A stretch of 62,383 nt of DNA from a virus, in the IMG/VR virus record IMGVR_UViG_3300014497_000010, positions 1 to 62,383 of that record; one strand, written 5' to 3'. A model generated the notes under the pieces. It had not been told where the DNA came from, searched no databases, and saw nothing but the letters and a program-made list of their open reading frames with translations. The position numbers were made by a program, and so were the translations under genes. This document shows, one piece after another, positions 1 to 62,383 of this stretch; within the stretch, counting starts at the first letter, position 1, and each line of letters opens with the position of its first letter.

Positions 1-54
1 GACCCGACCGACCCGACCGATCCGACCGACATCCCCGACCAGGAAGGAACGACC

Positions 55-531
55 GTGGACACGGCAGCATGGACCGAAGACGACGATCTCGCGGTGGCGG
101 AGTACACCGAAGAGGTCGAGCACGGTGACGACGGCGAGCCCGCCGGGCGCCGATCGCAGGCGTTCCGGCTACCGCGCGGCGGGGCAGGCGTGGCGCGGCT
201 GAAGGCGCTCGCCGCCGAGTTGGAGGACGACCCGGCTGACGATGCGGTCGTGGCTGAGGAGGCGCCGCTGCCGGACCCGCTGGATCGGATCATCGGGTGG
301 CTCGACGCGCAGGACGCGGCGGGCGCGACCCGGCCGTTCTACCTCACCTCGGAGATCGCCGAGGGGATCGGTCACCCTGAGCCTCGCCGCCTCGGCCGGG
401 AGATCTTCCGGGCGTGCCGGGTGCAGTCCCGCAACGCACTGGTCTCCGAAGCGCAGGGCCAGGTGAAGCCGAAGGGGTACGACGTGGCTGCGTTGCGGGA
501 GGCGGCGACGAGGATTCGATTCGCCCTGTAG
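55..531 (+). CDS. hypothetical protein, 5' boundary uncertain
   Basis: Product of 158 residues if the GTG at 55 is the start; a purine-rich AGGAAGGA at 41-48 is well placed as its ribosome binding site. The same frame stays open to base 1, where it would read Asp-Pro-Thr repeats, so the gene could also continue beyond the window. The N-terminal half is acidic and the C-terminal ~75 residues look globular and basic, possibly a winged-helix fold, but I do not recognise the family. A perfect copy of the dispersed 10-mer CGTGGACACG overlaps the GTG start. A strong hairpin follows the stop codon. Confidence 0.6.
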   Translation: MDTAAWTEDDDLAVAEYTEEVEHGDDGEPAGRRSQAFRLPRGGAGVARLKALAAELEDDPADDAVVAEEAPLPDPLDRIIGWLDAQDAAGATRPFYLTSEIAEGIGHPEPRRLGREIFRACRVQSRNALVSEAQGQVKPKGYDVAALREAATRIRFAL

Positions 532-543
532 CGGTATCCACGA

Positions 544-579
544 CAGCGGGCCCCCGACAGTGTCGCCGGGGGCCCGCTG
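544..579. terminator. bidirectional hairpin terminator
   Basis: Perfect 13-bp inverted repeat (544-556 and 567-579) with a 10-nt loop, between the convergent genes ending at 531 and 588. No T-tract is visible, as is usual for GC-rich actinophage terminators. Confidence 0.7.
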
Positions 580-587
580 CGTTGCGC

Positions 588-815
588 TCAGACGATGTCG
601 TGGCTCGCGAACAGCGGCGCGAGCAGTGCGCGCATCCGGGCGAGTTCGGACTCTGACAGCTCGCGAACCATCGGCTCGCTGATCGTGAGTGAGCCGGGCC
701 GCTCGTCGCTCATGGCGACGATGTGCCGCCCGAGTAGCGCGTAGGCGTCGTCCTCTACGTCTGCGTAGCCGACCACGGTCCGCTCTTCGTAGCTGCCGGT
801 CGTGACTTCGAACAT
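588..815 (-). CDS. hypothetical protein, 75 aa
   Basis: Small acidic protein with no family I recognise. Its ATG at 815 has a clear GGAGG ribosome binding site, preceded by a leader carrying TCCCACCAC (complement of 826-834) and, just upstream, a perfect palindrome of GC-rich sequence. That arrangement recurs at several internal operon joints in this genome. It lies downstream of the gene 860-1273 on the same strand and faces a terminator. Confidence 0.6.
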   Translation of the reverse strand: MFEVTTGSYEERTVVGYADVEDDAYALLGRHIVAMSDERPGSLTISEPMVRELSESELARMRALLAPLFASHDIV

Positions 816-859
816 CGTTTCCTCCGTGGTGGGAGCCCCGGCCGGGGCTGGTGGGTGAG

Positions 860-1273
860 CTACTCGGCGGCGAGGAACTCGGTAATGGGCTCCGGAACGC
901 GCAGCTCGCGGATCTGGTCGAGGCCGATCGGGTGGCTGAACCCCCAGTAGGAGATGCGGACCGTGCCCGGGTGTCCGGCCGGAACGGACAGCTCGTCGAG
1001 GATGACGCCGGTCCGCTTCCGCTCGATGGGGCGGGCGAACTCGTTGCGGTTGAGCATGGTGTCCCAGGTGAGCAGGACGGGGAGCCCGGTGCGGATCGCC
1101 GCGATCAGGGTCCGGCCTTGCTCGCTGGTGAGGTTCGAGACCTCGGCGAGTTCGGCGGCGAGGTCGGCTTCAGCCATCCAGCCGACGTCAGCGCCGCGGG
1201 AGATCCGACGACCGAGGGTGTCGAGCGTGACGCTGGTGAACGGCTTGCGGGCGGGAGCGGTCTGCGATGTCAT
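860..1273 (-). CDS. hypothetical protein, probably leaderless
   Basis: 137 residues, soluble, no recognised domain. The ATG at 1273 has no ribosome binding site. Instead the hexamer TATTGT (complement of 1281-1286) within GCGTGTATTGTC sits exactly seven bases upstream, so transcription probably starts at the A of the ATG. One copy of the GACCGCTC repeat array (1295-1302) falls in the promoter spacer, suggesting that whatever binds the array also controls this gene. The protein could itself be the array-binding factor, but nothing in the sequence proves it. Confidence 0.65.
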   Translation of the reverse strand: MTSQTAPARKPFTSVTLDTLGRRISRGADVGWMAEADLAAELAEVSNLTSEQGRTLIAAIRTGLPVLLTWDTMLNRNEFARPIERKRTGVILDELSVPAGHPGTVRISYWGFSHPIGLDQIRELRVPEPITEFLAAE

Positions 1274-1280
1274 GCCCTAG

Positions 1281-1291
1281 ACAATACACGC
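1281..1291 (-). promoter_or_regulatory. leaderless promoter of 860-1273
   Basis: GCGTGTATTGT motif on the minus strand; TATTGT lies seven bases before the ATG. A TTGCGG about 16 bases further upstream could be the -35. Confidence 0.6.
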
Positions 1292-1294
1292 TCA

Positions 1295-1525
1295 GACCGC
1301 TCCCGCAACCCCCTTTCCTCGACCGGCGGAGCGGTCCGGAGGGGTCACCTACCTGCGGGAGCGGTCGGGAGCGGCGCGGAGCGGTCCCCACGACCGCTCC
1401 GCGCCGCCACCCGCACGATACGGCGCCCACCAGGGACAACACACCGGACGGGCGCCGAGACCGTGCGGAGCGGTCTACGGACCGCTCCCGACCGCTCCGG
1501 GTCGCTCCCACCGCTCCGACCGCTC
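1295..1525. repeat. iteron-like array of GAGCGGTC
   Basis: Nine exact copies of the octamer GAGCGGTC/GACCGCTC in about 230 bp, at 1295, 1329, 1359, 1379, 1392, 1468, 1480, 1490 and 1518, plus near copies at 1369, 1501 and 1509. Both orientations occur. Two pairs form hairpins: a perfect 16-bp stem at 1371-1386/1392-1407 and a 9-bp stem at 1467-1475/1480-1488. The right part overlaps the 3' end of the gene 1475-1696, whose last residues are encoded by the repeats. Candidate replication origin or operator cluster. Confidence 0.75.
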
Positions 1526-1696
1526 CCGGGTGTCCTGACCGCGGCCCCACCGCAGCAGGGCCGACCCGCGCTCGATCGCGTTCGCCGCGTCGAGCCACGC
1601 CCACCGCCGGGACCCGTCCAGGTCGATGATGATGACTCGGCACCGCGGCGGGTCGGTCAGGATCTCGACCTCGACGCGGGCCACCGGGTCGCTCAC
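1475..1696 (-). CDS. hypothetical protein, 73 aa
   Basis: GTG start at 1696 shares GTGA with the stop of the upstream gene, the usual translational coupling in this genome. The first ~50 residues look like a small alpha/beta domain. The Arg/Glu/Trp-rich tail is encoded by copies of the GAGCGGTC array, so the array may have grown into the gene end. Last gene of the leftward operon that begins at 3331. No family recognised. Confidence 0.55.
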   Translation of the reverse strand: MSDPVARVEVEILTDPPRCRVIIIDLDGSRRWAWLDAANAIERGSALLRWGRGQDTRERSERWERPGAVGSGP

Positions 1697-2337
1697 GGCG
1701 TCGCCAGCCATGAGACGAGGAACAGTGCGGCCACGGTCGACACGATCGCGCACGGCCGGTAGATGATGTCGCGCAGCCAATACTCGTGGTCGGATCCGAC
1801 GTCGAACGTGCGGCCGATGGTGCGGTATCCGTGGCGACCGTTGGGGAGTCCGTCGGTGGTCCGCATGTCACCCCACCGGTGGGTGAGGCAGCCGACGGTG
1901 ATCGCGATGGCGAACGCCCACCAGTAGGGGCCGATCGGCGCGGGGAGCCACCACAGCGGCAGCCCGAGGACGAGCCCGAACAGGACCGCGGCGGTCTTCG
2001 TGTGGGTCTCGTAGCGGTGCCGTACGTGCCACGGCAGGAACCGGACCCGGAACGCCCAGCCGCGGAACAGGACCCACCCGACGAGGGGCACGACGATCGG
2101 CGGCAGCGTGAAGCCGAACGGTGCGCCGCGCAGGACCCACGAGACGAAGTTCGACAGCGGCGGGAGCGACCAGGTGATCCGCGACCCGTGGTGATCCCAG
2201 TCGGGGAACAGGGTCGAGTAGGCGCCGAGCGGCATCGCGAGGACGCACACGGCGGGGGGTACGCCGAGCGCGGCGAGTCCGGTCGCGGTGGCGGCGGCCG
2301 ACGTGACGCCGGTCGTGAGGTGGGTGGTTCCCATCAT
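1693..2337 (-). CDS. membrane-bound metal-dependent hydrolase (YdjM/DUF457-like)
   Basis: 214 residues with several hydrophobic segments. An early PDWDHHGS motif and later ETHTK and LTHRWGD motifs are the His/Asp pattern of the YdjM/DUF457 family of membrane-associated hydrolases, which sit in the cytoplasmic membrane; their substrates are largely unknown. The ATG at 2337 overlaps the preceding stop as ATGA. In phage genomes this family is an accessory gene. The call rests on motif recognition by eye and fits the spacing of short histidine-rich loops between membrane helices. Confidence 0.65.
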   Translation of the reverse strand: MMGTTHLTTGVTSAAATATGLAALGVPPAVCVLAMPLGAYSTLFPDWDHHGSRITWSLPPLSNFVSWVLRGAPFGFTLPPIVVPLVGWVLFRGWAFRVRFLPWHVRHRYETHTKTAAVLFGLVLGLPLWWLPAPIGPYWWAFAIAITVGCLTHRWGDMRTTDGLPNGRHGYRTIGRTFDVGSDHEYWLRDIIYRPCAIVSTVAALFLVSWLATP

Positions 2338-2537
2338 CGGGTGGCCTCGGTTCCGTCGAGCAGGGTGCGCAGATCGGACAGGCGCAGCGGGTGAGCGCGG
2401 GACAGGTCGGAGTCGGTGACGTAGGCGACCGCGCAGGTGTCGGCGCGGTTGTGGGTGCGGCGGCGGGCCTTCGTCTCGGCTTCGACGTAGGCGCGGACCC
2501 GGCCGCGCGCTTGCGCGAACTCCGACGCCGGGCTCAC
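2334..2537 (-). CDS. hypothetical protein, 67 aa
   Basis: GTG start at 2537 overlaps the stop of the upstream gene as GTGA. Basic, probably helical small protein without a recognised family. Part of the six-gene leftward operon 3331-1475. Confidence 0.55.
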   Translation of the reverse strand: MSPASEFAQARGRVRAYVEAETKARRRTHNRADTCAVAYVTDSDLSRAHPLRLSDLRTLLDGTEATR

Positions 2538-2824
2538 CGGAACACCTCGATGAGGTTCATCAGCGTGAACGTGACGCCGCCCGCGGCGATGTAGAACACC
2601 CGCGGCCCGGTGTGGGCCCGCCAGTCGGCGAGTTCGGGCGCGTGGAACAGTTCGCCGCCGAGGCAGACGGCGAGCGACACGGTCAGGTAGATGCTCAGAC
2701 CGCCGAGCACGACGAGGGTGTCCGCCCACCAGGGCCAGTCGAGGCGGTCGATCAGGTCGGCGATCGCGTACCCGTAGACGAGGCTGAACGTCGTGCGGAG
2801 CAGTCGCGCGGCGCGGCGGGTCAT
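2534..2824 (-). CDS. small membrane protein
   Basis: 96 residues with two to three hydrophobic stretches (around residues 10-30, 33-55 and 74-92), so an integral membrane protein. The ATG at 2824 overlaps the preceding stop as ATGA. No family recognised; its neighbour on the 3' side of the operon, the YdjM-like hydrolase, is also membrane-bound. Confidence 0.6.
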   Translation of the reverse strand: MTRRAARLLRTTFSLVYGYAIADLIDRLDWPWWADTLVVLGGLSIYLTVSLAVCLGGELFHAPELADWRAHTGPRVFYIAAGGVTFTLMNLIEVFR

Positions 2825-3132
2825 CCGGTCACGTCCGCTGCGCGCATCTGGTCGAGCAGGTCGCGGGTGACGTCGGCGATCCCGTCGAGTGGGTCGGCGG
2901 GTGCGGAGTCGACGCGGATCGCGCCGCGGGCGAGTTGCTTGTCGCCGCCGGTGACGTAGTAGCCCCACCATGCGGTTGACACGGCGGGATGGCAGAACGC
3001 GCGGGCGATCAGCGTGGGAGCACCGGTGCGCTCGTAGGTGAGGGTGAGGGTGATCGGCGCGGTCGGACCGTCGTCGGGTCCGGTGCCGGTGATGGTGGCG
3101 CTGCCGAGGGCTCCGCCGGGCGGCGTGGACAC
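2821..3132 (-). CDS. hypothetical protein, 103 aa
   Basis: GTG start at 3132, one base after the upstream stop. The start codon lies inside a copy of the dispersed 10-mer CGTGTCCACG, the second gene in the window whose GTG start is part of that element. The protein has beta-rich N-terminal and helical C-terminal halves; family unknown. Confidence 0.6.
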   Translation of the reverse strand: MSTPPGGALGSATITGTGPDDGPTAPITLTLTYERTGAPTLIARAFCHPAVSTAWWGYYVTGGDKQLARGAIRVDSAPADPLDGIADVTRDLLDQMRAADVTG

Positions 3133-3133
3133 G

Positions 3134-3331
3134 TCAGCCCCCGTCCGGGTACTCGTGGCGCAGGGCGAGCAGCGCACGCAGCGCCCAGAGCGCGAGCCCG
3201 TCGCCGGTGGCGACGATCGCGGCGCCGTCGACTCCCCACGACAGTGGGAGCACTTCACCGAGGGGAAGGCGGTCGATCAGTTCACCTAGCTCGTCCTCGG
3301 TGATCGGGACGAGGTTCGGGGGCTGCGGCAT
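3134..3331 (-). CDS. hypothetical protein, 65 aa, leaderless
   Basis: First gene of a leftward operon. ATG at 3331 without ribosome binding site, seven bases downstream of a TAATGT hexamer in GCGTGTAATGTCC. Acidic helical protein, family unknown. Its promoter is divergent from that of 3411-3656, and the two promoters share the same motif. Confidence 0.6.
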   Translation of the reverse strand: MPQPPNLVPITEDELGELIDRLPLGEVLPLSWGVDGAAIVATGDGLALWALRALLALRHEYPDGG

Positions 3332-3338
3332 ACCGTGG

Positions 3339-3350
3339 ACATTACACGCC
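3339..3350 (-). promoter_or_regulatory. leaderless promoter of the 3331-1475 operon
   Basis: Minus strand reads GCGTGTAATGTC, then six bases, then ATG. TTGTAA lies 18 bases upstream of TAATGT and is a good -35. Confidence 0.65.
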
Positions 3351-3392
3351 GGTGTCCGTGGATTACAAGACCCTTGCGTGCCTTCCGGGCGG

Positions 3393-3404
3393 GCGTGTAA
3401 TGTC
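3393..3404 (+). promoter_or_regulatory. leaderless promoter of 3411-4229
   Basis: GCGTGTAATGTC at 3393-3404; TAATGT (3398-3403) is seven bases before the ATG at 3411, with TTGCGT about 18 bases upstream. Divergent from the promoter at 3339-3350. Confidence 0.65.
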
Positions 3405-3410
3405 CGCGGT

Positions 3411-3656
3411 ATGACCACTCAGCGCACTGTCGTTCACCCGATCTACGGGACCGGCCTGGTCCTGGCGGAGATCGGCCTGTCCAAGGTCGACGTTCTGTGG
3501 TCCGGAATGACCATGGCTCGCCGCGAGTCCGTCGTCGATCTCGACCGCTGGCGGACCGAGGCCGACCAGGCGTTGACCCCTGACGAGCGAAAGCGCGCGC
3601 TGGCCCGCAAGATCGCCGCCACCCGGCGCGCTGCCCGGCGTGCCGCGAGCACCTGA
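3411..3656 (+). CDS. small CarD-like/SH3-type protein, leaderless
   Basis: 81 residues. The N-terminal segment HPIYGTGLV resembles the HPxxGxGxV turn seen in CarD-type and other small SH3-like beta barrels; the C-terminal half is a basic helix. Start chosen at 3411 because the promoter motif fixes it and no ribosome binding site exists. Followed directly by 3661-3882. Nucleic-acid or RNA-polymerase binding is plausible but not shown. Confidence 0.6.
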   Translation: MTTQRTVVHPIYGTGLVLAEIGLSKVDVLWSGMTMARRESVVDLDRWRTEADQALTPDERKRALARKIAATRRAARRAAST

Positions 3657-3660
3657 CGTC

Positions 3661-3882
3661 ATGCCGGACAAGTCCTGCCGGTCCGGGAAGATCCGTTTCC
3701 GCGACGTCGAGCACGCCGAACGAGCCCTCGATCTCATCTGGGCGCACCCCGACCCGACCCGGCTGTATGTGCCGACCGGTTACCTGCGCTGCGGTCGCTG
3801 CCGCGGGTTCCATCTCACCTCGTCGTTCCAGAAGCCTCGCCGCGGGTCCCGCGGCGCTCACCGAAGGGCCCGATCACGATGA
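3661..3882 (+). CDS. phage zinc-ribbon protein
   Basis: 73 residues. A CxSGKIRF segment, a helical middle and a CGRCRGFHLT motif form the cysteine pattern of a common small actinophage protein, probably one zinc site. The basic C-terminal tail suits nucleic-acid binding. Start at the ATG 3661, four bases after the upstream stop; next gene overlaps by ATGA. Confidence 0.6.
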   Translation: MPDKSCRSGKIRFRDVEHAERALDLIWAHPDPTRLYVPTGYLRCGRCRGFHLTSSFQKPRRGSRGAHRRARSR

Positions 3883-4229
3883 CCATCGACATGACCAGCC
3901 GCGCCAGCATCGAGACTCAGGAGGTCATCGTCGACGCGGCGGTGACCGACGCGCCGCCGCGACCGACGTGGCGGCGGTCGACACAGAAGTGGCGGCCGAC
4001 GTCGATCCGCGTCAGGTGGGTGCGGGACCGGCGCGACGGCGGGGACTGGTCGTCCTGGTCGCCGACCACTCACGTGCGCGGGCCGAAGATCCTCAAGTCG
4101 GGCCTTGCGTCGGCGAAGATGATTCACGAGGACAGGTTCCTCTCGCGGACCGACCCCGAGTTCGGTCAGTGGATTGAGTCGACCCGTCCGGGAGCGGCGC
4201 TGCCGGAGCCGGTTCCCGCCGCGCTGTAG
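3879..4229 (+). CDS. hypothetical protein, 116 aa
   Basis: ATGA overlap with the upstream gene. Trp/Arg-rich middle with an RVRW-type beta strand pattern. No recognised family. A strong hairpin ends this three-gene rightward operon. Confidence 0.6.
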   Translation: MTIDMTSRASIETQEVIVDAAVTDAPPRPTWRRSTQKWRPTSIRVRWVRDRRDGGDWSSWSPTTHVRGPKILKSGLASAKMIHEDRFLSRTDPEFGQWIESTRPGAALPEPVPAAL

Positions 4230-4240
4230 TCCAGTTCGTC

Positions 4241-4276
4241 CGTCGGCCCGGTCGTGTCCACGCGACCGGGCCGACG
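4241..4276 (+). terminator. hairpin terminator with 10-mer in the loop
   Basis: Perfect 14-bp stem (4241-4254/4263-4276). The loop together with the closing base pairs contains CGTGTCCACG, a copy of the dispersed 10-mer. Confidence 0.65.
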
Positions 4277-4288
4277 TGTTCGTCCGTG

Positions 4289-4337
4289 TATTGTCACCCG
4301 ATCGGACGCTTTGCCGTGTCCACGACGCGTGTATTGT
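4289..4337 (+). promoter_or_regulatory. tandem promoter motifs before the SprT-like gene
   Basis: Two copies of CGTGTATTGTCA, with TATTGT at 4289-4294 and 4332-4337. The second is exactly seven bases before the ATG at 4345, a leaderless arrangement. The first has no start codon at that distance, so it may be a second promoter or an operator. A 10-mer copy (4316-4323) lies between them. Confidence 0.6.
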
Positions 4338-4344
4338 CAATCGT

Positions 4345-5043
4345 ATGAGCAGCGACACCAACGCCCCCGCCCCCGCCGACCTTGACCGCAGCCGCGAGAA
4401 CTGGCTTCGTCGGGCCGGTGCCATCTTCCGCACCTGGATCGAAGAGGTCTCCGGGATCATCGTCCCCGACTTCCACGTCTCGATGGGCTTCCCCGGGACC
4501 AGCTACGAGCGCGGCGTACTCGCCGCCTGCCACCCCGGCGCCAACTCGTCCGACGGCAAGTGCCACATCCTCATCGCGCCCACCGCCGATGACACCGCCG
4601 ACATCCTCGTCTCCCTGCTCCACGAGATGATCCACGTGGCGCTCTACGAGGCCGGTGACGAGAACTGGCGCGGGCACCGTGGCACGTTCGCCGAGTACGC
4701 GGGCCGCCTCGGCCTGACCAGGCCCTACACCGAGTCCCCGCCGGACGTGATCACGGCGGCTCAGATGATGGTGATGGCTCACGAGCTGGGCGACTTCCCG
4801 CACGCGAAGCTCACCGTTCGGGCGCCGAAGCCCGTCGCCGCCCCTGACGGTCAGCTCGTCTCGGTGGGCTCGGTCCTGGTCGGGACCGGCGGGGTTCAGA
4901 CGAACCGCTGGATCTCGTTCCAGTGCCCCACCCACCGCCGCTCCACCCGGATGTCGGCGACCGCCGCCGCCGAGGGTGCCCCTTACTGCGGGCACCGCGA
5001 CGAGGCCGGGCTGCCCTGCCTGACCGAGATGGTCGCGAAGTAG
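4345..5043 (+). CDS. SprT-like zinc metalloprotease
   Basis: 232 residues. HEMIH at 93-97 is the HExxH zinc-binding/catalytic motif, followed by a GHRGTFAEYAGRLGL segment typical of SprT-type proteins (third ligand His). The C-terminal ~45 residues hold Cys and His residues (FQCP, PYCGH, LPCL) that look like the zinc-ribbon often following the SprT domain. SprT/Spartan proteins cleave DNA-bound proteins; the phage role is inferred only. Leaderless start at 4345 from the promoter motif. Confidence 0.8.
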   Translation: MSSDTNAPAPADLDRSRENWLRRAGAIFRTWIEEVSGIIVPDFHVSMGFPGTSYERGVLAACHPGANSSDGKCHILIAPTADDTADILVSLLHEMIHVALYEAGDENWRGHRGTFAEYAGRLGLTRPYTESPPDVITAAQMMVMAHELGDFPHAKLTVRAPKPVAAPDGQLVSVGSVLVGTGGVQTNRWISFQCPTHRRSTRMSATAAAEGAPYCGHRDEAGLPCLTEMVAK

Positions 5044-5049
5044 CTCGAC

Positions 5050-5082
5050 CGCCCGTCCCCCGGGAGCCCCGGGGGGCGGGCG
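5050..5082 (+). terminator. hairpin terminator
   Basis: 15-bp stem (5050-5064/5068-5082, one T-G pair) with a 3-nt loop just after the SprT-like gene. Confidence 0.65.
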
Positions 5083-5103
5083 TGGATTGTCACCCGTTCG
5101 GCG

Positions 5104-5154
5104 GGCCAGCGGCCACGCCGAGCGTGTATTATCTAGGTAGCTCGCCCGCTGGCC
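5104..5154 (+). promoter_or_regulatory. whiB promoter inside an inverted repeat
   Basis: GCGTGTATTATC with TATTAT at 5127-5132. The -10 is flanked by a 9-bp inverted repeat (5104-5112/5146-5154) and an inner one (5119-5123/5140-5144), suggesting an operator or a leader hairpin. A related CGTGGATTGTCACC lies at 5081-5094. Unlike the leaderless genes, the ATG is about 70 bases downstream and has a leader with CCCACCACGGAAGG. Confidence 0.55.
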
Positions 5155-5202
5155 GTCCGGCCGGGGGGTACACCACCGCCCACCACGGAAGGGGGCTGAG
5201 TC

Positions 5203-5454
5203 ATGGACTGGCGTCACCGTGCAATCTGCCGCGACGAGGACCCTGAGCTGTTCTTCCCGGTCGGCCACTCCGGCCCCGCCCTGCGCCAGATCGCCGAGGC
5301 GAAGTCGGTGTGTCGGCGCTGCCCCGTGGTCGGCGAGTGCCTCGCGTGGGCCCTGAACAGCGGCCAGGATCATGGCGTGTGGGGCGGCATGAGCGAGGAC
5401 GAGCGCCGCGCGCTCAAGCGCCGCCACGCCCGGACCCGGGCGGCACTGCGATGA
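5203..5454 (+). CDS. whiB: WhiB-like iron-sulfur transcription factor
   Basis: 83 residues with the full WhiB signature: C9, C37, C40 and C46 to hold a [4Fe-4S] cluster, the GVWGG turn at 58-62, and a basic C-terminal helix (RALKRRHARTR) for DNA contact. Phage WhiB proteins can bind the host primary sigma factor and alter host transcription; here that role is inferred from the family. It has its own promoter and a well-spaced GGAAGGGGG binding site, and overlaps the next gene as ATGA. Confidence 0.92.
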   Translation: MDWRHRAICRDEDPELFFPVGHSGPALRQIAEAKSVCRRCPVVGECLAWALNSGQDHGVWGGMSEDERRALKRRHARTRAALR

Positions 5455-5699
5455 AGCCCGGGGACGGGGGCGCGGTCGACGAGTTCGGCCTGCCCCTGCT
5501 GTGCAACCTGCTGTGTTACGACGGGCCCGACGGCGGGGTGTGGATGGGCATCATCGAGCAGCGGCCGATCGCCGACGAGATCGAGGGCAAGCCCGACGAT
5601 CGGGTGATTAAGTTCGCCTACCTCGACTGGCACGCGCGGACCCAACTCGGGGCGATGTTGTGGGCCGGGCACCGGTTCGGGCCGCCGCCCACGGGATGA
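5451..5699 (+). CDS. hypothetical protein, 82 aa
   Basis: Translationally coupled to whiB (ATGA). Compact acidic protein with two early cysteines; no family recognised. Confidence 0.6.
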   Translation: MKPGDGGAVDEFGLPLLCNLLCYDGPDGGVWMGIIEQRPIADEIEGKPDDRVIKFAYLDWHARTQLGAMLWAGHRFGPPPTG

Positions 5700-5712
5700 C
5701 GACCCCCGGGGA

Positions 5713-5723
5713 GCGTGTATAGT
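5713..5723 (+). promoter_or_regulatory. promoter of 5774-7040
   Basis: GCGTGTATAGT motif with TATAGT at 5718-5723. Transcription would start near 5731, giving a leader of about 43 bases containing GGAGGGAAGG. Confidence 0.55.
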
Positions 5724-5773
5724 TACCGAAGGTCGGGAGTGGCCCCGGCCCCGACGGAGGGAAGGCGGCGCCC

Positions 5774-6337
5774 GTGGAGCCCCGCAGGATCAAGAAGGCG
5801 GGCCGCGAGCTGGGCAACGCCGCTGCCGCCGCCGCGCTGTGTGTGGACCCGCGGACCGGCCGGGCCATCACCGCCGAGTCGTTTCAGTGGTACGTCGCGC
5901 GCAGCGAACGCCTCGCCCGGAAGGGTCGGCCGCTGGCGAACCCCGCGCCCACGCACGTCGAGGTCGACAACAAGACAGAGCAGCGCATGTACCCGCTGAA
6001 GGAAGTACGGGCCTGGCACGCCACACGGCAGGGCCGCGGGAACTGGCGGGGTATCGGCGCCCGCGCGGGCGCGCCCGATCAGGGTGTCCCGGCGCCGGGC
6101 TCGTCGGAGCCGTCGGCGGTGTGCAACTACTGCGCCCGGACGGTGCTGGTCGAGGGTGAGCGGATGGCCCGGCACGGCACCTCGGACACGCGCCGGACCA
6201 AGTCGTGTGCGGGTTCCGGTGAGCGCGCGCCGGTCCGGGCGGTGCCCGGTGACCGGGAGCCGCTCGACGCGCTACAGGGTGAGGTGCTCGACGCGGGTCT
6301 AGCCGCGCGGATCACCACCGCCGTCGAGGCGGGGTAG
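5774..6337 (+). CDS. DNA-binding protein with HTH and zinc domain
   Basis: 187 residues. The first ~90 resemble an excisionase-type helix-turn-helix segment in which a DPRTGRAIT stretch is followed by a YPLKEVRAWHA helix. Residues ~117-147 contain CNYCAR, an RHG and a C-Gly-Ser-Gly, a Cys/His pattern that suits one zinc ion. GTG start at 5774. Probably a phage regulator; partner and site unknown. Confidence 0.6.
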   Translation: MEPRRIKKAGRELGNAAAAAALCVDPRTGRAITAESFQWYVARSERLARKGRPLANPAPTHVEVDNKTEQRMYPLKEVRAWHATRQGRGNWRGIGARAGAPDQGVPAPGSSEPSAVCNYCARTVLVEGERMARHGTSDTRRTKSCAGSGERAPVRAVPGDREPLDALQGEVLDAGLAARITTAVEAG

Positions 6338-6387
6338 CTCCCGGCGCCGGGGACGCCGGGGGCAGGCCACTACGGGAGGGGATCGAG

Positions 6388-6579
6388 ATGGACTGCCCAC
6401 TACGGCCGGGGGATCGGGTCGCCGGGCTCGACGCGTACAACGCCGCGCAGCGGACCGGGACGGTCGTGCAGACCGGCGAGCCCGACGGCTGGCAGTGGCG
6501 TGTGACGATCGAGGCGCCGGACCGGCGCAAGGGTGGCACGACCCGGCGCTACACGGTGTTGTGGCCGGTGGCCCGGTGA
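6388..6579 (+). CDS. hypothetical SH3-like protein, 63 aa
   Basis: Small beta-rich protein with a strong GGGAGGGG ribosome binding site. Overlaps the next gene by GTGA. The PGDRVAGLD start and alternating hydrophobic strands suggest a small barrel; function unknown. Confidence 0.6.
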   Translation: MDCPLRPGDRVAGLDAYNAAQRTGTVVQTGEPDGWQWRVTIEAPDRRKGGTTRRYTVLWPVAR

Positions 6580-7040
6580 GCGAGCTGCGGCGGGCGCGGC
6601 GCCGTCCGTGTGCGTCGTGCCCGTATCGGCGCGGTGTGCCGTCGGGGGTGTGGGCGGCCGACGAGTACGAGAAGCTGCCGCGGTATGACGTGGACACGGC
6701 GTATCAGCCGTGGCACGTGTTCGAGTGTCATCAGGGCGACGGTGCGATCTGTGCGGGGTGGCTGGCCTGTCACGGGCCCTACGACCTACTCGGGGTCCGG
6801 ATCGGTGTCGCGACCGGAACGGTCCATCCGTCGGTGACCGAGTTCAGTACCGACGTGGAGGTGTTCGGGTCGGGCGCCGAGGCTGCCGCGCACGGTGTCG
6901 CCGAGATCGACTGCCCGTCGCCCGAGGCGATCGACACGGTCTCGAAGATCCTGCGCCTGCGACCCGATGTCGTCGTGGACACGCTCAACCGATCAGGCTC
7001 TACCGGAAGTACAACTGATCGGGACCGGGCGGCCGAGTAG
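6576..7040 (+). CDS. DUF6283-type zinc-binding protein
   Basis: 154 residues. CASCPYRRGVPSGVW near the N terminus, then FECH, CAGWLACHG, and a C-terminal SGAEAAAHG...DCPSPEA stretch give the cysteine/histidine pattern I associate with the actinobacterial DUF6283 family. Function unknown. Two copies of the dispersed 10-mer lie inside (6690 and 6975) in different codon contexts. Confidence 0.7.
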   Translation: MSELRRARRRPCASCPYRRGVPSGVWAADEYEKLPRYDVDTAYQPWHVFECHQGDGAICAGWLACHGPYDLLGVRIGVATGTVHPSVTEFSTDVEVFGSGAEAAAHGVAEIDCPSPEAIDTVSKILRLRPDVVVDTLNRSGSTGSTTDRDRAAE

Positions 7041-7482
7041 GAGGCCCCCGGCGCCTGAGCGGCGCACCGGAGGCCCCCGGCCGGGGTGAGGTGGCCGGGG
7101 GCCTCCGTCGTTCACGAGTAGGCCGGTGGACCGGGACCCGCCAACCGTCCGGGTCGAGGCGAGACCGAACCGCAGATGCCGGGAAATACTCGCCGCCCCA
7201 TACTCCCTCCACCCGACGGTCAGGGTCTAGGGCGTAGAGCAGACACGGCGCCCGGACCGGGCAGCGCAGACACACCGCGCGAGCTTCGAGGATCCGCGCC
7301 CAATCACCGATGGTCATCTTCCCGCCGCCGGTGGCCTCCCAGCGCGCCGCGTGCTCGTTGAGTTCACCCGGGGACACGTCGGGCGGGGCCCGGCACGCGG
7401 GCGGTCGCGCCGGGTCGAGCATCCACGCCAGATCGCCCGCCTGGTCCACCAGGTGGTCAGTCCGGCGAACTTCCCTCCTCAT
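7000..7482 (-). CDS. WhiB-like protein (second copy)
   Basis: 160 residues with C30, C71, C74, C80 and GVWGG at 93-97, the WhiB cluster-binding pattern. After residue ~115 the sequence is Pro/Arg-rich and runs through the terminator hairpin, overlapping the end of the rightward gene 6576-7040 by 41 bp; the true C terminus may be functionally unimportant. ATG at 7482 overlaps the upstream stop (ATGA). Coupled to the zinc-ribbon/WhiB fusion 7479-8141. Confidence 0.75.
   Translation of the reverse strand: MRREVRRTDHLVDQAGDLAWMLDPARPPACRAPPDVSPGELNEHAARWEATGGGKMTIGDWARILEARAVCLRCPVRAPCLLYALDPDRRVEGVWGGEYFPASAVRSRLDPDGWRVPVHRPTRERRRPPATSPRPGASGAPLRRRGPPTRPPGPDQLYFR
7068..7107. terminator. bidirectional hairpin terminator
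   Basis: Perfect 15-bp stem (7068-7082/7093-7107) between convergent genes. It lies inside the 3' coding part of the leftward WhiB-like gene if that frame runs to 7000. Confidence 0.65.
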
Positions 7483-8141
7483 GCAACCGCGACCCCTTCA
7501 TCCGGCAGCGGCTCGCCGTCCTCGTCGAAACCGGCCCGCTGTAGCCCCGCGAGCAGACGGCGCCGGTCTTGCGCCGGTGTGTTCCGGGTGGGCCCCATCG
7601 CGCCGGTTTCCAGGTCGAGCCACGAAACGCGGGTGAACCACCACGCGCCCCACAGACCCTCATACCCCTGCGCACGCGCGGCATCACGACACTGCCACAT
7701 CACCGGGCAGCGCTGACAGATCCGCGCCGCGGTGAGCCGCCGCGATTCGAGGAACTCGGTTTGCTCCCACTTGCTCCGGCCGTGCGGCTCGTCCGGCATC
7801 GGGTCGGGGTCGAACACCTCGACCGGCCCGATCGAGCTACACAGCATCCGCGCAGGGTCGGCGCGCCACGACTCGTCAGCCTCGGGCAGCTCGACGGGCA
7901 GCCGCTCCGCGGAGCTGCCGCGGGACAACCGCGGGTCAAGCCCGGTCTCGACGATGTAGCGGTAACACGGTTTGCAGTGGCGCCCGTCGGCGGCGACTTC
8001 GAGCTGCCCGGCCTCGGCGCCGTGGCGCAGCCCGGTCCACACCTGCCGCAGACACTTCACGCACAACCCCGCCGACATAGGGATGATCTCGACGTCGTTG
8101 CCGGGTCGGAAGCGGGACCCGGTCCGCCCGGTGGTGCTCAC
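7479..8141 (-). CDS. zinc-ribbon/WhiB-like fusion protein
   Basis: 220 residues in two parts. Residues ~27-59 carry CVKC and CKPC, an N-terminal zinc ribbon. Residues ~101-166 carry C101, C142, C145, C151 and GLWGA, the WhiB iron-sulfur pattern with an unusually long gap between the first and second cysteine. GTG start at 8141 overlaps the upstream stop (GTGA). A WhiB domain joined to a zinc ribbon is an uncommon architecture. Confidence 0.7.
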   Translation of the reverse strand: MSTTGRTGSRFRPGNDVEIIPMSAGLCVKCLRQVWTGLRHGAEAGQLEVAADGRHCKPCYRYIVETGLDPRLSRGSSAERLPVELPEADESWRADPARMLCSSIGPVEVFDPDPMPDEPHGRSKWEQTEFLESRRLTAARICQRCPVMWQCRDAARAQGYEGLWGAWWFTRVSWLDLETGAMGPTRNTPAQDRRRLLAGLQRAGFDEDGEPLPDEGVAVA

Positions 8142-8353
8142 GCGCCCGCCTGCCGCGCCGCCCAACGCTCGAACACGGCGCGGGCGTAGGCGTAGCGGGC
8201 CGCGTCGAAACGCTCCGCAGCGGCCACGACAGCCGGGTCTGTGCGACACCGTAGGCAACACCCGCCGCGTTCGTCGCGGGTGTCGTGGCCGCACCCGGCG
8301 CGGCGCGGCCGATGCTGCGGAGACTCGATCAGGGTCGGGTTTACCGGTCTCAT
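8138..8353 (-). CDS. Cys-rich small protein, 71 aa
   Basis: CGHDTRDERGGCCLRC near the middle suggests a zinc site; the rest is helical. ATGA overlap with the upstream gene. No family name. Confidence 0.6.
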   Translation of the reverse strand: MRPVNPTLIESPQHRPRRAGCGHDTRDERGGCCLRCRTDPAVVAAAERFDAARYAYARAVFERWAARQAGA

Positions 8354-8742
8354 AGCAGCGTCAGCTCACCCTCGTCGGCCTGCCCGGTCGGCTCGGGCTG
8401 TTCCTGGCCGGGTGGCGGCGCCGGGCGCATCGAGACCGGGCCGCGGGCCCACCGGTCGGCTTGGGCGCACGACGTTCGGTGATGCACGTACAGCGGCCAG
8501 CCGCCGAGCAGCATCCGGCGCCGGTCCGCCTTGGTTCCCAGCACGTCGCAGACGAGCAGCCGGGGGCGGGTGTCGTCGCGGTAGACCAGGACGTTCCCGG
8601 TCGGGACGGGGGCCGCGTCGAGCGGCATCCGCTCGGTCCGTCCGCTCGCGTTCGTCCACGCCCACATGATCCGGGCGCGGCAGAAGTTGCAGGGGCGGGC
8701 GAACGCGTGCAGCAGGTCGAAGCGGTCCGGGATGCTAGGCAT
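8350..8742 (-). CDS. zinc-finger-like phage protein, 130 aa
   Basis: The CNFCRARIMWAWT...MPLDAAP arrangement near the N terminus is a recurring actinophage small-protein motif: two cysteines two residues apart, a Trp-containing strand, then PLD. A later Cys in RTSCAQAD may complete the zinc site. Start at 8742 overlaps the upstream stop region. Function unknown. Confidence 0.65.
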   Translation of the reverse strand: MPSIPDRFDLLHAFARPCNFCRARIMWAWTNASGRTERMPLDAAPVPTGNVLVYRDDTRPRLLVCDVLGTKADRRRMLLGGWPLYVHHRTSCAQADRWARGPVSMRPAPPPGQEQPEPTGQADEGELTLL

Positions 8743-9013
8743 CGGCGGGCATCGGGAGCAGGCGGAACACACCGTCGGGGTCGAGGACGACCGCGTCGGG
8801 GTCGAGCCACGACTGCCCGAACGGGTCGACGACGATCCGGGTCTCCCCCGGCGGCAAGATCGTCACCGCGGCGTAGGTGACCGGCTGGCCCTCGATGGCG
8901 CCGTACTTGACCGTGTCCACGTAGTAGAGGGTCTTTCCGAACCGGTCGGGACCCATCACCCGCAGCAGAAGATCCTCGCGCGGGATGGTCTTGCGGTACG
9001 TGAGCGTCCACAT
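8735..9013 (-). CDS. hypothetical protein, 92 aa
   Basis: Beta-rich protein. Start ATG 9013 with AGAAGG upstream and a leader with TCCCACCAC (complement of 9037-9045). A dispersed 10-mer lies at 8913. Family unknown. Confidence 0.6.
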   Translation of the reverse strand: MWTLTYRKTIPREDLLLRVMGPDRFGKTLYYVDTVKYGAIEGQPVTYAAVTILPPGETRIVVDPFGQSWLDPDAVVLDPDGVFRLLPMPADA

Positions 9014-9072
9014 GTCGATCAGCCTTCTGTGTCTTCGTGGTGGGATGGTGGTCGGCCCGGCCGTGACCGTTA

Positions 9073-9108
9073 GCCGCTTCCTTAGCCGCTTCCTTAGCCG
9101 CTTCCTTA
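9073..9108. repeat. three tandem 12-bp repeats
   Basis: Three exact copies of GCCGCTTCCTTA. On the minus strand each reads TAAGGAAGCGGC, so each carries a TAA stop and an AAGGAAG ribosome-binding-like sequence. They start at the stop codon of the gene 9106-9690. Confidence 0.8.
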
Positions 9109-9690
9109 GCCGGTGGGCTGCCCGTCGGGGGGCTGTCCGAGCGCGGCGATCCGGCGTGCCCGCTCGGCGTTCCAGCGTTGCCCGTCGGGGCATCCGCGGT
9201 TGCAGTCGAGCCCGGCGAGTGCCGGGCATCGCGGGTTGTGCTGTTCGGGGTGCGCGTCGGCCTGGTCGGGGCCGACGTCGCCGATCTCGTCGGCGATGGT
9301 GAGCTGCCGCGGCCAGAGCCACCGGCCGGTGATGGCGTGCCCGCCGACGGTCGGCTCGCTCTGTGTGAACTGGTCGAGGAACGCCGGTCGCCACGCGTCG
9401 TCAGGCGGGGCGAGAAGATCCGCGACATAGTCGCGGGAGAGCCACCCGCGGCGTGCTCGACGACCCGCGGCGTGCTCGTCGCGGAGGACGTCTGCGACCG
9501 CGCCGAGCGCGTCGGCGAGGCGCTGTGCCGCGCCGGTGGCGCCGCGGAAAGCCGCCCTGATGTCACCGCCGGTCCGGTGTATCCGCTCGAAGATCTCAGC
9601 GAGGTCGCGGGCCGCGTCGTCGGCCTGATCGAAGGCGCTGATCGCGCGAAGGTCGCGGCTCGTTTCGCAGCGGTGGTCGTGCTGGTCCAT
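9106..9690 (-). CDS. hypothetical protein with Cys cluster, 194 aa
   Basis: Helical N-terminal two thirds; residues ~155-170 contain CPALAGLDCNRGCPDG, a tight three-cysteine cluster. ATG at 9690 has a consensus AGGAGG ribosome binding site. Stop codon is the first TAA of the 12-bp tandem repeats. No family recognised. Belongs to the leftward operon with the PLP decarboxylase. Confidence 0.65.
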   Translation of the reverse strand: MDQHDHRCETSRDLRAISAFDQADDAARDLAEIFERIHRTGGDIRAAFRGATGAAQRLADALGAVADVLRDEHAAGRRARRGWLSRDYVADLLAPPDDAWRPAFLDQFTQSEPTVGGHAITGRWLWPRQLTIADEIGDVGPDQADAHPEQHNPRCPALAGLDCNRGCPDGQRWNAERARRIAALGQPPDGQPTG

Positions 9691-9715
9691 CCTGCTACCT
9701 CCTGGCCCCTGTCAG

Positions 9716-9974
9716 GGGTCGCGTCGTGCGGGGCGGGCGTGTCGGCCGGGGGTGGTTGGGCGGCTCGGGCGTACGGGGCGATCAGCGCCGGGCCGAGCCC
9801 GCCGGTGGGGCCGTCGACGGTCATGGAGCCGATACCGGGCATGAGCACCGACAGGATGATCACCAGCGAGCCGGAGATCAACATACGGGTCGGGGTGATC
9901 AACGGGCCGCGGTGAACTCGGGCGTGTCGGCCGTAGCCGGTGACCCACCCGCGCCGGTGCCGCCCGACCATCAC
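9716..9974 (-). other. possible small membrane protein frame without a stop
   Basis: A GTG at 9974 overlaps the stop of the decarboxylase gene as GTGA, the standard gene joint here, and opens a frame with a clear transmembrane segment (MLISGSLVIILSVLMPGIG). The frame has no stop before the next gene and stays open far beyond it. A one-base shift would end it at the TGA near 9716, 26 bases before the next ATG. Either a sequence error/frameshift removed the stop, or this is chance coding. Otherwise 9691-9970 holds only the next gene's ribosome binding site. Confidence 0.35.
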
Positions 9975-11194
9975 CGAACCCGGTACCGCTGGCGTGTCTC
10001 GTGGGGCCGGACCGCGGACGGGTTGCGGCCCAGCGGGCGGCCGGTGTCGATCACCCGCATCCGGGCGTGCGCGCGGGCGGCCGACGCGGACATGTCGGCG
10101 ACGAACTCGTTCAGCACGTCCTCGTCGATACCCGGGACACACACGACGTGCGCGATCCCGTTGCCCACCGCGAGCCCGTAGCGCACCACCAGGTGATCCG
10201 ACGGCGCCGGGAAGTAGACGGTGAGGCTGTCGGGGCGGCGCCGCGCGGAAACTCCGCCGGTCCGCAGCCGACCGTGCAGCCATCGCGCCGTGCGACGGCA
10301 GCGCTGCGCGAGCTGATGCAGCGCGGCGTCGTCGAGGGTGTCCAGCGCGAGCCACGCCTGCACGACCATGTGCCCGCTACGGGAACACGACGAGGTCGCA
10401 AGCCGCGAGTGCAGGTAGGAAACCGGTCGGCGCAGCATCTCGATCAGCTCACCGTCGGCGAGCAGGATCCCGCCGGGATCGGGGGTGCCGAGGAACTTCG
10501 CGGTCGACAGGTTGATCGAACGCGCGCCGCGGGGTCCCATCCGGATCGAGCGGTACCCGCGGGAGCGGCTCACCGCGATCGGCAGGCCCGACAGCGCGGC
10601 GTCGACGTGGACGTAGCGGCGCACGTCGAGCGCGTCGAGCACCTCATGGATGCCGGGCACGTCGTCGATGGCCTCGGTCATCGTGGTACCCGCCGTGGCG
10701 AGGACCGTGGCCGGTCGGGTCGGGTCCACCTTGCGGGCGAGGTCGTCGAGATCCATCGTCCCGTCCCGGTGGGTGGCGACCACGACACTGGGCAGGGCGA
10801 GGTCGTCGATCGCCGCCGGGACGGCCATGTGCGCGGCGGTCGAGTAGTAGGTGATCGCGTCGGGCAGGGCCAGGCGCGAGCACTTCAGCCCGCGCCCGAT
10901 GGCTTCGCTGCTGCCGGAGCCGATCAGTCCCTGCCAGCCGGGCGGGGCGCCGAACCACCCGGCGACCCGGTCGAGCACCTCGCGCTCGAAGGGGCGGGCG
11001 TGCGGGGAGAAGCCGCGGTCGTCGGGGTCCCACGGGTGACCGACGTTGTTGATCACATACCGGTGTGTCCGGTCGGTCCGTGACCAGTCGATCAGCTCGT
11101 CGGTTCGGGCGCACGGGTAGCCGATGGTCCACCGGGCGCGCTCGTCGGAGTGGCGCGCGAACGCGTCGAGCCGCGCGGCGGTCGCGGCGCCCAT
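9971..11194 (-). CDS. histidine decarboxylase-like PLP-dependent enzyme
   Basis: 407 residues with the landmarks of the group II PLP decarboxylases, closest by eye to bacterial histidine decarboxylase. GSGSSEAIG (93-100) corresponds to the GGTEGN phosphate loop, H122 to the His that stacks on PLP, AGTTMTEAIDD (168-178) to the GTT...IDD segment, D198 in HVDAALSG to the Asp that holds the pyridine nitrogen, and K233 in SINLSTAKFLGTPDP to the Schiff-base Lys. That stretch fits the S-x6-K family signature, although HK is replaced by AK. It would release CO2 from an amino acid such as histidine; the true substrate is unknown. Start ATG 11194 overlaps the upstream stop (TGATG). Very unusual in a phage. 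Confidence 0.85.
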   Translation of the reverse strand: MGAATAARLDAFARHSDERARWTIGYPCARTDELIDWSRTDRTHRYVINNVGHPWDPDDRGFSPHARPFEREVLDRVAGWFGAPPGWQGLIGSGSSEAIGRGLKCSRLALPDAITYYSTAAHMAVPAAIDDLALPSVVVATHRDGTMDLDDLARKVDPTRPATVLATAGTTMTEAIDDVPGIHEVLDALDVRRYVHVDAALSGLPIAVSRSRGYRSIRMGPRGARSINLSTAKFLGTPDPGGILLADGELIEMLRRPVSYLHSRLATSSCSRSGHMVVQAWLALDTLDDAALHQLAQRCRRTARWLHGRLRTGGVSARRRPDSLTVYFPAPSDHLVVRYGLAVGNGIAHVVCVPGIDEDVLNEFVADMSASAARAHARMRVIDTGRPLGRNPSAVRPHETRQRYRVR

Positions 11195-11814
11195 CAGCGG
11201 CCCCCCATGGTGTCGCTCTGCGGCGAGGGCTGCGCGTCGCCGAGTTCGGAGCCGTAGGCGGCGTCCAGGTCGACGGGCCGCACGGCCGACGGGTTGCGGT
11301 GCAGCGGGCCCATGCCTTCCTGCGCGTCCATGTCGCCGTCGGGGTCGTCGCCGAGATCGACGCGCTCGGCGGTGCCGCGCATCCGCTTGTCGTAGGGGCC
11401 CAGCGCGGTCCGCAGATCGGTCGACTGCCGGGCCGGGACGTAGCAGGGGCCGTCGATGCGGTGCACGGTGCCGAGGGTGTTCGGTCGCCCGCACATGCAC
11501 GCCGGAGCCGAGTCGGCGGGCGCTCCCTCGGGCGGTGGGGAGCCGAGCCGACGCCCGGCGTGATCACGCTGGACCCGCGGGATCAGTGATCGGTTCATCT
11601 TGGTCAGGACCCCGGCGTCGTCGAGCATCGCCAGCAGGTCCACGCCGATCTCGGTGAGCCGCCAGCGGGCGCTGTCGGTCATGGTGTCCCACTGTCCGAC
11701 GGCGAGCGCGGACCGGTCGGGGTTGGCCGGGTCGCGGATGAGGTTGCCGATCGAGGCGATCCAGCGGCCGACGAGCTGCGGGGTGATCACGGTCCGGGCG
11801 TCCGGTCGCGTCAT
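11194..11814 (-). CDS. hypothetical protein sharing a motif with the decarboxylase
   Basis: 206 residues. N-terminal ~85 residues are helical; a CMCGRPN...GPCY segment may bind zinc; the C-terminal half is acidic and Gly-rich. Near residue 178 it contains PLHRNPSAVRP, almost identical to PLGRNPSAVRP near the end of the neighbouring decarboxylase. ATG at 11814 overlaps the stop of the small membrane gene as ATGA. Family unknown. Confidence 0.65.
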   Translation of the reverse strand: MTRPDARTVITPQLVGRWIASIGNLIRDPANPDRSALAVGQWDTMTDSARWRLTEIGVDLLAMLDDAGVLTKMNRSLIPRVQRDHAGRRLGSPPPEGAPADSAPACMCGRPNTLGTVHRIDGPCYVPARQSTDLRTALGPYDKRMRGTAERVDLGDDPDGDMDAQEGMGPLHRNPSAVRPVDLDAAYGSELGDAQPSPQSDTMGGR

Positions 11815-11954
11815 GATCGAATCTCCTTCGTCGTCGTCTTCGTCGTGTCCACGGTGGACTCGCGGCGTTCGGGGCGGCGGAGCAGCCGGATCGCGATCCC
11901 GACCAGGCACGCCGCGGCGCTGACCGCGAGCAGGCCGTAGCCGATGACGTTCAC
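11811..11954 (-). CDS. single-pass membrane microprotein, 47 aa
   Basis: Short gene with overlaps on both sides: GTG at 11954 overlaps the upstream stop (GTGA), and its own stop overlaps the next ATG (ATGA). It reads as one transmembrane helix (VIGYGLLAVSAAACLVGIAI), then a basic, Thr/Lys-rich cytoplasmic tail. A dispersed 10-mer (11845) encodes part of the tail. Tight coupling on both sides supports a real gene. Confidence 0.7.
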   Translation of the reverse strand: MNVIGYGLLAVSAAACLVGIAIRLLRRPERRESTVDTTKTTTKEIRS

Positions 11955-12259
11955 TGCTCAGGCTCCGGCGTCGGCATGTCGATCACCGGGCGGCGGGCCG
12001 GGGCGCCGCCGAGCGGATCATCCAGGGCCGAGCGGCCCTGCTGCGCGCGCAGGGTCCGCCGTTCCTCGTGAGCCGCGCCCGAGGGCCAGCCGTCGAGGTA
12101 GCCCACCGAGTAGCCGCGTGCGTAGACGTCCTCGCAGAAGCGCTCGATCCACCAGCGGAGATCTTCGTCGAGGTCGATCGGTAGCCCGCGGGTGAGTTCC
12201 TCGCGCAGCCCGCCGGGCAGCGGCGTAGGGGCGCGACGCTGCGGCTCCGGTGTGGTCAC
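11951..12259 (-). CDS. hypothetical protein, 102 aa
   Basis: GTGA overlap with the upstream gene. Contains WWIERFCEDVYARGYSVGYLDG, an aromatic helix; acidic C terminus. No family recognised. Confidence 0.6.
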   Translation of the reverse strand: MTTPEPQRRAPTPLPGGLREELTRGLPIDLDEDLRWWIERFCEDVYARGYSVGYLDGWPSGAAHEERRTLRAQQGRSALDDPLGGAPARRPVIDMPTPEPEQ

Positions 12260-12507
12260 GAGCCGACCGGAGCGGGCTCGGGCTCGGTCTGCGGTGCGGT
12301 CGGCCGGGTCAGGTCGCGGGCGACCTTCGCGCCGCGCTCGATGACGTCTTCGAGCATCCCGAGAGCGACATCGTCCTCGCCCTCGCGCAGCGCCTTCGCG
12401 ACGTCGGCGAGGCTGTTCAGCAGGGCCGCGAGGCGGTGCACGCCTGCGATGTGTCCGGCGACCGAACCGGACCGCAGGGCCGCCTGCTGCGTGTAGGTGA
12501 TCATCAT
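12256..12507 (-). CDS. hypothetical helical protein, 83 aa
   Basis: First gene of the leftward operon that includes the decarboxylase. Helical throughout with a Pro-rich tail. ATG at 12507 (or 12504) with GAAGGGA ribosome binding site. Transcript would start at about 12527, giving a leader of only ~20 bases beginning in CCCACCACC. Confidence 0.6.
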   Translation of the reverse strand: MMITYTQQAALRSGSVAGHIAGVHRLAALLNSLADVAKALREGEDDVALGMLEDVIERGAKVARDLTRPTAPQTEPEPAPVGS

Positions 12508-12533
12508 AGGTCCCTTCGGTGGTGGTGGGCTGG

Positions 12534-12545
12534 ACGTTACACGCC
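12534..12545 (-). promoter_or_regulatory. promoter of the decarboxylase operon
   Basis: Minus strand GCGTGTAACGTC with TAACGT as the -10 (complement of 12534-12539). Same motif as the leaderless promoters, but here followed by a short leader with a ribosome binding site. Confidence 0.55.
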
Positions 12546-12566
12546 GCCCGGGGAAAGTGCCAGACG

Positions 12567-13865
12567 TCACCCGACCGGTAGCCGACCCCAGTAGGCGGCG
12601 GTCGGCGCCCACGGCAGCCGATCCGGACCGCCGTGGCGCAGCTCGGTCGGCCACGCCCGATCCTCCCGCGACCCGCGCCAGCGGCGCACCTGCACCCACG
12701 CCGGGTGCTCCTCGGTCGGGTCCGCATCCGGATGCCGGACGATGCCAAGCCCGAACTCCGGCCACCGCAGGAACACGCTCGACCCGATCGGCCGGGTCGA
12801 GCGGAGCTGCCCGCTCTGCGCGTGCCCCGCGTGGTGCTCCGCGACCAGCGCGCAATCGTGCTTGATCCGGATCCGGTCGAGGGTCTGAAGCAACTTCAGC
12901 GCCCCCTCCTCCTCGTGGGTGTTCCACCCGGTGAGCTTGTACAGCGGACCGGCCACGACCAGGTCCGGAGCGGCGCTGGAACACTCCGCGTCCAGGCGAG
13001 CGAACTCGGCCGGGCGACCGAGGTCAACCCCGTCGGGCCGGATGATGACCTTCACGGCTTCGCGCCAGTCGACGGGCCCGAGTCCGTGCCCCCGGCGGAT
13101 GTGATCGACGATCGCGGCCATCCGGCCCAGTCGCCGCCGGAGTTGCTTGCGGGTGTTCTCGACGTCGACGATGAGCACTCGCTGCGTGGCGCCACCGGGC
13201 CGGATCGGGTCGCCGGTGAACGGGTGGATTCCGCCCGCGATGCCGAGCGCGAGCTGCGCGACGAAGACCGACTTGCCGGTGCCCTCGAACCCCGACAAGA
13301 TCAACCGGTCGCCGCGTTCCAGCAGGCCCGGGACGACGAAGTCCTCCGGCAGCTCAGGCTCGCACACAAGATCCGCCAGCGGGGTCGCCGCCATCGACCC
13401 GTCCGGCGTGCGAACCGCGCCGTCGAGCGCCTCGCGAGCCTGCGACACGACCGCGTCGACCTGGTCGCGGTCCACGTCGGCGTAGCCGAGCTGAGCGATC
13501 CGGGTCCCCGCCTCGACCAGGCGGCGCATCGTCGCCTTCTCCGAAACGATCTCGGCGTAGTACGCGGCGTTAGCCGCGGTCGGCACCTGCGCAATCAACG
13601 TGTGCAGGTACGGGGCCCCGCCGATCCGGCCCAGCTCGCCGCGCCGCTGCAACTCGGCCGCGACGGTCACCGGGTCCGACGGCTCGCCCCGCCGCTGAAG
13701 ATCCACGACGGCCTCGAAGACGAGCGCGTGCGCCGGGCGGTAGAAGTCACCCGCCCCGATGATCGCCACGACCTCGGCGACCGCCGCGGGCGAGAGCAGC
13801 ATCCCGCCCAGCGTGGACATCTCGGCGGCCGGGTCCTGCGGCGGGAGCCGCTCGTAGTCGCTCAT
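12567..13865 (-). CDS. DnaB-like replicative helicase
   Basis: 432 residues. Residues ~1-110 match the DnaB N-terminal domain. The C-terminal RecA-type ATPase has Walker A GFEGTGKS at 192-199, Walker B RVLIVDVEN, then AEHHAGH and a GSSVFLRWPEFG segment, a layout nearer to RepA/AAA_25-type helicases than to cellular DnaB. It would unwind the fork at the phage origin, loaded by the initiator encoded just upstream. ATGA overlap with 13862-14146. No primase or polymerase is seen, so host enzymes are presumably used. Confidence 0.85.
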   Translation of the reverse strand: MSDYERLPPQDPAAEMSTLGGMLLSPAAVAEVVAIIGAGDFYRPAHALVFEAVVDLQRRGEPSDPVTVAAELQRRGELGRIGGAPYLHTLIAQVPTAANAAYYAEIVSEKATMRRLVEAGTRIAQLGYADVDRDQVDAVVSQAREALDGAVRTPDGSMAATPLADLVCEPELPEDFVVPGLLERGDRLILSGFEGTGKSVFVAQLALGIAGGIHPFTGDPIRPGGATQRVLIVDVENTRKQLRRRLGRMAAIVDHIRRGHGLGPVDWREAVKVIIRPDGVDLGRPAEFARLDAECSSAAPDLVVAGPLYKLTGWNTHEEEGALKLLQTLDRIRIKHDCALVAEHHAGHAQSGQLRSTRPIGSSVFLRWPEFGLGIVRHPDADPTEEHPAWVQVRRWRGSREDRAWPTELRHGGPDRLPWAPTAAYWGRLPVG

Positions 13866-14146
13866 GACGCCGCGACTTCCCGGATCTCTGCGACCGCAGC
13901 GGCGATCGCGGAGACACTCCGCTCGATCACTGCCTCCTCCGTCGCGCCCTTCGAGATGGCTTCGGCACCCTCGAAGGCGATGTCCGTCAGGCGGCGCGAT
14001 GCGGCGACCCGAACCGCGTCAGGCATCCCCAGGGCCGCGAGTAGCTCGTCGATGAACTCGCCCGGCAGGTTCAGCAGGAAGCTGATCTCCGCGCCGCTCC
14101 GGTCGTCGCCCGGCAGGATCGTCAGCTTCGGTCGTTCGTCAGCCAT
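13862..14146 (-). CDS. hypothetical protein, 94 aa
   Basis: Acidic helical protein starting MADERPKLT, preceded by GGAGAC and by a variant of the CCCACCAC leader (complement of 14159-14167). Between initiator and helicase, so a helicase loader or replication accessory is possible, but no loader motif is visible. Confidence 0.6.
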   Translation of the reverse strand: MADERPKLTILPGDDRSGAEISFLLNLPGEFIDELLAALGMPDAVRVAASRRLTDIAFEGAEAISKGATEEAVIERSVSAIAAAVAEIREVAAS

Positions 14147-14173
14147 GATCGTCTCCATGTGGTGGGGTCAGCC

Positions 14174-15082
14174 TTAGCCGTGGTCCATCAGGCCCGTGTC
14201 GCGTCGTCGCACCTCGTCGAGCCATCGTTCATCGTTCAGCCATGAGGCGGGGTGAGCGATCTTGTCCTCGGGCCGCTGTTCGGCGCGCATCTGCATCGCG
14301 AACCGACGAGCGCCAGCGAGCAGCGTCGACTCGTCGGTCTTCTTCCGAGCGGCCCTGTACGCGGCCCGAGCACGAGCGACAGCCACGTGTCGCGGGTACG
14401 AGCTGTACCACTCGCGGAAGCCGGGCGGATCATCCGGATGAGGTCGCGCAGCCCTTCCGCGGACGATGGAATCGTCCAGAGTAGTTAACTGCTCTTCTCT
14501 TCTCTTCTCTCTAGAGTCGACTCCCCCGGGGAGTCCGAGCGGGAGTTCATCGGGGAGTCCGGTGGCGAGTCCCCCGGGGACGTCGGCGGGGTGTCCGTTG
14601 AGGCGTCCGTCGGGGAGTCCCCCGGGGACGTCGGCGGGGACTCCGGTAGGGACATCTGCCGGATGCCCTCCGCCCGGACCGTCGTCGTCAGGCGGGGAGT
14701 CCGGCGGGGACGGCCTCGACGCCTTCGCCGCACGCGCCCTACGCTTCTGCGCGGCGTCACGCTCGCGCGCTGCTTCGAGGTCTGCTTTGGACTCCTGCAC
14801 GTCGAGCCAATCGTGCAGGATCCACCCTCTCTCGCCGCCGACCGTCGCGGGCTCGAAGTACTCGGCTTTGACAAGCCACGGGATCAAGACTCCGTCGGGG
14901 TCGAACCGTTCGGTTTCCTCGGCCGGGATGAATCCGTCGGACTCGTTCTCTGCGGCCCAGCACGCGGCGAACCACCACGCGCCCATCGCAGCCGTCCGCA
15001 GCGGCACCTCGGCCCGATCGCGGGGGATAAGGCGCGTCTTCCGGTGGGACGCCATCTTCGATTCGACCTTGAACCACAGCAC
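14174..15082 (-). CDS. replication initiator-like protein
   Basis: 302 residues. The start LWFKVESKMASHRKT and the following AWWFAACWAAENESDGFIP are typical of phage replication initiators with an N-terminal winged-helix domain. Residues ~130-205 are a Pro/Gly/Asp repeat linker (PADVPGGL units). The C-terminal ~95 residues (FREWYSSYPRHVAVARARAAYRAAR onward, interrupted here) resemble a DnaA/initiator C-terminal helical domain. GTG at 15082 follows the HTH gene's stop by two bases. Repeats in the linker may be the origin itself, as in lambda O. Confidence 0.7.
   Translation of the reverse strand: MLWFKVESKMASHRKTRLIPRDRAEVPLRTAAMGAWWFAACWAAENESDGFIPAEETERFDPDGVLIPWLVKAEYFEPATVGGERGWILHDWLDVQESKADLEAARERDAAQKRRARAAKASRPSPPDSPPDDDGPGGGHPADVPTGVPADVPGGLPDGRLNGHPADVPGGLATGLPDELPLGLPGGVDSREKRREEQLTTLDDSIVRGRAARPHPDDPPGFREWYSSYPRHVAVARARAAYRAARKKTDESTLLAGARRFAMQMRAEQRPEDKIAHPASWLNDERWLDEVRRRDTGLMDHG
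14528..14702. repeat. direct repeats in the initiator gene (candidate origin)
   Basis: GGGGAGTCC occurs at 14528, 14552, 14612 and 14694. A longer 25-bp unit repeats exactly at 14567-14591 and 14615-14639. Immediately to the left, 14477-14520 is AT/pyrimidine-rich (a CTTCT tract and TAGTTAACT), unlike the rest of this GC-rich region. Confidence 0.55.
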
Positions 15083-15084
15083 GG

Positions 15085-15342
15085 TCAGACCGCCTCGGGC
15101 GTCGTCGTCGAGCACGGGTCAGCCTGCCCTTCCGGTTCCCGATCGGCAGCGGCAGCGGCGAACTGCGCCTCGATCCACGCCTCGACGTCACCGCGGCGGA
15201 ACATGACCCGGCGACCGATCCGCGCGCCGGACGGACCGAGGCCGTCGACGCGCCAGTTTCGCAGGGTCGCCACGGGGATCCGGAGCCGCTCCGCGACCTC
15301 CTCATATGTCATCAGATCGTGCTCAGTCACGTCAGGTAGCAT
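15085..15342 (-). CDS. excisionase/MerR-type HTH protein
   Basis: 85 residues. MTYEEVAERLRIPVATLRNW is a helix-turn-helix followed by an RIGRRVMFRRGDVEAWIE wing and helix, the HTH_17 pattern of phage excisionases and AlpA-like regulators. Start placed at ATG 15342; the internal ATG at MTYEEV is possible. With no integrase in the window it may be a transcription regulator. It heads the initiator gene and has a hairpin plus CCCACCAC leader. Confidence 0.75.
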   Translation of the reverse strand: MLPDVTEHDLMTYEEVAERLRIPVATLRNWRVDGLGPSGARIGRRVMFRRGDVEAWIEAQFAAAAADREPEGQADPCSTTTPEAV

Positions 15343-15385
15343 ACCGTCTCACCCGATCACATCACGTTGTGGTGGGAAGTAGTGC

Positions 15386-15419
15386 GGGCCCCGGTCGAGT
15401 ATGCACCCGACCGGGGTCC
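15386..15419 (-). terminator. hairpin between DUF2303 gene and HTH gene
   Basis: Stem of about 12 bp (15386-15397/15408-15419), loop 10 nt. On the leftward transcript it is followed by TTCCCACCAC (complement of 15369-15377). Confidence 0.55.
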
Positions 15420-15440
15420 CGTGTCTCGCCCGTGGCGTAG

Positions 15441-16337
15441 TTACCGGCCGGTACGCGAAACGATGCCCGCCATTGGGTCACCGAACAGCACCGGCGGCGC
15501 CACGCCCGCCGCGTTGATCTCCGTGACGAGGTCGCGGAACGCCAGCTCGGCGATCATGTCCCGCTGCATCAGCCGGTAGCCCATCGACGCGCCCTCGCTC
15601 GATCCGTGGAACCGCAGCCGCGCCTCGATCAGCACCTGCGGGGAGCCGATCCAGATCGGCGCCGAGAACGCGATCAGCGGCGGGATCTCCACCCGCGCAT
15701 CACGCCCGGCACGCGCGTCGGAGGTCTGCTCGAAACGGAACTCGACGTCCCCGCTCTGTGTCCGGACCCGCGACGCGAAATCGATGTTCTGCCGGACGTT
15801 GAGCGTCGACGCGATTTCCAGCATCGTCGCCGAGTCGGGCCGCGCGACGGTGTGCGCGAGATCTTCGATCAGCTCCGCGAACTGCCGTTGCGGGAACATC
15901 TTCCCCGAACTCGTGACGATCTTCTGCCAATCCTCGGTGATCTTCAGCCGCAGCGCCGCGATGTCGTCGCGGCGCCCGGCGAGCGCCCCGTCGGCGCCTC
16001 CGTCGAGGGAGTCGGCCCCCGCGTACTCGGGGTGATCGTTGAGCACGGCGATGATCGCCTCGTCCTCCATCGAGGCGTACAGCAGGGTGTCGGCGGTGCC
16101 GAAGCGCCCGACGTAGGCCACGAACGAATCGACGTCGGACAGGGTCACCTGACCGCGGCGCCGCGTCGGCCGGTCGAGCTTGTCGCGCCAGTCGAGGGTC
16201 CGGCCGTTGACGAGCACGGCGAGCCCCGGCGCCTCGTAGACCGCGTCTACTTCCGACTCGGCGAGGCGCGCGGCGAGGTCGCCGACGAGCGCCAGCGGCG
16301 CCGCTTCGCGGCCTTCGTTGTACTGGGAGAGATCCAC
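15441..16337 (-). CDS. DUF2303 family protein
   Basis: 298 residues matching DUF2303 in order: a DVDSFVAYVGRF segment, WQKIVTSSGKMFPQRQFAELIEDLAH, a beta-rich centre (GDVEFRFEQTSDA) and a final domain with IPPLIAFSAPIWIG. This family is common in phages near recombination and replication genes; its biochemical role is not established. GTG at 16337 is chosen because AAAGGA lies eight bases upstream and CCCACCACC precedes it; the frame is open further but has no better signal. Confidence 0.8.
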   Translation of the reverse strand: MDLSQYNEGREAAPLALVGDLAARLAESEVDAVYEAPGLAVLVNGRTLDWRDKLDRPTRRRGQVTLSDVDSFVAYVGRFGTADTLLYASMEDEAIIAVLNDHPEYAGADSLDGGADGALAGRRDDIAALRLKITEDWQKIVTSSGKMFPQRQFAELIEDLAHTVARPDSATMLEIASTLNVRQNIDFASRVRTQSGDVEFRFEQTSDARAGRDARVEIPPLIAFSAPIWIGSPQVLIEARLRFHGSSEGASMGYRLMQRDMIAELAFRDLVTEINAAGVAPPVLFGDPMAGIVSRTGR

Positions 16338-16406
16338 TACGTGATCCTTTGTCTCGGTGGTGGGATGATCTTCATTGATCGTTCTGGTGAGACATTCCAC
16401 GGAGAG

Positions 16407-16415
16407 CGTGTAAAT
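16407..16415 (+). promoter_or_regulatory. rightward promoter-like motif in an intergenic gap
   Basis: GCGTGTAAATT inside a palindrome (GGAGAG...CTCTCC, 16401-16422). It points away from the leftward operon, so it might drive a short RNA or act as an operator. Confidence 0.4.
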
Positions 16416-16421
16416 TCTCTC

Positions 16422-16560
16422 CGGTGGGTTACGGGATGGGGTCGGGAACGATCTCGTCTGCGGCGCTCTCAGGGCCGTTTACGGCGAAACGCCCTTGCCC
16501 TACGATCGGGGCCGCCTGGCCCGTGCGGACGCCCAACGGCTCGCCGCCGCACGGGTCGGG
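16422..16560 (+). ncRNA. candidate small RNA, speculative
   Basis: The gap 16338-16567 has no convincing gene. On the plus strand the motif at 16407-16415 would start a transcript near 16422, and a 9-bp stem (16520-16528/16547-16555) could end it, giving ~140 nt. The same hairpin could equally end the leftward gene 16568-16930. Confidence 0.25.
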
Positions 16561-16567
16561 CGGGTGA

Positions 16568-16930
16568 TCAGTCGAGCCGCGGATCGTCCCGGTTCGGGTC
16601 CTGCCGGGTCATCTGCCCGTCGATCCCCGTCGCGTAGAAGATCGACGCCGGACGCCGGACCCGCGGCAGCGTCGCCTTCGCGTCGCCCTCCACGATCAGT
16701 ACGCCGGTCTCGTCGAACGTCTTCGGGTCCTGCGGCTCGATCGTGAGCGTCACGATCACGGTCGCCTTCCGACCCGTCGTCTCGACCGCCTTGACCGCCT
16801 CGGCCATCCGGTCAGTCGCGTCCGCCTCCACCCGGCCCCGGTCGATGTCGATCAGGTACGTAGAGAACGGGGTCCGCTCGTCGCGCACGTTCGCCGTCGT
16901 CGCGGGCTCGGTCTTGCGTTCGTCAGCCAT
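16568..16930 (-). CDS. hypothetical protein, 120 aa
   Basis: Starts MADERKTEP with GGAAGGAG ribosome binding site. Middle is beta-rich (ATVIVTLTIEPQD), C terminus PRVRRPASIFYATG. In this position, beside the DUF2303 gene, small beta-rich proteins are common in phage recombination modules, but I recognise no family. Confidence 0.65.
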   Translation of the reverse strand: MADERKTEPATTANVRDERTPFSTYLIDIDRGRVEADATDRMAEAVKAVETTGRKATVIVTLTIEPQDPKTFDETGVLIVEGDAKATLPRVRRPASIFYATGIDGQMTRQDPNRDDPRLD

Positions 16931-16982
16931 CGGCCGACTCCTTCCGTCGTGCGGTGTCCGCGGGCCGGTCGGCCCGCGGTGA

Positions 16983-17180
16983 TCAGTGGGGATCGGGGCG
17001 AAGCTGGTCGGGCCGGTAGTGGTCGTCCATCCCGTCGGACCACCGCACCCGCACGGTGAACTCCCCGCGCATCTCGGCGGCCCGAGGCGGGTCGTGCGGG
17101 TCGTCGGCGATCACCACCCCTCGGATCGGCTCACCGGCCAAGATCACTCGGTCGCCGACTTCGAACGTGTCCACGTACAT
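16983..17180 (-). CDS. small SH3-like protein, 65 aa
   Basis: FEVGDRVILAG...RVRW is a small beta-barrel pattern. ATG at 17180 overlaps the upstream stop (TGATG). A dispersed 10-mer copy (17167-17174) covers codons 3-5. Function unknown. Confidence 0.6.
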   Translation of the reverse strand: MYVDTFEVGDRVILAGEPIRGVVIADDPHDPPRAAEMRGEFTVRVRWSDGMDDHYRPDQLRPDPH

Positions 17181-17929
17181 CAGGCGTTCCTCCCTCGGGC
17201 GCGTAGTGCGCTGTGCAGACCCATCACCGGGACGAGCGCGTCCCACAGCCCGCGCGCGTAGTCCTTCGCAAGCGCCGCGTCGACCTGGTCGAGGTCGCTC
17301 GGTTCGAGCTGCCCGAGCGGAGTGATCGCCGCGTAGATCTCGGTGAGCGCGTCGCCGACGACCCGGCGGACGTCGATCTCCCGCGGCGGCGCCGGTGGCT
17401 CGTCGACGACGGGCTCAGGGGCCGGAGCGTCGGCCGGAGCGTCGGCCGCCCAGATCACCGAGTCCAGCGAGCACGCCCCGCCGTGGGCCCGCGACCGCGC
17501 ACACGCGGCCTCGAACTCGTCGTCGGACAGCTCGGCCAGCCGGTACAGCGGGCTGATCGGGTCGCCGCCGGTCAGCTCCCGGATCGACGGGTAGCCCGAC
17601 GCCGGGGGTCCCACCCGGCCGCACTCGATACCCGCGGCGATCGTCGCCCCGAGCGTCCGGTCGACGATCCGGGCGGCCTGCTGCGCGTCGGCGATGCTCT
17701 CGGTCGACAGTCGGCGCCGGGTGATGGTGGCGACCATCGGCCTGAGCACGCGGCGTAGCCGGGCAGCTTCGGCCCAGTCGCCGCTGGCGACCGTCTCGCC
17801 GGACCAGCGGCGGACCACGGACAGGACCGCGGTAGCGGTCGCGTTCATCTGCACAGCGGAGTCACGGGGGAGATCGACGAGCCGGGGCAGGATCTCGCCC
17901 TCGGGCTCGGCGGGGACGGGCTCGGACAC
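17180..17929 (-). CDS. hypothetical protein, 249 aa
   Basis: Mostly helical, with a Pro/Ala/Asp-rich linker around residues 165-185. GTG start at 17929 chosen from the promoter and leader; the ribosome binding site is poor. First gene of a leftward operon through the recombination/replication genes. No family recognised. Confidence 0.6.
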   Translation of the reverse strand: MSEPVPAEPEGEILPRLVDLPRDSAVQMNATATAVLSVVRRWSGETVASGDWAEAARLRRVLRPMVATITRRRLSTESIADAQQAARIVDRTLGATIAAGIECGRVGPPASGYPSIRELTGGDPISPLYRLAELSDDEFEAACARSRAHGGACSLDSVIWAADAPADAPAPEPVVDEPPAPPREIDVRRVVGDALTEIYAAITPLGQLEPSDLDQVDAALAKDYARGLWDALVPVMGLHSALRARGRNA

Positions 17930-18019
17930 GGTGGGCTCGCAATCTACGGTGTTCGTGGGTTGTTACTCGGTTGCGGATCTTCGGGGTCCACCGGGAGCAG
18001 GCGAAACGCCGCCCGACGG

Positions 18020-18030
18020 ACATTACACGA
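18020..18030 (-). promoter_or_regulatory. leftward promoter upstream of 17929
   Basis: Minus strand CGTGTAATGTCC; TAATGT at complement of 18020-18025. Leader of about 80 bases to the GTG at 17929. It overlaps the end of the gene 18031-18246. Confidence 0.5.
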
Positions 18031-18246
18031 TCAGCGGGGATTAGATGAGTTCCGGTAGAACTCGATCGCCTCCGCGATCCCCGCCCAGTGCTCATCAGTG
18101 CCGCGCCGGTTGCCCGCGATCTGCGCCCGAAGGTCCCGCGGCAGCCGGTACCACCCCGGCTTGCACGCGAACAGCCGGTCGGGAACGTTCGCCCCGCAAC
18201 CGCACGGGCAGCGGTGATGGGTGCGGCTCGGCCTCGGGCTGGTCAT
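18031..18246 (-). CDS. small zinc-finger phage protein, 71 aa
   Basis: CPCGCGANVPDRLFACKPGWYRLP is the Cys pattern of a widespread actinophage small protein with a zinc knuckle, followed by a helical C terminus ending in a WAGIAEAIEFY segment. ATGA overlap with the annealing-protein gene. Role unknown. Confidence 0.7.
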   Translation of the reverse strand: MTSPRPSRTHHRCPCGCGANVPDRLFACKPGWYRLPRDLRAQIAGNRRGTDEHWAGIAEAIEFYRNSSNPR

Positions 18247-19478
18247 GACCGGTCCTCCTCGGCGGGTGGCTCCTCGGGGTCGGGTCGGACGTCGGCAGCC
18301 CGCGCCTCGTCGTCCTCGCGCAACGTCTGCGCGACGTAGTCGCGCAGCTCGCCCGCGTCGAGCCGACCGCGCAGCGTGCCGTACACGATCAAACCCTCTT
18401 CCTCGGACAGGTCGTCGCTGGTCGTGATCGGCCGGTCGAGCCGATCGGCGATGATCTCGAACAGGCGCAGCCGCTTCGCCCGATCCTTGCGCGAGTCCAG
18501 CCCGGCGTCCTTACAGATCGCCATCAGCTTTGTCCGGGTCGGGCCAGTCAACGGCGGCGCCTTGACGGGCTCGGCCGCAGGCTCACCGTCGGGGTCGCCT
18601 GCGGGCTCGGTGGCCTCAGCGGGCGGCTCAGCGGGTGGGGCCGCCGCCTGCTCGTCGGCGTGCGCGGTGACCGACTTCGCGCCCGCCTGCGGCGTCGTCG
18701 CCGCCTTCGCGTCCACCTTCTCCGGCGGTGCCGGGAACAGGTCCCAGATCGAAGCCTCCCCGCGGTTGATCTGATCGATCGCGATCCGCAGGACCGCGAG
18801 ATCCCCGCGCAGCGTGTCGCCCCAGCTCTCCCGCCCGACCCGGTACAGCACGTTGGCCCGCGGCACCCCGAGCGCGACGATCATCTCGCCGACCTCGCGC
18901 CGGATGTCCTCGATCGGACGATCACGCTGCTCGATCACCGCACGCGCGGTGTCCTCGGCCTCGGCCACATACCAGTCCGGCAACACGTTCGCGGCCTGCA
19001 CGCGCACCTTCCGCTGCGCCACCGCCGAGCACAGCTCCCGGATCTCGCGCTCCGAGTTCGCCGGACGCGACTTCTCACCGCGCAGGTCGACGACCCACGG
19101 GACGATGAACGTCTCCTCGATGCGGAAGTTCGACTGAAGATCCCACGCCCACGCCTGCATCTCGGTGTGCCGGTTGCGCTCGTCGCGGTGAAGCTGCCGA
19201 GCGCCGATGCTCATGTTCCCGAAGATCGCCGAGATGGTCCGCATGAGCTTCACCGACGAGCCCACGAGATCCTTCCCGCCGCGGGGCAGCGACCAGAACG
19301 CGGTTTTCGCGACCCGCTCGGTCTGGCAGACAAGCAGCATGTCGGCGCGGACAGCCTTGAGGTCGCGGGGCCAGCGCTTCGCCGCCTCCATCGCCGCGAG
19401 CGTGTCGGCGGTAGCCCGCGCCTGCTCGATCTGTGTGCCCTGCGACGTGTAGTCGGGGCCGTTGACTGCGAGGGTCAC
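18243..19478 (-). CDS. ssDNA-annealing recombinase-like protein
   Basis: 411 residues. Residues ~45-190 (a Cys-Gln-x-x-Arg segment, SLPRGGKDLVGSSVKLMR, AWAWDLQSNFR and RRxxVRAANV-type motifs) fit a phage single-strand-annealing protein family. It lies directly after an exonuclease gene (GTGA overlap), the usual RecE/RecT-type pairing. A Pro/Glu/Ala-rich linker joins a C-terminal ~75-residue helical domain (TRTKLMAICKDAGLD) like those ending phage RecT/Erf proteins. The exact superfamily is not certain. Confidence 0.7.
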   Translation of the reverse strand: MTLAVNGPDYTSQGTQIEQARATADTLAAMEAAKRWPRDLKAVRADMLLVCQTERVAKTAFWSLPRGGKDLVGSSVKLMRTISAIFGNMSIGARQLHRDERNRHTEMQAWAWDLQSNFRIEETFIVPWVVDLRGEKSRPANSEREIRELCSAVAQRKVRVQAANVLPDWYVAEAEDTARAVIEQRDRPIEDIRREVGEMIVALGVPRANVLYRVGRESWGDTLRGDLAVLRIAIDQINRGEASIWDLFPAPPEKVDAKAATTPQAGAKSVTAHADEQAAAPPAEPPAEATEPAGDPDGEPAAEPVKAPPLTGPTRTKLMAICKDAGLDSRKDRAKRLRLFEIIADRLDRPITTSDDLSEEEGLIVYGTLRGRLDAGELRDYVAQTLREDDEARAADVRPDPEEPPAEEDRS

Positions 19479-20500
19479 CACTGCTCTCCTGACGTGTCGA
19501 AGATCCCGGCGGCGCTCGCCGCCTGGAACTGGTATTTCGCCCACCGCGGCACGCCGATCGGCTCGACATCGGAGATGTCGTCGGGGTCGTCGTATCCGGG
19601 CCAGACCCCGCGGATCGAGCACTCGGCGTAGAGGTCGAGCGCCTTCCGGTTCTTGATCTCCGCCTGGCGGAGCGTCTCGTCCTCGATCGGGCGGGCCAGC
19701 GGGACGTGAGGCTCCTCTTTCCCGACCACCACGATCCACGGCCGGATCGCCTCGACGGGCGGCAGGATCCCGAGCTTGATCAGCGCGCGGATCCCGGCGA
19801 TGTAGTGGGCGAACTGCTGGTCGTACTGGAACCGGGCGATCGACGTGGACACGCTGAGCGGGTCGGCGTGGTTGGCCTTCGACTTCAGGTCCACGATGAT
19901 CATCTCGTCGGCGTAGTCCGGCACACAGTCGATCATCGCCCGGCACATCACGCCGGTGGCCTCGTCCTGCCAGACGATCACGAACTCGGCGGTGAAGGCG
20001 CCCGGGGTGAAGAACCCGGCCGCGAACGGGTGGCGCCGCAGCGCCGCGACCATCGCCGCGACCGTGTCAGCCTCCTTCGTGAGCAGCGGGATCTTCCCGG
20101 CCGCGTAGGCGGCGTCCCGCTCGGCCTGCGCCTTCTGCGTCTTCCAGTTGTCCGCCTTCACCTTGACGACCTCGCCGCCGCAGCCGAGCACGTCGGCATG
20201 GAACCCCGAGCCGACGTCGAAATAGCGTTGCGGCTTGCGGTCCTGGTCGAGGTAGTGCCGGGCGTGCCACGGGGTGCCCTCGGGTGGGGTCATCTTCCGC
20301 AGGACCGTCGAGGACACCGACCCACCGACGACCGGGTCCGCCTGATAGCGGGCGTTCGTCATCCGGTACAGCCCAGGTCGAGTGATCCACGGGGCGAGTT
20401 CGTAGACGAGGACGGTCGGATCGTGACGCATGATCTGCGACCCACTTCCCGGCAAGTTCTCGACCACTTGTGGCGGTTCGGCGATATGCTGCGCGTGCAT
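19475..20500 (-). CDS. RecE/YqaJ-like PD-(D/E)XK exonuclease
   Basis: 341 residues. Middle segment has VGSGFHADVLG, then EFVIVWQDEATGVMCRAMID with a catalytic Asp, then IIVDLKSKANHADP, a D-x-K pattern of PD-(D/E)XK exonucleases of the RecE/PDDEXK_1 kind, then FQYDQQFAHY. It should resect double-stranded ends to give 3' single strands for the annealing protein encoded next. ATG at 20500 follows a leader with a hairpin and CTCCCACCAC. Confidence 0.75.
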   Translation of the reverse strand: MHAQHIAEPPQVVENLPGSGSQIMRHDPTVLVYELAPWITRPGLYRMTNARYQADPVVGGSVSSTVLRKMTPPEGTPWHARHYLDQDRKPQRYFDVGSGFHADVLGCGGEVVKVKADNWKTQKAQAERDAAYAAGKIPLLTKEADTVAAMVAALRRHPFAAGFFTPGAFTAEFVIVWQDEATGVMCRAMIDCVPDYADEMIIVDLKSKANHADPLSVSTSIARFQYDQQFAHYIAGIRALIKLGILPPVEAIRPWIVVVGKEEPHVPLARPIEDETLRQAEIKNRKALDLYAECSIRGVWPGYDDPDDISDVEPIGVPRWAKYQFQAASAAGIFDTSGEQW

Positions 20501-20533
20501 CCGTGAGGATCGCCTCTTCTGTGGTGGGAGAGA

Positions 20534-20572
20534 GGATGGCCCCCGTCGTGCCGTTGCCGACGGGGTCCATCC
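20534..20572 (-). terminator. hairpin between repressor and exonuclease genes
   Basis: Stem 20534-20548/20558-20572 with one mismatch and a 9-nt loop, followed on the leftward transcript by TCTCTCCCACCAC. It could terminate the repressor transcript or be a processing/antitermination site. Confidence 0.5.
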
Positions 20573-20576
20573 GCAT

Positions 20577-20885
20577 TTAGACGGTGGCGCGGCCTGATCC
20601 GCGGATCTCGGTCAGCTCGCCCGCGGCGCTGCCCGGCTTGGTCTCCGCGATCTCGCGAATGTGCAAGCGGTTGCCGAACGCGTCCAGCAGCAGCGCGAGG
20701 GTTTCGAGCGTGACCCCGCCGTGCCCGTTGATCACCCGCGAGATGTGGCCTTCGGAGATCCCGGCGCGCCGGGCGAGTTCGGCCTGCGACCATCCGGCGG
20801 AGCGCCGGGCGAGGTCGAGCTGATCGCCACGGAGCCGGATCGGCCCCTCGAACTCCGCTTCGGGCGGCGACGGATCTTGTGTCAT
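20577..20885 (-). CDS. XRE-family HTH repressor
   Basis: 102 residues. RLRGDQLDLARRSAGWSQAE followed by LARRAGISEGHISRVINGHG is a Cro/CI-type helix-turn-helix (about residues 18-58). ATG at 20885 is chosen because TAGGTT lies exactly seven bases upstream, giving a leaderless transcript; another ATG at 20909 is possible. Its promoter is divergent from 20965-21318, the classic position of a phage repressor, but no integrase accompanies it. Confidence 0.8.
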   Translation of the reverse strand: MTQDPSPPEAEFEGPIRLRGDQLDLARRSAGWSQAELARRAGISEGHISRVINGHGGVTLETLALLLDAFGNRLHIREIAETKPGSAAGELTEIRGSGRATV

Positions 20886-20964
20886 GCGGTCCAACCTAGT
20901 GCCATGCAAGCCCGTTGCGCAACCCCCTTGTTACGCCTCCGTTGGAGCGTGTAGAGTCTCCGCC
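20886..20964. promoter_or_regulatory. divergent control region
   Basis: Leftward: TTGCGC-18-TAGGTT, then seven bases to the repressor ATG. Rightward: TTGTTA (20928)-18-TAGAGT (20952-20957) within GCGTGTAGAGTC, then seven bases to ATG 20965. Both genes therefore look leaderless. TTGCGCAA is a short palindrome between them and a candidate operator. Confidence 0.65.
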
Positions 20965-21318
20965 ATGACAACCCCCGCCCTCGGTCCCGCCGACGTTTCC
21001 GTGCACGCCACCGTCACCGTCCCGGTGAAGGCTGATGACCTGTTCGTCCGCGACGACACCGAGTCCCCCCGCGTGTTCCTCGCCGACACCGTGACGATCA
21101 CCTACGCCCAGAGCTACACCGACGCCGGATCCGACCACGAGATCGCCGGTCCGTGGGAGGTCGTGGCCGTCGTCGGCGGACACGTCATCACCGGCGGCCG
21201 GGTCGGGAAGCGGCCCGCACGGCGCACCTTCCGCGACAACGGATCCGACGACGCCGCCTTCCCGTCGTGGCTCGCCGGGGTCATCGACCGCTACCACCCC
21301 GACAAGGCGAACGTCTGA
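20965..21318 (+). CDS. hypothetical protein, 117 aa, leaderless
   Basis: First rightward gene of the control region, in the position of a Cro or early gene, but its sequence is beta-rich and not HTH-like. No family recognised. A strong hairpin follows it. Confidence 0.65.
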   Translation: MTTPALGPADVSVHATVTVPVKADDLFVRDDTESPRVFLADTVTITYAQSYTDAGSDHEIAGPWEVVAVVGGHVITGGRVGKRPARRTFRDNGSDDAAFPSWLAGVIDRYHPDKANV

Positions 21319-21327
21319 CCCTGCCCA

Positions 21328-21360
21328 CGACCCGACCCCGGCACCCCCGGGGTCGGGTCG
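21328..21360 (+). terminator. hairpin terminator
   Basis: Perfect 14-bp stem (21328-21341/21347-21360) with a 5-nt loop after the first rightward gene. It would attenuate transcription into the following genes. Confidence 0.65.
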
Positions 21361-21387
21361 CCGCCTCTGCCCCCACCGGAGACCCCC

Positions 21388-21990
21388 ATGCCTGACGTCA
21401 TCACCACCACGCACCGGATCGCCCGCGAGTACCACCGCCTCGGCCTCAACGCCCGCGACCGCATCCGTGACGCCGCGCCCGAGCTGAAGGCCGCGCTCGA
21501 TGAGCTGATGGAGCTGCCCGTCTGGCAGATCGACCCCGATCAGGTTGTCGAGGCACCCGGCGGTGCGCTGCGCCGCCTGCCCCCGAACGCCGCTCAGCTC
21601 ATGGCGGACATCTGGCAGGCGCCCGAAAGTTCCGAGTCGGACCGGGCGGCGCTCTGCGCCGTGCTCAGGCTGGTCGACTCGTGGACCGTGCCGCGGCCGG
21701 ACGTGTCCTACCTCCCCGAGAACGAGCCGATCCCGTTCACCCCGGTCGATCCGTGGGCCACGCCGCCGCGCGACGCCGAGGCGCCGGAGCCGACGGTCCG
21801 GTCCTCTGACCTCTACGCGCTGCTCAGCTCGTCCGGTGTCGTCGCGCCGACCAGCATCGACGACCCGTTCACTCCGGCCGAAGACCTTCCCGCGCACATC
21901 CTCGCGTGGCTGTCCGACCTCGTCGGCACCCTGCGCGGCTACCGGATCACCCACGAACAGGACATGCTCGCGGTCGGGTCGGGCAAGTGA
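21388..21990 (+). CDS. hypothetical protein, 200 aa
   Basis: Helical N-terminal part and a Pro/acid-rich middle. Preceded by CCACCGGAGA. Overlaps the next start by TGATG. Unknown family. Confidence 0.6.
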   Translation: MPDVITTTHRIAREYHRLGLNARDRIRDAAPELKAALDELMELPVWQIDPDQVVEAPGGALRRLPPNAAQLMADIWQAPESSESDRAALCAVLRLVDSWTVPRPDVSYLPENEPIPFTPVDPWATPPRDAEAPEPTVRSSDLYALLSSSGVVAPTSIDDPFTPAEDLPAHILAWLSDLVGTLRGYRITHEQDMLAVGSGK

Positions 21991-22187
21991 TGATGGGCCC
22001 GAACGAGGCCGAGCGCCACCGGGCGTGGTTGTGGCGCCGTGTCCACGACGCCACGGTCAATGAGGCCGTCACCCTGGCCCGTACCCTGCCCGACGTGGAC
22101 CCGACCGGCCCCGACGCGGCGTCGGCCCTCGCCGACTACCGAGTGGCATTCGAGAGCGGAGCGCGCGGTGAACCTCGCCGAGATTGA
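21990..22187 (+). CDS. hypothetical protein, 65 aa
   Basis: Helical, charged small protein. Start inside TGATGATG; overlaps the following gene by 20 bp. A dispersed 10-mer lies at 22039. Function unknown. Confidence 0.5.
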   Translation: MMGPNEAERHRAWLWRRVHDATVNEAVTLARTLPDVDPTGPDAASALADYRVAFESGARGEPRRD

Positions 22188-22524
22188 GGCCGAACTTGCC
22201 CGCTGGTCGTTCATGCCCGGCTGGACGTTCCGGCTGATGGTGCTCGAACCGGCAGTCGTCGGCGGGATGCGCCTGTTCGACCGTACCGCCGCAGTCCTGC
22301 GGATCACCGCGACGGTGCCGAACAGCTACAACCCCGAACAGACGATCCGCGTCGAGTCGAACGCGCCGATCCCCGTCGAGCTGTTCGAGCGGCATCCCGA
22401 GGCGTTCCCCGGGTGGCTACGTCAGATCGTCCACGACCGGATGTGCCATGAGGCCGACGAGTGGCTCAAGCGAGACGGCGTCATGACTTATGACCCGCAC
22501 GCGAAGAAACGGAGCACCCGATGA
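22168..22524 (+). CDS. hypothetical protein, 118 aa
   Basis: GTG start at 22168. The C-terminal VHDRMCHEADEWLKRDG segment recurs, as far as I recall, in small conserved phage proteins. No known function. ATGA overlap with the next gene. Confidence 0.6.
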   Translation: MNLAEIEAELARWSFMPGWTFRLMVLEPAVVGGMRLFDRTAAVLRITATVPNSYNPEQTIRVESNAPIPVELFERHPEAFPGWLRQIVHDRMCHEADEWLKRDGVMTYDPHAKKRSTR

Positions 22525-22772
22525 ACCCCTCCCCCGACATCGCCGCCCGCGGCTCCCGCGGAGCCCGCCGCTGCCTGATCGGGTCGGTCGTTCTGCTGTT
22601 CATCTTCGGCGTCGAGGCCCAGTTCTACGATCCGGCGCGTCCGCTCCCGGCGCTGCTCGCCCTCGGTGGGATCACCTTCGTCGTGTGGGCACTGTTCACC
22701 GCCGCCGCGGTCGTGCTCTACGCCATCATCGGTTCGGCGTGGCTGACCGCGAAGACACGCAGCCTCCGATGA
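22521..22772 (+). CDS. two-helix membrane protein, 83 aa
   Basis: Two hydrophobic segments (about residues 18-34 and 46-72). In an early-type operon far from the lysis genes, so more likely a host-membrane effector than a holin. Confidence 0.6.
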   Translation: MNPSPDIAARGSRGARRCLIGSVVLLFIFGVEAQFYDPARPLPALLALGGITFVVWALFTAAAVVLYAIIGSAWLTAKTRSLR

Positions 22773-23152
22773 TCCACCGACTGTTCGTCGGCGGCCCCCT
22801 CTGTGGCCGCGTGATCGGCGTGACCTCCGACCGCGTGATCGTGTACCCGCACCTGTCGCCCAACGGCGACGAGCCCGCGTACGACGAGATCATCTACCGC
22901 GCCGAGCGGCTGACCGTCACCGAGTTCACCTGCTCAGGGCTGACGATCCCGGACGATCAGTGGCGGGTCCGGAGCGCCGTGTGGACCGTGTACGTCACCG
23001 GCGAGACCGAGGATGTCCCGCTGGATCAGGTCACTGCGCTATGCCGTGCCAAGATGATCCCGCCCGACCACGTCGACGAGCGGGCCCCGACCGAGGTCGA
23101 GATCGCCATCGAGACGGCGCGGTTCATCGAGGCGGCTCACCGGCCGCGCTGA
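22769..23152 (+). CDS. hypothetical protein, 127 aa
   Basis: ATGA overlap with the membrane protein gene. N-terminal MIHRLFVGGPLCGRVIGV strand pattern, helical C terminus. Its last 16 bp overlap the end of the convergent protease gene 23137-23970. Confidence 0.65.
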   Translation: MIHRLFVGGPLCGRVIGVTSDRVIVYPHLSPNGDEPAYDEIIYRAERLTVTEFTCSGLTIPDDQWRVRSAVWTVYVTGETEDVPLDQVTALCRAKMIPPDHVDERAPTEVEIAIETARFIEAAHRPR

Positions 23153-23970
23153 CGTCGCCGCACCATCTCGATGAACGTCCGCAGCGCCCGGATCCACAGG
23201 GCCAGCGCCACCGGCGACGCCGGGGACGCCGGGGACGGCTCCGGTTCCGGCGCCGGGGTGATCTCGACGTCGGTGACGATCGCCGCCTCCCCACCCCGGC
23301 CGAACACCAGGTCGTCGACCTCGCTGCGCAGCATGTAGAACCGGCCTTTCCGGCCGTAGGACGCGCCCCACGAGTTGATCAGCTCGTAGGCTTCGGCGGT
23401 CTTGACCTGACCGTCGCCCGGATCGACGTAGCTGAACCTCGGGATGTACCCGATGATCGTGTAGCAGTGCCCGCCGCGGATCGGGCCGCTCACCCGGGCC
23501 AGGTACTCGCGGGTGAGCCGGTCCATCCCGGCGACCCAATCGGTCCCCAGAACCACCGACCCGTGCGACAGGACCGCGTCGCGCAACTGCTGAGAGTTCT
23601 GCGCCCACGCGAAACCGGAGATCACCCCGAGCTTCCGGGCGGCGCGCAGCCCGCCGAGCACCGTCGCGCCCTCATCGATGACGATCCCCATCGCCCGGTC
23701 TTGCTCGCGGGCCAGCTCGTAGAGCCGCTGCGCGAACTCGTCGCCGGTCTCGACCTGGATCGGGTCCGCCGACAGCTCCGCCGACGTCCCGAACCCGACA
23801 CACGCGCCCTCCTCACCCTGGTCGAGCGGGAAGTTATCCGTCAGCCCCCAGTGCGTCTCAACCGTGTCCACGCCCGACGGGATCCCGGCGCGCCGGACGC
23901 TGTACCGGGCCGAGTCGCTCGGCGGCGACGGGACCCGGTCGAACACCCGGTCGGCGGTCGGTGCCGTCAT
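23137..23970 (-). CDS. papain-like (C1A-type) cysteine protease
   Basis: 277 residues. Q51 and C57 in LDQGEEGACVGFG have the six-residue spacing of the papain oxyanion Gln and nucleophile. H168 in GGHCYTIIGY and N199 in ELINSWGASYG complete the triad. The C-terminal ~50 residues are Pro-rich followed by a hydrophobic/basic helix. No signal peptide. Last gene of the tail region, coupled to the repeat protein (4-bp overlap), so it may process or be carried on the tail. Confidence 0.8.
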   Translation of the reverse strand: MTAPTADRVFDRVPSPPSDSARYSVRRAGIPSGVDTVETHWGLTDNFPLDQGEEGACVGFGTSAELSADPIQVETGDEFAQRLYELAREQDRAMGIVIDEGATVLGGLRAARKLGVISGFAWAQNSQQLRDAVLSHGSVVLGTDWVAGMDRLTREYLARVSGPIRGGHCYTIIGYIPRFSYVDPGDGQVKTAEAYELINSWGASYGRKGRFYMLRSEVDDLVFGRGGEAAIVTDVEITPAPEPEPSPASPASPVALALWIRALRTFIEMVRRRQRGR

Positions 23971-26900
23971 GTCGTCCTCCGTCGGTACGGTGGGCCCGCC
24001 GTGAGCCCGCCCGCCCGGCGCGGAGCCCCCGCCGTCACGCCGCCCGTGCGGCGCAGGTTTCGCCCGGCGAGTGTCGCACCCCGACGTAGATCCGTGCCGC
24101 CGCCGACGCCGCCCGACCGGCGCGGCTGACCCCCATGGATCGGCTCGGTGATGATCGTCGTCATGTCGAACATCGACTCGTCCTCGACGAGCACCGACAG
24201 CTCGACGTCGACCAGCTCGGCGACCAGCTCGTCACCCTCATCGGAGACGGCGTCGTCTGCGTCGTCGACGAACACCGCCACCGACTCGTCCTCGACCGCG
24301 AACGACGACTCCACCCCGACCAGCGCCAGCGTCGGGGATGCCTCGACCGCCACCCCGAGGTCGGCGTCGGAAACCGCGACGTCGACCGACTCGCCCTCGA
24401 CCGACAGCCCCGCGTCGGCCTCGGCCACCTGCGCCGCCACGGTCGCCGTGTCCACCCCCGACGCCGTGTCGGCGTCGGGGGTGGACACCGACAACGCCTC
24501 GGCGTCAGCCGACAGCCGGATGTCGGAGTGGCCCACGAAGGTGGCGAGCGCCTCGGCGTCCACCCCCGGCGAGGTGTCGTCGTCAGCCTTCGCGTTCGAC
24601 CCGGCCGCCTGCTCGAACTCGACCGCGAACGACGTGTCGGCGTCGGCCAGCGTCACCGTCACCGAGGCGGCCTCGACCGCGAGCCCGGTGTCGGCCTCGA
24701 CGATCGTGGTCGACTCCGCCTCGACCGACAGCCCCGTGTCGGCGGCGCCGACGTCGGCCGCGACCGCTTCGGCCTCGACCGAGACCGCAGCGTCGGCATC
24801 GGCGAGCCCGAGCTGCGCGGCGTCGTCGACCCCGGCCGCGGTGTCGGCATCGGTCAACGCCGCCGCCGAGGACTCGCCCTCGACCGCCGACCCGGTGTCG
24901 GCGTCGGCGGCGAACACCGACACCGCCTCGGCCTCGACACTCGACCCGGCCTCGGCATCGGTGATCGACTGCGTGCCGATCGTCACCGACTCCGCCTCGA
25001 CCGCCGCCGACACGTCCGAGTCGCCCACCGACACCGTGAGCGCCTCGGCGTCGGCCGTCGACCCCGCCTCGGCGTCGGCCACGACCGCGCCCGCGACCCC
25101 GTCCTCTACCGCGAGCCCAGCGTCGCCATCCGAGACAGCCGCCGTCGCCGCCGCACCCTCGACCGCCGCCGAGGTCTCGGCGTCGGCCGCGTCGGCGAAC
25201 AGCGACTCAAGCTCGACCACCTGAACGACCAGCGGCGCAGTCGCACCGATCGGGACCGCGGTCGTCCAGCACACCCACTGGTCGAGCGTCCCGATCAACC
25301 ACTGCGGCGGGTTGATCGTCGTCGACGAGGTGACCCGCGCGCAGATCGCCGCGATCGCCCCGTTCACCCCCGGCCCCTGCACAGAGACCGGCGGCCCGTA
25401 GCCGCGCGGCGACAGGACCTGATTCGGTCCGGCCATCCCGTCGACCGACATCGCCTCGATGATCAGATACCGGCGGCTCCCGCCCGTCGGGGTCAACGCC
25501 GGAGGGTTGGGCTGCGCCCCCGTCGACCCGTTCGCCGTCGACACCTCGGGGGTGTCGGTGATGTCGGACGGGAGCCGGACCGCGGCGTGCGCCGACTGCT
25601 GCGCCGCCGCGGTCGTCACGGTCAGCGGGCCCGGTGTCGTCGTGTCGGAGATGAACAGCGTCGACGCGACCGACGTCCCGTTCGCCTGCGTGCCCGGCCC
25701 GAGCACCGACCAGCCCGGCGACGAGGTCGTGGCGGTCTGCACGGTGCCGCCGGAGAACACCACCAGCACCCGGCCGGTCCCCGGCGGAAGGGTGATCGGG
25801 TGGGTGGTGACGTTGACCGGGCCGGAGTAGCCGACCGCCCCGGGCAGCTCGACAGCGTCGGTCGAGTCGGAGTCGGAGATCAGGGTGATCGTGTCGAGCG
25901 CTTCGGCCTCGACCGCCGACGAGGTGTCGCCGTCGGACACGACCACGTCGACCGCGTCGGACTCGACGCTGCCCGAGACGTCACCGTCGGCCGTGTCGAC
26001 CGCGACCGTCTCGGCCTCGACGCCGCCCGAGGCCTCCGCGTCGGCGCTCGCCGCCGCGAGCCCATCAGCCTCGACCGACACGCCGGTGTCGCCGTCGACC
26101 GCGACGGCCGACACCGCCTCGGCCTCGACCGTGGACACGGTGTCCGCGTCGGCGGCATCGGCGGTGGTGGACTCGCTGTCGACGGCGGGCCGGATATCGG
26201 AGTGGCTCACCGCCGTCGACAGGGTTTCCGCGTCGACCGACACGGCGGTGTCGGCGTCGGGCGCGGTCGCCGCCAGCGCCTCGACCTCGACCGACAGGGA
26301 TGTGTCGGCATCGGCGGCGGTCGCCGTCAAGGTCTCGGCCTCGACCGTGGCAGCGGTCTCGGCGTCGGCGAGCGCGGCGTCGGCGGTCCCGGCCTCGACA
26401 CCCGTGCTCGCCTCGGCGTCGGCGACACTCGCCGCGAGCGCCTCGGCATCGGCCGACGTGGCAGGGTCGCCGTCGGTGACCGGTGTCGAGGGTGCCGCCG
26501 CCGCGGGGATCCGGTAGGCGAACACCACCCGCTGCCGGTCGGGGACGGCGCCCGTGTAGGTGATCGTCGCGGTCGGGGTGATCGACGTTCCGGCCGTGTT
26601 GAGCTGATGGGCGACGGTCAGCATGACGCCGTCTGTGGTGGCGAACGCCGTGGCAGCGTCGAAGTCCTCGACCCACCCGGCGGGCCACACCGCCGACCCG
26701 GTCCCGAGCGATGGGTTGATAGTCCGCCCGTAGGCGGCGAACACCATCACCCCGGCCGCGCCGGGCAGCCCGGTCAGGGCGGGAAACGCGTCGTTCGTCG
26801 AGTCGGTGAGCTGCGCGCCGTTGATCCACGACGAGCCCGACGGCAGCTCGTAGGCGACGAACTCGACCGGATAGTTCGACCCGTTGTGCGTGACCGTGAT

Positions 26901-27191
26901 CGACGTTTCGCCGCCGAGCGCGGTCTTCGTGAACACGCTCAGCTCACCGGACGAGACCGGCGACAGCCGCTCAGTCCAGTCGGCGGGAGCGGCGTGCGTG
27001 ACCGCCCCGGCCACGACCACGACCAGCTCTCGGCCGCCGGTGGCGGTGAATCCCAGCGGCAGGGTGTGCGTCGTGGTGCCGTTGCGGGCGCCCAGCCCGC
27101 TGCCGGTGTTCGACCAGGCAGGCTCGCTCAGGGTGTCGTAGGAGATCGGGGAGCCGTCGAGACCGGCCAGCGACCGGAGCGTGAGCAGCAT
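23967..27191 (-). CDS. 1074-aa repeat-containing tail protein
   Basis: Residues 1-220 are a beta-rich domain like those in actinophage minor tail proteins. A first block of ~16-residue repeats (about 222-440) is followed by a second beta domain (about 440-650), a longer repeat block (about 650-1010) and a Gly/Arg-rich C terminus. Each repeat looks like DADTxxSVEAE with variations, strongly acidic. HSDIR occurs once in each block. The repeats resemble a solenoid or stalk; function is inferred as a tail-surface or adhesion protein. Confidence 0.75.
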   Translation of the reverse strand: MLLTLRSLAGLDGSPISYDTLSEPAWSNTGSGLGARNGTTTHTLPLGFTATGGRELVVVVAGAVTHAAPADWTERLSPVSSGELSVFTKTALGGETSITVTHNGSNYPVEFVAYELPSGSSWINGAQLTDSTNDAFPALTGLPGAAGVMVFAAYGRTINPSLGTGSAVWPAGWVEDFDAATAFATTDGVMLTVAHQLNTAGTSITPTATITYTGAVPDRQRVVFAYRIPAAAAPSTPVTDGDPATSADAEALAASVADAEASTGVEAGTADAALADAETAATVEAETLTATAADADTSLSVEVEALAATAPDADTAVSVDAETLSTAVSHSDIRPAVDSESTTADAADADTVSTVEAEAVSAVAVDGDTGVSVEADGLAAASADAEASGGVEAETVAVDTADGDVSGSVESDAVDVVVSDGDTSSAVEAEALDTITLISDSDSTDAVELPGAVGYSGPVNVTTHPITLPPGTGRVLVVFSGGTVQTATTSSPGWSVLGPGTQANGTSVASTLFISDTTTPGPLTVTTAAAQQSAHAAVRLPSDITDTPEVSTANGSTGAQPNPPALTPTGGSRRYLIIEAMSVDGMAGPNQVLSPRGYGPPVSVQGPGVNGAIAAICARVTSSTTINPPQWLIGTLDQWVCWTTAVPIGATAPLVVQVVELESLFADAADAETSAAVEGAAATAAVSDGDAGLAVEDGVAGAVVADAEAGSTADAEALTVSVGDSDVSAAVEAESVTIGTQSITDAEAGSSVEAEAVSVFAADADTGSAVEGESSAAALTDADTAAGVDDAAQLGLADADAAVSVEAEAVAADVGAADTGLSVEAESTTIVEADTGLAVEAASVTVTLADADTSFAVEFEQAAGSNAKADDDTSPGVDAEALATFVGHSDIRLSADAEALSVSTPDADTASGVDTATVAAQVAEADAGLSVEGESVDVAVSDADLGVAVEASPTLALVGVESSFAVEDESVAVFVDDADDAVSDEGDELVAELVDVELSVLVEDESMFDMTTIITEPIHGGQPRRSGGVGGGTDLRRGATLAGRNLRRTGGVTAGAPRRAGGLTAGPPYRRRTT
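24150..25230 (-). repeat. SVEAE repeat block, C-terminal
   Basis: Roughly twenty 48-bp units encoding DADTxxSVEAE-like repeats of the tail protein. Confidence 0.75.
25872..26528 (-). repeat. SVEAE repeat block, N-terminal
   Basis: About thirteen further 48-bp units of the same repeat, separated from the other block by a non-repetitive domain. Confidence 0.75.
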
Positions 27192-27207
27192 GACCTACCC
27201 CCCGGGG

Positions 27208-27906
27208 CTAGGGGTAGGTGAACTCGGCGATGACGGCCTTGATCGTGAAGGTGAACGCGCCCGCGGCGACCGCGCCACCGGCGATCATCTCGACGTGCCC
27301 GCCCTCCTGCGGGCGCAGGATCAGCGGGTCCTGCGCCATGAGCTGGGCATCGTTGGGCAGCAGGTTGTACTCGCTCGCCACCTGGAAACCGACGAGGGTG
27401 TGCGCGCGGGGCACGGTCTGCGCCCACATCGGGTTAGCGTTCAGGGTGCCCGCCGTCAGCGCTGTCGTCGCCACTGCGCTGTCGGCCTGGTGGTCGGCGC
27501 GGACCACGACGAGCGCGTTCAGCGCCGGGTCGAGGCTGTACTGCGACACAGGGACGATCGCGGTTCCGCCCGTTGACGCCGCGGTCTGCTTCCGCAGTCG
27601 GAGCTGCGGGGACGCGACGGCGTGCACCGCGATCGAGTCGATCTCCGCCGACAGGCGCCGTACCGACACGTTGTTCCCGCCGCTGGCGATCCCGTTCCAG
27701 ATCGAGAACAGCGGTTGAGTCGCCCCCGCGGTGAGCACGCGGGACGGGATGCGCAGCGACGACACCCACAGCCGGTTGATCGGCACGGCTTCAGACTGAA
27801 GGATGACGTACTGTTCTTCGATCGTGTTCGCGCCGATGACCCGGGACCGGGCGCGCATTTTCTTCCCGGTCGAGTCCGGCGCGACCTGGACGAAGTCTTC
27901 CGCCAC
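27208..27906 (-). CDS. structural (tail) protein, 232 aa
   Basis: Beta-rich soluble protein with GTG start at 27906. Ends in FTFTIKAVIAEFTYP, a strand-rich C terminus. Located among tail genes; no specific family recognised. Confidence 0.65.
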   Translation of the reverse strand: MAEDFVQVAPDSTGKKMRARSRVIGANTIEEQYVILQSEAVPINRLWVSSLRIPSRVLTAGATQPLFSIWNGIASGGNNVSVRRLSAEIDSIAVHAVASPQLRLRKQTAASTGGTAIVPVSQYSLDPALNALVVVRADHQADSAVATTALTAGTLNANPMWAQTVPRAHTLVGFQVASEYNLLPNDAQLMAQDPLILRPQEGGHVEMIAGGAVAAGAFTFTIKAVIAEFTYP

Positions 27907-27910
27907 AGGC

Positions 27911-28459
27911 TCAGGTCAGGTCGATGGTGATCGTGAGCTGCCAGGTTCCGGAGGTCTTCGAGCCCAGGTTCGTCGTCGGGACCCGTCGGTTGATCATCCG
28001 TCCGGCGGTGGGCGAATTGAACAGCGCCCACTCGTTCCACACCCAGTTCGCCTCCGCCGACAGGAACGACGCCACGACCGTGATCCGGTCCTGCACGCCC
28101 ACCACCCCGGGCGGGGCGACATCGGTGTTCGACACCGACGACGCGGTCTTACGGAGCTTGTTCGTGGTGGCCTGAAGGTCGGTCTGCGTGCGGGTCGCGC
28201 CGGTCGACGAGTCGCCCACCCCCAGCGCCGCGTTCGTGGTGTTGAGATAGAGCAGCGTCCCCGCCCCGCCGTTGCCCATGGCGCACTGCCACAGAAACGC
28301 CGAACCGGACGCCGCCAGCGCGTTCCCGTCGTCCTCCACAGTGGAGTCCGGGCGCCCGCCGCGCAGGAACGCCTCGTCGGTGCCCCACTTCTCGACCAGC
28401 GCATGAGTCCGGTGTCCGACGATGTCGGCGACCTCGTCCGTCGTCGGGATATGGATCAC
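27911..28459 (-). CDS. structural (tail) protein, 182 aa
   Basis: GTGA overlap with the upstream gene. The middle (LLYLNTTNAALGVGDSSTGA) and the end (TWQLTITIDLT) resemble phage proteins found beside tail-fibre genes. Probable virion component; role unknown. Confidence 0.65.
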   Translation of the reverse strand: MIHIPTTDEVADIVGHRTHALVEKWGTDEAFLRGGRPDSTVEDDGNALAASGSAFLWQCAMGNGGAGTLLYLNTTNAALGVGDSSTGATRTQTDLQATTNKLRKTASSVSNTDVAPPGVVGVQDRITVVASFLSAEANWVWNEWALFNSPTAGRMINRRVPTTNLGSKTSGTWQLTITIDLT

Positions 28460-28821
28460 TGGTCGACCTCCAAGGCTGCTTCGGTGTGCCCGTTGCGGCA
28501 CACGTAGGTCTCCGCCGGGCGGCCCTCGACCTTCTTCGCCGCGATCGTGCGCGCGAACATCAGCGCCCGCTCCCGGGGCGGCTTCAGCGCGTCCGCATTG
28601 TGCCGCCGAATGATCTTCTCGGCCTCGTCGGGCTCGACCGCGAGCGCCGAGGCGACCAGCGCGACCGTCCCCGACGACCCCGCCTCGTCGTACTCGACCG
28701 TGTCCACGACCGCCCCGCACTCCGAGCACGTGACATTGATCGTCGAGGCGGGATCCGGGATCACGGCCACCGAGGCCGCGTCGACCGACTGGGCCGGGTC
28801 CGAACGCTTCTCGTCCGCCAT
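28456..28821 (-). CDS. zinc-ribbon protein, 121 aa
   Basis: CSECGAVVD near residue 32 and a final CRNGHTE give a split Cys/His zinc site around a helical middle. ATG at 28821. A dispersed 10-mer lies at 28700, beside the CSEC codons. Role unknown. Confidence 0.6.
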   Translation of the reverse strand: MADEKRSDPAQSVDAASVAVIPDPASTINVTCSECGAVVDTVEYDEAGSSGTVALVASALAVEPDEAEKIIRRHNADALKPPRERALMFARTIAAKKVEGRPAETYVCRNGHTEAALEVDQ

Positions 28822-28834
28822 CGGGCGGCCCCTC

Positions 28835-29212
28835 TCAGCGGGTGATCGGAGATACGACGCGGATGATGCCACGAATGGGCCGGTTCGGGACGCTGCCCGC
28901 GGGCGCCGGGGAGGTGAGCAGCAGATCGAACCGGGCCAGCCTCCACGTCCACAGAAGCGACGCCGCCGCCATCGCCGCCGACACCTTCAGCCGCGCCGTC
29001 GACCCTTCCAAGGCGATCAGGTTCGGGCCCGACGTCGACCACTCGGCGAGCACGTCGGGATGGTCGGGGTCATACCGCACCTGACAGCGCGCCGTGTACC
29101 CCGCGAGGTCACCCACCGGTTCGGCGTCGTCACCCTCACCGGTGAACAGGTCGATCAGGATGTCTTCGGCGGACCCGGCGATGAACTCGACCGCCTGCGA
29201 CGCCAGTGCCAT
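28835..29212 (-). CDS. hypothetical protein, 125 aa
   Basis: Starts in the TGATG overlap after the holin gene. Beta-rich with GDLAGYTARCQVRYD and TWRLARFDLLLTSP, similar in feel to small tail proteins that follow lysis genes. No family assigned. Confidence 0.6.
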   Translation of the reverse strand: MALASQAVEFIAGSAEDILIDLFTGEGDDAEPVGDLAGYTARCQVRYDPDHPDVLAEWSTSGPNLIALEGSTARLKVSAAMAAASLLWTWRLARFDLLLTSPAPAGSVPNRPIRGIIRVVSPITR

Positions 29213-29496
29213 CACACCCCCCGAGATCGGGTCGGCGTCTCACGCCGCTCATGGCGCCCGACCGAGATCGTCTCATTCGCCAGCGACGGACCGGGGTTGC
29301 CCGATCCGTTCGCCGCTACCGCCTTCGCGACGGCGAGCACCCCGGCGAGCCCGGCCGTCGACAGCGCACCCCACCAGGGCACCGACGCGAGATCGAGCCC
29401 ACCGACGGACAAGACCGCGACGAGGGTCTGCGCCATCGTCGAGACCGCCCGTTCGGCGGTCGCCTCCCAGAACGCTCGACCCCATCGCCCCGCCAT
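29212..29496 (-). CDS. holin (r1t-like)
   Basis: 94 residues. The ERAVSTMAQTLVAVLSVGGLD helix, a VPWWGALSTAGLAGVLAVAKAV helix (each slightly longer than shown) and a following GNPGPSLANE segment match the r1t-type class II holin pattern. It would make the membrane lesions that let endolysins reach the wall. Between the nuclease gene and a small tail gene, close to the two lysins. Confidence 0.8.
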   Translation of the reverse strand: MAGRWGRAFWEATAERAVSTMAQTLVAVLSVGGLDLASVPWWGALSTAGLAGVLAVAKAVAANGSGNPGPSLANETISVGRHERRETPTRSRGV

Positions 29497-29499
29497 GGT

Positions 29500-29931
29500 T
29501 CAGCCCCCCGGGGTCGGGATCGGCCAGGGCGGCTTCGGCTGTGCCCCCCGGCCATCCCAGGGGGCAGCGTAGCCGGACCGGATCAGCAACGTGGACACGT
29601 CCTGCCCACCCGGCAGGTACAGGATCCCGTCGACCCGCCCGCCGTACTTGTCCCACTTGCGCGCGGCGACCAGCCCCTGCCACCGCCGGTCGAACATGTC
29701 GACCAGTCGGGTCGGGGTGATCGCCGCGACCAGCCCGGTCGTGTACTGCGCCGCCTCCGGCCCGCCGACCTCGCCCGACTCCCGGCACGCGCAGCCGAGG
29801 AAGCGGAGCTGAGTCTTCCACCAGTCATCCCCGCCGCGGTCGAGGAACACGTCGGCGGTGTCCCCGTCCGTCACCTTGATCACGACCGCGGGATACTCCC
29901 GGGGGAACGACGCGAGCCGAGGCTGTGTCAC
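29500..29931 (-). CDS. staphylococcal nuclease-like protein
   Basis: 143 residues with the thermonuclease core: KVTDGDTADV (22-27), R43 in RFLG, E51 eight residues later as in the S. aureus enzyme, and WDKYGGRV with R99. These are the catalytic Arg-Glu-Arg set; the Asp that normally follows at the calcium site is Cys48. No signal peptide. Its place between GH25 lysin and holin is unusual; degrading host or released DNA at lysis is inferred. Confidence 0.8.
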   Translation of the reverse strand: MTQPRLASFPREYPAVVIKVTDGDTADVFLDRGGDDWWKTQLRFLGCACRESGEVGGPEAAQYTTGLVAAITPTRLVDMFDRRWQGLVAARKWDKYGGRVDGILYLPGGQDVSTLLIRSGYAAPWDGRGAQPKPPWPIPTPGG

Positions 29932-30587
29932 TTCACCATCCCCTCGACGAGCTGTTCGAGATCGGCCAGGGTCCCGCCGTAGGCGTCGGCCGTCACCGTC
30001 ATCTGCCCCACGGTGGCCTTGCGGGTGTACTGAAGCACGCTCACCGACTTTCCGCCGTAGTACTGCCACGCCGCGACGTCGATGCCCGCCGCGATCTGCT
30101 GCGGGGTCCCGGCCACTTCGACACCCGACTTCGACACGTACCGCGAGCCCCACAACGGGGGCAGCCCGGCGAGCGACGGATTCCCGATGCTCGACCACCA
30201 CCACCGGGGGAGGTAGGTGAACGCGATCCGGTATCCCAGCTCGCACGACACCTGGTAATGGATCTCGCGGGTCAGGTCGAGCGCCTCGGGACCGCCCGAC
30301 TCGACATCGAGCATCCCCGAGCAGCTCCCGCGGCGGAGCTGTAGCGCGAACATCGCCGCCTGCTCGGCCGCGGGCACCTCGGGCCGCACGTAGTGGTAGC
30401 CCAGCCCCACCATCCGCCGACCGCCGTAGCGGACCTGGTCGAGGATGTCCAGCCCCGGATCGTAGAGGTCGTATCCCTTCTGCCCGTCGGAGAGCTTCAC
30501 CGCGACGAACCGGAGCCCGGCCGCCTCGACTGCCTCAATGTCGAAACCGTGCTGATACTCCGTCGACAGATCACACCCGTAGATCAT
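29928..30587 (-). CDS. GH25 lysozyme-like muramidase
   Basis: 219 residues. GCDLST (D6) at the N terminus, KLSDGQKGYDLYDP, GYHYVRP and MLDVESGG with D94 and E96 follow the GH25 (Chalaropsis-type) barrel order. It should cleave the glycan chain of peptidoglycan. No signal peptide. TGATG overlap after the M15 endolysin, so the two make a glycosidase/peptidase pair. Confidence 0.85.
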   Translation of the reverse strand: MIYGCDLSTEYQHGFDIEAVEAAGLRFVAVKLSDGQKGYDLYDPGLDILDQVRYGGRRMVGLGYHYVRPEVPAAEQAAMFALQLRRGSCSGMLDVESGGPEALDLTREIHYQVSCELGYRIAFTYLPRWWWSSIGNPSLAGLPPLWGSRYVSKSGVEVAGTPQQIAAGIDVAAWQYYGGKSVSVLQYTRKATVGQMTVTADAYGGTLADLEQLVEGMVK

Positions 30588-31513
30588 CAGAGTCCGAGCT
30601 TCCGTCGGGTCGCCGGTCCGACCACCCCATCGGCGGCCAGCGCGGGCTGCGGCGGGGTTCCGCGCTGGGCCCGCTTCACGTACTCGACCGTGCCCGGCCC
30701 GTAGATCCCGTCCACCCATCCGGCCGGGAGCCCGTACCACGCGCGCAGGATCCGCTGCACGGCTCGGACGTCGTCGCCGGTGAGGAACGGGTTTGCCAGT
30801 TCGAGCACCCGCACCCCGGGTGGGGTCGGTGCGACCGGCGCCGCCCCGAGCGCCTTGTGCGTCATCTCGTCGGCCTGCTCCGGAGTCCCCATGAACTCGA
30901 TGTGCATGTAGTCCTTTTTGGACCCGGTGTAGTCGCCGCCCCACGCGAAGCCGTGCGGGTTGAACACCTCCCGCGGCACCCACAACGGCATCGCGAACCG
31001 GCCGGTCGACGTGTAGGGGTTGTCGGCCCAGTTCAGATCACCGGCCAGCGCCCACGCGTGCAGGCTCGACACCGAGGTTCCGGCGACCGGTCGACAGTTG
31101 AACGCGCCGCACTGGTCGGGTTTGCACAGATAGCCGCGCGCCTCCATCCGGTCGATGAGCAGGTCGAACAGGATCGCGATCCGCTTGTTCACGCTGAACC
31201 GGGCCCCGGACCGGTTCGCGGTGACGACCGCCGTCCCGAACGACCCGACGCCGCCGCAGGTCGGCCAGCCGGTCCCCCAGCCCTTCAGCGACGGCAGCCG
31301 GTAGTCGACCAGCGACGGGACCGCCGTGCGGACCTTCGGCGTGGCGAGCACCCCAATCTCGTCCAGCCGGGCCAGGTGCGCGGCGACCGCGTCGCGCTCG
31401 GTGAACTCGCGGCCCCATCCCGCGGGCCAGTCGACCTCGACCGGCGGGCCGTCGGTGATGCGCGGGAACCGCTCGTCCGCCGCCGGGTCAATCGTCGCGA
31501 AGTCGATATCCAT
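30587..31513 (-). CDS. endolysin: M15 peptidase with peptidoglycan-binding domain
   Basis: 308 residues. SLHAWALAGDLN with H152 and D159 plus DYMHIEF with H204 and E206 are the zinc ligands and base of the VanY/M15 D-Ala-D-Ala peptidases. The last ~75 residues are a PG_binding_1 repeat (LTGDDVRAVQRILRAW...VDGIYGPGTVEYVKRAQ). It cuts cross-linked or stem peptides. ATG at 31513 with AGGAGA upstream. Cytoplasmic, so dependent on the holin. Confidence 0.88.
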   Translation of the reverse strand: MDIDFATIDPAADERFPRITDGPPVEVDWPAGWGREFTERDAVAAHLARLDEIGVLATPKVRTAVPSLVDYRLPSLKGWGTGWPTCGGVGSFGTAVVTANRSGARFSVNKRIAILFDLLIDRMEARGYLCKPDQCGAFNCRPVAGTSVSSLHAWALAGDLNWADNPYTSTGRFAMPLWVPREVFNPHGFAWGGDYTGSKKDYMHIEFMGTPEQADEMTHKALGAAPVAPTPPGVRVLELANPFLTGDDVRAVQRILRAWYGLPAGWVDGIYGPGTVEYVKRAQRGTPPQPALAADGVVGPATRRKLGL

Positions 31514-31532
31514 GATCGCCGTGTATCTCCTC

Positions 31533-32036
31533 TCAGGTGGAGCTTCGCCGGATCGCCGCATACCCGGCCGGGTCGGTGTCGACGATGCCGGGCGGCACCG
31601 CCGGGAACGGCACACCTTGGGCGCGCATCAGCGGCACGACCTCCCGGATCCAGGTCACCGCCCCTTCGAGTCGCATCTCTATCAGCGACATCTCGCGGCG
31701 ATGCTTCGACTCGATCGCCGCCGACTTCCGCGCCATGTCGTCGATCCGCGCGGACAGGATCGCCACCTTCGCGTCGGACTCGTTGCGCAGTTTCGTCTCC
31801 ACCGCGCGTAACCGATCGGCGAACTCGGCCCGCTCCTCCTTCTGCTGCGCCCGCAGCAGTGTCACGTCCTCGCGCCACGACGCCGCCTGAGACTGATCGA
31901 CCTTCTGCTGTTCGATGTCGCGGGTGGCGGATTGTCCAGCGCGAGCACCCCGGAACGCGATGTACGGGCCGACCACCCCGGCGGTGATCGAGGCCACGGC
32001 GGCGATGATCGCGACCACGACCGCAGTGGACGTCAC
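31533..32036 (-). CDS. membrane-anchored coiled-coil protein, 167 aa
   Basis: One N-terminal transmembrane helix (TAVVVAIIAAVASITAGVV), then a long charged coiled coil (about residues 40-125). GTGA overlap with the upstream membrane gene and directly before the endolysin. The layout suggests a lysis accessory or spanin-like function, but no family is recognised. Confidence 0.65.
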   Translation of the reverse strand: MTSTAVVVAIIAAVASITAGVVGPYIAFRGARAGQSATRDIEQQKVDQSQAASWREDVTLLRAQQKEERAEFADRLRAVETKLRNESDAKVAILSARIDDMARKSAAIESKHRREMSLIEMRLEGAVTWIREVVPLMRAQGVPFPAVPPGIVDTDPAGYAAIRRSST

Positions 32037-32629
32037 GGGTCATCACGGCCGAATGCGTCATCGTTGGGTGCCCACGGCACCCGGCGCCGCGACTGGATCT
32101 GATGCGCGGCGCGGCGGGAGGGCCGCGTCGAGCGCTTCACGTTCTCCTCCGCGTCGATCGGGTCCGGCCAGCGCGCCACGATCAGCAGGAACAAGGTGAT
32201 CATCAGGTAGACGATGAAGCCCACCCCGGCGCCGGGCCGCCCCGAGGTGTGATCGGGGACGGTGTCGATGTACTGCGTGTAGACGTAGAGGCCATACGAC
32301 CATGCGTAGGCCAGCGCCCAGAGCAGCACGGGGGCGACGATAGCGGCCCACCCCCAGGCGTCCTCGCCGTCGAATCGGCGCCGCGTGCAGCCGACCGTGA
32401 TCGCCATCGCGCCACAGCACATCCAGAACACGCCCGGCCAGGGGTTGTCGTCGAGGAATTGCAGCGCGCCGCCCGGTCCGGGTCGGCTGAACCGCTCGAC
32501 GTCGTCGCGGGCGACGATCGACCCGATCGCGACCCACGCAATCCCGGTAATGAGCAAGATCAGCCCGCGACGCCCGAGCCACCGCAAGACGATGACCAGC
32601 CATCGGGGCCGCGTGATCCGATCGACCAT
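32033..32629 (-). CDS. polytopic membrane protein, 198 aa
   Basis: Four hydrophobic segments near residues 20-40, 65-82, 92-118 and 135-155, and a basic cytoplasmic tail. In the lysis region, so a second holin-like or lysis regulator is possible; no family recognised. Confidence 0.65.
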   Translation of the reverse strand: MVDRITRPRWLVIVLRWLGRRGLILLITGIAWVAIGSIVARDDVERFSRPGPGGALQFLDDNPWPGVFWMCCGAMAITVGCTRRRFDGEDAWGWAAIVAPVLLWALAYAWSYGLYVYTQYIDTVPDHTSGRPGAGVGFIVYLMITLFLLIVARWPDPIDAEENVKRSTRPSRRAAHQIQSRRRVPWAPNDDAFGRDDP

Positions 32630-32649
32630 GCGGCCCTCCCGGTGTCGAC

Positions 32650-33498
32650 TTAGGTCTTGACCCGGCCGAAGGTGAATGATCCCCAGTAGGGGCGGACGGT
32701 GACGTCGTTGAGTGTGTCTGACGCGTCGGCGATCATGCCCGGCGCCACCACGATCATGACGTGACCGGGGTAGAACGCGAGATCACCGGGCCGCTCGGAT
32801 CCGGCCGGGACCGGTGTCGCCCACGCCTTCAGCTCGCCAGAGCTGCGGTAGGGCACCGACAGGCCGGACCGCTTGAGGACCTCCCAGACCAGGCCGGAGC
32901 AGTCGAGCCCGGTCGCGACCTTGCCACCCCAGACGTAGGGGATCCGCTTGCCCCCCGCCAGTGCCGCGGCGTTGGACGCGATCCGGCCGCCGACCCCGCC
33001 CGCGGCGGGCGCGGCCGGGATGCTCGCTCGCGCCGCCGGGGTGGTCGGGAGCTTCGGCGCGAGCCGGGTCGGCGTGGACACCGCCGCCTGCGGCCGGGCC
33101 GCAGGGGTCGGCCGCGGGGCCGCGAACCGTTCGGGCGTGGACACGGTCCGACCCGGTGCCGCTGTGCGGGCCGCTGCCCGTGGCGCGACCGGCGCGGCAG
33201 GAGCCGGTACCGGGTCCGCAACACGCCGGGCCGCGGCGGTCGAGACGACCGCCGCGGTCGGTGCGCTCGGCGCCGGGGTCGACGGCAGCGACAGCGCAGC
33301 CTGTGGCGGGACGGGCGTGTCGGTCGAGCTGGGCCCAACCATGTCCGCGACCGCCGAGCCGATGGGTATGGGGGACTGCACGGCGGCGGTGCCGACCGTC
33401 AGGGCGGCGGCCAGCGCCGCGCCGCGCAGAAGTTGGGTAGGAAGCGGTGCCGAAGTCACTGCCGACATCAGCCCGGCCCGCCGGTGTCGGCCGCCCAT
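32650..33498 (-). CDS. secreted NlpC/P60 endopeptidase (RipA-like)
   Basis: 282 residues. N-terminal hydrophobic signal segment (about 20-45), then a long Ala/Pro-rich linker, then an NlpC/P60 domain: YVWGG, C200 in DCSGLVW, RPGDLAFYPGHV with H246. The domain resembles actinobacterial RipA-type D,L-endopeptidases that separate daughter cells. Export should place it in the host wall without a holin. TGATG overlap with the Rpf-like gene. Confidence 0.85.
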   Translation of the reverse strand: MGGRHRRAGLMSAVTSAPLPTQLLRGAALAAALTVGTAAVQSPIPIGSAVADMVGPSSTDTPVPPQAALSLPSTPAPSAPTAAVVSTAAARRVADPVPAPAAPVAPRAAARTAAPGRTVSTPERFAAPRPTPAARPQAAVSTPTRLAPKLPTTPAARASIPAAPAAGGVGGRIASNAAALAGGKRIPYVWGGKVATGLDCSGLVWEVLKRSGLSVPYRSSGELKAWATPVPAGSERPGDLAFYPGHVMIVVAPGMIADASDTLNDVTVRPYWGSFTFGRVKT

Positions 33499-34205
33499 CA
33501 GGACAACCTATTTCCGACGTAGATCATGTGCGGGTTATCGACACCATTCGCGGCGGCGAGCGCCCGGTAGCCGCCGGGCACGTGCCACTGCGCGGCGAGC
33601 TTGCCGAGGGTGTCGCCGTGGCGGATGACGTAGCCGTCGGGGACCTGCGGCAGGCCACGGCCGGTCGCAACCTTGCCCGTCGGCGCCTTGACCGTGGCGG
33701 CGGCGCGCTGCGTGTGCGCCTTCGGCTCGCCGGGAATCGCCGTCGCCTTAGTCGGCTTCGCGGCCTTCGACGTTACCGCCTTGGGCGCGCTCGTCCCGGC
33801 GAGGCTCATCGAGCCCTTCCGGGCGCCCGACCAGCAGTGCTGGGACGAGGACCAGTCGGCGAGCGAACCGCGCGCGGCGGCGATCCGCTTCGCGACGACG
33901 AGCTGCTCAGACGGGCTCGCCTGCATCGCGGTCGGGGCGAACTGTGTGCCGCCTGCGCCCTTCCACGTGCCGTTCGTGATCTGAAACAGACCGCTGGCCG
34001 TGTTCACGCTTGGCACGATCTTGGTGTGGATGTTCTGCCCGCCGGACTCACACATGGCGATTGCGCCCCAGTCGGCGGTCGGCTCGGCGGCCGACGCGGG
34101 GAGCGCGGAGGCGAGCGGCGCCGCGAGGGCAAGGCCTGCGATGACGGCGGCCCGCGCGCCGGTACGTGGACGCGCGGGCGCCCGGTGGCGACCGTGGTAG
34201 GTCAT
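33498..34205 (-). CDS. secreted Rpf-like transglycosylase with LysM
   Basis: 235 residues. Signal peptide with a cleavage site near ASA-AEP (about residue 40). Residues ~44-125 are a resuscitation-promoting-factor domain: ADWGAIAMCESGGQN with catalytic E53, ASGLFQITNGTWKG, and C52/C124 as the conserved disulfide. A Lys/Ala/Pro linker leads to a C-terminal LysM (YVIRHGDTLGKLAAQWHV). It should cleave peptidoglycan outside the membrane. Leader has two TCCCACCAC copies. Confidence 0.9.
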   Translation of the reverse strand: MTYHGRHRAPARPRTGARAAVIAGLALAAPLASALPASAAEPTADWGAIAMCESGGQNIHTKIVPSVNTASGLFQITNGTWKGAGGTQFAPTAMQASPSEQLVVAKRIAAARGSLADWSSSQHCWSGARKGSMSLAGTSAPKAVTSKAAKPTKATAIPGEPKAHTQRAAATVKAPTGKVATGRGLPQVPDGYVIRHGDTLGKLAAQWHVPGGYRALAAANGVDNPHMIYVGNRLS

Positions 34206-34222
34206 GAGGGAGTGCTCCGTGT

Positions 34223-34251
34223 GTGGTGGGAGAGTGCGTCTCGTGGTGGGA
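34223..34251 (-). promoter_or_regulatory. duplicated TCCCACCAC leader element
   Basis: Two copies 20 bp apart (complements of 34223-34231 and 34243-34251) in the leader of the Rpf-like gene. The stretch 34252-34346 is more AT-rich than its surroundings and probably holds a promoter, but I cannot fix its -10. Confidence 0.5.
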
Positions 34252-34346
34252 GAGTCTTACGGCGCGGTAGTCAGATCGTTACCTGCGCATGGGCAACTTT
34301 ACTTGAAGCGGCCCGTTGCGGTCGAGCCGCCGGGACGCGTTCTGCG

Positions 34347-34748
34347 TCACCCGATGCCCGAAGGTGGAAGATCACCACCCGGAAGTGTGACCGGTTCGGG
34401 CGGGACTCCGGCGATGAGGTTCCACACAGCGCGCAACCTGGTCAGGAGTTCCTTATCTGCGGCAACGTCAATCTTGACGTCGGTCGCCGCCGTCGGCTTC
34501 CCCTTCGTGGGGTCGAGCGCCTGTGACGTGAACGTGACCGGATCAGTGAGCACCGCGTACGCGAGCCGCGTCTCATAGCCCGTCGGGTTGCCGAGCACGC
34601 CGAGCGCGAGCGACCGCCGGTTCGCATTGCCCCAGGTCGACTCCGGTTCGGCGAGCACGTCGAGCGCGATCGTGACCGCGCCCGCGATGAGCCGGGCGCT
34701 GAAGTCCCGATTACCAGCGAGCGCGACCTGCTGAGCGAGCGTCGCCAC
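34347..34748 (-). CDS. hypothetical protein, 133 aa
   Basis: GTG start at 34748 with GGAGGGG upstream. The AIVxxALVVLAEPxxTW-type helical segment (here SARLIAGAVTIALDVLAEP) recurs, as far as I recall, in small phage proteins encoded next to tail-fibre genes. Ends near residue 133 in a Pro/Gly tail. Function unknown. Confidence 0.65.
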   Translation of the reverse strand: MATLAQQVALAGNRDFSARLIAGAVTIALDVLAEPESTWGNANRRSLALGVLGNPTGYETRLAYAVLTDPVTFTSQALDPTKGKPTAATDVKIDVAADKELLTRLRAVWNLIAGVPPEPVTLPGGDLPPSGIG

Positions 34749-34757
34749 AAGCCCCTC

Positions 34758-37700
34758 CTACACGATCACAAGCCGCTGATGCCGCACGATGGACCGGCCG
34801 ACGCCCGAACCGCTGATCGGTTCCTTGTTGTACGCGCCCGCCTTGAGGTAGTTCCCGCTCGACTGCGCCGCGAAGTCCGACGTCGGGAAGCTGAACTGTG
34901 GCGTCGACGGGACCGTAGAACCGAGCCCGGCGAAGACCTTACAGCGCCGCGACGAGCCCGTTCCCGAAACCTCGATGCGGTAGGAGAACACCGTCGTCGC
35001 CGTGATCCCGGTCAACAGGTCGCCCACGGCCGGGCCGTTCTTAAACAAGGTCAACTTGCCGGGCGACGAGTTTTGGTTCACGCACAGGTAGATCGGCGGG
35101 GTCCCGGTGGCGTCGTGGATCTGCCCGACGATCACCTCCTTCCGGCCCGAGATCGACGTCGCGTCGCACGTCAACGTCACTTCGAGTACGTGCGTGTTCC
35201 CGTCGCCGAACCCCCAGTTCGCCTTATCGTTCTTGGTCGGGCCGACCATCTCGCGCAGCTCCGACCGGGTCGCGCCCGATGATGCCGAGGTCGTCACCCC
35301 GGCGACCGGCGCAACGTAGTTGACCCACCCGGCGCCGTCCACGAAGAAGTACGCGGAATGCTTGAATGTCGCCAGCTCCGGGTTATAGACGTCCCACGGG
35401 CCCGACGCGTCGGTCCCGGACGGGTCGGCGATCGGCAGCGTCAGGTACCACCGGGCCATGGAGTAGACCGACCCCGGCACCGATCCGCCGGTCGTCGGTG
35501 TCCCGCCCCCGCCACCCTCGGCAGGGACCGTGATCGTGATCGCCGACGAGAACGCCGAGACCCCGTTCGGGAACACCGCGCGCACCGCGTAGGCGTAGTC
35601 CCGCCCGCCGGTCAGGACCCCCGACGTGCGCGTGGCCCCCGGGACCGGGACCGTCGCCCGCAGCGTCGCCGACGGGGTCGCGAGCATCTCGTGAACCTCG
35701 GTCGCCGTCGAGCCCGGCGTCGGCGTCCAGTTCGTGGTCACCGTCTTGTCGGGGTTCAGCACCGCCGAGACGTTCGTCGGCACCCCGGCCCCACCCGCGG
35801 TAGTCGCCTCGATCGTCTTCGCCGTGTTCGAGATCCTGATCGTCTGCGTGAACGTCGACACCTCCGACCCCTTCCGGGACCGGATCGCGTACGCGTAGGT
35901 GTTCCCCGCGACGAGCGGGTTAGAGATCCGCTGCGTGCCCGGCGCAGGGATCGTCCCCTTCAGGGTGTCGTTCGGGTCGGTGAGGAACTCGAACACCTCC
36001 GTCGAGTCCGCGCCCGCGCCGACCGTCCACGTCGTGGTGACCGTGTTGTTCGCGTTCCACACCGCATCGAAGTTCGTCGGCGGGTTCACGTCGCCGACCG
36101 GGCTCGACACGCCGCCGCCGCTACCGGCCGTGGAGTTCCGGTAGGTGATCCGCAGCTTCGGCGGAGATCCCCACCCGATCCCGTCGAAACGACCATAATT
36201 GACCAGGTCGCGGGCCACATCCCGGGAGTCGAGCGCGAAACCGCGAACCGTGCCGTTACGGAACCCATCGCCGACCGAGTTCGGCAGCCGGATCCACTTG
36301 CCCTCCGGCTTGCCCATCGGCTCGGAGTCGACCGTCGCCGACACGGCCGGGTAGATGTCGGTCGCCGCCGAGTTGTGGGTGCGGATCCGGACGTACCCGC
36401 CCGAGTTCCAGTACCAATGGTGTGCGTACAGGAACAGGTCAACCGCGGTGATCGTTCCGCCCGAGAGCGCGTTCCGGATGGTCGCGTCGTCGAACCCGAA
36501 CGCCGCCATCTGGTCGCCGTTCACGCCATCGTTGTAGTACCCCTGGACGAGTTCACCGTTCGAGAAGCGGACCGCCGCCCCGCCGTTGTTCCATGAGCGG
36601 GACCAGGTCGCCGGATACTCCCGGACATAGGTCGTGGTAGCCGTGGTCCCGGTCCCTCCACCCGTCGAAGACACGCCGCCGAGCTGAACCGTCGGCCCGA
36701 CGTCCTCGATCCAAAACAACAGGCCGTTGTCGTAGCCACCGGTGATGAAGCGGGTCGACTGCCCGAAGTGGCTCTGATAGGTCAGCAGGACCCGGATCCG
36801 GACCGGCGTGGCCCCGGTCTGCACCTGCCCGAAGTTCGACATGAGCCCGCCGTAGTCGCCCGGCGCCGACCGGCCCGTAGTGCCCAGCACCCGCGAGGAC
36901 GTCGTCGGCCGCGACCCGTCGAGCGTGTAATGCAGCCGCATCTCGCCTTGGGCGGTGGGCTGCGCGCCCGGCGCGGCAGGCTCGACGAAACACGCCGAGT
37001 GCGAGATCCGGTACACGCGGTATGGCTCGGCCGAGACTTCCAGCTCCATGATCCCGGTCATGCCGGTGGTGAAGTCGCCGATGCTGCGCGTCCCCCAGGC
37101 GAGCATCCCCTTCGGCAGCGCCGAGAGCCGCGTTTCCAGCTCGTCACCCTGATAGGACAGCGACCCGGCGACGAGGAAGCTCTGTGCCGTCATGACCCCG
37201 TTGTCGGTGATCGCCGCCAGGGATCCGCCGGTGAGCGGGTCGACGATGGTGAGGAAGTTCCCGCCCGACGGGTTGGCCCCGAACTGCATCGTCCGCGACC
37301 CGGCGTCGTCGAACTGGTCGAGCCCGGTCGCGTCGATCTCCAACCGGGCGCCGATCGGGTTGCCGAGGATGATCCGGGTCGCGAGGACGAGCATCGCGGC
37401 CAGCTTGTCCGCGTCAATGATCCCAGCCTGAAGGTGCCCGGCGTTGATCGCGTTCGTGTTGATGTGCTCGGCGACGATCGACAGCGCCGCCATCTCCCGC
37501 GCCGTGATCACGTCGGCGGCGATCGCCCCGGCCTGGATCGAGTCGGCCGCCATGTGCAGCGCCTGGATCGCTTGGGCGACGATGTGCGGCGAGCTGATCG
37601 AGTTCGGCTCGATCTTCGTCCCGTCGACCGCGTTCGCCGCGATCTTCGCCTTCGTCACCGCCTCGGCCGCCAGCGCGAGCGTGTCGATCAGCCCGGCGAT

Positions 37701-38507
37701 CACCGACGAGGCAACGACGGACCCCGCGACCCCCGAGGTCTCGAACGACTCGACCCCGAGGATCGGGTTCCCCGCGTCATCGAGCGATGACGACGCCGCC
37801 CTGAGCTTGACGTAGTAGGTCCGGCCCGGGACCAGCGGCCCCACCGGGAGCTTCCCCGCCCGGTTCAGCGACCCGACCAGGTTCGCCGTGGCCGCGCCGC
37901 CACCGCCCACCGTTTCGGCCGCCGCCGTGGTGAGCCACCCGATCGGGGTCGGCCCCGTCAGCGGGCCCCCCGGGTAGGCGGCCTGATACCCGGCGATCAG
38001 CTCGTCATTCCAGGCCCCGACCAGCGCCGGGCCGCCCGACCACGTCCAATCCTCGAACAGCGGCAGCCCGGACGCGAGCCGGTCGGCGATCAGCGCGGCG
38101 GCCTGCGCCTTCGCCGTGGACACGACGGGCCCGCCGGTCGGCGCCCCGGACACCTCCGACACGTAGACGTTGCAGTGCGAGAAGTCGGCAGGCACGCCGG
38201 AGACGAGCTGCCCGTTCCATTCGATGATCAGCCCGTTCGGGGACGGGACCGCGATCGGTGTGCTCGGCCGGTCCGGCGCCGGGCCGTTGCGGTTGACCAC
38301 CGCGAAGGTCCCGTCGGCCTGCTGCCCGATCAGGCTGCGCAACGCGCCCGAAGTGTCCCGGACCGGGATCGCCCCGATCAGCGTCGAGTTCGACAGTTGC
38401 GGGGTCCGCAGCGACTCCATGACGGTGTCGATGTCGGACCGCAGCGACGCCAGCTCCCGGGCAAGTTTCCGCTCACCGGAAGAGGGGAGCATCGTCGGTG
38501 TGCTCAC
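34758..38507 (-). CDS. tail fibre with C-terminal PL7 alginate lyase-like domain
   Basis: 1249 residues. The N-terminal coiled coil (LARELASLRSDIDTVME) and ~250-400 residues typical of actinophage minor tail proteins (repeated helices such as AADVITAREMAALS) are followed by beta-rich domains and two fibronectin III-like repeats (about 810-1000). Residues ~1012-1249 carry the PL7 polysaccharide-lyase marks in order: RSELRE (1081), QIH (1129-1131) and YLKAGAYNK (1220-1228). It probably cuts a capsule or wall polysaccharide during adsorption; the substrate is unknown. Confidence 0.85.
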   Translation of the reverse strand: MSTPTMLPSSGERKLARELASLRSDIDTVMESLRTPQLSNSTLIGAIPVRDTSGALRSLIGQQADGTFAVVNRNGPAPDRPSTPIAVPSPNGLIIEWNGQLVSGVPADFSHCNVYVSEVSGAPTGGPVVSTAKAQAAALIADRLASGLPLFEDWTWSGGPALVGAWNDELIAGYQAAYPGGPLTGPTPIGWLTTAAAETVGGGGAATANLVGSLNRAGKLPVGPLVPGRTYYVKLRAASSSLDDAGNPILGVESFETSGVAGSVVASSVIAGLIDTLALAAEAVTKAKIAANAVDGTKIEPNSISSPHIVAQAIQALHMAADSIQAGAIAADVITAREMAALSIVAEHINTNAINAGHLQAGIIDADKLAAMLVLATRIILGNPIGARLEIDATGLDQFDDAGSRTMQFGANPSGGNFLTIVDPLTGGSLAAITDNGVMTAQSFLVAGSLSYQGDELETRLSALPKGMLAWGTRSIGDFTTGMTGIMELEVSAEPYRVYRISHSACFVEPAAPGAQPTAQGEMRLHYTLDGSRPTTSSRVLGTTGRSAPGDYGGLMSNFGQVQTGATPVRIRVLLTYQSHFGQSTRFITGGYDNGLLFWIEDVGPTVQLGGVSSTGGGTGTTATTTYVREYPATWSRSWNNGGAAVRFSNGELVQGYYNDGVNGDQMAAFGFDDATIRNALSGGTITAVDLFLYAHHWYWNSGGYVRIRTHNSAATDIYPAVSATVDSEPMGKPEGKWIRLPNSVGDGFRNGTVRGFALDSRDVARDLVNYGRFDGIGWGSPPKLRITYRNSTAGSGGGVSSPVGDVNPPTNFDAVWNANNTVTTTWTVGAGADSTEVFEFLTDPNDTLKGTIPAPGTQRISNPLVAGNTYAYAIRSRKGSEVSTFTQTIRISNTAKTIEATTAGGAGVPTNVSAVLNPDKTVTTNWTPTPGSTATEVHEMLATPSATLRATVPVPGATRTSGVLTGGRDYAYAVRAVFPNGVSAFSSAITITVPAEGGGGGTPTTGGSVPGSVYSMARWYLTLPIADPSGTDASGPWDVYNPELATFKHSAYFFVDGAGWVNYVAPVAGVTTSASSGATRSELREMVGPTKNDKANWGFGDGNTHVLEVTLTCDATSISGRKEVIVGQIHDATGTPPIYLCVNQNSSPGKLTLFKNGPAVGDLLTGITATTVFSYRIEVSGTGSSRRCKVFAGLGSTVPSTPQFSFPTSDFAAQSSGNYLKAGAYNKEPISGSGVGRSIVRHQRLVIV

Positions 38508-39115
38508 GCCGGGCGATCCTCGAACGGGTACGGGGCGTGATCGTCGACCGGGTCAGCCTCGGCGACCGCGCGCCGCGGATCGTGCCGCCCGAGGTGTCCG
38601 GCGTTGAGCCGACACACCGTCCCGCCCAGCGGCGCCCCGCACTCCGGCGCCTCGTCGAGCACCGTCGCCGACCGCTCACCCGGCAGCGGCGCCAGCTCGA
38701 ACCGGCCCTCGGCTACCTCGATCACATCGCGAACCGCGACCCCATGGATCGGGCACAGCCGACGTCCCGTCGTGGACACACCCAACGCCGCCGCCGGGTG
38801 GATCGACCCGCACGCGGCACAGTAGCCATCGACCCCGATCGCGGTCCTCGCCGACACCCGAAGGTCGCGAGACGGACCCGGTCGCGGCCCCTCCGCCCCG
38901 GTCTGCCCAGCTTCCGGCGCATCCGCGGTCCGAGCCACCGTCACCGGCGGTGGGTCCTCGAACTCCTCCTCGACCACCGGGACGCTCACGCCGAGCGCTT
39001 CGAGCGCCGAACGGGCCCCCAGCACCGCGGCCCGCCCGGCGCCCATCGCCGACCCGACCTGGCCCGCCCGGCGCAGCGCCGACCTCCACTCGTCCTCGGT
39101 GATCGCGAGCCTCAC
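38504..39115 (-). CDS. zinc-ribbon minor tail-region protein, 203 aa
   Basis: GTGA overlap with the upstream gene. CAACGSIHP and RRLCPIHG form one Cys/His pair set; PECGAPL and VCRLNAGHLGRH a second. Two zinc sites in a Pro-rich frame. Lies between baseplate and fibre genes; function unknown. Confidence 0.6.
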   Translation of the reverse strand: MRLAITEDEWRSALRRAGQVGSAMGAGRAAVLGARSALEALGVSVPVVEEEFEDPPPVTVARTADAPEAGQTGAEGPRPGPSRDLRVSARTAIGVDGYCAACGSIHPAAALGVSTTGRRLCPIHGVAVRDVIEVAEGRFELAPLPGERSATVLDEAPECGAPLGGTVCRLNAGHLGRHDPRRAVAEADPVDDHAPYPFEDRPA

Positions 39116-42042
39116 TGCTGGAACTCCCCCCGCCGGGTCAGCGACAGAACAGCGCGGTCGGCGAGCGGCAGATACCTAATAGTGATGATGCGGTGCCACG
39201 CCTGGACAGTGCCCAGGTACGGGTACCGGACCTGCACCGGGATCTCGTCGCCGAGGCTGAAGCTACCAAGCGGCGCGTTTCGGTGACGCGCGTCGATCAC
39301 GATCTCGGGGATCTCGACGAGCGCGGCCAGCCGGGCGGCCAGCTCATCGGCGGCGACCGCCTTCGCCCGCGTCACCGACTCGATCGACTTGTCGGTGACC
39401 ACCGCCGGAAGCCGCAGCCGGTTGCCGAGGAACCGCATCGCCGAGCCCGCTACCTGATCGGCGCCCTCACCCTTCCCGGCCACATAGACCGTGTCCGCGT
39501 AGGCGTCGGCCGGTTCCTCGATCGCCGCCGACTCGATGATGTTCTCACCCTCGACGAACCGCAGATCGAACCGACGTTCCCCCGCCTGCGGGAACCGGAT
39601 CATGATGCGCTTCGCGACCGCCCGCCGCGCCGGGGTCGTCCACTCGGCCTCCTCCCAGAAGTCGAACGGGGTCTCGGTCGCCAGCGACTCGATCTCCCGA
39701 CCGATCATCGTGTTCTGCCAGTAGTCCAGCGTGTAGGGACCGGCGACGAAGTCGACCTGTTCACCGGCCTCGGTCGTGAACGACACGTCACGCGGCTCGG
39801 TGCCCTTCAGGACCTGCGTGTTCCCCACCACGGTCACCCCGAGGCGACCGCGCTCGAACCCCTGAATGTGCGCCCACAACATCCGCACGACGTCGGCCGG
39901 GTCCACGCGGATCCCCGAGTACCGATCCCGGTAGGGGATGCGCTGCGCGTAGCCGTGCGGGCCGACCGCGTCCAGGCTCAGCGTCCCGTCGTGGCTGATC
40001 GAGCCCGGTTGCAGGATCCCCGCCGCCCGGATCTGCTGGTCCTCTTCGAGGTAGATCCACGTCGCCCACGGTTCGAGTTTCGCGTCGGCCAGCTCGGAGA
40101 TCTCCGGTTTGAACGAGCCCGTGATCGTCGTGGCCGCGGACAGGTTCCACGTCACCACCGGATCGGTCACCGGCAGCGCCGTGGAGATCCACTCGCCGGT
40201 GAGGATGGACTGCGCCAGCAGGCGAGCCCGCTGCACCGGCGCCGGGTCCGGGACCGGGATCGCCGAGAACGTCACCCCGGCCCGGGACAGGACCCCCTCG
40301 ACGCCCTCGACGATCGAGGCCGCGACGTCGGGTTTCGTCCCACCCGCGAACCCCTCGATGCCCTCGGTCTCGACGTCGGCGACCGGCAGCGGCGGATACC
40401 GCTTCTGGATGGCGGCGATGTCCACGCCCTCGACCGCGACCTGCCCGACCCCGCCGCCCGAGTAGATCCCCCCGCCGGGCGTGTCCACGCTCGATGCACT
40501 GTCGGCGCCGGTGACCAAAACCAGGACCGATTCGTTCTCGACCGACAGCCGGATGTCCGAGTGAGACTTCAGCGCGGGCGCGGTCTCGATCGCGGTCGAG
40601 CTGTCGGTGGAGATCGACACCTCGGCGTCGGTCAGCGCGTAGGTGACCGACTCGGCCTCGAAGGTGCCCGACGAGTCCGAGGCGGTCTTCGAGGCGTCCC
40701 CACTGACGTTCGCCGCCGACCCGATCGCGATCGTCGCCGCGGCGCCCTGTTCGAACACCCCCCATGACGCGGCGCCCGGCGTGATCGCCGACACGCCCGT
40801 GTAGATCCGCTCGCAGGTGAACGACGCCGCCGAACTCGCCCCGGTCGGGTTGATCGTCTGCCCGTTGCTGTAGCCCGACGGCGGGGTGAAGGTCTGCGCC
40901 TGTGTCGTGTTCGAGTCGGTGTGGATCGCGACGATCGCCAGGTAGTCCCCGAGCGGGAGCCCGCTCAACGCGGGCATTGTCTCGGTCTGCGGGGACGCGG
41001 TCGCCGCGCCGTAGACGAGCCCGGCGACCGTCGGGGTCGCCGCCGGGTCGGCGCCGGTGATCGCCAGCGATGACCATGTGGCCTGTTCGGGGTTGGATAG
41101 CGACACGGTCAGCGCGTCGGTCCCGTCGGCCTTTTTCCACAGGACATAGCCGGTGTGGTTGTTCGTGGTGCCCTGCGGGTTACGGGAGAGCTGTTGCCAG
41201 CCATTCGTCAGGCCCGTGATCGTCGTCGTCGCGGTGTCCTGCCCGTAGGCCACGATCAGGTGTTCGCCCGCGGTGATCCCGGATGGCAGGGTGATCGCGT
41301 GCGTCGCCGAGTCGGTGTTCTGCGCTCCGGTGACGCGAGCCCGGACCGCCAGCGGCGGTGGTGGTGCCGCGTCCGGGGACGGGTTGACCACGACCGAGAA
41401 CGTCCCCCAGCCCGCCGCCGAGTCCAGGCTTGCCGTGCGGACCCCGGTCGCCGCGGTCGAGGTCAGCGCCTCCCGGTAGACCGCGGCGGCGGTGAAGGTG
41501 CCACCGGTCCGGGCCGCGACCGGGGTCATCCCGGCCGGGGTGCCGACATAGTTGCGGACCGTCCCGTTCGTGTCCGCGCCGTAGCAAGTGATCAGCAGGC
41601 CGGACACGACGCCGGTCACCGATGGGGCGACATGGTCGACGGAGAACGACGAGCCGCCGTTCGTGCTGATCGCGGTCGCCAGCGGCGCGGCCGGGTCGAA
41701 GGTGCCCGCCTGGATCGCCATCAGGATCACCGTCGAGTTCGCGGCACCGCTGGCAGGGAACGGGAAGCTCGTCGCGTCGACGTCGGCGGACTCGGCGAAC
41801 TTGCCCCATAGCCGCATGTCGGGGTGCCGTGGGACGACTGACCCGCTGCCAGTGACCGACGGCGCCCGGGTCGAGAACCCCGGATATCCCGTCATCGACG
41901 CGATGTCGCCGTCACCGTCGGCGACCTGTAGCGCGATCATGTAGTCGCCGACAGCCAACCCCGCGGGCTTGACCGGGGCAGGGGTGTAGCCGGTCGCTCC
42001 GCCGTCAGATGTGACCGACCGGATAACCGGCTGTACCGGCAC
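39112..42042 (-). CDS. tail protein with SVEAE-type repeats and baseplate-like C terminus
   Basis: 976 residues. Residues ~1-440 are two beta domains similar to each other. A short block (~445-520) has the same repeat type as the 1074-residue tail protein, including SHSDIRLSVENES. The C-terminal ~420 residues (WISTALPVTDPVVTWNLS, ATWIYLEEDQQIRAAGI, TLDYWQNTMIGREIESLA, DEIPVQVRYPYLG) resemble actinophage baseplate/tail-tip proteins. Role in tail-tip assembly is inferred. Confidence 0.75.
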   Translation of the reverse strand: MPVQPVIRSVTSDGGATGYTPAPVKPAGLAVGDYMIALQVADGDGDIASMTGYPGFSTRAPSVTGSGSVVPRHPDMRLWGKFAESADVDATSFPFPASGAANSTVILMAIQAGTFDPAAPLATAISTNGGSSFSVDHVAPSVTGVVSGLLITCYGADTNGTVRNYVGTPAGMTPVAARTGGTFTAAAVYREALTSTAATGVRTASLDSAAGWGTFSVVVNPSPDAAPPPPLAVRARVTGAQNTDSATHAITLPSGITAGEHLIVAYGQDTATTTITGLTNGWQQLSRNPQGTTNNHTGYVLWKKADGTDALTVSLSNPEQATWSSLAITGADPAATPTVAGLVYGAATASPQTETMPALSGLPLGDYLAIVAIHTDSNTTQAQTFTPPSGYSNGQTINPTGASSAASFTCERIYTGVSAITPGAASWGVFEQGAAATIAIGSAANVSGDASKTASDSSGTFEAESVTYALTDAEVSISTDSSTAIETAPALKSHSDIRLSVENESVLVLVTGADSASSVDTPGGGIYSGGGVGQVAVEGVDIAAIQKRYPPLPVADVETEGIEGFAGGTKPDVAASIVEGVEGVLSRAGVTFSAIPVPDPAPVQRARLLAQSILTGEWISTALPVTDPVVTWNLSAATTITGSFKPEISELADAKLEPWATWIYLEEDQQIRAAGILQPGSISHDGTLSLDAVGPHGYAQRIPYRDRYSGIRVDPADVVRMLWAHIQGFERGRLGVTVVGNTQVLKGTEPRDVSFTTEAGEQVDFVAGPYTLDYWQNTMIGREIESLATETPFDFWEEAEWTTPARRAVAKRIMIRFPQAGERRFDLRFVEGENIIESAAIEEPADAYADTVYVAGKGEGADQVAGSAMRFLGNRLRLPAVVTDKSIESVTRAKAVAADELAARLAALVEIPEIVIDARHRNAPLGSFSLGDEIPVQVRYPYLGTVQAWHRIITIRYLPLADRAVLSLTRRGEFQQ

Positions 42043-42066
42043 GGCTCACCCCTTCCGGGCGGTCGG

Positions 42067-42573
42067 TCAGGCCGGGTCGGTGTAGCGGAACAGCCCGTCG
42101 GCGCCGAGGGTGAACACGAGTTCGGAGCCGTCGGTGGTGGCGGAGATGTCGGCGTAGCCGATGACGAGCAGCGTCGCCGTCGTCGAGGTGCCCGGGGTCG
42201 GATCGTAGTAGTAACAGATCTTGCCGAGTTGGTTGTTCTGCCCGGCCGCGAACGGGCCGCCGACGACCCCCGCGGCGGGCCACGAGATCGTCACCGGCGG
42301 GGTCCCGGACACCCCGAGCAGGACCCGGTTCCCGGTGTTGTCGACCGTGACCGACGCGGTCGGCAGGATCTTCCGGGCGTAGTTCGCGAAGTTGGCCTCG
42401 TCGTTGGAGGCCGCGAGCATGTCCGCGACGGTGACGTAGTCCTGTAGCTGATCTTTCGTCTGAAGTCCGGCGGAGAGGAGCAGCATCGCGCCCAGCTCGG
42501 CCGCGGTGTCGCGAGCCTGTTCGAACAGTGCTTGAGCCTTCCCCTTCACGGGGTTTGCCATGTAGGCGGGCAC
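42067..42573 (-). CDS. minor tail-region protein, 168 aa
   Basis: Helical N-terminal ~60 residues and a beta-rich C-terminal half. Position between two tail-tip genes supports a virion role. No family recognised. Confidence 0.65.
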   Translation of the reverse strand: MPAYMANPVKGKAQALFEQARDTAAELGAMLLLSAGLQTKDQLQDYVTVADMLAASNDEANFANYARKILPTASVTVDNTGNRVLLGVSGTPPVTISWPAAGVVGGPFAAGQNNQLGKICYYYDPTPGTSTTATLLVIGYADISATTDGSELVFTLGADGLFRYTDPA

Positions 42574-42585
42574 GGGGTCTCCTTC

Positions 42586-43620
42586 CTACTCGGGGATCCG
42601 CTTGAAATTGAGCCACAGAGACACGTAGACCCCGCGTCGGGTGGTGAGGTCGCCGGTGTGCGCCGAGGGGTCGAGCATCCGCATCTGTAGCTGCACGCGG
42701 ATGACCTTCCCGCGCTGTGTCGACGGGATCGGGTAGGTGCCCAGCAGGGGCAGCGGCAGCCGCTGCCACGCCCCGCCGGGCGGGTTCTCGTCGGCGAAGG
42801 TCGACGGGCCCGCGGTCCCGCCGAACGACAGCCGCGCCTCAGCCCAGATCGAGCCATTGAACTGCGGGGTGAAGATCCCGTTTATGTCGACCTCGACCGC
42901 CCATGACGGCACGGGGACGTCGAAGTATCCACCGGTGGGGAAGTCGGTCCACGCCGTGATCGCTTTGGCGAGGGTCTGCGTCGTGGGGAACTCCTTCGAG
43001 TTGGTGTAGATCGCTTGGGCGATCGGCGGCGCCTCCGGCGGCGGGTTGTTGATCACGGTGATGCGTTCGCCGCCGGTGAAGCTGATCAACTGGCGCAGGT
43101 CGGTGATGTTCGCCTGCGTCACGATCCCCGTGTTGATCGGCCGGGTGATCCGGGCCAGCGCGATCGCCGAGTAGTTCGGATTCCACGCCGCCACCGACTG
43201 GATGTTCGCCGTCACCCCGTGCAGAACCTGCACATCCCAGTAGGGGCCGTCCTGCACCGACGCCGGGAGCGGGATGGAGCTGCCCGTCTCCACCACGTAC
43301 GGGTTAAGGATCCGGGCGATCACCAGGTCGGTTCGGCCCCCGACGGTCGCATCGGTCGGGTTCACCCCCCGGTTGAGCTGAGCGTCGACCTTGTCGATGT
43401 AGGCCTCATTCGCCCCGCCGACATGGTTCGCCACGATCCCGAACACCCCCGGGGAGATGTTCACCGACCCGGCCGGGGTCCCCAGCGCCGTCACCTTAAG
43501 ATCATCGGACTCGAGAACGCCCTGCTGCCCGCGCAGCGCCGCGTAGTTCAGCACCCGCAGCGTCTTCATCCGGTGCCGGGCGTTCGCGTCGATGAACCCC
43601 GGCACCTGCGGTGACGTCAC
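42586..43620 (-). CDS. minor tail/baseplate protein, 344 aa
   Basis: GTG start with AGGAGGG ribosome binding site. The first ~230 residues (ALRGQQGVLESDDLKVTA, GGRTDLVIARI, WNPNYSAIALARITRP) look like a baseplate upper-protein domain; C-terminal ~110 residues are a beta sandwich. Assigned to the baseplate from order and fold pattern. Confidence 0.7.
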   Translation of the reverse strand: MTSPQVPGFIDANARHRMKTLRVLNYAALRGQQGVLESDDLKVTALGTPAGSVNISPGVFGIVANHVGGANEAYIDKVDAQLNRGVNPTDATVGGRTDLVIARILNPYVVETGSSIPLPASVQDGPYWDVQVLHGVTANIQSVAAWNPNYSAIALARITRPINTGIVTQANITDLRQLISFTGGERITVINNPPPEAPPIAQAIYTNSKEFPTTQTLAKAITAWTDFPTGGYFDVPVPSWAVEVDINGIFTPQFNGSIWAEARLSFGGTAGPSTFADENPPGGAWQRLPLPLLGTYPIPSTQRGKVIRVQLQMRMLDPSAHTGDLTTRRGVYVSLWLNFKRIPE

Positions 43621-43630
43621 AGCGACCCTC

Positions 43631-44527
43631 CTAGTGCTCGGTGTAGCAGTCGCGCCAGTAGATCGACGCCCTCGATGTGCCCGTCGGGTCCGCCCCGAGC
43701 AGGCTCGCCATGTGCCCGCCCGGCGCGAGCCGCATGTCGGTCAAGATCCGCGACTGTGGGGTGAGCCGCCCGGCGTAGTTCGCGCCGTCGGAGCGTCGCA
43801 CATCGGGCCCACCCCATGGCGTCGGGTCGATCAGCACGTACTCGCCGACGCCGAGGGTGACGTCGAGCTGGACGAACCACTGCGACTCGAACACGATCGT
43901 CGGGAAGCTGATCGGTCCGTACACCGCGACCGCGATCCAGGTGGGGCAGTCCCCGCCGATGATGAAGCCCCGGTCGGACACCCCCAGCCCCGAGGCGATC
44001 AGGTCACCGGTCAGGTCCCCGATCATGCCGCCGACGGTGTCGGGGACGAAGCTGATGTCCTCACGGTTCTCGTCGTCGGCGTAGAACCGTGGTTCGAGGC
44101 TGCGGAACGTCGCGGTCGCCCCGATGTTGCCCGTCCAGTCCATCCCGTGATCGGGGAGGTACTCGCGGGACCGGCCGTAGGCGCGCAGGACCCGCCCGCC
44201 GCGTCGCCAGCGCAGGACCTGCGTGGCGCCGGGGACACGCCGGACCCGCTCGGCATCCCACGCGGCCGACAGCGCCCGGTTCCAGGCCAGCCCCTCGTCC
44301 TCGGTGTAGGCGTCGGTGTTCAGGTCGAGGGTGATCGTGCGACCGGACAGTGTGTCCACGCCGTGGCGTTCGCCGTCGGTGCCCGGCCGCCGGGCGTCTT
44401 GGGTCTGGTAGTCGGCGCCGCCGAAGCTGAAGCCTTGCACGTTGTACCGGGTCCGGGGGCCCATCACGATCGTGTCGAGCGACCACTGACGATCCGCCAG
44501 CGGCGGCAGGATCACCGGGGCAGTCAC
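43631..44527 (-). CDS. distal tail (Dit)-like protein, 298 aa
   Basis: Immediately follows the tape measure, the canonical Dit position. VQGFSFGGADYQTQDARRPG near the N terminus and PTWIAVAVYGPISFPTIVFE near residue 190 fit actinophage Dit proteins. GTG start at 44527. It would form the ring joining tail tube to baseplate. Confidence 0.8.
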   Translation of the reverse strand: MTAPVILPPLADRQWSLDTIVMGPRTRYNVQGFSFGGADYQTQDARRPGTDGERHGVDTLSGRTITLDLNTDAYTEDEGLAWNRALSAAWDAERVRRVPGATQVLRWRRGGRVLRAYGRSREYLPDHGMDWTGNIGATATFRSLEPRFYADDENREDISFVPDTVGGMIGDLTGDLIASGLGVSDRGFIIGGDCPTWIAVAVYGPISFPTIVFESQWFVQLDVTLGVGEYVLIDPTPWGGPDVRRSDGANYAGRLTPQSRILTDMRLAPGGHMASLLGADPTGTSRASIYWRDCYTEH

Positions 44528-44531
44528 GGCA

Positions 44532-47500
44532 TCAGCCCGCCCTTCCGTAGCGCCGCGTCTTGCGCTCATGGCGGGCGCGGGTCATGACGGAGTCGACTAC
44601 CTCGTTCACACCCGCGCCCTCCGGGGTCGGCACGATCAGGGTCCCGATGAACGGGGCCTCACCGCCCGCGGTCCGGCCGTTCGGCGTGTCCACGCCATCC
44701 GCGCGGAGCACCCGCGAGGTCGCCCGGCCAGCGATGGCGCCGACCAGCTCATCGAACGACGCGGTCTGATGCGGCGACAGGGTCCGCTCCGGCGCGATGA
44801 TGTTCTTCAGCATGATCCCGGAACCGGAGGCGATCCCGCCGCCGTCGTAGTTGCCGTGCGCCTGCCAATAGGCCTGAGCGGCGACCGGGCTGCCGTAGCG
44901 GGCCCGGATGTAGGACAGGCCCACCATCGCCTGAACCGGCACGGCGGCATCCTTCGCGTGCGCCGTGGTCCCGCCGTAGGCCCGCCAGGTCGCGTCGATC
45001 ATCTGGAACAGGCCGGACGCGGACGAGCGCGGGTTCTGCGCGGTCGGGTTCCCGCCCGACTCCCGCCCGATGATCCAGTTTAGGGCGGCGATGTCGGCCG
45101 CTCCCCAGCCCTGCCGCTGCGCGAGCTGCGCGACGATGCCCATCGCGCCACCGGCGGGCGCCGGGCCGCCGGTGAGCACGTTCCCCACCGCCCCGACCAC
45201 CGCCGAGAACGCCGCATTGATCTTCGCCGTGGCCGCGTCGATGACCTTCTTCCCGAGCGTCTTCGCCGCCCCCAGCGCCATCTGCCCCCAGTTCCCGGCG
45301 CCGCCGACCATCCCCGCGACCTTCGAGATCCCCCCGGTGATCGCCGCGATCTGCGACGTCAGCAGGTCGAACATCGACGGGCCGCCACCGCCGCCCGCGC
45401 CGCCGGACACGAACTGCCCACCGACCTGCGGCAGCGAGAACTTCCACGGGAACAGCGCGTTATCCGCACCGCGGACGTTGCCCACGCCAGGCCCGTGCGA
45501 GCCGTAGGACTCGACGTTGACCCCGCCCAGCGTCCCGGCCATGTGCCCCGGCCCGTTGCCGACCTTCGGGTTCACCCCGATCGTGAACGCGCTCGACAGG
45601 CCCGGCACGAACCCACCGGCGCCCCGGTTCGGGCCGAAGCTCGCCGTGGAGAACCGCCGCGAGTACGGGTTCCCGCCGGTGAGCACGCCGGTAATCGCGC
45701 TCATGAACCCCGAGCAGTCATACCCGCCCGGCCCGGTCCCGCCCCACACGTAGGGCTTGCCGACCTGCGCGCGGGCGAACGCCAGCCCTTCGGCGACACC
45801 GCCCCCGGCGAACGCGTGGGCGAAGTCGCCAGCAGACTCCCCGCCGTACTGCATGAACTCGCGGACAGCCTTCGCCCCGCCACGGGCCGCCATCCGGTTG
45901 AGGTGCTCGACGCCGCGGGCCCCGCCGACCCCGACGGTGAACTCGGGCCGCATGATCGCCTCGCCGCCGGACATGTCCAGCCCGCCCGCGGTGGGGCTGT
46001 AGAAGTGGTGCACGTCGCGGCCCGGGGTGTAGCCGGGCAGGACCCCGCCTGCGGCGAACGCCGGGACGTGCCACTCCTGAAGCTTGAGGTTCCCGGCGCC
46101 GATCGCGTCGGCAACCCAGTTCCAAACCTTGACGATGCCCTGGTCATAGACGAAGTTGACCACCGCTTCGACCGGGTCCCGCATGATCTTCTTGATGCGG
46201 TCCCAGAGCTGCCCGACCAGGGTCACGCCGCGGTCGAACGCGTTCGGGATCGTGACCGTGATGAAGTTGACCAGCGGGTTCCACACTTGATCGCGAACGA
46301 CGATCCATCCGGCCATGACGGCATCGCGGAGCATGTTCCACGCCGCGGTCGCCGCGTCCCGGAAACGATTCCATGCCGCGGTGAAGATCCCGTCCAGGAA
46401 GCTGATGATCGGGTTCCAGATCGAGTCGCGGATGAAGTTCCAGATCGCCACGAGCGCGTCGCGCAGCACCTCCCACAGGTGCTGCGCGGCCGTGGTGAAC
46501 CGCAGCCATCCCGCCGTGAAGACCGTGTCGAGGAACGTGATCGTCGGCGTCCAGATCGAGTCGCGCACGAACGACCAGATCGCCATCAGGGCATCCCGCA
46601 GGACCTCCCACAGGTGCTGGGCCCCGGTCGTGAACCGGCCCCACGCCGCCGTGAAGACCGTGTCGAGGAAGGTGATGATCGGAGTCCAGATGCTGTCGCG
46701 GATGAAGGCCCAGACCGCGAGCAGCGCGTCACGAAGGAAGTTCCAGCTCGCCACGGCGGCGTCGCGGAACGCGTACCACGCCGCGGTGAACACCCCGGCC
46801 AGGAAGGTCATGATCGGGGTGAAGACCTGGTCGCGGATGAACGCCCACGCCGCCGAGATCGCGGCGGTGATCCCCTCCCACGCGGGCTTGATCACGTTCG
46901 TGTAGCCCCACATGAACTCGGCCGAGACCTCGTTCCAGAGCAGCATCAGCGGGGTCAGTACGACCGTCGCGACGATCAGGAACATGATCTGTGCCGCGGT
47001 CGCGATCCCCTCGAAGATCGCTTTGAGGACACCCCACGCCACCGACGCCGCGGTGGTGACCGCGTTCCAGACGACCACCGCCGCCGCCGTGATCGAGTTC
47101 CAGATGCCGACGAAGAAGGCCCCGGCCGCCGCCGCCGCGCCCTCGATCGCGGTCCACGCGCCCGAGACGGTCGCGACGATCCCGCTCCACGCCGGTACCA
47201 CGTAGTTCTGCCAGAGCCCGACGAAGAATCCGCCGACCGCGACCAGCCCGGCACCGATCCCGGCGAAGATCGCCTGTAGGGAGGCCCAGGTGACCTCCGC
47301 GAAGACCTTCACCCGCTCCCAGGCGCCGGTGACGATCTCGCGGAAGGTCTCCGAGTGGGTCCACGCCAGCACGAGTGCCGCGACGAGCAGGCCGATGACC
47401 ACGACCACGACGCCGATCGGGTTAGCCGACATCGCCGCGTTGAGCAGCCACTGCGCCGCGACCCACGCGTTAAGGCGGATCGCCGTCCACGACGTGAGGA

Positions 47501-48980
47501 TGTTGTAGGCCGTCGTCGCGCCGTTGACGATCGCCATGACCGCCGCGAAGCCGCCCTGAACGGCACCCGCGACGATCGTCGCCGCCGACCACACCTTCTG
47601 CGCGGTCCCGGCCGCGATCATGAGACCGACCAGTGGCCCGAGTACCGGCGCGAGGAACGACAGGGCCGCCCCGAGCGGGGGCAGGATCGCTACCGCGAGC
47701 TGGAAGAACAGCCCGGTGATCGGTGAGGCTGCCGCGAGGACGTCGGTGAAGCCCTTCACCAGGCCTGGCAGCGCCGGGCCCAGCGTCACGACCATCTGCA
47801 CGACCGCGCCGACGACCAGCCCGAGGATCGGGAGCAGCGCCCGCCCGAGGTCGACGAGCCCGGCGAAGACTTGCCGGATGACGTCGGAGCCCTGCGCCGA
47901 GGCCGTCCAGTCCTGCCAGCGCTGCGTGATCGCCTCGACCGAGACGAGGAAGTTCCCGGCCTCGATCCCCGACGACCTGAACACATTAAAGATCGACATC
48001 CCGACGTTGCCGACGATCCGGCCGAGCGTCGCGGTGGTGTCGATGCCGCGCTGTATCCAGTCCGCGAGCAGGCCCGTCTGGCGGGCTTGGGCGACGAACT
48101 CGGCGGCGCTGTGCGCGCTGGCGGCGAACCCACCGGCCAGCCCCGGCAGGAACGTCGACCCGACGGTGGCGATGTCGCGGATGATCTGTAGGACGTCGAC
48201 CAGCGCGGGTGAGAGCTGATGGACGGTCGCGCTGGTCGAGGCGAACAACGTGTCCACGTCGCGCACGGTCTGCGCCTGACCGACGAACGCCGCGATCATC
48301 CGTGCACTGATGTTCAGCTCTTGGGCGACCCCGACGAAGCCGTTGCGCAGCGTCGGCAGATACACCTCAGCGAGGTGGGAGACGACCACGCCCATCGCGA
48401 AGAAAGCGGCTTGCTGGACGTCGAGGCGCAGCCCGTCGAGGGAGGGCCGGACGAGGTCGACTGCCGAGGCGAACGAGCGGGCGTTCGGCGCGAGCTGCGC
48501 CATCGCCTCGGCGAGCTTCTTCGGATCTCGGTCCGGCTTGAACATCTCTTTGAACGCGTCGCCGAGCCCGACGGTGGCGATCTTCGTGGTGCCCAGGGCG
48601 ATCCCGGCCGAGATGCCCGCGGCTGGCAGCAGTAGCAGCGAGCCCGACGCCTGAACCGCCGCCATGCCGAGTCCGGCGACGATGGGGGTCGCGGCGGCGA
48701 TGCCGACGGGCAGGGCCAGGGTCGACAGGTTGCGCCCGAGCAGGGCGACCGCGTTGGTCGTGTCGGTGAACGACTTTTTGTCGACGTCGACCTTGACGTG
48801 CGCGGTCTGGTCGCGGACCTTGGGCACGGCGGCCTCGAACGCCGCCCGGTTGGCCTCCGGCTTCAGCTCGACGACGGCGGTGTAGCGGGCCATGCGTAGC
48901 TCGTTGCGGACCTCGTTGTGGAACCCACGCATCGAGGGGGAGACCTGTAGGAAGGCCGTCCCCGCGGTGTAGGTCGCCAC
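44532..48980 (-). CDS. tape measure protein with two peptidoglycan hydrolase domains
   Basis: 1482 residues, the longest gene. Hydrophobic, alternating helical middle includes four tandem 45-residue repeats (FIRDSIWTPIITFLDTVFTA-type). Near the C terminus is an NlpC/P60 domain (YVWGGTGPGGYDCSGF with C1089 and GHMAG with H1146), then a lysozyme-like domain (IIGRESGGNP with E1307, SASGLFQMIDATW). It sets tail length and probably opens the wall on DNA injection. GTG at 48980 may be leaderless, with TACGCT seven bases upstream. Confidence 0.92.
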   Translation of the reverse strand: MATYTAGTAFLQVSPSMRGFHNEVRNELRMARYTAVVELKPEANRAAFEAAVPKVRDQTAHVKVDVDKKSFTDTTNAVALLGRNLSTLALPVGIAAATPIVAGLGMAAVQASGSLLLLPAAGISAGIALGTTKIATVGLGDAFKEMFKPDRDPKKLAEAMAQLAPNARSFASAVDLVRPSLDGLRLDVQQAAFFAMGVVVSHLAEVYLPTLRNGFVGVAQELNISARMIAAFVGQAQTVRDVDTLFASTSATVHQLSPALVDVLQIIRDIATVGSTFLPGLAGGFAASAHSAAEFVAQARQTGLLADWIQRGIDTTATLGRIVGNVGMSIFNVFRSSGIEAGNFLVSVEAITQRWQDWTASAQGSDVIRQVFAGLVDLGRALLPILGLVVGAVVQMVVTLGPALPGLVKGFTDVLAAASPITGLFFQLAVAILPPLGAALSFLAPVLGPLVGLMIAAGTAQKVWSAATIVAGAVQGGFAAVMAIVNGATTAYNILTSWTAIRLNAWVAAQWLLNAAMSANPIGVVVVVIGLLVAALVLAWTHSETFREIVTGAWERVKVFAEVTWASLQAIFAGIGAGLVAVGGFFVGLWQNYVVPAWSGIVATVSGAWTAIEGAAAAAGAFFVGIWNSITAAAVVVWNAVTTAASVAWGVLKAIFEGIATAAQIMFLIVATVVLTPLMLLWNEVSAEFMWGYTNVIKPAWEGITAAISAAWAFIRDQVFTPIMTFLAGVFTAAWYAFRDAAVASWNFLRDALLAVWAFIRDSIWTPIITFLDTVFTAAWGRFTTGAQHLWEVLRDALMAIWSFVRDSIWTPTITFLDTVFTAGWLRFTTAAQHLWEVLRDALVAIWNFIRDSIWNPIISFLDGIFTAAWNRFRDAATAAWNMLRDAVMAGWIVVRDQVWNPLVNFITVTIPNAFDRGVTLVGQLWDRIKKIMRDPVEAVVNFVYDQGIVKVWNWVADAIGAGNLKLQEWHVPAFAAGGVLPGYTPGRDVHHFYSPTAGGLDMSGGEAIMRPEFTVGVGGARGVEHLNRMAARGGAKAVREFMQYGGESAGDFAHAFAGGGVAEGLAFARAQVGKPYVWGGTGPGGYDCSGFMSAITGVLTGGNPYSRRFSTASFGPNRGAGGFVPGLSSAFTIGVNPKVGNGPGHMAGTLGGVNVESYGSHGPGVGNVRGADNALFPWKFSLPQVGGQFVSGGAGGGGGPSMFDLLTSQIAAITGGISKVAGMVGGAGNWGQMALGAAKTLGKKVIDAATAKINAAFSAVVGAVGNVLTGGPAPAGGAMGIVAQLAQRQGWGAADIAALNWIIGRESGGNPTAQNPRSSASGLFQMIDATWRAYGGTTAHAKDAAVPVQAMVGLSYIRARYGSPVAAQAYWQAHGNYDGGGIASGSGIMLKNIIAPERTLSPHQTASFDELVGAIAGRATSRVLRADGVDTPNGRTAGGEAPFIGTLIVPTPEGAGVNEVVDSVMTRARHERKTRRYGRAG
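46302..46841 (-). repeat. four tandem 135-bp repeats in the tape measure gene
   Basis: Four 45-codon units starting at the codons for FIRDQV, FIRDSI, FVRDSI and FIRDSI; units two and three are nearly identical at DNA level. Confidence 0.8.
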
Positions 48981-49272
48981 GGTCGGGAGCGTAGAGCGGG
49001 CGGCCGGTTCGGCGACGTCTGTGCGCCCTCACCCCTACCGCGCGGGATCGGCCCGATCCGGACATGATCGGCGCGGGTTCACCCTATCGGAGTAGTGATC
49101 CACAGGGGGTTAGACGATCTACGCAGGGCGTGTATTGCCCCCTGAGAGCCCTGCTGACGAGATCGACATCGGGACGCATCCACCCATCCCGGAAAATAGC
49201 GATCATGGCTTAAAATAATCCACGCTGATCATGGATTCTCATCGAGGGAGCGTGTATAGTCTGCCGCCGCCC
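48981..49272. promoter_or_regulatory. AT-rich gap before the tape measure, with rightward promoter motifs
   Basis: No convincing gene in 48981-49228; a 40-codon leftward frame from 49204 lacks a ribosome binding site. TACGCT (complement of 48988-48993) is seven bases before the tape measure GTG. GGGCGTGTATTGCCCC (49136-49148 region) and GCGTGTATAGT (49250-49260) point rightward, against the genes. GATCATGG repeats twice (49200, 49228) around an unusual AT-rich tract. Confidence 0.45.
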
Positions 49273-49744
49273 ATGGCGTGGCGGCCTCCACGATCTCCGT
49301 CACCGTGTCCAGGTCCCGACGCTGCTCCGCTCGATCATGAGCCGACTTGGGCCGGAACTGCGGCGCGAACTTCGGCGCCGACTTCCCCTTCGGCGTGTTC
49401 ACCTGGATGACGGTCTTCGAGATCCGCTCCGCGACGTCGCGCAGCGTCGCGAGGATCTCATCGGTCTCCGACCACTCCGTCAGCCTCGGCCGCCGCGACC
49501 GACCCGCACGCGCCAGCCCGAGCCGATCCTCACGTTCCCGTTGCAGATCGTCGTCGTCGGCGATCGCCCGGCCGGTGTGCGTCCACGGGCCGAACCCCTC
49601 GACAAGCCGTTCGAGCTGAGCCCACGGCCGGACCCCGCGGAAGTAGTCGAGCAGATCCCACCCGGCCATCTCGAACAGGTCGGCCTCAATCTGGGCGCCG
49701 TACCGATCGACCAGCTCGATCAGCGACGCCCAACCGCCGGGGGG
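49229..49744 (-). CDS. tail assembly chaperone, GT extension (frameshift product)
   Basis: Second half of the chaperone pair, open in the -1 frame relative to G. After the slip it continues GGWASLIELVDRYGAQIEAD and LFEMAGWDLLDYFRG, the conserved chaperone T motif, then a charged tail. Total GT length would be about 288 residues. No good start codon or ribosome binding site exists for independent translation, supporting frameshifting. GT proteins bind the tape measure during tail tube assembly. Confidence 0.85.
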   Translation of the reverse strand, partial: PPGGWASLIELVDRYGAQIEADLFEMAGWDLLDYFRGVRPWAQLERLVEGFGPWTHTGRAIADDDDLQREREDRLGLARAGRSRRPRLTEWSETDEILATLRDVAERISKTVIQVNTPKGKSAPKFAPQFRPKSAHDRAEQRRDLDTVTEIVEAATPWAAADYTRSLDENP

Positions 49745-50094
49745 CGATCCTCCTCCGCCAGGCTGAAGTGACGGGTGACGTCCTGAACGAGCGCCACGAC
49801 CCCGGGCATCGGGATCGCCTCGCCAGGCTTCGAACCATCCCCGTTGGCCTCACCGCCGACGATGAGCAGCCGTACCGGATCCCACTGCGGGCCGCAGAGC
49901 AACCGCAGCGACTCCCCCGCGGTCTGCGCGGACTCCGCGGACAGGAACGCCTCCGCATCCGGGATCGGGATCGTCAGCGAACCGGGCCCGCCGCCCTCCT
50001 CACTCGACGGGTGCCACGGCGGCAACCCGTCGATGACGAACGGCTTCACCTTCGCTTCGTTGCGGTACTTGTTCCACCCGTAGGTCTTCGACAC
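49720..50094 (-). CDS. tail assembly chaperone G
   Basis: 124 residues upstream of the tape measure in the position of lambda gpG. The zero-frame stop is at 49720; the preceding CCCCCCG run lets part of the ribosomes shift into the T frame. Body has IPIPDAEAFLSAESAQTAGE and VALVQDVTRHFSLAEEDR, typical of actinophage G proteins. Confidence 0.85.
   Translation of the reverse strand: MSKTYGWNKYRNEAKVKPFVIDGLPPWHPSSEEGGGPGSLTIPIPDAEAFLSAESAQTAGESLRLLCGPQWDPVRLLIVGGEANGDGSKPGEAIPMPGVVALVQDVTRHFSLAEEDRPPAVGRR
49738..49744 (-). other. programmed -1 frameshift site
   Basis: Minus strand heptamer C CCC CCG in the G frame. Both tRNAs can re-pair with CCC after slipping back one base, joining G (ends 49720) to T (ends 49229). 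Confidence 0.85.
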
Positions 50095-50108
50095 GGGCGG
50101 GAGCGTAC

Positions 50109-50369
50109 CTACTTCTGCGCCTCACCAGTCGCCGCGCCGGTCGCCGCGACCGGGTCCTGAACGGTGGCGACCGCCTCGGTCGTCGACATCGCCTCGTCCT
50201 TCACCCGGTACCCCATGCCGTAGATCAGCGACGTCACGTAGGTCGGGTCCGACACGGTCTCCTCATGGGAGCCGTCGGGAGACACGAGGGTGACTTCGGT
50301 CGGCTCGGCCTCGGCCGCTGCGGTGACCCGGTCGGCGGTGGTGTCGGCGGCCCTGCTGCGAGGTGGCAT
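50109..50369 (-). CDS. small tail-region protein, 86 aa
   Basis: Between tail tube and chaperone G. LVSPDGSHEETVSDPTYVTS and LIYGMGYRVKD match a small conserved protein common at this position in actinophages. ATG at 50369 with GAAGGGA. Leader includes a 10-mer copy (50395). Confidence 0.7.
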   Translation of the reverse strand: MPPRSRAADTTADRVTAAAEAEPTEVTLVSPDGSHEETVSDPTYVTSLIYGMGYRVKDEAMSTTEAVATVQDPVAATGAATGEAQK

Positions 50370-50448
50370 GACGTGATCCCTTCGGTGGTCGAGCGTGGAC
50401 ACGGCGAGGGGCCGGAGCGGGTGGCCTGCGCTCCGACCCCCGACACGA

Positions 50449-51102
50449 TCAGGTGATCTTCATCTGTGTCTTCAGCGCCAGCCACCCGGGCCCACCGAAC
50501 ACGTACCGCATCGAGTAGCCCAGCGTCGAGTCCGGGACCGCGGTGAACGTCATCGGGTAGCCCAGCTCCGCCGAGTCCGACCAGGTCTGATCACCGGGCT
50601 CGGACAGGATCGCCCGCGGCATGATCCGGATAATGTAGATCGTGCTCGCGCCGATCCCGTCCCGACCGATCCCGATCAGCCGCGGGTACCGGGTCGCCGC
50701 CGACAGCGGGTCGGAGAACCCCCATTCACCGGTGGTCGCGTCCGCCGTCACCCCCGACAGGTCGAGATTGTGGTACGCCTCCAAGACCGGGCGGCTCGTC
50801 TCCTGAGCGGTGAACGCCAGGCTCGACACGTTCGAGGTGATGTCGCGCCGGGTCGGGTCCACGTAGCCGTGTGAGGTCGTCTCGGCCATATCCACCGCGC
50901 GCGACCACGTGTAGGCGTCATCCTTCGTGACCAGCCCCACCGGGTTGTACGCCGCAGGCAGCGCCGTCAGGATCCCGCTCGCGAGCGTGGTGAACGACGC
51001 CGGGACCGCCGTGCCGGGCGGCGCCAGGAAGATCGCCGCCGCCGTGACCTTCCGGATGAGTTCGGCCTGCTTCTTATCGAAGTCTTCGAGCGTTCCAGCC
51101 AT
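50449..51102 (-). CDS. major tail (tube) protein
   Basis: 217 residues, located between tail terminator and the chaperones. Beta-rich, with a ITSNVSSLAFTAQETSRPVL stretch (strand pattern of tail-tube proteins) and a VGLVTKDDAYTWSR segment. It polymerises into the non-contractile tail tube. Confidence 0.85.
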   Translation of the reverse strand: MAGTLEDFDKKQAELIRKVTAAAIFLAPPGTAVPASFTTLASGILTALPAAYNPVGLVTKDDAYTWSRAVDMAETTSHGYVDPTRRDITSNVSSLAFTAQETSRPVLEAYHNLDLSGVTADATTGEWGFSDPLSAATRYPRLIGIGRDGIGASTIYIIRIMPRAILSEPGDQTWSDSAELGYPMTFTAVPDSTLGYSMRYVFGGPGWLALKTQMKIT

Positions 51103-51138
51103 GATCGCCTCCCCTAGTTAGGTGTCCTGCCCTGTCGC

Positions 51139-51564
51139 CTACCACCAGGGGCGGCGTAGGTGTATCTCCATGATCACGTCCACCATGTTCGCGGCCCGGC
51201 CAGCCTCGGGGACCTGCCGCGGCGGCGTCGCCGTGGACACGGCATCGAGCATCACGCCAGCCGGGTACTCCGCCGCGGTCCACTTGCCGGTGATGATCCG
51301 GCCCAGCGCCCGCGTCGTCAGGTAGGCCTGCGTCTCCCGCGCCAGGCGCCACGCCAGCGACCGCGTCGCCCCGATCGCGCGCAGCCGGACCCGCGGCCGG
51401 TCGGTGATCCCGTCGTCGGCGCCACCGACCCGCTCGACCTGCACCATCGGCGGAGTCAGCTCCGCGCCGGTCGCCGTCACCGCCGCCGTGAACGCCGGAT
51501 CGAGCAAGTCGATCAGAACCAGCTCAATGTCCGGGAACGGACGTTGCATCAGCGGGACCGACAT
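51139..51564 (-). CDS. tail terminator-like protein
   Basis: 141 residues, immediately before the tail tube gene. The DIELVLIDLLDP start and central RVRLRAIGATRSLAW strand-helix pattern fit tail terminator (lambda gpU-like) proteins of actinophages. It would cap the tail tube at the head-proximal end. Confidence 0.75.
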   Translation of the reverse strand: MSVPLMQRPFPDIELVLIDLLDPAFTAAVTATGAELTPPMVQVERVGGADDGITDRPRVRLRAIGATRSLAWRLARETQAYLTTRALGRIITGKWTAAEYPAGVMLDAVSTATPPRQVPEAGRAANMVDVIMEIHLRRPWW

Positions 51565-51574
51565 GGTGCCCCCT

Positions 51575-51907
51575 TCACCGGACGTCCAGCCCGACCCGCT
51601 GCGCGGCGTCGACCAGGAACGTCACGACCTCATCGGGTGGCATGTGCCGGTTCCCGAACGCGGTCGGGGCCGCCGCCGGATCCTCCGCCGTCACCCCGTA
51701 GCCCAGCCGGTCCGACCAGTCCGAGCGGTCCACCGTCACCGACGACGCCAGCGCGCCCGTCTGATACGCCTCCGCCACGATGATCAGAACCGCCTCGTCG
51801 GCGACATCGGAGGCGGCGGACCCGACCGCCATCCCCAGCGTCGCGTCCCGCTGAAGCCACCGCGCCGTCGCCCGGTAATCCGGCGAGTAACCGTCATAGC
51901 CCACCAT
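51575..51907 (-). CDS. neck/tail-completion protein (HK97 gp10-like)
   Basis: 110 residues. Helical N terminus and a late GNRHMPPDEVVTFLVDAAQR segment resembling the conserved end of HK97-gp10-type proteins. TGATG overlap with the upstream gene. Between stopper and terminator, the expected place. Confidence 0.7.
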   Translation of the reverse strand: MVGYDGYSPDYRATARWLQRDATLGMAVGSAASDVADEAVLIIVAEAYQTGALASSVTVDRSDWSDRLGYGVTAEDPAAAPTAFGNRHMPPDEVVTFLVDAAQRVGLDVR

Positions 51908-52248
51908 CAGCCGGTCACCCGATCCAGCTCTACCTGCGTGCCCGGCGCCCACCCCGTCAGCGGCGACGCCCACCGCGCCGGAGACCCCTGCACGCGGTAC
52001 ACGATCCCGTCAATCTCGACCCGATGCTGCGGGGTGATCCGCTCGGCGTCGGACGGGTCCGCCACAAGCATCGTCAGCCCCGTGGTCACCACCGCGTTGC
52101 GCGAGTCGGTGCCGAACTCGTTCGACACCCGCGGCGAGATCGACACCGCGTCCAGGTCGAACCGGTCCACCTGGTCGACGTCGCCGACCGCGTTGCGGAC
52201 CTCCCGGAACACCACCACGGAACGGCCGAACGGGAACGCGTGGGTCAC
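51907..52248 (-). CDS. head-tail stopper-like protein
   Basis: 113 residues, beta-rich (FGRSVVVFREV, VEIDGIVYRVQGSPARW), typical of small SPP1 gp16-type head-closure proteins. GTGA overlap with the adaptor gene. It should close the portal after packaging. Confidence 0.7.
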   Translation of the reverse strand: MTHAFPFGRSVVVFREVRNAVGDVDQVDRFDLDAVSISPRVSNEFGTDSRNAVVTTGLTMLVADPSDAERITPQHRVEIDGIVYRVQGSPARWASPLTGWAPGTQVELDRVTG

Positions 52249-52673
52249 GGGATCACCCACTGCGGCACCCGACCCGACGAGGTCTCGACGTGCCGGACCA
52301 GCGTCGCGAGCGCCGGGTCGGTGACCGCGACCGTGCCCGCGCCGACCGCCATCCCCAGCGCCCGCCGGTCCGCCCGAGTGATCTCGATCCGGCCCGACGC
52401 CACCGACGAGTCGATCACTTGGGAGAACGGGCCCGTCGACTGCGACCGGACCCCGCCCGGGTTGCGCATCACCCGCACGGCGATCGCCACGACCGCGTCC
52501 CGGACATCGTCCGTCGTCGTCCGCCCGGCCGCGATCCGGGCGGCGACGTCGACGTGACGCGCGATCTCGCGCTCTACGCGGTCGAGCAGATGCCCCACCT
52601 GCGGCACCTCGCGGACGGTGAATTCCCGTGTCCACGCGTCCTCGACGTGCTGCACCTGCGCGTAGGTCGACAT
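52245..52673 (-). CDS. head-tail adaptor-like protein
   Basis: 142 residues. The VRDAVVAIAVRVMRNPGGVRSQ helix followed by a GPFSQVI segment is the recurring adaptor pattern (HK97 gp6/SPP1 gp15 class) in actinophages, where it binds the portal ring. Confidence 0.8.
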   Translation of the reverse strand: MSTYAQVQHVEDAWTREFTVREVPQVGHLLDRVEREIARHVDVAARIAAGRTTTDDVRDAVVAIAVRVMRNPGGVRSQSTGPFSQVIDSSVASGRIEITRADRRALGMAVGAGTVAVTDPALATLVRHVETSSGRVPQWVIP

Positions 52674-52708
52674 CCCCGTTCACCTGTCTTTCAGCCGCGC
52701 TCGTCGAG

Positions 52709-53302
52709 TCACTCGTCGATCCGCCCGCGGGTCGCCGCCCGCCGGTCGGCCCGCGCCGCCTGTTCCTCGTCGCCGCCCGCCTGATACGCCTCGTTGGGTG
52801 TGCGATCCGGGACCTGACCGGCGTAGCCGGTCTCCCACGCCTGCGTGTGCGACACCATCGGCAGATCGTCGGCGAAGCCCCGCTCACGGGTCAGCCGCCG
52901 CTGGCCTTCCTCGTAGCTCAGACCCTGAGATTCCAGGATCGCCGTGGTCGACTCCCGGTTGCGAACGGCGCGCTCGTCGTCGGCCTCGCGCTGCTCTTCG
53001 GCCTGAAGCCGCCCCGCCGACTGCGCCTCACCGCCGGGCTCGTCGCCGCCCTCAGCGGCACCCCCGCGCGCCGACCGGCGCGCCTGGCCTTCCGCGTCGC
53101 CCTGTTCGGCCTCGACGTCGTCGGCGTTGTCCCGCTCCCGCGGCGTCGGCGTCTCCTGCCCGTCGGGCTCCTGGTCGGGCTCCTGGTCGGGCTCGTCGCC
53201 GCCGTCAGCGGCCCGCTTCTGGTCCTCGGTGACGGTCTCGACGCCCTCGGGCTCGTCGCCGCGCGGGTCCCCGTCGGTGTGGGTCTGTCGTCCTCGTGGC
53301 AT
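52709..53302 (-). CDS. acidic low-complexity head protein, 197 aa
   Basis: Start ATG 53302 with a GGCAGCAG upstream. First ~110 residues are strongly acidic with DEPDQEPDQEPD repeats; the last ~80 (ESQGLSYEEGQRRLTRERG, MVSHTQAWETGYAGQ) look ordered. Lies between capsid-proximal and connector genes. No family recognised. Confidence 0.65.
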   Translation of the reverse strand: MPRGRQTHTDGDPRGDEPEGVETVTEDQKRAADGGDEPDQEPDQEPDGQETPTPRERDNADDVEAEQGDAEGQARRSARGGAAEGGDEPGGEAQSAGRLQAEEQREADDERAVRNRESTTAILESQGLSYEEGQRRLTRERGFADDLPMVSHTQAWETGYAGQVPDRTPNEAYQAGGDEEQAARADRRAATRGRIDE

Positions 53303-53312
53303 CTGCTGCCCC

Positions 53313-53738
53313 CTACGTGTAGCGGCGTTCGCGGCCCGTGTTCGGGTCGGTGATCCGGCCGGGCTCGTTGACACCCGCGGCCCCGCCGGTGAGGTTGCCC
53401 GCGAGCTGATAGGCCGTCGCCTCGACCGCAGTCTCCGCGGTGACCCCGCGGTAGCCGTAGGCCTGTTCGGTGGCGAACCGCTGCGCCAGCGTGCCCCGCT
53501 CCCCCAGCCGCAGCGTCGCGGACGCATTGGTCACCGTCGCCGCCGCCGACAGGGTCGCCGCGGTCGCCGACGCCACCGCTGTGAGCGTCGCCCCGACGGG
53601 GATCCCGGTCCCGAACACGGGCCGCCCGACGTCGTGTGTCGTGTCGAACGTGCCCGCCGGAGCGGTGACCGCCGTCGTCGAGTTCAGCGCCGCCGTGATC
53701 GTCCGCTGCCCGGCGCCCCGAGCTGTCACCCGTGCCAT
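53313..53738 (-). CDS. head protein, possible decoration/fibre domain, 141 aa
   Basis: ATG at 53738. AGTFDTTHDVGRPVFGTGIP and VGATLTAVASATAATLSAAA are a beta module that recurs in phage head fibres and decoration proteins. Directly after the capsid gene. Exact role not shown. Confidence 0.65.
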   Translation of the reverse strand: MARVTARGAGQRTITAALNSTTAVTAPAGTFDTTHDVGRPVFGTGIPVGATLTAVASATAATLSAAATVTNASATLRLGERGTLAQRFATEQAYGYRGVTAETAVEATAYQLAGNLTGGAAGVNEPGRITDPNTGRERRYT

Positions 53739-53749
53739 CGCGGCGCCTC

Positions 53750-54712
53750 CTAGTAGGTGATGGCGGCAGCGGGGTAGCGCTGCGCCTCGTTGGGACGCTG
53801 GTTGTTCAGCGTGTTCGCGACCTGCCACCCGACCCTGAACTTCACCCGCAGCGCGATCATGTCCTGCTGCGGGAGGTTGAAAATGATGTTCGGCGGGGAG
53901 GCGTTGTCGGTGATCACAGCCTGGTCGAGCACCTTAAAGGTGATGTCCTGTCGCACGCCCACGATGAACTGCTGAAGCCAGTCCCCGAGAAACGCGCGCA
54001 CGTTCGTCCCGACCGCGCCGCCGGTGGGCCACATGCCCGCCAGCGCGTACCGGATCGGCATCCCGTCGAGGTTGTTGAGCTGCCCGTCCACGCGGCCCTC
54101 GTCGAGCTTCGCGCCGGTCGACTGCCGCGCCGCCCGCAACGCCCGCTTGATCGACAGGTCGGACACCATGCCGGTCGGGGAGAAGCCGTCCTCTTCGACG
54201 TTCGCCAGCGCGGTGTCCAGGATGCCGAAGTAGCCGCCGGTGGCCGCGGTCGCGCCCGCCTCGGCGACGGTGTTCCCGGCCGCGGTCGAGGCGGCGAGAA
54301 TGTTCAGCGGGAACGACGCCGGGGCGTTGACCCCGAAGAAGACCGCCGCGTCGAGCGCACGGGCGAACGCCTCCCGCAGGAACGGCTCCGCATCGGTCCA
54401 TACGTTCGTCGTCAGGTCGTCGAACACGTTCTCGGGGACCGCCATGATCGTCGCGAGTTCCTCGATGTTGAGGAACTTCTGCGACCACGCCATCTCCGTT
54501 GTCTGCTTCAGACCCGTGTCGCCCGAAACCCAGTACGCGGTCGGCAGCGCCGACAGGATGGGGAAGCGGATCTGAGTGGCTGCGACCGGGATCCGGCGAA
54601 ACAGCGACAGCACGGCCGACTGCTGCGTGGCCGCGCCGAGCATCGCCCGGCTGACCTCTTCGGGTATCAGCGTCTCGACGTCGGTCCTGCTGGTGACGTT
54701 GTTATAAGGCAC
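53750..54712 (-). CDS. major capsid protein (HK97 fold)
   Basis: 320 residues following the scaffold. The N-terminal TDVETLIPEEVSRAMLGAAT, LFRRIPVAATQIRFPIL and YWVSGDTGLKQTTEM stretches and EELATIMAVPENVFDD are typical of HK97-type capsid proteins of actinophages. GTG at 54712 with AAGGGGG upstream. It forms the icosahedral shell. Confidence 0.92.
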   Translation of the reverse strand: MPYNNVTSRTDVETLIPEEVSRAMLGAATQQSAVLSLFRRIPVAATQIRFPILSALPTAYWVSGDTGLKQTTEMAWSQKFLNIEELATIMAVPENVFDDLTTNVWTDAEPFLREAFARALDAAVFFGVNAPASFPLNILAASTAAGNTVAEAGATAATGGYFGILDTALANVEEDGFSPTGMVSDLSIKRALRAARQSTGAKLDEGRVDGQLNNLDGMPIRYALAGMWPTGGAVGTNVRAFLGDWLQQFIVGVRQDITFKVLDQAVITDNASPPNIIFNLPQQDMIALRVKFRVGWQVANTLNNQRPNEAQRYPAAAITY

Positions 54713-54752
54713 CCCGGCCCCCTTCCCTGGTGATCAGGCGGGGGCCGTTGCC

Positions 54753-55388
54753 TCACCGCCGTCGTGCTGCGTTCACCCGCTGATGGACCCACGCGTCCAT
54801 GCCGCCCGCGCCCTGCTGCCCGGCCTGGCCGGTGCCGCCCTGGCCCTGATCGCGGTCCGGGGTGGCCCGGCCCGCGACCTTCGCGAGCCGCTTCGCCGTC
54901 TCGCTGATCAGCTTGTCGTCCGCGACGTTGTCTTTCAGGACCCGCGACAGGTCGACCAGTTCGAGCGCGTCGTCGGCGTCCCGGCCGTCGATCCCCAGCT
55001 CGATCAGCTCGGCCCGCAACGTCTTGCGCGCGGTCCGTAGCTCACGGTCGATGTCGGCCGTGTCCCGCTCGGCCAGCGTCTTCCGCATCTCGTCGACCTG
55101 CTGCTGAAGGGTCTGATTCGCCTGCGCCGCCGCCGCGTTGGCCTTCGAACGGCGCTCCCATTCGCGAGCGTGCTCGATGGCCTTGCGGGCGGCCTCGACC
55201 GTGAGCCCGGACGTGGTCGCGAAGTCGCGCCACGCGTCGGCGTCGGCCCAAGCATCAGCCGGTGGGCTCTGCCCCGTTCCGGAGCTACCCTGACCGGTCT
55301 GCTGGCCGGTGGTGTCCGGCGCCGTTCCGGTGCCGGTTCCCGAGCCTTGCTGTCCGCCGTCGCCGGAAGTATCACCCGGACTGGTCAT
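54753..55388 (-). CDS. capsid scaffold protein
   Basis: 211 residues: a Gly/Ser/Thr-rich N terminus, a long coiled coil (about 75-150, QTLQQQVDEMRKTLAERD) and a Gly/Gln-rich tail with a basic C-terminal helix (AWVHQRVNAARRR). Immediately upstream of the capsid gene, the standard scaffold position. Confidence 0.88.
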   Translation of the reverse strand: MTSPGDTSGDGGQQGSGTGTGTAPDTTGQQTGQGSSGTGQSPPADAWADADAWRDFATTSGLTVEAARKAIEHAREWERRSKANAAAAQANQTLQQQVDEMRKTLAERDTADIDRELRTARKTLRAELIELGIDGRDADDALELVDLSRVLKDNVADDKLISETAKRLAKVAGRATPDRDQGQGGTGQAGQQGAGGMDAWVHQRVNAARRR

Positions 55389-55418
55389 CTGTGTCTCCTC
55401 CGGTCCCCGTTCCGGGAA

Positions 55419-56288
55419 CTACCGCCGATCCGTTGCGGACCGGCGGGCGGGGTCGTCGCCCGGCAGATCGGCCGGGTCGGTGAACCGGTCGAGGGGTCGG
55501 ACGAGCAGCGGCGCCTCATGCTCGCCGTGCTGCGCGGTGATGTTAGTCGTGATCGCCCGGTAATCCACGCGTCGACCGCCCGCATCGGCCGCGCCGACCA
55601 GCTCGGCGGCGGCGGCGTGCGCGCGGGCGACCAGCTCGTCATCCCGCGCGGCGAACGGGTCGCCTTCGCCGGGATAGATGGGTTCCACCTTGCAGTCACA
55701 TCCGGGATGTACAGCCTTCAGATCGCCGCGGGAGTAGCGCTGCGTCGAGGCGAGCACGCACATCGCGCACGACTCGGGACCTTCCAGGACCCGACGCCAG
55801 TACCGGGGCCGGACCGGGTCGGGCAGGCGCTCCATCCCGGACCGGAACGCTTTCGACTCGGCCTGCTGTAGGTCCATCTCGGTCATCTCGGCGACGCGCA
55901 GCCCGCCCGCCTCGACCGCCTCGGTCATCGGCCGGTCATCGGCGAGGTAGGTCCACACGGTCCGGAAGGGCCGCTGATAGACCTCCCACATGTCGACCCC
56001 GTCGCGGTCGAGGACGTCGACGTCGGGGATGCCGGGGGGCAGGATGAGGTTCCCGGGCTGGCGTGCCGTGGACACGGGCAACGACTCGGCCGCGGAGTAG
56101 GCCAGGTACGCGGCGACGAGCTGAGCCATGGTGCGCTGTCCGGCGCGCAGGACCGGCAGGAACCGGGAGACGAACTCGACCGCGTCGGTGTCGCGGTACT
56201 GGGCCATCCCGTAGAACATGCCGCGGGCGGTGTCCACGGTCTGGCGGCGTAGCTCGGCGACCAGCGCTGTCAGCTCGGCGAGGGTCAC
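55419..56288 (-). CDS. MuF-like minor capsid protein
   Basis: 289 residues. YWRRVLEGPESCAMCVLAST followed by HPGCDCKVEP is the CxxC...HxGCxC signature of the MuF/SPP1 gp7 family in actinophages. The C terminus is a variable Pro/Arg-rich tail. It binds the portal and is injected or stays inside the head. GTGA overlap with the membrane protein gene. Confidence 0.88.
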   Translation of the reverse strand: MTLAELTALVAELRRQTVDTARGMFYGMAQYRDTDAVEFVSRFLPVLRAGQRTMAQLVAAYLAYSAAESLPVSTARQPGNLILPPGIPDVDVLDRDGVDMWEVYQRPFRTVWTYLADDRPMTEAVEAGGLRVAEMTEMDLQQAESKAFRSGMERLPDPVRPRYWRRVLEGPESCAMCVLASTQRYSRGDLKAVHPGCDCKVEPIYPGEGDPFAARDDELVARAHAAAAELVGAADAGGRRVDYRAITTNITAQHGEHEAPLLVRPLDRFTDPADLPGDDPARRSATDRR

Positions 56289-56548
56289 GGCTTGCGGGGC
56301 ACGTGCGTCTCATCGTAGATCGCCAGGGTCATCACGACCGCGACGAACACCCCCAGCCCGCACGCGATCGCGACGGCTTGCGCGGGGATCGCCGACAGCA
56401 TCATCACCAGGACCAGCGCGAGCGCGAGACCCTCGCCGGGGTCAGCGTCCACCGGGTGCCGCCCCAGCGTTCGCCGGACGTCGGCCGGGAACACGAGATC
56501 CAGCGGGCCCAGCGGCAGGCCCTCCCCCTCGCGGCTGTTGTGATCCAT
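56285..56548 (-). CDS. small membrane protein between portal and MuF genes
   Basis: 87 residues with two hydrophobic helices (ALVLVMMLSAIPAQAVAIA and GVFVAVVMTLAI). If ATG 56548 is used, it overlaps the portal end by 107 bp; a GTG at about 56453 would give a short overlap. The GTGA junction with MuF supports translation. Superinfection or membrane role is speculative. Confidence 0.55.
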   Translation of the reverse strand: MDHNSREGEGLPLGPLDLVFPADVRRTLGRHPVDADPGEGLALALVLVMMLSAIPAQAVAIACGLGVFVAVVMTLAIYDETHVPRKP

Positions 56549-58010
56549 TCGGACTACCCCCGGTCGTCGTGGCTTGTCCGTTGACTCTACCGGCAGGCTG
56601 CCCGGCCGCCGCGGTCCGGGCGGCGAGCACGGAGGCCTGAATCTGCGCCTGCGCGACCTCGGTGCGGACCTGTTCGATCCGCTCCGGCCCCCATCCGATC
56701 TCTTCGAGCACGATCGTCAACGGCACCCCCGCGGCGACCATCTTCGAGACGTAGTCGGCGACCGCCGCCGGGTGCGCCGACTCCGGCCGGGCCCACGCGA
56801 TCGCCTCGGGCTCGATGGTCACCCCGAGGCCCGCGACGTCGGCGGCGAGCTGCCACATCTGCGACAGCGGGCCCGTCCAGAGCCCCGACTTCTGCCGAAC
56901 CTTCGCGTTGTGGCCGGTGTCCAGCGCCGACAGCGCATCGGCCGCCACGTTGATCAGATCACCGCCCGGCAGATAGTAGACCGGCGTGATCGTCACCATG
57001 GCAAACGATCTGATGTCCGACTCGACTGCACGCAAGATATTCGCCGTGTCAGACGGTGGGAGATCCACGAACTTGGGTTCCGGGTCGCCCGGCGCCGCCG
57101 GGGGCACCGTCCAGATCTGATCAGAGCCCGGCCGGAACGGCGGGATCGGCAGACCGGTGATCGGGTCCTCGGCCGGTTCGAAGTTGACCAGCCCGCGCTG
57201 CCGGTAGGCCTGGTACCGCTCGGTGGTGAGCCGACTCAACACCGTCAGGTTGATCCGGTCCTGCACGTCGATGCCCTCCCCGGCGAACTCGGCGAGCGGC
57301 TCGTCGCCCTCCTCCCCGTTGTAGAACGGGATCACCGGGATGTCCGGGGTCGAGCGCTCCGACGGCAGCCGGGTCTGCCACTTCGTGGCGTTCAATCTCA
57401 GCGACGAGCCCTGCGACCGGTCGGTGTCGGTCGCCCACGGGGAGACGTGCTCGGCGACGGTCTGAAAGTAGTGCCGCCACCCCGGAAGGTAGATCGTGGC
57501 GTGCCAGCGCCGGGCCAGCGCGTCATGCCAGACCCGCGCGGCGGCGAGCCGGACCAGCGGATCCCCCGGGTCGTGCTCGACCGCGATCCGGTCGGGTCCC
57601 TCGATGGTGAACCGGGGCGCGTCGCGGCGTCGCGGATCCGGGCCGACCACGACGTAGGCCGAGCCGAGCGAGAGCGCCTTGCGCCAGATGGTGGACTGCC
57701 GGGCGACCATCCCCGAGGCGGTCCACAGCGCCCACAGCCGCTCGTTCGCGGTCCGGTCCCGCTCGCGGTAGCCGATGACCTCCATCCGGTCGGCCACCGA
57801 CCGGACACAGATCCCGCACAGGTTCGTCCGCGCCTTGGCCTGGAACGAGCGGAACGCGTCCGACATCTGCGACGGGCCCGCCGGTAGGTCGTGGTCACCG
57901 GAGTAGTACCGGCGGAACTTGTCGATCGTGAGCTGCCGGTCGGGGTCGGCGATCCGGGGGGCGAGCCGTTCCAGCCATGCGATCGGGCTCAAGCTCACCG
58001 GAGAGGTCAC
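56442..58010 (-). CDS. portal protein (SPP1 gp6-like)
   Basis: 522 residues. LTIDKFRRYYSGDHDL at the start, CVRSVADRMEVIGYR, PVIPFYN and SFAMVTITPVYYLPGGDLINV follow the actinophage portal pattern; the last ~60 residues are low-complexity. It makes the dodecameric packaging vertex. GTG at 58010; TACGCT lies seven bases upstream with a 10-mer palindrome in the spacer, so it may have its own leaderless promoter after the inserted cassette. Confidence 0.92.
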   Translation of the reverse strand: MTSPVSLSPIAWLERLAPRIADPDRQLTIDKFRRYYSGDHDLPAGPSQMSDAFRSFQAKARTNLCGICVRSVADRMEVIGYRERDRTANERLWALWTASGMVARQSTIWRKALSLGSAYVVVGPDPRRRDAPRFTIEGPDRIAVEHDPGDPLVRLAAARVWHDALARRWHATIYLPGWRHYFQTVAEHVSPWATDTDRSQGSSLRLNATKWQTRLPSERSTPDIPVIPFYNGEEGDEPLAEFAGEGIDVQDRINLTVLSRLTTERYQAYRQRGLVNFEPAEDPITGLPIPPFRPGSDQIWTVPPAAPGDPEPKFVDLPPSDTANILRAVESDIRSFAMVTITPVYYLPGGDLINVAADALSALDTGHNAKVRQKSGLWTGPLSQMWQLAADVAGLGVTIEPEAIAWARPESAHPAAVADYVSKMVAAGVPLTIVLEEIGWGPERIEQVRTEVAQAQIQASVLAARTAAAGQPAGRVNGQATTTGGSPNGSQQPRGGGPAAGPAGSRVPGRRPANAGAAPGGR

Positions 58011-58078
58011 GGGGGAGAGCGTACGGACGTGGACACGTCCGGTCCGACATCACAGCCGGGTAGCACAATCCCGGGGCA

Positions 58079-58090
58079 GCGTGTAATGTC
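58079..58090 (+). promoter_or_regulatory. leaderless promoter of the inserted cassette
   Basis: GCGTGTAATGTC with TAATGT at 58084-58089, exactly seven bases before ATG 58097. Confidence 0.65.
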
Positions 58091-58096
58091 TGTGCC

Positions 58097-58333
58097 ATGA
58101 CGTCAGCGAACCCCACCCGGCCAATCGGCGAGCGGGAGATCCGCGCGTTTGAGTCCGTCGTCGCCGCCGCACGCGACTACGCCTTCGGCATCGACATCGA
58201 GAACGACGACGACGCGTTCGACCGCGCCGCCGAGGTCTGCGTCAACGACCTCGGCCTGCCCACCGACCGCGTCATGGCGCTGGTCGAGGCCGCATATGAC
58301 CGGGCATACGCCACCGACCCGACCCCCCGCTAA
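58097..58333 (+). CDS. cassette gene 1, hypothetical, 78 aa, leaderless
   Basis: Acidic helical protein transcribed against the surrounding late genes. Start set by the promoter motif. Sequence gives no family. With the next gene it forms a self-contained unit between terL and portal, the arrangement of a phage moron. Confidence 0.7.
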   Translation: MTSANPTRPIGEREIRAFESVVAAARDYAFGIDIENDDDAFDRAAEVCVNDLGLPTDRVMALVEAAYDRAYATDPTPR

Positions 58334-58343
58334 GGAGATCCCG

Positions 58344-58616
58344 ATGACCACCGAGGACACCCGCGCCCGGCACGACGCCCTGCTGTTCGAACGTGACACC
58401 GCCCGGGGATCCGTCGCCGAGTTCCGCGACCGCCTCTGGATCGAACTCCGCCAGTCCCACCGCGCCGCCTACGAGCTGAGCCGCGGACCCGCCAGCTCGG
58501 CGCGGCTCATCCGCGAGCGCGGGCGCCGCGACGGCCTGCTCACGGCCTACGCCATGCTCACCGCGCAGGCCGAAGAGGACGTGTACGAGAGCCTTCAGGA
58601 CGCCCTCGCCGACTAG
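58344..58616 (+). CDS. cassette gene 2, hypothetical, 90 aa
   Basis: Helical, charged protein with an AAGGAGA ribosome binding site. Ends just before a hairpin terminator. Family unknown. Confidence 0.7.
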   Translation: MTTEDTRARHDALLFERDTARGSVAEFRDRLWIELRQSHRAAYELSRGPASSARLIRERGRRDGLLTAYAMLTAQAEEDVYESLQDALAD

Positions 58617-58624
58617 ACCGCACT

Positions 58625-58668
58625 CCGCCCCCGCAGCAGTGAGCCTGAGGCTCAAACCACGGGGGCGG
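58625..58668. terminator. bidirectional terminator at the cassette end
   Basis: 9-bp stem (58625-58633/58660-58668) enclosing a smaller palindrome (58641-58653), between convergent cassette and terL genes. Confidence 0.55.
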
Positions 58669-58712
58669 GGCGGACGGCCGAGACACCCCGGGACACCCGA
58701 CCGGCCCCCAGT

Positions 58713-60392
58713 CTAGAAGCCGTACGAGCGGCGCTTCGGCCGCTCCCGCGCGAGGCCCTTCGCGACCGCCTCGGCGCGCGCCCACATCGCCAGCAGCATC
58801 GCCACCGCCGCGTCGATCTTGCGGGGCGAGTCGGGGTAATCCTTCCCGACCGTGATCCCCGACGTCGTCTCCCGCCGCCGCGCGTTGAGCACGTGCGTCG
58901 TCAGCGCGTAGCTCCCGTCATGAGTCATCGACCCGTCCCGGATCGCGTGCTCGGCGTTCTCGACCGCCTTGACGATCTGCGTGGTCCGCCCGCCGGTCAT
59001 CCACCACTGGATCGGGTGAACCTGCGTGGCCCGCACCTTCAGCCGCGGACCATAGGTGGCCTCCCACCGCGACACCTCGTCGATCCATCGTGCCGGGTCG
59101 GCGAAGAAGCCACACACCGTCCAGCGCTCGAACGCGCTGCGCACAGCGGCCTCGATCGCCGGACGGGGCGGCTCCCAATCCTTCCCGGCCTCCCCGCGGG
59201 GCTGCTCCCATACCCCGATCTCGAACACGTGGCCCGTGGACACGACACACCCGATCAGGGCGGTCGCGTCGACGATCCCGCGGGCGCGGCGCTGCGACCC
59301 GTCGAACCCCAGCGTGATCAGCGCCCGGTCCGGGACGACCGTGTCCACGGCGGCACGCGCCGCCCACTCCACCGGTGACACCCACGCCGTAGACGCCGGA
59401 GTGACCTGATTGAGGTAGTACATGCGGGCGTCTTGCGCGTCCACGTTCGGGTCCCGGAAGTCGTCGATGACCCGATCGAGGTTCACCCACCCGCCGCGGG
59501 TGTCCGCCGAGTCGCCGTAGGCCACTTCCAGCCCGCGGCGCAGGCTCGCATCGTCCTCGGGGTCGGTCTCCGGCGGCGCCTCGCGGTGGTCGAGCAGGAT
59601 GTGCTCAGCGGCCGACCCGCGCCGCGACTTCGCCGCCTTGAACGAGCGCTCAGATACGGAGTCGTTGCCCGGCAGATAGGCGTTAGGGGTCTCCACCGAA
59701 CACCCTTGGGTTTTCGTCAGGTTTCGACGGACCGCCTCGGCGAGCTTCACCCCGCCGTTGGTGACCGACCACGACTCGGTTTGGTCGAGGGTCGCGAACA
59801 CCGGCCGCCCACCCTCACGGCTGGTCGCGCTCGACGTGGTGAACTCGATCCGGCCGCGCGGCAGCTTGACGAAGGTCTCCATCGGCTCGACACCCTGCCC
59901 GGCGTCGGAGTCGAGGAACACCGGCGACCGGACCATGTCCAGAAGCGGCTCCCAGGTGTTCGCGGTCTGGTCCTCCGAAGTGGCGATCACCTGAACCTTC
60001 GCGCGGAACCCCAACGAGTCCCACGGGCGGCCCACCGGCTGGCCCTCGGCGTCCCAGCCGTCCATCACGACCGGGCCGCGCGCCTCGACGATCGACAGAC
60101 CGGCCAGGATCGGCGACTTCCCCCAACCCTTCGCCCGCGACAGGATCGCCCGGTGGATCACCCGCGCGTTGACCAGCGAGCCGCCGACGATCGCCGGGCC
60201 GCGGAACAGCGGATCCACCGCGTACAGGCGCATGATGAAGCGGACCTGTTCGGGGGTCAGCCGCAGTAGCTCACCGGCGCCGGGCCCGTCGGGGACGACC
60301 AGGTGCGTCGTCATGAACGGGATCACCACGCGGCCCAGCGACGGGTACCGGTCCACGGTGCCATCGGGGTGGACGATCGGCCGCCACGGCAT
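58713..60392 (-). CDS. terL: terminase large subunit
   Basis: 559 residues. Walker A-like SRAKGWGKS at 85-93, Walker B/acidic VFATLDQTES, and the nuclease part with LGFDGSQR, CGFFADPARW and a final KIDAAVAMLLA Asp. The ATPase pumps DNA into the prohead and the nuclease cuts the concatemer. Six bases after terS. Actinophage-type terminase; packaging mode (cos or headful) cannot be told from sequence. Confidence 0.93.
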   Translation of the reverse strand: MPWRPIVHPDGTVDRYPSLGRVVIPFMTTHLVVPDGPGAGELLRLTPEQVRFIMRLYAVDPLFRGPAIVGGSLVNARVIHRAILSRAKGWGKSPILAGLSIVEARGPVVMDGWDAEGQPVGRPWDSLGFRAKVQVIATSEDQTANTWEPLLDMVRSPVFLDSDAGQGVEPMETFVKLPRGRIEFTTSSATSREGGRPVFATLDQTESWSVTNGGVKLAEAVRRNLTKTQGCSVETPNAYLPGNDSVSERSFKAAKSRRGSAAEHILLDHREAPPETDPEDDASLRRGLEVAYGDSADTRGGWVNLDRVIDDFRDPNVDAQDARMYYLNQVTPASTAWVSPVEWAARAAVDTVVPDRALITLGFDGSQRRARGIVDATALIGCVVSTGHVFEIGVWEQPRGEAGKDWEPPRPAIEAAVRSAFERWTVCGFFADPARWIDEVSRWEATYGPRLKVRATQVHPIQWWMTGGRTTQIVKAVENAEHAIRDGSMTHDGSYALTTHVLNARRRETTSGITVGKDYPDSPRKIDAAVAMLLAMWARAEAVAKGLARERPKRRSYGF

Positions 60393-60398
60393 GAGGGA

Positions 60399-60824
60399 CT
60401 AGTCGGCGACGATCGAGATCGGGCTCACCGACGCCAGCGGCGCCGGGTCGGCCTCGGCGTCGTCCGAGACGGTCCACCGCAGCCGGGCCATCGACAGCGG
60501 CGACATCCCGAACCGGTCCCCGATCTGCCGGATCTCGGCGGCGGCCTTGTCCGACGACGAGCGGTGCAGCCGCACGTAGCGCGCGAGTTCGAGCACGACC
60601 AGCGGGCCCATCGTCGCCCACGCGTGCCCTTGCGGGGACCGCCAGATGAACTCCCACAACGTCTCGTCGCGGACCCGCTCGGACTTGATCCGTGACGGCA
60701 CCGGGAAGTCGGGGATCGGGCCGCCGTACGGTTCGGTAGGCAGGACCCGCACCCATCCCGCGGCGGCGTTGCGCCGGGCCCGGTCCTCGGGCCGCTTCGG
60801 GACCTTGCCGGTGGTGATGGGCAT
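60399..60824 (-). CDS. terS: terminase small subunit-like protein
   Basis: 141 residues just upstream of terL. The basic N terminus and a central helical region (HAWATMGPLVVLELARYVRL), then AAAEIRQIGDRFGMSPLSMARLRW (written here in part), fit actinophage small terminases that recognise the packaging site. TAAGAT six bases before the ATG suggests a possible leaderless start; no good ribosome binding site is seen. Confidence 0.8.
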   Translation of the reverse strand: MPITTGKVPKRPEDRARRNAAAGWVRVLPTEPYGGPIPDFPVPSRIKSERVRDETLWEFIWRSPQGHAWATMGPLVVLELARYVRLHRSSSDKAAAEIRQIGDRFGMSPLSMARLRWTVSDDAEADPAPLASVSPISIVAD

Positions 60825-60833
60825 CGCCCGATC

Positions 60834-61040
60834 TTAGATCGGCGTGTCCACGACGTCAGCGGGCGAACCGTCGCAGTAGCGCTCCCCGAGCACGAGATTG
60901 CACATCACCCCGGCCGCCGCGCACGCGTCGCAGGGTTCAGGAACGTGCTCGATGGTGGGGTCGAGCCCACGCGCGGCGCATCCGCATTCGCGGGCGCGTG
61001 TCGAGTTCGGACACAGCACGCCATCGCCGCCGCCGCTCAC
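60834..61040 (-). CDS. Cys-rich zinc-binding protein, 68 aa
   Basis: Eight cysteines (CPNSTRARECGC, CDACAAAGVMC, YCDG) suggest two zinc sites. GTGA overlap with the upstream gene. Located just before terS. A 10-mer copy (60844) encodes the C terminus. Confidence 0.65.
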   Translation of the reverse strand: MSGGGDGVLCPNSTRARECGCAARGLDPTIEHVPEPCDACAAAGVMCNLVLGERYCDGSPADVVDTPI

Positions 61041-61213
61041 CGGTGACCCTTCCGGATCTCGGTCAGCTCGTCGATCAGCTCGTCGACCCGGGCGGGCGGC
61101 AGGTCGATGACGATCGCGTCGGTCGTGCCGACATGGTCGATGCGCAGCCGCACCGCGTCGTCGGCCCGGTCGATCACTTCCAGCGTTGCGGGACACGTCC
61201 CGGAGAAGATCAT
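61037..61213 (-). CDS. hypothetical protein, 58 aa
   Basis: Small alpha/beta protein; ATG at 61213 with GAGGAGGAT upstream. First gene after the large leader hairpin, so probably the first gene of the terminase transcript. Confidence 0.6.
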   Translation of the reverse strand: MIFSGTCPATLEVIDRADDAVRLRIDHVGTTDAIVIDLPPARVDELIDELTEIRKGHR

Positions 61214-61233
61214 GCGGTGAATCCTCCTCGATG

Positions 61234-61279
61234 CGCCTGCGGCCGGTCACCTTGTGGGAGAGGTGACCGGCCGCAGGCG
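61234..61279 (-). terminator. 19-bp leader hairpin
   Basis: Perfect 19-bp stem (61234-61252/61261-61279) with an 8-nt loop. On the leftward transcript the loop reads CTCCCACA, close to the TCCCACCAC leader element. It lies between a promoter at 61369-61374 and the first terminase-operon gene. Confidence 0.7.
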
Positions 61280-61368
61280 GTACTGCTCATGAGCAGCCGG
61301 GGCCGACCTACCCTCGCGCCGTCCCGAGCGCTTTTCGGCCGGAGGACTCCCCGCTGGACTCGTCTTCG

Positions 61369-61380
61369 ATACTACACGCT
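61369..61380 (-). promoter_or_regulatory. promoter of the terminase operon
   Basis: Minus strand GAGCGTGTAGTAT; TAGTAT at the complement of 61369-61374 overlaps the stop codon of the gene 61372-61860. Leader of about 150 bases including the hairpin. Confidence 0.5.
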
Positions 61381-61860
61381 CGGCGGGGAATGTGTCGGGC
61401 GGGGTCGGAGCGGGACGAGGTCGTCCTGCGCCACGAACCACGCCGGACGCCCATCCCGAGGCCGCACCTTCCGTCCGAGCACCATCGCCGTGCGGCCCAG
61501 CACGCACCCCCGGACCGTCATCCTCGGCGGGTCGCCGGTCACCAGGTAGTACCACCGATCCGCCGGTTCGTGCTCCCGGTAGATCAGACACCCGTCCGCG
61601 TACCGGGTCGCCCGGACCTCGCACACCCCGACATCGGCCGCGTAGTGGAACCGATCCACCGACTCGTCCCACTCGACGCCGATCGCGCGGCAGAACGCCA
61701 GCTCACCACACGCGCCGATGATGTCGTCGTGGACACGCTCGACCCACCCGCGCCGATACGACGACGCCGCGTTCAGCCCGCGCCCCTCGCTGGACTCGAA
61801 CCGGCGCAGCCCGACCCTCTTCGCGCGGAGGAACTCCGCCCACGACAGCTCGACGATCAC
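61372..61860 (-). CDS. hypothetical protein, possible PD-(D/E)XK-like fold, 162 aa
   Basis: GTG at 61860 overlaps the upstream stop (GTGA). ERVHDDIIGACGELAFCRAI and AADVGVCEVRATR, then a WYYLVTGDPPRMTVRGCVLG strand, resemble a conserved phage protein with restriction-endonuclease-like core (Asp ... Glu-x-Arg). Catalysis is not certain. A 10-mer copy lies at 61729. Confidence 0.6.
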   Translation of the reverse strand: MIVELSWAEFLRAKRVGLRRFESSEGRGLNAASSYRRGWVERVHDDIIGACGELAFCRAIGVEWDESVDRFHYAADVGVCEVRATRYADGCLIYREHEPADRWYYLVTGDPPRMTVRGCVLGRTAMVLGRKVRPRDGRPAWFVAQDDLVPLRPRPTHSPPSV

Positions 61861-62066
61861 TGGTATCGGTAGCCCTTGACGTCGTCGGGCGGGAACAGCA
61901 CGTCGACCTCGAACGTCGGGAACGGGTTGCGGTCGAGGAAGCGCCGCGCCGCCGCCTGGTCCGGGAACGGGCCGAACACGATCGGCGCGACCGCCCCCGG
62001 GATCCGGATCACCCGCGGCAGCCCACGCGGCTCGAACGGGCGCCGAGTCGACCCGGTGCCGGTCAC
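61857..62066 (-). CDS. hypothetical protein, 69 aa
   Basis: GTG at 62066 overlaps the upstream stop (GTGA). The FGPFPDQAAARRFLDRNPF motif near residue 30 may be a small RNP-like alpha/beta unit. Function unknown. Confidence 0.6.
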   Translation of the reverse strand: MTGTGSTRRPFEPRGLPRVIRIPGAVAPIVFGPFPDQAAARRFLDRNPFPTFEVDVLFPPDDVKGYRYQ

Positions 62067-62305
62067 GACGGCGGCCCCGCGTGGGCAGGGCAGAAGTCGC
62101 CCGACTCGTCGCAGCGCCACCCCTCCCGGCGCAGCTCCGCGCGCGCATAGCCGAACCGCGTCGCCTGATCGTCGCGCTCGTGAACGAGGTAGTCGGCCTC
62201 GTGGACGGCGGCGCAGCCCGGCCGGTCGCAGAACACCCCGATCAGCGCCGGGTAACAGCCGGGCGGGAACGTCACGGTCACGGACGGAGCGGGATCCGAG
62301 TGCAT
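62063..62305 (-). CDS. Cys-rich protein, 80 aa, leaderless
   Basis: CDRPGC, RCDESG and FCPAH give a zinc-binding pattern. ATG at 62305 is exactly seven bases after TAGAAT, so the transcript is probably leaderless. First gene of the rightmost leftward operon; 62306-62383 holds its promoter and nothing else that I recognise. Confidence 0.65.
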   Translation of the reverse strand: MHSDPAPSVTVTFPPGCYPALIGVFCDRPGCAAVHEADYLVHERDDQATRFGYARAELRREGWRCDESGDFCPAHAGPPS

Positions 62306-62312
62306 GTCAGAC

Positions 62313-62322
62313 ATTCTACGCC
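62313..62322 (-). promoter_or_regulatory. leaderless promoter at the right end
   Basis: Minus strand GGCGTAGAATGTC; TAGAAT seven bases before ATG 62305. A variant of the GCGTGTAWTGTC motif. Confidence 0.5.
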
Positions 62323-62383
62323 GAGCAGGATACATCACCCCCCGCGGCCGGGGTTCCGCCCAGCGTACGGAGGGTCAGCGACA

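Follow-up and report, generated by a model that had tools for sequence, protein, structure and literature searches.

A phage-borne member of the histidine/serine decarboxylase subfamily that lacks an otherwise universal histidine

The stretch of viral DNA considered here (62,383 nucleotides, called the window throughout) carries, in a tight block of minus-strand genes downstream of its replication genes, an intact reading frame of 407 codons that begins with the ATG at 11194 and ends with the TGA at 9973–9971 (Table 1). The stops and starts of this gene, of the gene upstream and of the small ORF before that overlap one another (TGATG, ATGA), so that translation of the PLP gene is probably coupled to that of its upstream neighbor. 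A reading made from the letters alone (the sequence-only reading) had placed the gene in an operon with membrane, zinc-ribbon and WhiB-like proteins, and most of that picture stands: two WhiB-domain genes and a single-TM ORF of 47 codons are there, and so are small Cys-rich proteins, although these last have no match to a curated family. The 194-aa downstream gene has no match among annotated phages. A third WhiB-like gene lies on the opposite strand (window 5203–5454, +) and matches phage WhiB families more strongly than the two operon-side genes do; the replication initiation gene contains a 12-nt periodic repeat (window 14520–14652). One further candidate, a small TM gene starting from an ATG at 9971, is doubtful, its frame running without a stop until 8361. 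Finally, a 40-nt direct repeat, its two copies identical at 83%, gives the peptide RNPSAVRP to the tails of two adjacent and otherwise unrelated proteins, and this repeat may be the mark of a gene insertion, or it may be a shared tail.

Table 1. Features of the PLP gene and its surroundings, in window positions
Feature	Position	Strand	Evidence or remark
WhiB-domain protein	7000..7482	-	Domain match
WhiB-domain protein	7479..8294	-	Domain match
140-aa ORF with Cys pairs	8350..8772	-	Matches phrog_5984 (unknown function)
Downstream gene, 194 aa	9106..9690	-	Start at 9690 behind a GGAGG site; weak PHROGs match only (E 0.0034)
Group II (fold type I) PLP-dependent decarboxylase, HisDC/SerDC subfamily, 407 aa	9971..11194	-	ORF list, profile and PDB matches, alignment
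40-nt direct repeat, copy 1	9999..10038	.	Encodes RNPSAVRP in the PLP-enzyme tail
Codon of L265, catalytic loop	10400..10402	-	Asp in 24/26 subfamily relatives (alignment)
Codon of Y260, conserved catalytic-loop Tyr	10415..10417	-	CsAlaDC Y336, proton donor (PMC11407765)
Codon of K233, Schiff-base lysine	10496..10498	-	Aligned with CsAlaDC K309
Codon (GCG) of A232	10499..10501	-	His in all 55 relatives compared; CsAlaDC H308 (alignment; PMC11407765)
Codon of A127	10814..10816	-	Lys/Arg in 26/26 subfamily relatives; CsAlaDC K201 (alignment)
Codon of C28, substrate-specificity position	11111..11113	-	AtSerDC Y111, CsAlaDC F106, HisDC Glu
TGATG junction	11192..11196	-	Upstream-gene stop overlaps PLP-gene start (sequence)
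Upstream gene, 206 aa, Cys-containing	11194..11814	-	No family match; has the PLP enzyme's RNPSAVRP in its C-terminal part
40-nt direct repeat, copy 2	11270..11309	.	Close to where the upstream gene ends (3')
47-aa single-TM ORF	11811..11954	-	ATGA overlap into the 206-aa gene starting at 11814
DnaB-like replicative helicase	12567..13865	-	Upstream, same strand block
Replication initiation protein	14174..15115	-	

The record encodes terminase, portal, major head, tape-measure and major tail proteins, as well as an exonuclease VIII-like nuclease and an excisionase-like protein; it is a true tailed-phage genome, and the PLP gene is a genuine phage gene. Relatives of the terminase come from actinobacteriophages, the closest (∼50% identical) lying in Mycobacteroides prophages, and the host is a high-GC bacterium, probably an actinomycete. 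The first 25 kb of the window have no DNA-level relative among annotated phages. The record is possibly a fragment, and every statement of absence made here is limited accordingly. The PLP gene has a codon score of 0.515, compared with 0.42–0.53 for most phage core genes (one core outlier scores 0.09), and a GC3 of 0.92 vs. 0.90; it therefore looks like an old, maintained resident rather than a recent import. Elsewhere in the window, the phage encodes a protein with an Rpf-like transglycosylase domain and LysM (33498–34205; PF06737, PF01476) and a membrane protein of the YdjM family (1693–2337; PF04307).

By its database matches, the enzyme is a member of the HisDC/SerDC subfamily. Residues 4–371 match the NCBIfam histidine decarboxylase family PRK02769 (NF002748; E 1.1e-64, 218.5 bits), the Pfam family Pyridoxal_deC is matched above its cut-off (31.6 vs. 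27 bits), and phmmer searches of the PDB return AlaDC/SerDC (8jij/8jg7) at ∼1e-41 and HisDC (7eru/7erv) at ∼1e-38, the nearest solved structures being those of plant SerDC/AlaDC (8jg7, 8jij/8jik) and Photobacterium HisDC (7eru/7erv). The sequence-only reading, which had seen a histidine-decarboxylase-like enzyme in this frame, was right at the level of the family. The PRK02769 score, however, lies below the curated equivalog cut-off of 305 bits, so that the protein is a member of the subfamily without certification as a histidine decarboxylase. An AlphaFold model built from an eight-sequence alignment was poor (mean pLDDT 48), and the Foldseek ranking derived from it, with SerDC, AlaDC and HisDC at the top, carries no weight.

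How much of the catalytic machinery is there? We placed the numbering of CsAlaDC on an alignment of 27 sequences (the query and 26 subfamily members) and took the roles of residues from PMC11407765. Kept in the phage enzyme are E70, E97, H122, G169, T171, D177, H196, D198, A200, S226, S230, K233, Y260, S271 and R272. In this mapping, H122 and A200 stack on the ring, T171 serves O3 and D198 serves N1, K233 forms the Schiff base, Y260 is the proton donor of the loop, and S271 contacts the phosphate from the partner subunit. The PLP-site set of K233, D198, H122, A200 and T171 is complete, and H122, D198 and K233, like the segments quoted with them in the sequence-only reading, sit where that reading had put them in the translation and the alignment. 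Of the 13 residues that PMC11407765 gives as conserved, 11 are present; the two that have changed, K201 and P286, are both Ala here, and Ala also takes the place of P286 in actinobacterial relatives. As judged from the alignment, every reaction-critical residue is retained: H122, T171, D177, H196, D198, A200, S226, S230, K233, the catalytic tyrosine Y260, S271 and R272.

The altered positions are another matter. The replacement of His by Ala just before the Schiff-base lysine, already pointed out from the sequence, is real and more exceptional than had been claimed: His stands there in 26 of 26 other subfamily members and in 29 of 29 further relatives, these being remote fold-type-I sequences of group II or class V drawn from sampled genomes. 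We rejected a sequencing error because GCG is three substitutions away from CAC, which makes a misread implausible. In CsAlaDC, the corresponding H308 is a ligand of the PLP phosphate (PMC11407765); the position is absent from the 13 conserved residues of that study, and we have therefore treated A232 as a variant feature and no disqualification. S95 in the phosphate loop is altered as well, and Ser occurs at this position in some actinobacterial relatives. The losses of His at 232, of Lys/Arg at 127 and of Asp at 265 count against an active enzyme, and activity is accordingly not assured.

Might the protein, then, be a weak PLP binder or catalytically dead, kept for some other role or decaying? 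The loss of the universal His along with Lys/Arg at 127 would fit such a history, as would a long branch in the tree; an open frame of this length with phage-like codon usage argues against it, and the conservation of all chemistry-critical residues is not expected of a decaying gene, so that we consider this rather unlikely. A different proposal is that the fold now supports changed PLP chemistry, namely decarboxylation-dependent oxidative deamination or another lyase or transfer reaction. Three near-invariant positions have been altered together around a PLP core that was kept, and SDC-like plant enzymes did evolve into acetaldehyde synthases (PMC4177580); Y260, however, is still in place, and mutation of this Tyr inactivates SerDC/AlaDC (PMC11407765). 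We judge a change of reaction unlikely. Unlikely too, though slightly less so, is a broader idea: losing the phosphate-ligand His together with two further near-invariant residues would have given the enzyme a novel range of substrates or a novel PLP reaction, with which the phage would alter the amino-acid or amine pools of its actinomycete host during infection.

If the enzyme works as a decarboxylase, what would its substrate be? In the plant enzymes, preference for Ser or Ala is set by the Y111/F106 residue (PMC11407765). At the aligned position, the phage enzyme has Cys (C28), each of the four HisDC rows (gammaproteobacterial/PDB) has Glu, AtSerDC and a Rhizobium row have Tyr, most actinobacterial rows have Gly, and the IMG/VR phage rows have Val. 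Because C28 stands where the HisDC rows carry Glu, histidine is an unlikely substrate, and some other amino acid is probably used; since the residue is Cys, an uncharged one is favored. A true histidine decarboxylase, making histamine during infection, would agree with the best curated family and with the annotation of the nearest plasmid relatives as histidine decarboxylase. Names in this subfamily, however, are often untested in the databases, with plant “HDC” sequences likely to be serine decarboxylases (PMC4177580), and the missed equivalog cut-off, the Cys at the specificity position and a tree that separates the phage enzyme from the gammaproteobacterial HisDC clade all point the other way. 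We find this reading improbable, and the earlier suggestion of histamine production gains no support.

The sequence-only reading also held that PLP decarboxylases are rare in phages, and for the HisDC/SerDC subfamily this is so. Just 2 of 50,697 annotated phage records (INPHARED) have a match, and both were rejected as an acinetobactin-type siderophore cluster on an Acinetobacter chromosomal contig labeled phage, which leaves no genuine phage with a relative among those records. (The two entries, CAKLQF020000018.1 and CAKLQH020000016.1, are filed as “Acinetobacter phage MD-2021a” and are probably mislabeled chromosomal contigs holding a bacterial siderophore gene cluster.) Three scans of IMG/VR found HisDC-like matches in 8 of 2.9 million contigs; these are large, AT-rich phage contigs with RecA-like, DnaB and sugar-nucleotide genes close by. 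In two of them (L018 8001–10955 and L022 8001–11263), the decarboxylase gene lies near an ornithine cyclodeaminase gene, and in L018 and L019 only, near one for proline dehydrogenase, an apparent module of amino-acid metabolism. When contigs of IMG/VR and GTDB were scanned with the protein as the sole query, no close relative of the PLP enzyme came up; the GTDB scan gave two remote matches (26%), and Listeria “phage” fragments (25%) came up only with a marine query, from unannotated records. Plasmid records gave 129 matches, all below 60% identity, the best actinobacterial ones at ∼32–37%. Searches of the open literature turned up nothing relevant on phage HisDC or on PLP decarboxylases as accessory genes.

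In the tree, the phage enzyme is grouped with actinobacterial rows (95/99). Its branch is very long (2.61), which makes its exact placement unsure, and it lies apart from the clade formed by the other phages of IMG/VR (100/99), which suggests that the two were separate acquisitions. On the best reading, the gene would be an old acquisition whose source lay in the actinobacterial branch of the subfamily that unites bacterial HisDC and plant SerDC.

Putting the pieces together, we think it probable on balance that the gene, a phage gene of old actinobacterial origin, encodes an active PLP-dependent L-amino-acid α-decarboxylase that makes a primary amine from an amino acid other than histidine. 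The activity, the amine product and the part played in infection are what we infer; the analysis itself establishes the family, the intact pocket, the overlapping starts and stops, the phage context, the codon match and the unusual residues. PLP would form a Schiff base with K233 and be stacked between H122 and A200, its N1 held by D198 and its O3 by T171; the substrate would displace the lysine and release CO2, and Y260, from a loop of the partner subunit, would protonate the quinonoid and free the amine. Loss of the phosphate-ligand His would be expected to lower PLP affinity or to shift loop closure and not to abolish the chemistry. In infection, the gene could serve as an accessory (moron-type) metabolic gene, coexpressed with the genes downstream of the replication block. 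Against this stands the neighborhood itself, in which no gene indicates a pathway for the enzyme.

Two other roles had been raised. PLP-dependent enzymes are found in the DNA hypermodification cassettes of phages M6 and SN1 (PMC9476957), and the present one could conceivably belong to a pathway like that of Pseudomonas phage M6. The M6-like cassette, however, also holds a pyrimidine hydroxymethylase, a nucleotide kinase, rSAM and aGPT-Pplases (PMC9476957), and the record, possibly incomplete, has no match to the thymidylate-synthase family (PF00303) or to radical SAM (PF04055), both of which were found in control genomes. With the companion hydroxymethylase and radical-SAM families not found, alteration of DNA is disfavored, and we hold it to be very improbable. 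(A search of the window for HMUDK_hel was empty, and its control genomes were equally without a match.) As for defense or anti-defense, PADLOC gave no match for the PLP enzyme or the neighbors tested, and there is no support either way.

Hardly any amino-acid decarboxylases of this subfamily are known from phages, and none of the collections searched yielded a close relative of this one. If the enzyme works, actinobacteriophages would have another way to rewire the amino-acid or amine metabolism of their hosts, and the His that precedes the PLP lysine, which all other fold-type-I relatives in the comparison have, would be dispensable.

With the bacterial histidine decarboxylases (PRK02769; Photobacterium phosphoreum HDC, 7eru/7erv), the phage enzyme has in common its length, fold family, PLP-binding core, catalytic Tyr and Ser-Arg loop motif; it differs from them in A232 for His, A127 for Lys, L265 for Asp and C28 for Glu, as well as in its sub-cut-off score. 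The plant enzymes AtSerDC (8jg7) and CsAlaDC (8jij/8jik) are its best sequence matches in the PDB and share all of its core catalytic residues, whereas the phage enzyme has Cys for Tyr/Phe at the specificity residue, has lost the phosphate-ligand His and falls in a separate clade. Another group is that of the actinobacterial HisDC-annotated relatives on Streptomyces and Micromonospora plasmids (L005, L008–L012, L024–L027, L031), which lie on the same side of the tree at the identities given above and in some cases have the same Ser-Ser-Glu variant of the phosphate loop; unlike the phage enzyme, all of them keep His-Lys, and several adjoin genes for transporters, ATP-grasp proteins or DUF6875 proteins, neighbors not observed around the phage gene. 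The HisDC-like genes of the large IMG/VR phages (L017–L022, L032, L035) are likewise phage-borne and of the same subfamily, but they form their own clade, have ∼32% identity, keep SGHK intact and sit in a different context, among sugar-nucleotide, proline dehydrogenase and ornithine cyclodeaminase genes. The fold and the family, in other words, are already known; what is new is a phage-borne member without the otherwise universal His.
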